Source: a virus. From it: a DNA stretch of 21,302 nucleotides. The translations under genes and the position numbers were made by a program. The notes under the pieces are model-generated. The model saw only the letters and a list, made by a program, of their open reading frames with translations. It was not told the origin of the DNA and did no database searches. Position 1 is the first letter of the stretch, and every line of letters starts with the position of its first letter. The DNA lies in IMG/VR virus record IMGVR_UViG_3300033141_002883, positions 1 to 21,302 of that record. One strand, given 5' to 3'. Below are positions 1-21,302 of this stretch, in pieces.

Positions 1-138
1 CTCACTGCACACAAGCCGCCAGATGCACAGGATATAGCATACAGGAAATTTACACCACGGTTCAGCGAAAGTCAAATAAAAAATTTAACTATTCCCTAAC
101 AATTTAGGCGAGGGGGCAATGAGGCGTATTTACAATGG

Positions 139-175
139 GATAAAGGGGCTAAAACCCCCTCTTAGTCCTTTTATC
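139..175 (+). promoter_or_regulatory. Dyad in the leader
   Basis: GATAAAGG at 139-146 can pair with CCTTTTATC at 167-175 with one bulged base, and inside it CTAA can pair with TTAG. An alternative inner hairpin is GGGG-CTAAAA-CCCC at 145-158. The two structures are mutually exclusive, which is a common layout for a regulatory leader, but it could also be an operator or the terminator of an upstream gene. Seen directly: the complementarity. The role is inference. Confidence 0.35.
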
Positions 176-195
176 AATAGAGAGCGCTCACAAGG

Positions 196-242
196 GGGCT
201 GGCGGCCCCTCGGAATGTCCGGGGGTCGCCGGCTCTATTTTA
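196..242 (+). terminator. Terminator-like hairpin just before the first gene
   Basis: GGGCTGGCGGCCCCT at 196-210 pairs along its full 15 bases (four G-U wobbles) with GGGGGTCGCCGGCTC at 221-235 around a 10-base loop, and the stem is followed by TATTTTA. It therefore looks like an intrinsic terminator. Its position about 20 bases ahead of the ATG at 261 is odd for a simple terminator on this strand: it either ends an upstream transcript with a promoter hidden in the stem, or serves as an attenuator or antitermination target for the early operon. Confidence 0.5.
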
Positions 243-260
243 TGTGGAGAGGGAGGGCAA

Positions 261-542
261 ATGATGTCAACGATAGATGAAGCCCGCCGAGAATGCGCCA
301 ATTATGTCAACGGCCAATGCCTTGGCGTTACGGTTTTCAACAGACAGTTTCGGCAACCGGGAGCTTGTAGTATACATAAGAAACGGTGTTCCTATTTTGA
401 AAAGTGCGTGAAACCGGGGCTTATTCGGAGCGAGCTGGAAAAACGAAGGCGGCAGGATGCCAGACTTCGCAATCGTACCCATTATTTTAATCGAGAGGCC
501 GCCCAGAATGGCCGTGAGCGGGCGGCTTCCACATTGACGTAG
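261..542 (+). CDS. Small cysteine-rich phage protein
   Basis: A 93-residue basic protein with five cysteines at about residues 12, 20, 36, 43 and 49, in the arrangement ECANY...GQCLG...ACSIHKKRCSYFEKC. This pattern recalls small phage proteins of unknown function that carry CANY..GxCLG and CxYFExCV signatures, and it probably binds a metal ion (inference). The C-terminal half is Arg-rich and without structure cues. Two start codons stand in tandem (261 and 264); both are served by the GAGGGAGGG element just upstream. The stop codon is directly followed by the start of the next gene, so the two are translationally linked. I cannot give a function. Confidence 0.7.
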   Translation: MMSTIDEARRECANYVNGQCLGVTVFNRQFRQPGACSIHKKRCSYFEKCVKPGLIRSELEKRRRQDARLRNRTHYFNREAAQNGRERAASTLT

Positions 543-890
543 GTGAAGACCTTGAACAGAGGCGGACTTGATACAGGCGAATTATGGCGGTTTTTGGAAT
601 CGCATTGCCAGGGACGGGCAAATGCGATGAAAACGAGAGAACTCGCAAGACGACTAAATGCTACTTGGCGGGCGGTAATGGACGCCAAGCACGAGCTGGT
701 AGTCAGGCACAAGAAACCCATCGCCGCCGCCAAGGAGCCGCCCTACGGCCTGTTCATACCGGCCACATCGGAGGAAAAACAGAGATACATCGCTTCCTTG
801 CAGGCAACCCTCCGGGAAACCTATCAACTGCTGAAAAACTTTTCAGCGATAAATGTGGAAGAATTGATTAAACAGGGGGTGCTCTGGTGA
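543..890 (+). CDS. Winged-helix-like DNA-binding protein (unknown role)
   Basis: A 115-residue protein starting with GTG immediately after the previous stop. Residues about 10-75 look like a helix-turn-helix/winged-helix unit: a first helix (TGELWRFLESH), a HTH (MKTRELARRLNATWRAVMDAKHEL), then a basic strand-turn (RHKKPIAAAKEPPYGLFIPA) as a wing. The tail (SEEKQRYIASLQATLRETYQLLKN) is a helix. Similar small winged-helix proteins occur in phage replication or early regulatory modules; that comparison comes from overall pattern, not a search. The gene overlaps the next by four bases (GTGA). A regulator of early genes or a replication accessory are both possible. Confidence 0.6.
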   Translation: MKTLNRGGLDTGELWRFLESHCQGRANAMKTRELARRLNATWRAVMDAKHELVVRHKKPIAAAKEPPYGLFIPATSEEKQRYIASLQATLRETYQLLKNFSAINVEELIKQGVLW

Positions 891-1057
891 AATATGAAGT
901 CAGCTTTGAACTCTTGATTGCTGACGATACAGCTTTGGATTCACAACAAATTTATGATGAAGTCCTGACCCGCTTGCGGCAGGCCTTCAGGGATGATTGG
1001 GATATGCATTTCAACGGCATTATCGAAATGGGGGAGGTAGAGGTTGCAAAGCGCTAA
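887..1057 (+). CDS. Small acidic hypothetical protein
   Basis: A 56-residue acidic protein (MKYEVSFELLIADDTALD...) whose GTG start overlaps the preceding stop by four bases, with a GGGGG Shine-Dalgarno element about eight bases upstream. The sequence alternates hydrophobic strands with one central helix (SQQIYDEVLTRLRQAFRDDW), which would fit a compact alpha-beta fold. No known family is recognised. The overlaps with both neighbours support it as a real gene of the early operon even though it is short. Confidence 0.55.
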   Translation: MKYEVSFELLIADDTALDSQQIYDEVLTRLRQAFRDDWDMHFNGIIEMGEVEVAKR

Positions 1058-1217
1058 AGCCAAGCCCTGCTTTGTCCCCGCTTACGAGTGGATTTGCCCG
1101 ACCTGTAAGGAGGTCAATGAAATTTACTCGGATTCTCTGATATATGGCGAGCAAGATGAAGAATGTGAGGGCTGCGGAGTTGTTATCACTGTTGACTTTG
1201 GGGAGGGATATGAATGA
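1044..1217 (+). CDS. Small zinc-ribbon protein
   Basis: A 57-residue protein reading from a TTG at 1044, preceded by GGGGGAGGTAG as ribosome binding site. It has two cysteine pairs, WICPTCKE and EECEGCGV, separated by 22 residues, the hallmark of a zinc ribbon. The start lies inside the end of the previous gene (14 bases overlap) and its stop overlaps the ATG of the next gene (ATGA), so it belongs to the same transcript. Such zinc ribbons in phages often bind nucleic acid or a host protein, but no specific role can be read here. Confidence 0.55.
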   Translation: MQSAKAKPCFVPAYEWICPTCKEVNEIYSDSLIYGEQDEECEGCGVVITVDFGEGYE

Positions 1218-1462
1218 GGCCGGAATTTGATACTCTTGATATGTCCAGACAATATCTACTGAAAGGCAAAAGTCCTTACGAAAAGGAGAATGTGGATAAC
1301 TTTAGAAAGGAGGTTGCCAACGGGAGAAAAAAGATAAAGCGGTCTGCATTTCACGGGGGCGGCGGTGCCGGATGGGTAGGTGTAGATACGCTTACCAGGA
1401 TGGGTTGCCTCATCGCCGCCCTTTACCTTCTGTGTCATCTTATTTGGTGGGCATTACGATGA
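1214..1462 (+). CDS. Small protein with one C-terminal membrane segment
   Basis: An 82-residue protein. The first 50 residues are hydrophilic and basic (KEVANGRKKIKRS), followed by a glycine-rich linker (HGGGGAGWVGV) and a hydrophobic stretch from about residue 62 to 81 (RMGCLIAALYLLCHLIWWAL) that reads as a single transmembrane helix. That would give a tail-anchored protein with a cytoplasmic N-terminus (inference). ATGA overlaps join it to the genes on both sides. No family is recognised. Confidence 0.55.
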   Translation: MRPEFDTLDMSRQYLLKGKSPYEKENVDNFRKEVANGRKKIKRSAFHGGGGAGWVGVDTLTRMGCLIAALYLLCHLIWWALR

Positions 1463-1995
1463 CAGATGACCCGATTAAGAAAGAGCTGGCCTTGCTTCAG
1501 GAGCGTATCCTCTGGGAGCAGGAGTCCAAGACGGGGACGCCACAGAAAAAAACCGAGTTCCACATCACGAAAAAGGAAGAGGCCGAGTGGCTGGTCGGAA
1601 AGTTAACCGCCCTCGACGCAAAGGAAGAAATCCTTGAACGGCAGTATAACGCAATGAAGCGTGAAATCGAGAACGACAGGAGATTTTTCGAGTGGCGTTT
1701 CGGGCGGGAACTCCAAGAATGGGTGAGCCGAAACTTGCCGCCGAAAAAGAAGTCCATAAAGCTGCTGACCGGCACCGTCGGCTTCAGAACTCGACCTCCG
1801 AGGTTGGAGGTTGTAGATGAGAATGTGGCGCTTGAATGGGCAAAGCAACACGCCCCCGATGTGGTTGAAATAATAACAACGGAACGCATCTTAAGGGTGC
1901 CTCTTAAGGAGCACTTTGAAAAGGCGGGCGAAGTGCCGCCCGGTTGCGCCCTTTCAGCCGAAGAGGAGAGGTTTTTTGTGAAGGGAGGTAAGTAA
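1459..1995 (+). CDS. gam: Gam-like host-nuclease inhibitor
   Basis: A 178-residue protein matching the Mu Gam-like family, which binds ends of double-stranded DNA and shields them from host exonucleases such as RecBCD. Typical parts are visible: an N-terminal helical region with long coiled-coil character (LDAKEEILERQYNAMKREIE, about residues 55-74), then KSIKLLTGTVGFRTRPPRLE, EWAKQHAPDVVEI and the C-terminal GEVPPGCALSAEEERFFVK segment. An upstream in-frame start at 1372 exists but lies deep inside the preceding gene; the ATG at 1459 forms the usual ATGA overlap and is preferred. It is followed by a recombinase, the expected partner. Family assignment is from conserved motifs seen by eye. 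Confidence 0.85.
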   Translation: MTDDPIKKELALLQERILWEQESKTGTPQKKTEFHITKKEEAEWLVGKLTALDAKEEILERQYNAMKREIENDRRFFEWRFGRELQEWVSRNLPPKKKSIKLLTGTVGFRTRPPRLEVVDENVALEWAKQHAPDVVEIITTERILRVPLKEHFEKAGEVPPGCALSAEEERFFVKGGK

Positions 1996-2756
1996 TGGAT
2001 GACAGGGTAAAACTGTGGTGCGAAATGGCCGTTGACGTTCCTGATGCATTCACGAAAACCATTGACAAGGGCGGCTATGAACTCACCGACATCAGCCCCG
2101 CGTATGACTGGCAACTGCTCACGCGGCTGTGTGGCCCGGCAGGCTCAGCGGATACTTGGGGCTTCGATTATGACACAAATGACCTCGAAGTTCGCAAAAT
2201 CGAGGGCAAAAATCGCTACATTGCCGTCATAAAGAAGCTCCGTTGCTGGCTAAATTATGACGGAAAACGGTACGAATTGAGCTTGCCCGGCGGCTCTGAA
2301 AACTCCGACCCCGGCGACGCCCTAAAGGGTGCAATCACAAGTGCTTTCAGCAAATTCGTAGCACACTTCGGGCGGGGTTTCGAGATATACTCGGGGCAAA
2401 CATCGAATCAAAAACCGTCAACAAATCGCACGACATCGAGTCAAAATGTGAAAACTTTTGGAACCGATGGTGAAAAAAAGCGAAAAAATTTTGCGCCGCA
2501 GGGTGAAAAAAACCGTACCGCTAGCGCGCCAAATACGTGGCCGCCTGTGCCTCCGAAATGGGGCGAATGGAGGGACGAGCCACCCTTTAAGTCGGGGCCA
2601 AATGCGGGCGTCCCGTGGAGCGAAATGAGCAATGAGACCCTGCAGCATTACATCGATTCGCCGAACTCAAAGCTCTCGTGGAGGCATCGGGCGCACTGGG
2701 AGCTTGAATATCGAAAATCGCATCCGGTTATAACTTCTGATGATATACCGTTTTAA
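1995..2756 (+). CDS. Rad52/Erf-type single-strand annealing protein
   Basis: A 253-residue protein whose N-terminal 130 residues look like the Rad52/DdrA-like annealing fold used by phages: DISPAYDWQLLTRLCGPAG followed by WGFDY (33-59), a beta-rich stretch, then SDPGDALKGAITSAFSKF (104-121), the helix with the G/T-DALK signature. The middle (135-185) is low-complexity and basic, probably a flexible linker. Residues about 195-245 form a Trp-rich region (PPFKSGPNAGVPWSEMS...), and the chain ends in SDDIPF, nearly the tip of bacterial SSB (DDDIPF). Placement right after Gam supports a role in recombination. The start at 1995 overlaps the previous stop (TAATG) with GGAGG upstream. Erf and Sak classes are alternatives to Rad52. 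Confidence 0.7.
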   Translation: MDDRVKLWCEMAVDVPDAFTKTIDKGGYELTDISPAYDWQLLTRLCGPAGSADTWGFDYDTNDLEVRKIEGKNRYIAVIKKLRCWLNYDGKRYELSLPGGSENSDPGDALKGAITSAFSKFVAHFGRGFEIYSGQTSNQKPSTNRTTSSQNVKTFGTDGEKKRKNFAPQGEKNRTASAPNTWPPVPPKWGEWRDEPPFKSGPNAGVPWSEMSNETLQHYIDSPNSKLSWRHRAHWELEYRKSHPVITSDDIPF

Positions 2757-2797
2757 GGGGATACCAATGTATGTAATCTGGATAACAAGAGAGGGGG

Positions 2798-3517
2798 ATG
2801 GAGGTGTCGAAAAATAGCGTAGTAAAATACACACACCTCGATGCATCGGACTTCCTTTCTGATGCCGATTTTCAGTCCTACAATGCCGAAGAGCGCGGCG
2901 TCTATTGCACCATAATTTTTTACCTGTACTGCAACAAGGGAAAGGCGGAACTCGATACCCTCCGGATGCTCACAAACTGTCGCAATTTTGAAAAAGTTTG
3001 GAGCAAGGTCGGAAAAAAATTCGTCAAACGCACACAGCGACTTCAGGGCAAAAATCGTTGCGTCATCTCACATAAACGCGTCATAAAAGAGTTAAAGAAA
3101 GCGACAGCGGCGATGCAAACATATCGCAACAAAGGAATTAAGGGCGCAACGGCACGATGGCACAAGCATAATTCCAGCTATGCTTCAAGCAATCCTACAG
3201 CTATGCCTGAAGCAGATGCAGAAAAGAAAAGAAAAGAAAAGAAAGATATAAAGAGAGAAGAAGAGATAGCATCTCAGTATATCTTCCTTCTCGGGAAGAG
3301 AAATTCCAACAAGACCGAGACTGTCATCGCCGCTTTCAAGGAGCTTATTGAAAAGGACGGAAAAGACCCCGCCGATGTGCGCAGGGCGATAGAGACCTAC
3401 TACAAGCTCGGCGGCGTTATTGACGGGGCGGATGACATCGGCCTGCCTCGAAGGGTATGGGATTGCGCGAAGAAGTTGCGCCGCGACGATTCGGTGGGGA
3501 GGAGGTTCGCAGGATGA
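2798..3517 (+). CDS. DUF1376-like replication protein / helicase loader candidate
   Basis: A 239-residue protein. Residues about 10-110 match the pattern of DUF1376-type phage replication proteins: THLDASDFLSDADFQSYNAEERGVYC with a following helix (YLYCNKGKAELDTLRML) and KVGKKF. A highly charged Lys/Glu linker (about 140-155) is encoded by a homopurine tract with a GAAAA repeat. The C-terminal domain (about 160-239) is helical (TVIAAFKELIEKDGKDPADVRRAIE). Position directly before the DnaB-like helicase suggests an initiator or helicase-loading role (inference). The ATG follows GAGAGGGGG; the stop overlaps the helicase start by four bases. Confidence 0.6.
   Translation: MEVSKNSVVKYTHLDASDFLSDADFQSYNAEERGVYCTIIFYLYCNKGKAELDTLRMLTNCRNFEKVWSKVGKKFVKRTQRLQGKNRCVISHKRVIKELKKATAAMQTYRNKGIKGATARWHKHNSSYASSNPTAMPEADAEKKRKEKKDIKREEEIASQYIFLLGKRNSNKTETVIAAFKELIEKDGKDPADVRRAIETYYKLGGVIDGADDIGLPRRVWDCAKKLRRDDSVGRRFAG
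3221..3245 (+). repeat. GAAAA pentanucleotide repeat inside a coding region
   Basis: Four GAAAA units and a fifth GAAAG follow each other, within a longer homopurine stretch to about 3268. The unit length is not a multiple of three, so gain or loss of one unit would shift the frame of the DUF1376-like gene at its linker. Confidence 0.8.
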
Positions 3518-4845
3518 ACGAGCCGCCAAATGACCTGAACGCTGAAAGAGCCGTGCTTGGAAGCTGCCTCCTTGACAATCAGGCGGCCTATCTCGCACTT
3601 GAAAAGCTGACGGCTGATGATTTCTACTCATCTGCCAACCGCCGGATTTTTGAGGCCCTGAAATCTCTAATGCAAGATGCGGGTAAGGTGGACTTGGTTA
3701 CCATTCGCGAAGCGCTCAAGGGCGACATCGAGAAAATCGGCGGTGAGGATTACCTCGGCGAAGTTGCAGACTCAGTGCCGTCATCGGCGAATATTGAGCA
3801 GTATGCGGAAATCGTGAGGAATAAAAGCATCCTCAGGCAAATTATAGCACTTACCACAAAGGCGCGAGAGGCCGCCCTTGGCAATTACAAAAGCGAAAAA
3901 ATTTTGGCTCGGCTTACCTCGGCTCTGTTTCGGGTGGCGGAGAGGGGGGGCGGCAGAGTACTTAAGGCCTGCGATGTTGTCTCGGAAATCTTGAGAAAAC
4001 GAGAGTCTCGCGTTCCGGCGCTATCTACCGGCTTTTGGGGCTGGGACGAGGCAACGGGGGGTCTTGCAGAGGGGGATTATATTATTATTGCTGCAAGGCC
4101 CTCCATAGGCAAGACGGCCCTGACGCTTGCCGTTTTGGAGCATCTCGCAGAGGCCGGGGTGCCGAGCTTGCTGTTCAGCGTAGAGATGGACAGACAAACG
4201 CTTTTTGAACAAGTTGCCGCTTCAAAGGCGGGGCTTAATCATTTTCAATTTAGAAGACACTTTACAGAGGACGAGGAGGGCCGGTTTTACGAGCAACTCG
4301 GAATAATGGGCAACTGGCCGATTTACGTTGATAATGATTTTGATTTGACAGGGTTCAAATTTCGGCTTCGCGCAAGACAAGCCGTGATGCAGTATGGCGT
4401 CAAGGCGATTTTCGTCGACTATCTGCAACTGGTTAATGTGGATGACCCGAAAGGTAAGAGCGGAAATGAGCGGGCGCAGGAAATCTCAAGGAATCTCAAG
4501 GCGGCGGCGAGGGAATTGAGAGTGCCGGTTGTTTGCACCTGCCAGCTTAACCGAATGTCTGAACACAGAGAGGGCGATTTCTTCAGGCCCCGCTCATCGG
4601 AGTTAAGGGACTCCGGCTCCATTGAGCAGGACGCAGATGTCATCCTGTTACTCCACAGGCCGGAGCATCATCTGACAGCGCACAAGAAGGCGGTGCCTTC
4701 TGAATGGGTAAACAAGATGGAAGCTATCATCGCAAAACAGAGGCGAGGGCCGATAGGGAGTTTCTATTTGTATTTTGATAAAAACACGGTGAGCTTTCGG
4801 GATTGGACGGATACGGATGATTTAGCGGCGAGGGGTGTTGAATGA
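3514..4845 (+). CDS. dnaB: Replicative DNA helicase, DnaB family
   Basis: A 443-residue hexameric helicase that unwinds DNA ahead of the replication fork. The N-terminal domain (NDLNAERAVLGSCLLDN..., residues 5-100) is typical of DnaB. The RecA-like domain follows: Walker A ARPSIGKT (194-201), FSVEMD soon after, Walker B AIFVDYLQLV, CQLNR, the DSGSIEQDADVILLLHR segment and the arginine-finger-like KQRRGPIG. Length is close to the family norm (about 450). The frame can be extended upstream to 3457, but ATG at 3514 has GGGGAGGAGG upstream, overlaps the previous stop and gives the family's N-terminus. With the gene upstream it forms the replication module; no primase or polymerase is in view. 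Confidence 0.95.
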   Translation: MNEPPNDLNAERAVLGSCLLDNQAAYLALEKLTADDFYSSANRRIFEALKSLMQDAGKVDLVTIREALKGDIEKIGGEDYLGEVADSVPSSANIEQYAEIVRNKSILRQIIALTTKAREAALGNYKSEKILARLTSALFRVAERGGGRVLKACDVVSEILRKRESRVPALSTGFWGWDEATGGLAEGDYIIIAARPSIGKTALTLAVLEHLAEAGVPSLLFSVEMDRQTLFEQVAASKAGLNHFQFRRHFTEDEEGRFYEQLGIMGNWPIYVDNDFDLTGFKFRLRARQAVMQYGVKAIFVDYLQLVNVDDPKGKSGNERAQEISRNLKAAARELRVPVVCTCQLNRMSEHREGDFFRPRSSELRDSGSIEQDADVILLLHRPEHHLTAHKKAVPSEWVNKMEAIIAKQRRGPIGSFYLYFDKNTVSFRDWTDTDDLAARGVE

Positions 4846-5234
4846 AACGCAGGCGGAAAAAATCAGAGCGGACGAAGTTAAGGGATAGGTGCGATAAACT
4901 CTTCCGGCAGATTATTCTAGAGAGAGACGGAGATACCTGCCAGAGATGCGGGCGCTATGTCGAGGGCCGAAACGCCCACGTCGCCCATATCATACCGAGG
5001 AGCAGGACGAATTACTGGCTCCGGTGGACGCCTGATAACGCTCTCTTGATGTGCTATGCCTGCCATATCAACTGGTGGCACAAACACCCGCTTGAATCCG
5101 GCGAATGGTTCAGAAGGAAATATCGAAAACGACTCGAGCGGATAACCGAGCTTAATACATTACGCCCGATGGCGGCATGGGAAATGGAGGAAATTTATAA
5201 AAACATGAAGCGTGAATTGGGGGATGGGAAATGA
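4842..5234 (+). CDS. HNH endonuclease
   Basis: A 130-residue basic protein with a zinc-supported HNH (beta-beta-alpha-metal) fold: CQRCG (33-37), AHVAHIIPRS (45-54) supplying the catalytic His, N66 in the NALLMC segment, then CYACH (71-75) and H80. It would make nicks or double-strand breaks in DNA. Next to the helicase it resembles the Holliday-junction/recombination-linked HNH proteins of lambdoid phages (NinG-like position), but a terminase-associated HNH role is less likely as the packaging genes lie 9 kb away. ATGA overlaps join it with both neighbours. Confidence 0.8.
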   Translation: MKRRRKKSERTKLRDRCDKLFRQIILERDGDTCQRCGRYVEGRNAHVAHIIPRSRTNYWLRWTPDNALLMCYACHINWWHKHPLESGEWFRRKYRKRLERITELNTLRPMAAWEMEEIYKNMKRELGDGK

Positions 5235-5401
5235 AATATGCCAGTTACAAGGGAGACCATATCGTGCTCGTCCGCAAGGGCCAAATCATCGGCGCGCTCA
5301 TTTCCGCGGAGGAGCTTAAATTCCTCGAACAAATTAAAGCCATTGGCTGGAGCATTCATAGGGAGGAAAGAAAAAAGCGAAGGGGGGCGAAAAAATGCTG
5401 A
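5231..5401 (+). CDS. Small protein, weakly Phd/antitoxin-like
   Basis: A 56-residue protein (MKYASYKGDHIVLVRKGQII...). The pattern G-D-H-I-V-L-V-R-K-G-Q-I-I-G-A-L-I-S-A-E-E-L-K-F-L resembles the strand-turn-strand-helix core of Phd/YefM antitoxins (rGkp.avlvs.eey..l), followed by a basic tail (REERKKRRGAKK). It lacks the usual antitoxin length and no toxin gene lies beside it; the match is weak. It starts on an ATGA overlap with the HNH gene, with GGGGGATGGG upstream, and overlaps the next gene by seven bases, which supports translation. Confidence 0.5.
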   Translation: MKYASYKGDHIVLVRKGQIIGALISAEELKFLEQIKAIGWSIHREERKKRRGAKKC

Positions 5402-5592
5402 TTGCGCTGATAGTCGCGTGCCTTTATTGTCCATTGATTGCATTCCTTTACTGGCAAGCTGAAAAGGAAGCGGAATTATGGCATAAAAAGTGGTGTGAGG
5501 AGAAAGATGCCCAGGAAAGACTACATCACGAATTGATATTGACGCAAATCAGATTAGAAGATGCGGAGCGAAAATTAAACGGGAGGAAATAA
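5395..5592 (+). CDS. Membrane-anchored coiled-coil protein
   Basis: A 65-residue protein with an N-terminal hydrophobic segment (residues 2-20, LIALIVACLYCPLIAFLYW) acting as an uncleaved anchor, then a charged helical stretch (QAEKEAELWHKKWCEEKDAQ...) with heptad-like spacing up to the end. The layout is like an inner-membrane spanin (Rz-type) or a small membrane scaffold, but it stands among replication genes and no outer spanin or endolysin is nearby, so a lysis role is not supported. The start is preceded by AAGGGGGGC at a suitable distance and overlaps the end of the previous gene by seven bases. Confidence 0.55.
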   Translation: MLIALIVACLYCPLIAFLYWQAEKEAELWHKKWCEEKDAQERLHHELILTQIRLEDAERKLNGRK

Positions 5593-5593
5593 T

Positions 5594-6451
5594 TTGAAAG
5601 CCGTCTTTATAGCAGATTTGCACATAGGGAGTCATTACGCCCTGGCAAACCCGGACGATGTGCCGAGGTATGCGCCGGGCAAAAAGATACACAAGCGGTT
5701 GTTTGACCTTTGGCGGAAATGTATAGACAGCCCCTGGCACGCCCCCGACTTTCTCGTTCTGGACGGGGACATAATAGACGGCAAGGGCCGAAGGGCCGGG
5801 GGTGCAGAGCAGTGGACAACCGATTTCATTACGCAGGCCGAGGCCGCCATCGAATTGATAAGAATGTGGAAGGCAAAGAAAATTGTGGTTGTGAGGGGAA
5901 CAGATTATCACGTCAGCCCCGATTATTCTGGACTGTATGTCGAAGAATGGCTTGCCAGGAAAATAGGAGCGGAAGAGGTGTCCAATCAGGGACACATTCC
6001 CAAGGAGCGGAGAGACCACAGCGCGTGGGAAACGACCATCAATGTGGGCGGCGTGGTCATTCACATCGCCCACGCCATTGGCCTCAGCAGGGTTTTTCAC
6101 TATATGAGCACGCCGATAGCGAGAGCGATGCTGAATGCAAAGCTGAATGCGGCAATTCTCGCTGAAGATGAACGGCTAAAGAAGAAGATGAAAAAGATAC
6201 GCCCGCGAATTGTCATCAGGGCGCACGCGCATTACTACTGGATGTGCGATACATCGAATTCCACCGGAATTATTCTTCCGGCCTGGCAGGCCCGCACGCC
6301 ATATATGCTCAAGAAGGGAATCATCGGATACGGGCCAAAAATCGGATTCGTAGGTATAGAGTGTAAGGAGGGGGAGTTTAGAGTTGAAAAGAAAACGTGG
6401 GGAGTTGAAAGCGTCCAGCGGCCAAACTATCTCGTATTCAATGACAAATGA
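5594..6451 (+). CDS. Calcineurin-like metallophosphoesterase
   Basis: A 285-residue phosphoesterase of the binuclear metal fold. The metal motifs appear in order: DLH (residues 8-10), GD in VLDGDIID (58-59), a GNHD-like GTDYH (102-106), HIAH (157-160), and RAHAHYY (209-215) replacing the usual GHTH. Substrate could be a nucleotide, a cyclic nucleotide, DNA or a phosphoprotein; it cannot be told from sequence. Phage homologues of about this length, lacking a partner ATPase, are common next to replication genes. It starts with TTG, two bases after the previous stop, behind GGGAGGA. Asn of the GNHD motif is Thr here, which may lower activity. Confidence 0.8.
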   Translation: MKAVFIADLHIGSHYALANPDDVPRYAPGKKIHKRLFDLWRKCIDSPWHAPDFLVLDGDIIDGKGRRAGGAEQWTTDFITQAEAAIELIRMWKAKKIVVVRGTDYHVSPDYSGLYVEEWLARKIGAEEVSNQGHIPKERRDHSAWETTINVGGVVIHIAHAIGLSRVFHYMSTPIARAMLNAKLNAAILAEDERLKKKMKKIRPRIVIRAHAHYYWMCDTSNSTGIILPAWQARTPYMLKKGIIGYGPKIGFVGIECKEGEFRVEKKTWGVESVQRPNYLVFNDK

Positions 6452-6650
6452 AAAGTTGTTGCTTGTGCCGGAGCTTGAGGAGCTTGCGAAGAAGCCGGAA
6501 AATATTGAGCGAAGATTTCTGACGCCGGAGCAGCGCAGGCAGGTGGCCTATTATGTCAATGTGAAAAAGCTAAAGGTCGGAATCGTTGCAAAGCATTTCG
6601 GCGTTAGCAGGCGAGCGGTTTATGCAATAGCGCAGGAGGCGAGGGAATGA
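6384..6650 (+). CDS. Small helix-turn-helix protein
   Basis: An 88-residue protein ending in a clear helix-turn-helix: LKVGIVAKHFGVSRRAVYAIA (about residues 63-83), like sigma-region-4 or transposase-type recognition helices; the preceding part (LTPEQRRQVAYYVNVKK) adds a helix. The TTG at 6384 has the best ribosome binding site (AGGAGGGGG) but overlaps the phosphoesterase by 68 bases; an ATG at 6441 would give 69 residues with no good site. I chose TTG, with doubt. It probably binds DNA as a regulator. Its stop overlaps the next start (ATGA). Confidence 0.6.
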   Translation: MKRKRGELKASSGQTISYSMTNEKLLLVPELEELAKKPENIERRFLTPEQRRQVAYYVNVKKLKVGIVAKHFGVSRRAVYAIAQEARE

Positions 6651-6970
6651 AGTGGATGCTTTCGGGGCTTGTCGCCGCCCTTGTAGTGGCGGCCATAGCC
6701 GTCGTAATGCGCAGGTGGGGCTTTAATCGCTGGACGTATCTGGCATGCCTGTCGATTTACCCGCTTGCACTCTGGGGCTATGCTTACGGCTATGCGGCGG
6801 CGCCTTCGTTTCCGAGCGTCTGGTTCTATCACACGGCGATAAATGCGGCGGCCTGCGGGGTCTTGACGCTTCTGATTTTTCACGAGAAGGTGGAGTGGTT
6901 TCACATTGCCGGCATTGCAGTTGTGATTGCCGGCGTGGCGTTGCTTAATTGGAGGGCTATCAATGGCTGA
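6647..6970 (+). CDS. Four-helix membrane protein, SMR/DMT-like
   Basis: A 107-residue protein with four predicted membrane helices (about residues 3-20, 28-47, 58-78, 85-103). Length and the last helix (FHIAGIAVVIAGVALLNW), preceded by LIFHEKVEWF, resemble the small multidrug resistance proteins and EamA-type half-repeats of the drug/metabolite transporter superfamily, which have a Gx6GVxLIN-type end. The glutamate of helix 1 that is essential in EmrE is missing; helix 1 has no acidic residue. It may therefore be a transporter with another substrate, or a structural relative. ATGA overlap with the gene before, eight-base overlap with the gene after. Confidence 0.55.
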   Translation: MKWMLSGLVAALVVAAIAVVMRRWGFNRWTYLACLSIYPLALWGYAYGYAAAPSFPSVWFYHTAINAAACGVLTLLIFHEKVEWFHIAGIAVVIAGVALLNWRAING

Positions 6971-7712
6971 TACGAAGATAGAGTGGGCCGATGTCGTCTG
7001 GAATCCGGTAACCGGATGCAGCCCCGTAAGTGAGGGCTGCGAGCACTGCTACGCTCAGCGTATGGCAAAGCGTCTTGCTGGCAGATTCGGCTATCCGAAA
7101 GATGAGCCATTTCGGGTGACCTTCCACGAGGACAGGATTGAAGAGCCACTCTACTGGAAGAAGCCGCGCCGGATTTTCGTCTGCAGCATGGGAGACCTTT
7201 TCCACAGAGCGGTTCGCGTGAATGAGCAGTGCGAAGTATTTGACATTATGAGAACTGAGCAAAGACACGAGTTTTTAGTTCTGACAAAGAGAGCGCGGAA
7301 TATGGCATCTTTTATAGAATACTATAAATCGATTGGCAATTTCTGGCCTTATCCAAATGTGTGGCTCGGCGTTTCTGTTGAGAATCAAAAACGCGCAGAC
7401 GAGCGGATTCCTGAACTGCTCAAGATACCGGGGGCGCAGCGATTCGTTTCCATAGAACCGATGCTCGGGCCAGTGAGCATTAGCGGCTGCTTGGAGGAAA
7501 TCAATGACGCAGATGGATTTTCTCAGCGCGGTCTTGATTGGGTCATCGTCGGCGGCGAGACAGGGCCGAATGCGCGTCCGATGCATCCGGACTGGGCGAG
7601 GTCGATTAGAGACCAGTGCAGGGTAGCGGGCGTCCCGTTTTTCTTCAAGCACATGTCCGGTCGAGAGGAAGCTCCGGCCGATTTACGAATAAGGGAATTT
7701 CCATTTGCTTAA
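6963..7712 (+). CDS. Phage Gp37/Gp68 family protein (DUF5131)
   Basis: A 249-residue protein of the DUF5131 family, found in many phages and mobile elements. Signatures: the N-terminal KIEWADVVWNPVTGCSPVS, a cysteine cluster C19-x6-C26-x2-C29-Y reminiscent of the iron-sulfur site of radical SAM enzymes, FVCSMGDLFH, WLGVSVENQ, RFVSIEPMLG, and the end VIVGGETGPNARPMHPDW with FFFKH where most members have FFKQ. Radical SAM-type chemistry on nucleic acid has been proposed from the similarity to spore photoproduct lyase; the exact reaction is unknown. An in-frame ATG at 6927 lies inside the previous gene; 6963 gives the family's N-terminus. Confidence 0.85.
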   Translation: MADTKIEWADVVWNPVTGCSPVSEGCEHCYAQRMAKRLAGRFGYPKDEPFRVTFHEDRIEEPLYWKKPRRIFVCSMGDLFHRAVRVNEQCEVFDIMRTEQRHEFLVLTKRARNMASFIEYYKSIGNFWPYPNVWLGVSVENQKRADERIPELLKIPGAQRFVSIEPMLGPVSISGCLEEINDADGFSQRGLDWVIVGGETGPNARPMHPDWARSIRDQCRVAGVPFFFKHMSGREEAPADLRIREFPFA

Positions 7713-7736
7713 CTGGAGGCAGATAGGAGGGGCAAG

Positions 7737-8510
7737 ATGAAAGAAGACGATTATGTTCTGGTCTTGCGAAACTGCAGGACAGATATGACCAGCCGGGAGG
7801 GTTTCAAATATCCGCGCCGCGGGTGGGTAGAAACTAAAGATTGGAAGCCAACGTATAAATGTGGCAATGGCTTGCATGGGCTTCTATGGGGATGCGGAAC
7901 AACCTTGTATTTATATCCAGAGCCAGCCAAATGGCTCGTTATTAAGGTTAAGATGCAGGATTGTCTATTCGGAAAGGGTGATTTGGATGATAAGTGCAAA
8001 TTCAAGGGCGGCTATATAGTTTATTGCGGCGACAGAGGTGGAGCGATTCAATATCTTGATGAGCACGGGGCCGAAGATAAGCCGGTTATCTATGCCAACA
8101 GAGTCGCAGGAGATTACGGCACAGCAACCGCAGGAAATTACGGCACAGCGACCGCAGGAGATTTTGGCAAGGCAACCACAGGATACGAAGGCACGGCAAC
8201 TGCAGGAGATTTTGGCAAGGCAACCGCAGAAAATTGCAGCACAGCAACCGCAGGATGCTTTGGGAGAGCAACTGCAGGAGATTTCGGCACAGCAACTGCA
8301 GGAGATTTTGGCACAGCAACCACAGGATACAAAGGCAAGGCAACCGCAGGATGTAAAGGCCGAATTGTCATTGAATACTGGGACGCAGAAGCAGAGCGTT
8401 ATCGTTTGGCCGTGGGATACATCGGCGAGAACGGCCTGAAGCCGAATGTTAAATACAGGTTGGATGAAAAGCACGAGTTTATTGAGGCGGGGGAGAGCAA
8501 GGATGATTAA
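7737..8510 (+). CDS. Octapeptide-repeat protein (DUF7666-like N-terminus)
   Basis: A 257-residue protein in three parts. Residues 1-115 contain GFKYPRRGWVETKDW, KCGNGLHGLLW and WLVIKVKMQDC, resembling the phage domain (DUF7666-like) in which a G-x-H motif follows a conserved Cys. Residues 124-211 are eleven tandem octads of consensus A-G-[DN]-[FY]-G-[TK]-A-T. Such regular Gly/Ala octads would suit a solenoid or beta-roll. The C-terminal part (IVIEYWDAEAERYRLAVGYIGENGLKPN...) is a beta-rich cap also seen in relatives. Function unknown. RBS AGGAGGGG precedes the ATG. Frequent in phages with variable repeat number, so the length differs between relatives. Confidence 0.7.
   Translation: MKEDDYVLVLRNCRTDMTSREGFKYPRRGWVETKDWKPTYKCGNGLHGLLWGCGTTLYLYPEPAKWLVIKVKMQDCLFGKGDLDDKCKFKGGYIVYCGDRGGAIQYLDEHGAEDKPVIYANRVAGDYGTATAGNYGTATAGDFGKATTGYEGTATAGDFGKATAENCSTATAGCFGRATAGDFGTATAGDFGTATTGYKGKATAGCKGRIVIEYWDAEAERYRLAVGYIGENGLKPNVKYRLDEKHEFIEAGESKDD
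8106..8369 (+). repeat. Eleven 24-bp in-frame tandem repeats
   Basis: Eleven consecutive 24-base units encode octapeptides in one frame; ten fit the pattern GCAGGAGATTTYGGCAMRGC plus ACY, the eleventh decays into the C-terminal domain. Several units are almost identical (for example those starting at 8274 and 8298), while others such as that at 8226 (AENCSTAT) are diverged, a sign of repeated duplication and loss. The many open frames on other strands here are by-products of the repeat. Confidence 0.9.
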
Positions 8511-8543
8511 AGATTCCGGCAATCGGCGCTATAGGAGGGTGAG

Positions 8544-9614
8544 ATGACGGCCAAAAAAACAGTGCTAATTGGCATTTCCGGCAAGAAGCGAAGTGGAAAA
8601 AACACAAGCGCAACGGCCATTGTGCGACATGCCAAAAGACTTGGTCTTAGGGTAGGAGAATACAGCTTTGGCGATTACGTAAAAAAGGCAACTGAGCGGG
8701 CGTTCTCATTTTTGGGGCTGGATTTTTGGACGGAGGATGTGAGCAAAAAGGAAAAGATACGCCCGCTCTTGCAGGGCGTAGGGACTCACGCCGGGAGGCG
8801 GTTTAATAAAAATATCTGGGTCAATGTATTGGCCGACCGCATAGCATCCGACCGCCCTGACATTGCCGTTATTCCAGATGTGCGCTTCCCCAATGAGGTC
8901 GATTTTGTGCTTGGTGCCGATGGCTATATTATTAGATTACTGAGAAGCCCGCACCCGGAGGACGCCGACGAATCCGAGACTGCCCTCGATACTTGGGAGG
9001 CATCTTTGCGGTGGCCTGCTGCAAGCGAAAAAGATTTCGACCATACATTTGTCATAGACAACAGGAAGATGAGCATACCGGAACAACAGGCAGAAACAAT
9101 AAGAATCTTCGAGACGGTCTGTTGCCGAAGGAGCTTGATCCCGCCGTGGCGGGGCCGAGATATGGAGGTGGAAAAAATGACAAAAAGAAAAAAGGGCGGA
9201 GAGGTTAACAAGGAGCAATGTCGGCTCCTTGCAGATAGGATTGCCGAGCTTGAGAATCAGTATGCGGAGCCTGGGGATGGTTGTAAGTGCCAAGAATGCG
9301 GCAACATATATCGAGAAGATGTAATAGTTCCCGATGATTTATGGGATGAAATACGGCCCCAAAACAAAGGGCCGGGTGCGGGCTTACTCTGCGGCCAGTG
9401 TATTGCCAAAAAGATTAGCGCCGCATTTGCCGAGCTTCAGAAAGAGCTTGCCATTCTCAAGGCAAGCGAGGAGTGGTGTATCAAAAAACTCGATGCCCTG
9501 TCTGTGGATTTCCCCGCAGAGCGATATCTTGAAGCAACGGAAATAAGGGACGAACTCCGCACCCACGAGCAGGGGCGGAGGATTGTGGGGGAGGGAGCGA
9601 AGGAAGGTGAGTAA
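8544..9614 (+). CDS. Deoxynucleoside monophosphate kinase joined to a zinc-binding protein
   Basis: A single 356-codon frame. Residues 1-190 are a dNMP kinase: P-loop GKKRSGKNT (13-21), DYVKKATERAF, the LLQGVGTHAGR segment, and VIPDVRFPNE; it would phosphorylate dNMPs to supply phage DNA synthesis. After a natural end near residue 190, the chain passes through a GC-rich palindrome (SLIPPWRGRD) and enters a second unit with an own ATG at 9177 (codon 212) and GGAGG at the right distance. That unit (145 residues) has CKCQECG and LLCGQCIAKK as a zinc-binding pair and two helices (AELQKELAILKASEE). Either a fusion, or two products from one frame with internal initiation. Kinase call sure; second half unknown. 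Confidence 0.8.
   Translation: MTAKKTVLIGISGKKRSGKNTSATAIVRHAKRLGLRVGEYSFGDYVKKATERAFSFLGLDFWTEDVSKKEKIRPLLQGVGTHAGRRFNKNIWVNVLADRIASDRPDIAVIPDVRFPNEVDFVLGADGYIIRLLRSPHPEDADESETALDTWEASLRWPAASEKDFDHTFVIDNRKMSIPEQQAETIRIFETVCCRRSLIPPWRGRDMEVEKMTKRKKGGEVNKEQCRLLADRIAELENQYAEPGDGCKCQECGNIYREDVIVPDDLWDEIRPQNKGPGAGLLCGQCIAKKISAAFAELQKELAILKASEEWCIKKLDALSVDFPAERYLEATEIRDELRTHEQGRRIVGEGAKEGE
9140..9153. repeat. Short GC palindrome, core CCCGCC-GT-GGCGGG
   Basis: A perfect 6+6 inverted repeat with a two-base centre lies in frame between the kinase and the zinc-binding unit. Seventeen bases here (9140-9156) match the reverse complement of the palindrome at 10587-10604, so it belongs to a dispersed family; further members or relatives lie at 19485 and possibly 10869. 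Confidence 0.7.
9164..9179 (+). promoter_or_regulatory. Internal ribosome binding site and start within the fused frame
   Basis: GGAGG at 9164-9168 is followed eight bases later by ATG at 9177, in frame with the kinase ORF. The spacing is ideal, so the zinc-binding half can be made as a separate 145-residue protein. This arrangement suggests that the two genes were originally distinct and lost the stop codon between them. Confidence 0.5.
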
Positions 9615-9855
9615 TTTACTATGGTTTATTTGCGGAGTTTTTATTATTCCCCTCGTGGCGTTCCTGCTTAGCTTGTGGTCATTGTTCTACTGGTGGTGTA
9701 GGACTAAAAAGCGTATTTGGAGGGCCAGGAAGGAGTGGCATTATGAAAATCCATACTTCCGAGAGGCGTTCGAGATGGGTGTGAAATGGGCTGATGACGG
9801 AAAGCCAGCAGCAAAACCTGTTAATAGAATATTAAGATTTCCACCTTATAAGTAA
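9607..9855 (+). CDS. Small membrane protein
   Basis: An 82-residue protein with one strongly hydrophobic N-terminal segment (LLWFICGVFIIPLVAFLLSL, about residues 4-23, continuing WSLFYWW) followed by a basic stretch (RTKKRIWRARKEW) and a soluble tail (YFREAFEMGVKWADDGKP). The positive residues after the helix predict a cytoplasmic C-terminus. I chose GTG at 9607, overlapping the previous stop, with GGGAGCGAAGGAAG upstream; TTG at 9583 is an alternative. No family is recognised; the tail motif FEMGVKWAD recurs in small phage membrane proteins. Confidence 0.5.
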   Translation: MSNLLWFICGVFIIPLVAFLLSLWSLFYWWCRTKKRIWRARKEWHYENPYFREAFEMGVKWADDGKPAAKPVNRILRFPPYK

Positions 9856-9872
9856 GATTGCGGAGGAGAACA

Positions 9873-9983
9873 ATGGCACGGCGTAGCTCAAATAGACTCC
9901 AACTGCGAATGCAGGCAAGGTCGAAAGAGCGGTATCGGGAAAGCGGCCCGATTGCGCCGTGCCTTTTTATTGACACTCGTTGA
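9873..9983 (+). CDS. Very small basic ORF (36 codons)
   Basis: A 36-residue, Arg-rich peptide (MARRSSNRLQLRMQARSKER...) starting at ATG behind a strong GGAGGAG site. Its last codons run into the operator-like dyad at 9970. No family; the good ribosome binding site and fit in the gap are the only support. It might be a leader peptide or a small DNA/RNA-binding protein. Confidence 0.35.
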   Translation: MARRSSNRLQLRMQARSKERYRESGPIAPCLFIDTR

Positions 9984-9993
9984 GAAGTGTCAA
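9970..9993. promoter_or_regulatory. Operator-like dyad, first copy
   Basis: TTGACACT at 9970-9977 and AGTGTCAA at 9986-9993 form a perfect eight-base inverted repeat with an eight-base centre. It lies 24 bases before the ATG at 10017. A second copy at 11180-11203 shares 21 of 24 bases and partly also the sequence downstream. TTGACA also equals the bacterial -35 consensus, so the site could combine promoter and operator. Confidence 0.6.
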
Positions 9994-10016
9994 GGATTTG
10001 GCAAAGGAGAGTGAGA

Positions 10017-10616
10017 ATGAGGGAGCGTCCAATCATATTTTCAGCCCCGATGGTGCGGGCAATTCTTGACGGGCGAAAGACGCAAATGAGGCGAGTAATC
10101 AAGGGCTATCAAGGGTCGTGGCTGGGAATATCTGACCCGGCAATTGAGAAATGCCCTTATGGTGTCCCCGGCGACCGGCTCTGGGTGAGGCACGTCCATT
10201 GGAGGGGCGGCGGCCCCGCGAATGACCAAGTATGGGATGAGTTTACACGGACGAGCCGGTGGCAAGACGGCAGGGAAATCAAAGACCACGGCCTCGTGCT
10301 TGATGAGAATGGGAAGCACATCCTCCTGAAGAAAAAACCCCCAATCTTTATGCCCCGATGGGCCGCCCGGATTTTCCTTGAGCTTACAAGCGTGAGGATT
10401 GGAAAATTGTGGGATATTTCAGGGGAAGATGTAGTTGCCGAGGGATGTCCGAACTGTCTGGCTGCAAATCTCGGAATAACGGAACATTTTGAGCAATTTC
10501 AAATATTATGGGACTCCATTAATGCAAAGCGCGGCTATCCGTGGAAAGACAATCCGTGGGTATGGGTAATTGAGTTTCAGAAAGTGGCCCCGCCACGGCG
10601 GGGCGAAGACAGATAA
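10017..10616 (+). CDS. ASCH-like phage protein (often labelled morphogenetic protein)
   Basis: A 199-residue protein of a family found widely in phages: RPIIFSAPMVRAILDGRKTQ at the N-terminus, then CPYGVPGDRLWVRH, IFMPRWAARIFLELTSVRI, DISGEDVVAEG, FQILWDSIN and NPWVWVIEFQKV. The motif set fits an ASCH/PUA-like beta-barrel, which binds RNA or nucleotides in other settings; some databases call it morphogenetic without proof. Starting at 10017 behind AAAGGAGAG it gives the family's N-terminus; the frame opens further up at 9987. The C-terminus ends in APPRRGEDR, encoded by the palindrome at 10587, which looks like an added tail. Confidence 0.75.
   Translation: MRERPIIFSAPMVRAILDGRKTQMRRVIKGYQGSWLGISDPAIEKCPYGVPGDRLWVRHVHWRGGGPANDQVWDEFTRTSRWQDGREIKDHGLVLDENGKHILLKKKPPIFMPRWAARIFLELTSVRIGKLWDISGEDVVAEGCPNCLAANLGITEHFEQFQILWDSINAKRGYPWKDNPWVWVIEFQKVAPPRRGEDR
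10587..10604. repeat. Short GC palindrome, core GCCCCGCC-AC-GGCGGGGC
   Basis: Perfect 8+8 inverted repeat with a two-base centre, in frame at the very end of the ASCH-like gene, where it codes for PPRRGE. Its complement matches the element at 9140. A similar translated string (RPPRRGE) occurs in the next gene at about 10869-10889, where the DNA palindrome has decayed. Confidence 0.7.
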
Positions 10617-10627
10617 GGCGTGATGTC

Positions 10628-11044
10628 TTGAGGCCATACTACAAAGACGAGAGAATAGGCAAGTATATTGACAAGTATCTTGATTTTGTCGAGGGAAGAT
10701 TATGGGTTGACGGCTTCGGGAATATATGTCGAGAGCGAATATATGAACCTGCAAAATGGGGCGTCTGCTACGAATCTTATGGAGATGAATGCGGGCGCAT
10801 TGGTTATGACGACCCCAAAAAACTCAAGCCCTTCACGCCCCCTGTCGGGATGAAATTTCGAGTGATAAGACCCCCACGCCGCGGAGAAATTGTTTCGTAT
10901 GTTTCTGAGTATTTCAAAAGTTGCTATTCGTGGATATTCCGCTTTGCAAGCGGAGAGGAATATGTCTTGCCTTGCCGACACGTTGAACCTCTGCACTGGA
11001 GAGTTGAGGAAGTCGAGAGCGATATTGCAAAGCAGCAAATTTGA
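10628..11044 (+). CDS. Hypothetical protein, possible hybrid with a methyltransferase start
   Basis: A 138-residue frame from TTG at 10628. Its first residues (RPYYKDE) equal the opening of the methyltransferase at 12109 (KPYYEDE), also at DNA level, and right after its stop lies a methyltransferase C-terminal remnant. The middle (GKYIDKYLDFVEGRLWVDGFGN...) has no methyltransferase motif, and residues about 80-86 (RPPRRGE) recall the dispersed palindrome. It might be an independent gene, or foreign sequence that replaced the body of a methyltransferase. Ribosome binding site is poor (AAGG only). No function assigned. Confidence 0.4.
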   Translation: MRPYYKDERIGKYIDKYLDFVEGRLWVDGFGNICRERIYEPAKWGVCYESYGDECGRIGYDDPKKLKPFTPPVGMKFRVIRPPRRGEIVSYVSEYFKSCYSWIFRFASGEEYVLPCRHVEPLHWRVEEVESDIAKQQI

Positions 11045-11158
11045 GCCGGGCATTGTGCTTGACCCATTCATAGACCCTGCCGGTATATCGGGATTGACAT
11101 AAAGGCGGAATACCTTGAAATGGCGAAGAAGCGAATCAGGCAGAAGGTGATGTTTTGA
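11034..11158 (+). pseudogene. Decayed C-terminus of a DNA methyltransferase
   Basis: Two frames together rebuild a methyltransferase end. From 11034 the frame reads SKFEPGIVLDPF, and from 11081 another frame reads RYIGIDIKAEYLEMAKKR followed by IRQKVMF and TGA at 11156-11158. The intact paralogue at 12109 has LILDPFLGSGTTAVAA ... RYIGIEIEEKYCEIAANR ... LRQKVMF. Between DPF and RYIG the intact gene has 45 bases, this copy only 11, so the glycine-rich SAM-binding loop is lost and the frame is shifted. It cannot encode an active enzyme. Confidence 0.8.
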
Positions 11159-11174
11159 GGGCGGGTATGCGGGA

Positions 11175-11203
11175 TATAATTGACACTTGTCAAGAAGTGT
11201 CAA
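11175..11203 (+). promoter_or_regulatory. Operator-like dyad, second copy, overlapping a TATAAT box
   Basis: TATAAT at 11175-11180 is a perfect -10 box, though no good -35 lies at 16-18 bases. Overlapping its last base, TTGACACTT at 11180-11188 and AAGTGTCAA at 11195-11203 form a perfect nine-base inverted repeat; TTGACA-CT-TGTCAA (11180-11193) is a second, nested dyad. A repressor bound here would cover the start of transcription. It precedes the ATG at 11228 by 24 bases, the same distance as the first copy from its gene. Confidence 0.6.
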
Positions 11204-11227
11204 GATTTTGACAGGGAGAAACCAAAA

Positions 11228-11542
11228 ATGAAAAAGGGGTATTGGGTTTTTGATGAGAAAAACCGCGAATGGGTTAAAGTGGAGGGTAAAAAAGTAACCA
11301 TTCCCGGCTTTAAGGGATTTCACTTTTTTGCTCATAAATCAATCGAGCCTTGTGGCCGAATCGTCATATCCGAGGCAAGAACCGGGGCACAAGTAGGCAG
11401 CGGAGAAACGAAGGATGAGGCCATTGTTGATGCTTATCGGCGACTAACGCCAGGGGCAATTGAGGAGGTAAGGCAAGCCCTTCGGCGATGCATTGCCAGA
11501 AATGGGGTTTCGCCAAAGTATCAAAAGGATAAACGAGGATAA
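11228..11542 (+). CDS. Hypothetical protein
   Basis: A 104-residue protein (MKKGYWVFDEKNREWVKVEG...). The first half is beta-rich with aromatic residues (GFKGFHFFAHKS), the second contains GRIVISEARTGAQVGSGETK and DEAIVDAYRRL, a strand-turn-helix pattern seen in small phage proteins of unknown function. The ATG at 11228 has GGGAG upstream; an in-frame TTG at 11180 lies inside the dyad and is unlikely. It is the first gene after the operator-like element and so may be under its control. Confidence 0.6.
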   Translation: MKKGYWVFDEKNREWVKVEGKKVTIPGFKGFHFFAHKSIEPCGRIVISEARTGAQVGSGETKDEAIVDAYRRLTPGAIEEVRQALRRCIARNGVSPKYQKDKRG

Positions 11543-11559
11543 AAAATGGGGGTGTTTTT

Positions 11560-11781
11560 ATGGGGGGTCATAAGAAGAAGCGACGCTGTATGGTTTGCGG
11601 GGCGGAGTTCGTATCGCGCTTTCCGGGGCGTTGCGAAGAGTGCAAGCGCGCTGATTATATGGCAAATCACTGGGGGCGGTATTGCAAATACGAAATCAGC
11701 GGAGACGAATTGGAAAAGCGGCTCGCCATTGAATCAAGACATTGCGGCGAAGTGAAATCAATGATTTACGGGGTATTATGA
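11560..11781 (+). CDS. Small zinc-ribbon protein
   Basis: A 73-residue basic protein with RRCMVCGAEF and GRCEECKRAD (CxxC...CxxC, 14 residues between pairs), a zinc ribbon, followed by a helical part with further Cys/His (YCKYE, SRHCGE). The KKKRR run just before suggests nucleic acid binding. Ribosome binding site GGGGGTG lies seven bases ahead of ATG. The stop overlaps the next gene's ATG (ATGA). Function unknown; small zinc proteins cluster here ahead of the sigma-like gene. Confidence 0.6.
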   Translation: MGGHKKKRRCMVCGAEFVSRFPGRCEECKRADYMANHWGRYCKYEISGDELEKRLAIESRHCGEVKSMIYGVL

Positions 11782-11930
11782 AAACATGCAGGAATTGTGC
11801 GAAAAGGGATAGATGCGCAGAATTATGTGAGGATATGAAAAAGTTGCTTGGAGAGGACGAACCTCAGAGGGCACGGAATATCTACACGGGAAAGCTGCAC
11901 AAGGTAAAACAGTTGAGAGGAAGGGAATAG
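11778..11930 (+). CDS. Small cysteine-rich protein
   Basis: A 50-residue protein with MKTCRNCAKRDRCAELCEDM, four cysteines within 14 residues (C4, C7, C13, C17), then a charged helix and a basic tail (GKLHKVKQLRGRE). It resembles the small CxxCxxxxxC proteins that precede phage sigma-like HTH genes. The ATG at 11778 overlaps the previous stop; an earlier in-frame start at 11742 is less likely. Its TAG is followed at once by the GTG of the next gene, so both are probably co-translated. Confidence 0.6.
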   Translation: MKTCRNCAKRDRCAELCEDMKKLLGEDEPQRARNIYTGKLHKVKQLRGRE

Positions 11931-12116
11931 GTGGATTATTCAGAATGGAGGTATCTGGTAACGCTCACAGAGGAAGAAAGCGAGCTTTTATATCTCCTGA
12001 ACCATGGATTTACAAAGAACCGAATCGCCGACCTATGGGACGTAGATAAGTCGAAGATTTCAAGGATGTGGAAATCCATTCTAAAAAAGGTCAAAGAGGC
12101 CGAATGGGATGATTAA
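11931..12116 (+). CDS. Sigma-70 region 4-like HTH protein
   Basis: A 61-residue protein made almost wholly of a helix-turn-helix of sigma-region-4 type: TLTEEESELLYLLNHGFTKN followed by RIADLWDVDKSKISRMWKSI and LKKVKEAEW. It has no sigma region 2, so it cannot act as a full sigma factor. In phages, such proteins often control late genes, and its place just before the methyltransferase and the packaging genes fits that idea (inference). GTG start directly after the previous TAG, with AGAGGAAGGGA as binding site. Overlaps the methyltransferase by eight bases. Confidence 0.7.
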   Translation: MDYSEWRYLVTLTEEESELLYLLNHGFTKNRIADLWDVDKSKISRMWKSILKKVKEAEWDD

Positions 12117-12813
12117 GCCATATTACGAAGACGAATCCGGCGTCATCTATCACGGCGACTGCCTTGAAATATTGCCGGAGCTGCCGGATAAGAGCGTTGA
12201 TTTGGTGCTGACTGACCCGCCGTATGGAGTGGATGTTGCGAGTCTAAGCAAAGATGGAGTCGGTGGGGAACAAGCAAAAAAGAGATATGAGTCGGGATGT
12301 TATGATGATAGGCCCATTACATTAAAATCTATCATAAAGCGCATCTTGCCTTTAATGTTAGGGCTTTCTGATTGTGTTGCCGTTTGTGCGGGAATAAAAA
12401 CTCTTATGTTATACCCCCAACCGGATTGGATTTTAGCTTGGATTTACAAAAAGAAGCATTCTTTTTGTCCCTATGGGTTTAACAACTGGACGCCCATTTT
12501 GTGTTATGGAAAAGACCCCTTTCAACAAAAAAGAAAGGGCAATGCTCCGTTCGCCGTTAAGACGGATGTAATTTATGATAATTCAGTTGTAAGTAAAAAT
12601 GGCCATCCGACACCCAAACCGGTTTCATTTGTGAAGAAGTTAATTGAACGATTATCGACTGAAAGGGGAGAGTTAATCCTCGACCCTTTTCTTGGCTCTG
12701 GCACTACGGCGGTAGCCGCGAAGAAGATGGGCTGTCGCTACATCGGCATTGAAATTGAGGAGAAATACTGCGAGATAGCCGCAAATCGCTTGCGGCAGAA
12801 GGTTATGTTTTAA
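12109..12813 (+). CDS. DNA methyltransferase (N6-adenine or N4-cytosine, beta class)
   Basis: A 234-residue SAM-dependent enzyme. Motif IV TDPPYG (35-40) comes before motif I DPFLGSGTT (192-200), the order of the beta class; HPTPKPVSFVKKLI is motif X-like, and the GDCLEILPELP start is typical. DPPY is compatible with N6-adenine or N4-cytosine products; the target site cannot be read. No restriction partner is nearby, so it is an orphan enzyme that probably protects phage DNA or alters gene control. It is intact, in contrast to the remnant at 11034. The start overlaps the HTH gene. Confidence 0.9.
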   Translation: MIKPYYEDESGVIYHGDCLEILPELPDKSVDLVLTDPPYGVDVASLSKDGVGGEQAKKRYESGCYDDRPITLKSIIKRILPLMLGLSDCVAVCAGIKTLMLYPQPDWILAWIYKKKHSFCPYGFNNWTPILCYGKDPFQQKRKGNAPFAVKTDVIYDNSVVSKNGHPTPKPVSFVKKLIERLSTERGELILDPFLGSGTTAVAAKKMGCRYIGIEIEEKYCEIAANRLRQKVMF

Positions 12814-12944
12814 TCCCCATCCCATAAGCACTTACGTCATATTCACACCACAAGCTGCAACTTTTCGCCTATATATACGGAGGGGCGCGTAGCCCTTACT
12901 ACAAAGTGTGCTCTTGAAATGGTGAGCGGGTGGGTTGTGGGCTT
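12814..12944 (+). other. Intergenic gap before the zinc-ribbon gene
   Basis: The 131 bases contain no gene I can support. A TATATATA run at 12870-12876 is a possible -10 region without a matched -35. GGAGGGG at 12880 looks like a ribosome binding site but is followed by no start codon at usable distance. A nine-codon ATG frame at 12919 overlaps the next ATG. It is the longest gap between 261 and 20774 without a gene, so a promoter for the late region is plausible but unproven. Confidence 0.4.
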
Positions 12945-13304
12945 ATGAAATATAAATGGATTTCGATTCGGCTTTTTCCTGAAGAACCCTCACGCGAAGA
13001 AATCCGGGGCTTTAAGGCCGCGGGCTTTTATGCCAGAAGGCCGAAGATATACAAGCGGCCGGTGCATAGGGGGGGCGGGGTGCAGAGCAAATACAGAAAC
13101 AAGATGATTGCCGGGTATTCAGACAAGGGGGCGAGAATCTGCGCGGTCTGCGGGGCGAGATATTTTGTGCGCAAGAGGTTCTTTTCCCCGGAGGAGCGAA
13201 CGGCATTAAAGGGTGCTTGCTTTAATTGCCTAAAAAAGCGGGGCAAGGAGAAGCAGAATTACGTATATGATAAAGGCAAGGCCGCCGAGCAGCAGAAAAA
13301 ATAG
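12945..13304 (+). CDS. Basic zinc-ribbon protein
   Basis: A 119-residue protein, very basic. Residues 1-50 (KYKWISIRLFPEEPSREEIR...) form an alpha-beta unit with the clear phrase GFKAAGFYARRPKIYKRP; then RICAVCGARYFVRKRFFSPE and KGACFNCLKKRGKE give a CxxC...CxxC zinc ribbon separated by about 25 residues. The end is a Lys/Glu tail. A GTG at 12930 would add five residues; ATG at 12945 is chosen but its ribosome binding site is weak. Function unknown. Confidence 0.6.
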   Translation: MKYKWISIRLFPEEPSREEIRGFKAAGFYARRPKIYKRPVHRGGGVQSKYRNKMIAGYSDKGARICAVCGARYFVRKRFFSPEERTALKGACFNCLKKRGKEKQNYVYDKGKAAEQQKK

Positions 13305-13363
13305 GACGTCTTTTTCGTCGTAAATCATATTACAATTATAGCATATTAGCGGGAGGGACGCAA

Positions 13364-13843
13364 GTGAAAATTGAGGCGCTCCCGATTGGCTCTTTGAGAC
13401 CGGCACCATACAACCCCCGGATTTTCTCTGATGATAATATGCGGAAGCTTGAAAAGTCCCTGAGGGAATTCGGAATTGTGGAGCCGATAGTCATAAATCA
13501 GGACAATACCGTTATAGGCGGGCATCAGAGACTGAGGGCGCTGGAGAAGCTCGGCAAGGCGGAGGTGCCGTGTGTGAGGGTGAATCTCAACAAGACGAAG
13601 GAGAAGGCGCTTAATCTTGCCCTCAACAAGATAGTTGGAGAATTCGACTCGCCGAAGCTGAAGGATGTGCTGGAAGAAATCGACACGGGAGAGCTTGAGG
13701 ACATAGAGATTAGCGGATTCGATGAAGGTGAAATCGAAAACTTGATGACGCAGTTTTATCCCGCATCAGAGGAGGAACAGCCCCGCCCTGACGAGCGCAC
13801 GCCCATTAAATGCCCGAAATGTGGTCATGAGTTCACGCCTTGA
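13364..13843 (+). CDS. ParB/Srx-like N-terminal domain protein
   Basis: A 159-residue protein with the ParB N-terminal fold: LPIGSLRPAPYNPRIF, KSLREFGIVEPIVINQ, and VIGGHQRLRALEKLG (50-64), which is the nucleotide-binding box. The central ParB DNA-binding HTH is missing and the chain ends in a zinc knuckle half (KCPKCGHEF). Such short ParB-like proteins are standard in phages just ahead of terminase genes, often beside modification genes; CTPase or nuclease activity has been shown for distant relatives, not for this one. GTG start behind GGGAGG. A partition role is unlikely without ParA. Confidence 0.85.
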   Translation: MKIEALPIGSLRPAPYNPRIFSDDNMRKLEKSLREFGIVEPIVINQDNTVIGGHQRLRALEKLGKAEVPCVRVNLNKTKEKALNLALNKIVGEFDSPKLKDVLEEIDTGELEDIEISGFDEGEIENLMTQFYPASEEEQPRPDERTPIKCPKCGHEFTP

Positions 13844-13922
13844 ATTGAAATTAGACTGGCGCTCACATGAGGCAGCGAAATATGCCGTCGAGCATTGGCA
13901 TTATTCAAATCAGCCGCTCTAA
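13827..13922 (+). pseudogene. Truncated Mom-like DNA-modification gene (N-terminal fragment)
   Basis: From ATG at 13827, overlapping the ParB-like gene, a 31-codon frame reads MSSRLELKLDWRSHEAAKY followed by AVEHWHYS, then NQPL and stop. In related phages, the same opening (LxLDWxSHxAAKxAxExWHYS) begins a protein of about 190 residues of the Mom/GNAT-like group that usually follows this ParB-like gene; that comparison is from memory of the family. Here the body, with its acetyl-group binding motifs, is gone and the terminase gene follows after 23 bases. It could be a deletion remnant or, less likely, a small peptide. Confidence 0.6.
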
Positions 13923-13945
13923 GATAATTACCCGATAGGTGCCCC

Positions 13946-14392
13946 ATGGCGAGAATAAGCAAGATAGACAAAGAAAAGAGAGTGATTCAGGTTATCAAGG
14001 AAATCGCAAGGGGGACGCCCTATCGAGAGATAATCCTGATGTGCCGTGAATCGTGGGGCATTAAAGAGCGCATGGCAAAGGCATATATTCACGCCGCTTA
14101 TGAGGTGCTTGCAAGGGTCGAAGACAGGAAAAGCGTAAGGGTGAAGGCGGCTGAGGCAAAGGCCCGATACGATTCGATTTATCGCCGGGCCGTCATCACG
14201 GGGGATTTAACAGCGGCAAGGCAGGCACAGGATTCAATTTGCAAACTTGCGGGCCTCTTCGTTGAGCGGTTGGAGCATAAGCACGAACTCGGCGATTCAA
14301 TGCTGGAGTTGTTACATAAAGCCGGAAATGGTAAAGCTGACGAAAGAACAAGAGCGCGGCTTGGCGCGATTACGGGTGAGGATTCAAGTTGA
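13946..14392 (+). CDS. Terminase small subunit
   Basis: A 148-residue helical, basic protein directly ahead of the large terminase. The N-terminal part (EKRVIQVIKEIARGTPYREI) is an HTH-like DNA-recognition unit; the centre (RKSVRVKAAEAKARYDSIYR and GDLTAARQAQDSICKLAGLF) is the oligomerisation helix bundle common to small terminases. It recognises the packaging site and stimulates the large subunit. Its 3' end overlaps the large subunit gene by 65 bases, a common arrangement. Call rests on position plus helical pattern. Confidence 0.75.
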   Translation: MARISKIDKEKRVIQVIKEIARGTPYREIILMCRESWGIKERMAKAYIHAAYEVLARVEDRKSVRVKAAEAKARYDSIYRRAVITGDLTAARQAQDSICKLAGLFVERLEHKHELGDSMLELLHKAGNGKADERTRARLGAITGEDSS

Positions 14393-15695
14393 CCCGCTCT
14401 TTTTCGTAAAGGAGGTTCTCGGCGGTGAGCCGTGGCAGAAAGAGGCGGACATCTTATTATCTGTCCGGGATAACAAATACACGGCAGTCCGCTCAGGGCA
14501 CGGGGTTGGCAAGACCTACTCAGCGGCCCGCGCAGCCCTGTGGTTCCTTGTCGCATTCAAGGGTTCGATAGTAATTACCACTGCTCCCACATGGCGACAG
14601 GTGCGAATGCTGCTATGGGGAGAAATCAGGGGCGCGGTAAGAAATGCCAGGTGCCCGGAAATGTTTCGAGGTTCCGTTCTTTTAGACACACGATTAACGG
14701 TAGATGACGGCTGGTATGCCCTGGGACTCTCTACGGACGAGCCGGATAATTTTCAGGGCTTTCACGCGGAGAACCTTCTCGTAATCATTGACGAGGCGAG
14801 CGGGGTGGGCCGCTCGATATACGAGGCCTGCGAGTCCCTGATGACCTCGGCGAATTGCAAGATGCTCGCCATTGGGAACCCCCTTTCCCCATCCGGTTGG
14901 TTTTTTGACGCCTTCCAAAATCCGGGATGGCAGCACATACACATATCGAGCTACGACTGCCCTAACGTTACTCAAGGCGGAATGCCCTATCCGAAGCTCG
15001 TTATCCCGGAATGGATTAAAAGGCGAGAGCTTGACTGGGGGCGCGAAAGTCCGTTATTCCAATCGAGGGTGCTCGGCGAGTTTCCGCAGGAGGGCGAGGA
15101 CACGCTGATTCCGCTCTCGTGGCTTGAATGGGACGGCCCCGGAAGTGAAGGCGAGCCGGCGCTAGGCGTGGACGTTGCCCGCTTTGGAAGCGATGAGACG
15201 GTTATCCTGAAACGCTCCGGGATGGTCGTCAAAGAGGTCATTGCCGCCCGCGGCATAGCTACTACAGAGACAGCAGGCAGGGTCAAGGTTGCTGGGGAGG
15301 GCATTAAGCCGGAAAATATCAAGATAGACGTTATAGGCGTGGGGGGCGGAGTAGTTGACAATTTACATGAGCAAGGGCTAATGGTTAATGGTGTCAACTT
15401 TGCTGAGACCGCGCAGGATGCGGTCAAGTTCAAGAATGTGAGGGCGGAATGTTACTGGGCTGTGAGGGATGCGGTTAGGCCGGACGCTGAAAACCGCCTA
15501 TACATACCGGACAAATTCAGGAAGCTGAAGGCCCAACTGTCAGCCCTCAAATACAAAATTGATTCACGAGGACGAATTCAAATTGAGCCGAAAGAGGAAT
15601 TCAAAAAGCGGATGGGATATTCACCCGACCAGGCGGACGCGCTTGCCATCAGTCTTAAGCCGGGCGCTCCGATTCTGTCTGCTGTATGGATTTAG
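14328..15695 (+). CDS. Terminase large subunit (ATPase and nuclease)
   Basis: A 455-residue packaging motor. The ATPase domain has Walker A SGHGVGKT (56-63), TTAPTWRQV, and Walker B LLVIIDEASG (catalytic acids D155, E156). The C-terminal RNase H-like nuclease begins at GVDVARFGSDETVI (first metal-binding Asp) and has IDVIGVGGGVVD and SPDQADALAIS for the other acidic residues. It cuts concatemers and pumps DNA into the prohead. An in-frame start at 14247 would extend it deep into the small subunit; ATG at 14328 is preferred though its ribosome binding site is weak, so translation may depend on coupling. Confidence 0.93.
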   Translation: MVKLTKEQERGLARLRVRIQVDPLFFVKEVLGGEPWQKEADILLSVRDNKYTAVRSGHGVGKTYSAARAALWFLVAFKGSIVITTAPTWRQVRMLLWGEIRGAVRNARCPEMFRGSVLLDTRLTVDDGWYALGLSTDEPDNFQGFHAENLLVIIDEASGVGRSIYEACESLMTSANCKMLAIGNPLSPSGWFFDAFQNPGWQHIHISSYDCPNVTQGGMPYPKLVIPEWIKRRELDWGRESPLFQSRVLGEFPQEGEDTLIPLSWLEWDGPGSEGEPALGVDVARFGSDETVILKRSGMVVKEVIAARGIATTETAGRVKVAGEGIKPENIKIDVIGVGGGVVDNLHEQGLMVNGVNFAETAQDAVKFKNVRAECYWAVRDAVRPDAENRLYIPDKFRKLKAQLSALKYKIDSRGRIQIEPKEEFKKRMGYSPDQADALAISLKPGAPILSAVWI

Positions 15696-15698
15696 AAT

Positions 15699-17825
15699 AT
15701 GAATATTATCGAGAAATTGAAATTGGCAATGGGCATATTCAGGAAGGCCGGAAGCTCCGGCGGTGAAACTATATGGCCGATGATGGTATCTCCGTGGAAT
15801 GATAAGATGCCAGCGCGCTGGAAGGATAACCCGGCCGAGCAGGTAAAACATTACAAACAATGGGTTTTTGCCGCGGTCAATGCAATTGCAAGGGCGGTTG
15901 CCGGAGCGCGATTACGTCTTTACACAGAAGAGAAGGGCAAGCCGAAGGAAATAACAGAGCATCCCTTCCTTGACCTGATTTATTCGGTCAACCCGCTTTA
16001 TACGGGAACAGACCTCTGGCATGCAACGATTGTATTTCTGGGGCTTACGGGCAATGCTTACTGGTATATGCCGCACACCCCGCTTGGCATACCCGGCGAG
16101 ATATGGATTTTGCAGTCGCAGAAGGTTAAGGTTATTCCGTCAAGAAAAACCCTCATTGCTGCGTATCAATATGGAAGCAGCACAGATAAGGTCAATTTTG
16201 CGCCGGAAGAAATAACACACTTCAAATATCCTAATCCCGTAGACCCCCTTTATGGCAAGTCTCCATTGCAGGCGGCTGCGGAAGCACAGGACTCGTATGA
16301 GGAAATGCAGACGTCAAGGTGGCGCGGCTTTAAGCAGTCGGTTAGGCCGGATACGGTTGCAACCCCGAAGAACAATTTAACACAAGACCAGCTTGACCGA
16401 CTATCTGCGCAGGTTAATCAAAATTACGGTGGGAGTGAAAATGCGGGTAAGATGCTGATACTGCCATATCCCTTTGAAAGCATCAAGCCGTTTATGGTAG
16501 CGCCGCGCGAGATGGATTATCTGAGAAGTGCACGGTTAACCCGCGAAGAGGTGTTAGGGATATACGGAGTTCCGCCCTCCATCGCCGGCATAGTTGAGAA
16601 CGTTAATCGAGCGGTTGCCGAGGCGCAGGAGTATGTATTTTCAAAATATACCGTAGCCCCGCTCTTGACAATGCTGGCGGCTCGAATTACTCAGGACATC
16701 CTCAACAGGTTTTATGATGACCGGCTTTATTGTGAGTTTGACAATCCCGTCCCTGTGGATGAAGAGAGAATCGCAAAAATCAATTCTATTTATGTTGACG
16801 TGGTAAAAACAAGGGACGAAATCAGGCGAGAGCTTAACCTTGAGCCGAAGGGTGCAAATGAGCTTTACACGGATATGAACAAGATTCCCATTGGCTCATC
16901 AGGGGCCAAATCGGAGCGAGAACCCCGCGCCTATACTCCTTCCCTCATTCAGCGGGGTTCTTCTCGCTCTGCCGACGCTCTGTCTGACGGTGAAATCAGA
17001 CGGATGCTCGACGAGGATTATTGCAAGGCGTTTGACCCGAAAGCAAGGGAATTATTGAAGGCGTTGCAGGGGTTCTTTGAGGGGCAGAGAAAAAGAGTTA
17101 TCAAGAGGTTGAGGGCGGCCCTTTCGGGCAAGAGCTATATCAAAACGAGCCAGAGCGAACTTCGCCGGTTGCTTAAAGAGATTTTTCCGCGCAAGGAAGA
17201 AGCGGGGCTAATGAAAGAGGCGACCGACGCCTCCCTTTTGGCTTCCTATATTGCCTCGGCAGTGCGGGAAGCGGAGTTGCTCGACGTTCCCCTTGATATG
17301 GGACTTTATAATGAGCGAGCGGGTAAATGGCTTGAAAAAGTAAAGAGCGTGGATTACTGGGAATCCGACAAGGCCCCTAACGCAACCACGATAAAGCAGA
17401 TACACTCCCGGTTAGCGCAAGGGATGGAGGCGGGCGAAAGCGTAAGCGAACTTGCCGAAAGGATAGACGGCCTATACGAGCAAACCTACAAGGGCCGGGC
17501 GTTAACGATTGCCAAGACTGAGACGGCGGGCGCCTTCGGCGAAGGGGCTGAAGAACTGCGCAGGGAAGAGGGGGTAGAAAAAAAAGAGTGGATTACAACG
17601 ATGGACGACATGACGCGGGATGACCACGCTGCGGCTAATGGACAGGCGGTTAAGGTGGGAAGGCCTTTCAATATTGGCGGCGAGGATTTGATGTATCCCG
17701 GCGACCCCTCCGGCTCCGCTGAGCAAATATGTAACTGCCGATGCAGCTCTGCTGGCGTAGTAGAGAGAAAGCAGATTATTTCGTATCTTCAGCGAAGAGG
17801 ATACGTTCACGGAAATATCAGTTAA
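15699..17825 (+). CDS. Portal protein fused to Mu gpF-like head protein
   Basis: A 708-residue chain. Residues 1-395 are an HK97-type portal: QWVFAAVNAIARAVAGARLR, HPFLDLIYSVNP, GLTGNAYWYM, PLYGKSPLQAA, LTREEVLGIYGVPPSIAG and RDEIRRELNLEP. Portal forms the ring for DNA passage. Residues about 430-695 are a Mu gpF/SPP1 gp7-like minor head protein: AKTETAGAFGEGAEE, WITTMDDMTRDDHAA, GQAV, YPGDPSGSAEQICNCRC. Between them (about 403-424) lies a poorly conserved linker encoded by a strong hairpin. In most phages these are two genes; the fusion would place one gpF unit on every portal subunit. Starts three bases after the terminase stop with no strong ribosome binding site. Confidence 0.9.
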   Translation: MNIIEKLKLAMGIFRKAGSSGGETIWPMMVSPWNDKMPARWKDNPAEQVKHYKQWVFAAVNAIARAVAGARLRLYTEEKGKPKEITEHPFLDLIYSVNPLYTGTDLWHATIVFLGLTGNAYWYMPHTPLGIPGEIWILQSQKVKVIPSRKTLIAAYQYGSSTDKVNFAPEEITHFKYPNPVDPLYGKSPLQAAAEAQDSYEEMQTSRWRGFKQSVRPDTVATPKNNLTQDQLDRLSAQVNQNYGGSENAGKMLILPYPFESIKPFMVAPREMDYLRSARLTREEVLGIYGVPPSIAGIVENVNRAVAEAQEYVFSKYTVAPLLTMLAARITQDILNRFYDDRLYCEFDNPVPVDEERIAKINSIYVDVVKTRDEIRRELNLEPKGANELYTDMNKIPIGSSGAKSEREPRAYTPSLIQRGSSRSADALSDGEIRRMLDEDYCKAFDPKARELLKALQGFFEGQRKRVIKRLRAALSGKSYIKTSQSELRRLLKEIFPRKEEAGLMKEATDASLLASYIASAVREAELLDVPLDMGLYNERAGKWLEKVKSVDYWESDKAPNATTIKQIHSRLAQGMEAGESVSELAERIDGLYEQTYKGRALTIAKTETAGAFGEGAEELRREEGVEKKEWITTMDDMTRDDHAAANGQAVKVGRPFNIGGEDLMYPGDPSGSAEQICNCRCSSAGVVERKQIISYLQRRGYVHGNIS
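16914..16969 (+). repeat. Large hairpin in the portal/gpF linker
   Basis: GAGCGAGAACCCCGC at 16914-16928 is complementary to GCGGGGTT (16952-16959) plus CTCGCTC (16963-16969), leaving a three-base bulge; the loop is 23 bases. The hairpin sits in frame exactly at the join between two domains that are usually separate genes, and codes for EREPRAYTPSLIQRGSSRS. It looks like a palindromic insertion element that kept the frame open. Confidence 0.7.
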
Positions 17826-17845
17826 TAGAGCGGAGATTATTAGTG

Positions 17846-19615
17846 ATGAATAAGGAAATTAGCAGGGAAGAGTTTGAGCGGTGGCTCGCAAACCAGAAGG
17901 GATTTTCCACCGAAGGCGGAAGGTTCTTCGTTGAATGCGATGCCGACACAAAAGAAATCGACCCCGAAAAGCGGACGATGGTGGTAACGATTTCCACCAA
18001 AACCAAAGACCGCGCTGGCGATATTATGGAGCCGGGCGGAATGAAATTCGAGAATTACAAGAAAAACCCGGTAGTCCTCTGGGCACACGATTATAAGGGA
18101 CGCCCCATAGCAAAAACGCTCTGGATTAAGGTGCAGGGCGACAAGGTAATCGCCAAGCCGCGGTTTGCAAATACCGACCTTGCAAACGAGGTCTTCGAAC
18201 TTTACAAGGGCGGCTTTCTCAATGCGTGGAGCGTGGGATTTATCCCTGAGGACTTTGAGCCGAACAAGGAAAAGCAGGGTGATAAAATCGACGGTTATAA
18301 GGTGAGGACGTGGGAGCTTCTTGAGTATTCTGCGGTGCCCGTGCCCGCAAATCCTGAGGCACTGTCCAATGCCTACCAGAAAGGTGAAGTTAAGCTCTCT
18401 CCTGTTACCGTTAAGGCACTGGGCCTTGAGACAAAGGCGGCAACGTGGAAGTATTGCGTGTGTAAGGAATGCGGATACTATGAAGAGCACAAGGCGGGTA
18501 AGCCCTGTCAGGAAATCAAATGTCCCGAATGCGGCACTCCGCTGATGGGCAGCAATGAGAAGCCGAAGACAAAGGGTGTGCTTCCCTACAAAGACCTCGG
18601 CAAAGAGGACGAAGGCGCTGCGTGGGACGGGCCAAAAGAGGTTGCAACCGCCAGCGTGGATGACCTGAAGCTGATGTGTGCGTGGGTTGACCCGGAACAC
18701 GCCGATGTTAAGCAGGGCTATAAACTGCCTCATCACAGGGCAAGTTCGCACAAGGCCGTCTGGCGCGGCGTTGCGGCGGCGATGGCGGCCCTGCTCGGTG
18801 CAAGGGGCGGGGCGGCAATCCCCGATGCTGATAAAAAAGGCGTCTATAATCACCTTGCGAAGCATTACAAGGATTTTGATAAAGAGGCGCCGGAGTTCAA
18901 GGAATACTCCGAAGAGGAGATTGCCGAATTGGAAAAGCAGCTTGACGAGCTCCTTAAGGACAAGCCGGAGAATGCCGTAACCAAGCCCGAAGAGACAGAG
19001 ACGCACATTCACATTCCGGTAAGGGATGCGGACGGGTTTGTCAAGGACTCATTTCGCACTATTGACATCTCAAAGAAACAGGGCATTCAGGCCGTTATCG
19101 GCAAACTCAAATCCGACCCGGATGGGCCGACCAAAATCCAGAAATACATCTTCGATAAATCAAAGGGCTGGACGATGGAGAAGGCCAAGAAGTGGGTCGA
19201 GGAGCACAGGAAGGGTATCGAGTATTTACTCGGTCTTACGGACGAGCTTGAAGCCCCGGAGGCAAGGGAAATCGTCAGCGAGGCCGTTACGGACGAGATA
19301 AAACGGCTGAGCGGTGAGATTGCAGACCTCAAAGAAGGGCGGGTGCTCTCCAGGAAGAACAGGGAGCTTATACGTCAGTGCATTGAGAAGATGACAGAAG
19401 GCGTCGCCGCCCTGAAGAAACTCCACGACGCTGCGGAACCGGCAAGGGATGACGGCAAGGGCGCGGAGTCGCCAAAGCCGGAATCCCGCCAAGGCGGGGA
19501 AAACTTCTGGGAAAAGCTCTTGCAGGAACCCGACAAGTTCAAGTCAATTCTCTCCTCGGCAATGAGGAGCGCGGTAGATACGCACTTCAAGAAAATCACC
19601 GGAAAAGTAAGTTAG
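17846..19615 (+). CDS. HK97-type prohead protease with zinc ribbon and scaffold-like tail
   Basis: A 589-residue protein, much longer than a simple prohead protease (about 200). Residues 40-175 are the serine protease: RAGDIMEPGG, WAHD (catalytic H81), NAWSVGF (S129), WELLEYSAVPVPANPEAL. Residues 204-230 form a zinc ribbon (CVCKECG, CQEIKCPECG). Residues 246-352 hold the LPYKDLGKEDEGAAW to YNHLAKHYKDF domain seen in capsid-maturation proteins. Residues 384-455 (THIHIPV, KIQKYIFDKSKGWTMEKAKK) and a helical end (EIVSEAVTDEIKRLSGEI) resemble a scaffold. It would direct head assembly and then cut itself and the capsid protein. ATG at 17846 follows GGAG; the frame is open from 17741. Confidence 0.85.
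   Translation: MNKEISREEFERWLANQKGFSTEGGRFFVECDADTKEIDPEKRTMVVTISTKTKDRAGDIMEPGGMKFENYKKNPVVLWAHDYKGRPIAKTLWIKVQGDKVIAKPRFANTDLANEVFELYKGGFLNAWSVGFIPEDFEPNKEKQGDKIDGYKVRTWELLEYSAVPVPANPEALSNAYQKGEVKLSPVTVKALGLETKAATWKYCVCKECGYYEEHKAGKPCQEIKCPECGTPLMGSNEKPKTKGVLPYKDLGKEDEGAAWDGPKEVATASVDDLKLMCAWVDPEHADVKQGYKLPHHRASSHKAVWRGVAAAMAALLGARGGAAIPDADKKGVYNHLAKHYKDFDKEAPEFKEYSEEEIAELEKQLDELLKDKPENAVTKPEETETHIHIPVRDADGFVKDSFRTIDISKKQGIQAVIGKLKSDPDGPTKIQKYIFDKSKGWTMEKAKKWVEEHRKGIEYLLGLTDELEAPEAREIVSEAVTDEIKRLSGEIADLKEGRVLSRKNRELIRQCIEKMTEGVAALKKLHDAAEPARDDGKGAESPKPESRQGGENFWEKLLQEPDKFKSILSSAMRSAVDTHFKKITGKVS
19485..19498. repeat. Short GC palindrome, core CCCGCC-AA-GGCGGG
   Basis: A perfect 6+6 inverted repeat with a two-base centre in frame near the 3' end of the protease gene, encoding the charged linker PESRQGGEN. 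It shares the arms of the elements at 9140 and 10587 and differs in the central bases. Confidence 0.65.
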
Positions 19616-19676
19616 AAATCAGAGATTGCAGTCCATCGCAGAGCAATTAGATTTCGCATTAATGAGGTAATACACT

Positions 19677-20774
19677 ATGTCTGATTTGATTCCCAAGGAA
19701 CAGCTGGAGCAGATACAGCAGATTATCGGGCCGATAGCTACGGAGGCCGTTCAGGAGGCCATTAAGGCCCACGGTCTCGACAGGGTTGACCGCAAATACG
19801 GCATCTTCCCCGGAGTGGCTGATAACCCGGAGATGCTGCGCGCCGAGCGCGAAAAGCAGTTCTTCCGCGCGGTGCTTTTCGGCGTGGAGCCAAGCGACCC
19901 CGTTATCGCAAAGGCGCTTTCCGAGGGCACTGACAGCGCCGGCGGGTATCTTGTTCCCACCGAGATAAAGCACGAGCTGATAAAGTGGGCAAATTACAAG
20001 GCCGTCCTCTTTCCGCTTGTCAGGGTAATGCCCGTTTCAAGCGATTCGGGCAATATGCCCAAGGCGGCCACGGGCGTCAACTTCACTTGGTCTGGCTCAA
20101 CCGAGAACACCAGCTTCACCGAGACCGACCCGACTTTCGGGCAAGTTACGTGGACGGTGTATCTTGCTAACGGCGTTACCTATATGTCGCGGCAGGTCGT
20201 GAACGACTCCAATCCGAATATCGTCAATGTCGTCAAGGAGCTTTTCGCCGAAGCGCTGGCCGAAGAACGCGACAAGATGATTGCGATTGGCAGCGGTTCA
20301 AGCAAGCCGAAGGGCATATACTCCGAGACCGGGCTGGATTCGGTTGCATTCGGCGGAGCTGTCAGCTACGCCAAGCTCGTGGAGCTTCAGTATAAGCTCA
20401 AACAGCGTTATCAGAAGAACGCCGTCTGGGTGATGAACTCCACGATTTTCGGAGATGTGCGTGCGCTGACAGACGACAACAAGATGCCGATTTTCGTTGA
20501 CGGGGCCATTAACGGCCAGCCGCCGAAGATTCTCGGCAAGGCGTATGTCATTGACGATAACTTCCCAGACCATACCATCTTCTACGGCGACCTGAAGCAT
20601 TACATCTGGTTCGACCGTGAGCAGCTGGGCATAGAGACAACCACAACCGGCGGAGATACCTTCAAGAAGCATCAGGTAGGCCTCAAGGTGTGGTTCCGTG
20701 CAGACGGGAAGCTCACTCTCAATGGCAGCGGAAAGCTCGGTGCTGGAGTAAGGGGAACCGGCATCACCACGTGA
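19677..20774 (+). CDS. Major capsid protein, HK97 family
   Basis: A 365-residue shell protein. Residues 1-80 form a charged helical N-terminal arm (delta-domain-like, probably removed by the protease). The mature fold starts near GTDSAGGYLVPTEIKHELIK (about 85), typical for HK97 gp5 relatives, and continues with VMPVSSDSGNMPKA (P-domain), ANGVTYMSRQVVNDSNPNI (strand plus spine helix), LAEERDKMIAIGSGSSKPKG, AVWVMNSTIFGDVRAL and the end VGLKVWFRADGKL. The start has GAGG at nine bases. As the last gene before a terminator, it can be strongly expressed. High certainty. Confidence 0.95.
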   Translation: MSDLIPKEQLEQIQQIIGPIATEAVQEAIKAHGLDRVDRKYGIFPGVADNPEMLRAEREKQFFRAVLFGVEPSDPVIAKALSEGTDSAGGYLVPTEIKHELIKWANYKAVLFPLVRVMPVSSDSGNMPKAATGVNFTWSGSTENTSFTETDPTFGQVTWTVYLANGVTYMSRQVVNDSNPNIVNVVKELFAEALAEERDKMIAIGSGSSKPKGIYSETGLDSVAFGGAVSYAKLVELQYKLKQRYQKNAVWVMNSTIFGDVRALTDDNKMPIFVDGAINGQPPKILGKAYVIDDNFPDHTIFYGDLKHYIWFDREQLGIETTTTGGDTFKKHQVGLKVWFRADGKLTLNGSGKLGAGVRGTGITT

Positions 20775-20783
20775 TAGCTAAGC

Positions 20784-20817
20784 GGGGTGGCCCTGCTTCG
20801 GCGGGGCCGCCCCTTTT
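20784..20817 (+). terminator. Intrinsic terminator after the capsid gene
   Basis: Ten bases after the capsid stop, GGGGTGGCCCT (20784-20794) pairs with GGGGCCGCCCC (20803-20813) with a short TTCG-containing loop and is followed by TTTT. This is a rho-independent terminator in the sense of transcription. The stem contains the CGGCGGGG string also found in the embedded palindromes, so it might be a relative of them. The ribosome binding site of the next gene starts within three bases, so read-through must allow some downstream expression or the next gene has its own promoter. Confidence 0.7.
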
Positions 20818-20831
20818 GCAAAGGAGTTAAG

Positions 20832-21302
20832 GTGAGGATTCGGGTATTAAAACACGAGCATATTTTCGGCGTCTTCAGGAACGTTGGAGATGTCCTTGAG
20901 GTGCGGCCTGAATACTACGGCGAGGCGCAGAAACTTATTGACGCGGGAGTAATCGAAGAAGTTGGCTCTTTGGCAAAAAGGACGAAGAGGCGGAAAGAAG
21001 AGCAGAAGAAGGGGCGGAGGTTTTTTATTCCCATTCCGAAGTTCTCCGTGGTCATTCCCACATACAACAGAGCGGATGAAATAACGCGGCAGGTAAGCTC
21101 CATGAAGGACGAAGTGGGGCGGCTGGGCGGCAAGATTGTTATTGTAGATGACGGCTCGACCGACGAGACGGCTCAACGTCTCGGCCTCTTTAGAGAGCCG
21201 TTTATTCATTACTTGCATTTCCCTGAGAATAGAGGCGTGGCGCGGGTGCGAAAGAGAGGAAATGATTACGTCCCGAAAGACCATATCGTCATAGAGCTGG
21301 AC
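20832..21302 (+). CDS. Family 2 glycosyltransferase with N-terminal phage domain (3' end outside window)
   Basis: An open frame of 157 codons running off the window end. Residues 1-45 (MRIRVLKHEHIFGVFRNVGD then VLEVRPEYYGEAQKLIDAGV) fit a small beta-strand/helix domain common in phage head-region proteins (DUF7210-like pattern). After a Lys/Arg linker (AKRTKRRKEEQKKGRR) the glycosyltransferase begins: FSVVIPTYNRADEI and IVIVDDGSTDET, the nucleotide-sugar binding elements of GT-A enzymes, then NRGVARVRKRGNDY; the window ends at the likely DxD acidic site (IELD). It would move a sugar to a phage or host target. GTG start behind AAGGAG. Confidence 0.85.
   Translation, partial: MRIRVLKHEHIFGVFRNVGDVLEVRPEYYGEAQKLIDAGVIEEVGSLAKRTKRRKEEQKKGRRFFIPIPKFSVVIPTYNRADEITRQVSSMKDEVGRLGGKIVIVDDGSTDETAQRLGLFREPFIHYLHFPENRGVARVRKRGNDYVPKDHIVIELD

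Follow-up and report, generated by a model that had tools for sequence, protein, structure and literature searches.

The annealing protein encoded in the window (the whole 21,302-nucleotide stretch of viral DNA analysed here) carries at its C-terminus a tip of the type found on bacterial single-stranded DNA-binding protein (SSB), and this ending is real and unlikely by chance. The gene lies at 1995-2756 on the + strand, and its translation (253 amino acids plus stop) closes with ...HPVITSDDIPF followed by TAA. The preliminary description had read the terminus as TSDDIPF, close to the SSB tip DDDIPF; translation bears this out, with five of six residues equal and serine replacing the first aspartate. 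The range it gave for the tip, 2736-2756, does contain the SDDIPF codons (2736-2753, +; residues 248-253, disordered in the structural model) but also takes in the stop codon (2754-2756). An acidic C-terminal tip ending in Pro-Phe, one of the criteria for SSB, is thus present in the annealing protein as SDDIPF, and among window open reading frames (ORFs) of at least 30 amino acids this protein alone ends in PF. With independent column frequencies taken over 1160 deduplicated ORFs of at least 150 amino acids, and for a motif picked after being seen, a terminal [DE][DE][ILVM]PF has a probability of 9.7e-6 per ORF, rising to 3.3e-4 when the 34 non-overlapping ORFs of the window are taken together. 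A somewhat looser form of the strict-tip expression matched eight of the 1160 ORFs, all of them apparently SSB-like or RecT proteins as labelled by eye from starts or positions.

The protein bearing this tip is predicted to be a Rad52-fold single-strand annealing protein. An AlphaFold model (31 sequences) has a confident core at approximately residues 1-135 (1995-2399, +), with pLDDT mostly 77-95 and the strand/helix order of the Rad52 core. In structure comparison the predicted core matched human RAD52 (8bjm) with Z 13.0 over 133 residues at 3.1 Å (residues 1-141 aligned), followed by Mgm101 (Z 12.6), Sak of phage 80alpha (Z 10.0) and a further yeast Rad52 chain (Z 7.6); all remaining rows had Z ≤6.9. 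The fold therefore upholds the Rad52/Erf-like identity proposed beforehand. PHROG 7838 covers residues 3-150 (E 7.8e-9), while Pfam and NCBIfam profile searches of the protein gave no match. The OB-fold SSB domain PF00436 was matched neither in the protein, whose fold is that of Rad52, nor elsewhere in the window.

Between core and tip, residues 136-207 (2400-2615, +) form a mostly disordered linker, with pLDDT below 50 at residues 146-196 and again at 246-253. A long flexible linker had been described as preceding the tip; the disorder is there, but two weakly predicted helices (213-221 and 230-242, block means 53-74) intervene between linker and tip. They belong to a segment of no known family at residues 208-243 (2616-2723, +), which reached a mean pLDDT of 64 when modelled alone. 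The helical C-terminal fragment had no Pfam or PHROG match, and the C-terminal 72 residues gave chance-level matches only when compared with phages (best E 6). A possible resemblance of residues 186-243 to ExoX-like_C or QSregVF_b domains gained no profile support: PF20600 and PF12843 had no match in the window at E up to 10.

The annealing gene sits among replication and recombination genes on the same strand. Directly upstream is a Mu Gam-like end-protection protein (1459-1995, +; PF07352, E 4.2e-10; phrog_2205, E 1.4e-11), and directly downstream a primosomal-protein-like gene (2798-3517, +; phrog_9327, E 6.8e-9), followed by a DnaB-like replicative helicase (3517-4845, +, in a frame that the ORF list starts at 3457; PF03796, E 2.8e-67; PF00772, E 4e-30). 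Terminase, portal and major head genes were also recognised by PHROG profiles in the 21.3-kb virus record. A calcineurin-like phosphoesterase at 5594-6451 (E 1.9e-5) is a possible nuclease close to the recombination genes. The second half of a DUF7666 protein at 7737-8510 (E 7.5e-8) contains a series of GTATAGDFG-like repeats, and a glycosyl transferase family 2 domain (20787-21302, E 1.5e-15) lies directly after the major head gene in a frame that leaves the record end.

Conservation of the last six residues in homologues, by which the preliminary description had proposed that its idea be judged, was not found. An alignment-based scan gave at least 61 viral relatives; among the matches listed, 60 had a closed reading frame, none carried the strict tip, and nine ended in the looser NPF, SDPF or SNPF. 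No PF ending was present in the 13 relatives from a phage collection, with which the C-terminal parts do not align. Among 136 Aquificota genomes 21 had a match, and the tip was absent from all 20 loci read (for L348 and L350, the last residues only). The homologues are all remote, sharing 16-28% identity with the window protein, and no more than 42% where the comparison is confined to the shared core. Scans of viral contigs with a single protein as query, either the annealing protein or DnaB, returned no relative. The exact pattern GDALKGA[IV]T occurred at four loci, three encoding remote Rad52-like proteins and the fourth (L018) an unrelated ORF, and none of the 45 stretches combining DDIPF with an E-L-x-x-R pattern was recognised by eye as resembling the window's annealing protein. 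Because its detectable relatives lack the tip, it looks like a lineage-specific addition to the annealing protein.

The same ending does recur on other viral proteins. A viral scan for SDDIPF followed by a stop codon found at least 80 loci, which yielded 60 proteins once one 8-residue frame and near-duplicates were dropped. Among the matches listed, these 60 are for the most part proteins of ssDNA binding, replication or recombination: PF00436 matched eight, phrog_44 nine, phrog_18154 nine, SpoVG four and clamp loaders two, with single members matching RecT, Gp2.5-type, helicase, primase and processivity factor families; the family matches overlap and several members match no family. SpoVG-like proteins ending in SDDIPF were located at L136:285-551, L166:3300-3572, L168:2474-2740 and L170:3623-3901. 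The four PF04026 matches were assigned to these loci by reading the sequences; on that assignment, SpoVG in some phages also bears an SSB-type tip.

Most instructive is the RecT protein L111 (PF03837), which ends in SDDIPF and comes from an annealing family that Pfam does not relate to Rad52. The strict tip was present in eight of 41 closed RecT relatives, namely L111, six at 95-96% identity and L262 at 57% (L256-L262), with SDDIPF on the seven near-identical RecT/Bet proteins and IDDLPF on L262. Between L262 and L111 the linker is gapped and diverged, yet D-x-DD-[IL]-PF is kept. This outlasting of a diverged linker is the best evidence for maintenance of such a tip on an annealing protein, and given the RecT parallel, the tip of the window protein is no isolated oddity. 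One 41-kb virus record (G005) encodes two different RecT proteins, both tipped (L305:4319-5296 and L306:4033-5124).

We also compared tips borne in cis with those on a separate SSB. In the window neither PF00436 nor phrog_44 matched and no second tip carrier was present, although the window is a 21.3-kb fragment and an SSB may be encoded elsewhere. Among the matches listed, 31 of the 60 Rad52-like relatives have a separate tip-like ORF within 3 kb, usually an SSB directly downstream, as counted with a loose expression that also lets in some unrelated short ORFs. A strict either/or rule between tip and SSB fails for the looser endings, since all nine NPF/DPF-ended relatives among the matches listed also adjoin a tip carrier. 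These nine end in NPF, SNPF or SDPF (L028, L042, L043, L050, L066, L068, L069, L076 and L078), and their neighbouring ORFs end in DDIPF, DDEIPF or similar.

In the longer records, PF00436 matched 11 of 26 and phrog_44 found the same 11; the other 15 were read for tip-ending ORFs, leaving out 1.7 kb of G025. The four records with tipped RecT have no PF00436 or phrog_44 SSB, and their RecT genes are the only tip carriers. An SSB or separate tip carrier is present in 13 of the 22 comparison records (the 11 with a PF00436 SSB, plus G020 and G026, in which a different small ORF ends in IDDDIPF or SDDIPF), and neither an SSB nor a counted carrier in nine of 22; loose tip matches in G015 and G019 were left out of the count. 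A search for Gp2.5-type SSB gave zero matches anywhere, controls included. By hand arithmetic the association has p ~0.025 if the five tipped records are independent and ~0.26 if they represent two lineages. The window and the four tipped-RecT contigs, all without a recognised SSB, thus suggest that the tip is placed in cis where an SSB gene is missing, which with approximately two independent lineages is a lead, not a result. A broader proposal is possible but rather doubtful: that SSB-less phages place the SSB recruitment tip in cis on the annealing protein, as a portable module moved onto unrelated folds (Rad52-like and RecT/Bet), so that the annealing complex would replace SSB both on DNA and as the platform calling host repair and restart enzymes.

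Many host proteins have a common pocket to which SSB tips bind. We tentatively predict, with a likelihood approaching even, that the window's tip docks into this SSB-Ct pocket on genome-maintenance proteins of the host, for example PriA, RecO, ExoI or RecQ. The Rad52-fold protein would presumably form a ring on ssDNA and display the SSB-type peptide on its flexible tail, where a host pocket could bind it. The annealing complex may then present the same handle as SSB-coated ssDNA, in a fragment without a recognised SSB of its own, and the benefit could be a coupling to restart or repair once SSB is displaced. The original suggestion of SSB mimicry gains from the presence of an SSB-type tip on an annealing protein of Rad52 fold and from the independent RecT/Bet parallel, and loses from the absence of the tip in detectable homologues.

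A transplanted SSB tail can work, since a tail fused to PriB is reported to stimulate PriA (PMC8509808). The NDYPPF tip of the phage HK620 SSB is reported to promote Sak4 recombineering (PMC5928155), annealing proteins to read the last seven SSB residues (PMC10711431), and annealing genes of the Rad52/Erf/Sak3 superfamily commonly to adjoin ssb (PMC8093625). In a survey of titles and abstract openings whose coverage excludes most subscription papers, no phage annealing protein was described as bearing an SSB-type tip of its own. It is known that annealing proteins read the host SSB tail, and this limits the hosts in which they work; a protein bearing that tail would sit on the opposite side of the interaction and could tie annealing directly to restart or repair. 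Such a protein may also matter when annealing proteins are chosen for recombineering.

Docking into host pockets is judged the most likely of the readings considered, ahead of three others. In one, which we think unlikely, the acidic tip occupies the DNA-binding groove of the same protein, or its SSB-docking site within the ring, and is freed on ssDNA; its role would be to tune annealing or the displacement of SSB, not to recruit host proteins. Sak of phage 80alpha is reported to cooperate with SSB through the Sak C-terminal domain (CTD) and the SSB tail, and a movement of this domain with respect to the DNA groove has been proposed (PMC11846896); the window's tip follows a helical segment, a position like that of the 80alpha CTD. 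However, acidity alone needs no exact I-P-F ending of the kind read by SSB-Ct pockets, and that RecT, clamp loaders and helicases, among the matches listed, end in the same way is better explained by a shared outside partner.

An equally improbable account is that the ending serves no function today, having arisen by chance or through exchange with an SSB-like gene. The tip is kept in no detected homologue (for viral relatives, among the matches listed), and the SSB-like motif of DdrB is reported to be dispensable for radioresistance (PMC3834827), but a chance of ~1e-5 per ORF and the RecT parallel, in which the tip is kept across linker divergence, argue against a relic. The least probable reading, and a quite unlikely one, has host nucleases or helicases (ExoI, RecQ, RecJ partners) kept off phage DNA because the many tips of one ring fill their SSB-Ct pockets, alongside the Gam-like end protector; the Gam-like gene directly upstream indicates that end protection is probably under selection in this phage, but no sequence evidence tells blocking from recruitment, and abundant host SSB would compete.

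Docking of the tip into a host pocket, the favoured reading, can be set beside several known systems. With the bacterial SSB-Ct (DDDIPF) the window protein shares the last five residues, DDIPF, the order of acidic residues followed by hydrophobic-Pro-Phe, and the position at the end of a flexible tail; it differs in having a Rad52 rather than an OB fold, a helical segment before the tip, and serine for the first aspartate. The PHROG 7838 family, which includes Pseudomonas phage F116 and is annotated 'exonuclease', shares the N-terminal domain, and in its phages AH02 and K248 a Gam-like gene adjoins as in the window, whereas the PF ending sets the window protein apart from the phage-collection relatives. 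Deinococcus DdrB is described as having a similar SSB-like motif but is a cellular pentameric protein (PMC3834827). The tipped RecT/Bet proteins (L111, L256-L262) share the architecture of core, linker and terminal SDDIPF or IDDLPF, in four contigs in which no SSB was found, but belong to the unrelated RecT family PF03837. In phage 80alpha, as reported, a Rad52-fold annealing protein likewise works with an SSB tail, but the Sak CTD meets that tail on a separate SSB (PMC11846896), whereas the window's annealing protein bears the tip as part of its own chain.

Follow-up and report, generated by a model that had tools for sequence, protein, structure and literature searches.

A GC palindrome dispersed in frame within three phage genes: candidate repeats of the REP/RPE kind from a cellular-type pool

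Bacterial chromosomes are known to carry intragenic palindromic repeats, which add tails and linkers to the encoded proteins. The question raised by the present locus is whether repeats of the same kind also reside in the genes of a phage. If they do, phage genes accept such repeats too, phages may ferry them, and a phage would be an unusual carrier for REP- or RPE-like palindromes. The DNA analyzed (hereafter, the window) is a 21.3-kb viral record for which no named close relatives were found. A sequence-only reading of this record had described three palindromes with the core CCCGCC-NN-GGCGGG, all inside coding frames, and had likened them to the RPEs that insert into protein-coding genes of Rickettsia.

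All three palindromes are present and exact. The 14-base core occurs at 9140-9153 (site 1), at 10589-10602 (in site 2), and at 19485-19498 (site 3), in each case in an open reading frame; no strand is assigned to the sites, and the genes that hold them are on the plus strand. When at most two mismatches were allowed, six core matches were counted in the window. In dinucleotide shuffles, such near-matches had a mean of 1.31 and a maximum of 4, and no shuffle had six. Because GC-rich Pro, Arg, and Gly codons could make the core accidentally, a protein-preserving control was also run, in which synonymous codons were shuffled 4000 times with every protein kept. Exact cores averaged 0.047 in these shuffles; two copies were found in 4 of the 4000, and three copies in none. 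The core is above chance against both backgrounds. Accidental formation of the core from such codons could draw on the abundance of GGCGGG (19 copies in the window, compared to about 6 expected) and on site 1, the core of which was obtained by codon choice alone in 106 of the 4000 shuffles. Against this reading stand the lack of any three-copy shuffle and the rarity of repeated dispersed palindromes in other viral sequences: 4 of 104 (each at least 7 kb, 1.23 Mb in all, and the window included) have at least three dispersed, identical 6-bp-arm palindromes. Chance and composition are thus already disfavored as the explanation, and are considered quite improbable. Among the eight palindromes with 6-bp arms and a 2-bp loop in the window, three have the arm CCCGCC, which is the sole arm listed more than once.

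Sites 1 and 2 are read in one frame, and site 3 is read in another; it is therefore the DNA or RNA that is repeated, not a peptide. In neither of these frames does the palindrome introduce a stop codon. The further claim that sites 1 and 2 have 17 bases in common, in opposite orientation, was borne out (9140-9156 compared to 10586-10602), and most of this match is the palindrome itself.

Site 1 (CCCGCC-GT-GGCGGG, coding PPWRG) is located in an open reading frame at 8544-9614 that encodes a deoxynucleoside monophosphate kinase (aa 1 to ~196; DNMK PF21448 and phrog_139, aa 2-183) and, in frame with it, a second protein. The kinase profile stops at aa 183, and two homologous kinases of ~204 residues end at about site 1. 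The palindrome is at the C-terminal end of the kinase part, upstream of the Shine-Dalgarno sequence (SD) and ATG of the next in-frame segment; the frame remains open across this junction, through the palindrome, and into the second segment. Judged from its sequence, that segment probably starts at the ATG at 9177, which is preceded by an SD (GGAGG, 9164-9168). Searches with the segment after site 1 found no homologues.

Site 2 (10587-10604) has 8-bp arms around the exact core (GCCCCGCC-AC-GGCGGGGC) and codes APPRRGE. Through it, a phrog_874 protein with no assigned function (9987-10616; phrog_874 E 3e-53) ends in the tail APPRRGEDR, and the stop codon (10614-10616) follows the palindrome closely. 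In an alignment of 11 phrog_874 homologues, the proteins end at most ~10 residues past a conserved NPWVWVI motif, and their tails are unrelated. A decayed copy of the element had been proposed nearby at 10869-10889 on the plus strand, with the residues RPPRRGE. This stretch is identical to site 2 at 14 of 18 bases; in a codon comparison, all differences over PPRRGE are synonymous, and a match of this type to site 2 was encountered in 1 of 15 shuffles, i.e. it is above the usual shuffle level. The stretch is not palindromic, and its predicted fold is weak (-4.2 kcal/mol). It was accordingly judged not to be an element, and its likeness to site 2 is not evidence of one. No homologues of the gene containing this stretch were detected.

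Site 3 (CCCGCC-AA-GGCGGG, coding ESRQGGEN in its different frame) is found in the gene for a prohead protease with a long C-terminal extension (17741-19615; Peptidase_S78, PF04586, phrog_80). It occupies a variable linker that precedes the conserved C-terminal segment of the protease, and in the homologues this linker is unrelated in sequence and varies in length. Among all GTDB genomes, a 19-base version of site 3 had five exact matches; these are scattered and are estimated to be about as many as chance would give. The genomes that hold them are not rich in the core, with the exception of a 5.8-Mb Fibrobacteres genome having a small excess (13 cores compared to 7 for a reversed control).

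The positions and folds of the sites raise the possibility that selection has favored them as RNA hairpins, each of independent origin, at or close to the 3' ends of genes; they could serve as mRNA stabilizers, as translational couplers, or as weak signals for pausing or attenuation. Two of the three are at gene ends, and the predicted hairpins have folding energies between -15.7 and -17.1 kcal/mol, their GC stems being 5-7 bp long and closed by 4-nt loops; REPs, too, are mainly found downstream of coding regions (PMC3733652). However, site 3 is inside its gene, ~120 nt upstream of the stop codon, none of the sites is followed by a T-run, the hairpins are absent in related viruses, and independent origins leave the identical core unexplained. 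This explanation is regarded as unlikely. A terminator function for sites 1-3 was considered separately and rejected: the sites resemble intrinsic terminators in having a GC-rich hairpin with a C-rich 5' arm, but they lack the T-run, and no terminator-like match was obtained at any of them. A T-run (TTTT) follows only a separate, terminator-like hairpin at 20782-20818 on the plus strand, 3' of the major capsid gene, which has a UUCG loop on a 13-bp stem and folds at -34.1 kcal/mol. Its stem, at 20784, had been put forward as a relative of the core. A core match there requires two mismatches, and this hairpin was placed outside of the repeat set.

No core copy is present in 15 related viral records. 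Megablast and searches with the protease, phrog_874, kinase, capsid, and terminase proteins yielded distant phage relatives only, and no empty site was found among them; the distant homologues do not have the residues concerned. In public viral contigs, the core mostly occurs once per contig. Flank-extended versions of the core had 80 and 18 matches in viral contigs, nearly all of them single, and no phage family sharing an extended element was recovered. One viral contig (G043) has four core copies (L259 3300-3400, 11290-11380, and 14784); longer palindromes enclose the copy at 11334 and the pair at 3341/3373.

The core might instead be a binding site, either an operator or parS-like, for a DNA-binding protein encoded by the phage. 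Its perfect dyad, its operator-like size, and its three copies in one contig are in keeping with this, as is a protein with a ParB_N domain encoded at 13364-13843. Such domains are common in unrelated phage proteins. The sites are within coding regions, not at promoters, and related viruses that encode homologues of the ParB_N protein have no core copies; on these grounds, the core would be a binding site of this sort with very low probability. The window has other repeats. A 35-nt repeat, 83% identical between its copies at 9969-10003 and 11179-11213, lies near two gene starts, contains an inverted TTGACACT...AGTGTCAA motif, and is a possible candidate for a regulator binding site. A 24-nt tandem repeat of ~14 units (8057-8392) is found in a phrog_18079 gene, where it codes octapeptides of the GxxGxATAG type. 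In a Patescibacteria genome (G179), a prophage-like region (L255 7988-10998) encodes a ParB-domain/methylase protein and a terminase that are related to those of the window.

Among cellular genomes, those of Patescibacteria are strongly enriched in the core. In 287 genomes of this phylum, 173 core copies were counted in 72 genomes, compared to 7 copies of the reversed pattern and 26 of the permuted arm CCGCCC. The copies are clustered, with a few genomes holding 8 to 18 (18, 15, 12, and 8). The corresponding ratios of core to reversed control were far lower elsewhere: 147:131 in the Clostridiales phylum, 61:32 in Fibrobacterota, and 259:93 in Pseudomonadota; all phylum totals of the core and its controls were summed by hand from tables. 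With the sampling covering these four phyla, the palindrome class may also extend beyond Patescibacteria. Forty-six copies were read in four Patescibacteria genomes. They are mostly intergenic and without T-runs, and many are nested in longer palindromes with genome-specific flanks.

Some of the Patescibacteria copies are in coding frames. In one genome (G238), the core is read in frame within a gene for a PBP2-type penicillin-binding protein (L225 2030-2100); at this position, 13 residues are absent from a relative (G743), and a second relative (G742) has a different insert (L266, L267). As a comparison of sequences, this supports RPE-like in-frame insertion of this palindrome class in Patescibacteria. 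Elsewhere in the phylum, the C-terminal tail of a methyltransferase, APPRRD (G303), and IPPWRE, near the end of a frame (G279), resemble the phage tails in their APPRR and IPPWR portions. No published description of a core-specific class of palindromes in Patescibacteria was found in a literature search, and such a class, in frame even in a PBP2 gene, may merit a study of its own. Y1 transposase genes were not significantly linked to core copy number in Patescibacteria (9/16 compared to 10/26, P 0.34).

The phage copies are bare cores without a longer nested palindrome. Their flanks match Patescibacteria flanks at 13-15 of 30 positions at best, compared to an average of 13.5 at random positions. 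The core density in the phage, three copies in 21 kb, exceeds that of the most core-rich genome encountered (Poisson P ~0.008). The only hint of the host lineage is a terminase in a Patescibacteria genome that is 42-44% identical to that of the phage.

The explanation favored here, with a probability of roughly 0.5, is that the three cores are REP/RPE-type repeats, short, palindromic, and dispersed, that were drawn from a cellular (host-type) pool and kept where the proteins tolerate the added residues. In its favor are the excess of the core, its use of two frames, the variable tails and linker that hold it, its absence in the 15 related viral records, and its enrichment in Patescibacteria. 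Counting against it are the dissimilar flanks, the lack of a longer nested palindrome, the high density in the phage, the failure to find an empty site among the relatives recovered, and the lack of a significant link to Y1 transposases. Repeats of cellular origin would have landed in the phage, arriving by insertion; the phage's host may have been the source of the copies, and a host transposase or recombination may have transferred them. Copies would persist only where extra residues are tolerated, as at two gene 3' ends and in one variable linker. Since the palindrome does not stop translation in either of its frames, a copy close to a C-terminus only adds or swaps a tail or reads on into the next gene, as at site 1. 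A bolder proposal, which is viewed as doubtful, is that phages act as carriers of host palindromic repeats. By inserting into phage genes, the repeats would give rise to novel C-termini and fused genes, with site 1 as an example, and they would pass from one host to another; phage genomes would thus both record and spread RPE-like elements.

The phage units share with the RPEs of Rickettsia the occurrence of a palindromic repeat, in frame, within unrelated protein-coding genes. RPEs are ~150 bp long and encode a conserved peptide (PMC10969869), and those of R. conorii end in a CGTC tag (PMC3733652). By contrast, the sequence shared among the phage units is 14-17 bp (the units themselves are 14-18 bp), not ~100-150 bp, and their flanks differ; they are untagged; and their peptides, read in two frames, are different (PPWRG and PPRRG compared to SRQGG). 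Because of their size, unshared flanks, lack of a tag, and different peptides, a place for the phage units in the Rickettsia RPE family is not supported. The RPE-type insertion suggested by the sequence-only reading is thus supported in part: a repeat at the DNA level in two frames, sites where homologues vary or end, absence in related viruses, and a core found in dispersed Patescibacteria palindromes, one of them in frame in a PBP2 gene and missing from a relative, all favor it, and membership in the Rickettsia family is not supported.

GTAG/CGTC REPs are a second point of comparison. Like the phage units, they have a short GC stem, and some are intragenic or at the ends of open reading frames, both of which locations are already known for REPs in bacteria (PMC3733652). 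The stem and loop lengths in the phage are within the GTAG range (stem 5-13 bp, loop 2-20; PMC3733652). REPs have many copies per genome; in the phage, three copies were counted in a 21-kb fragment. Neither GTAG nor CGTC adjoins any of its three sites. CGTCATT and ATTCCCGC are absent from the window; no Y1_Tnp domain was found among 20 window proteins searched against Pfam, nor a RAYT gene among the window reading frames searched. The Patescibacteria palindromes have the same CCCGCC-NN-GGCGGG core as the phage, and some of them are likewise in frame or C-terminal; they are often part of longer nested palindromes with family-specific flanks, whereas outer stems and flanks are not shared by the phage copies. 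In sum, the phage palindromes act similarly to RPEs and REPs, in that they are open in frame and decorate proteins at variable places.
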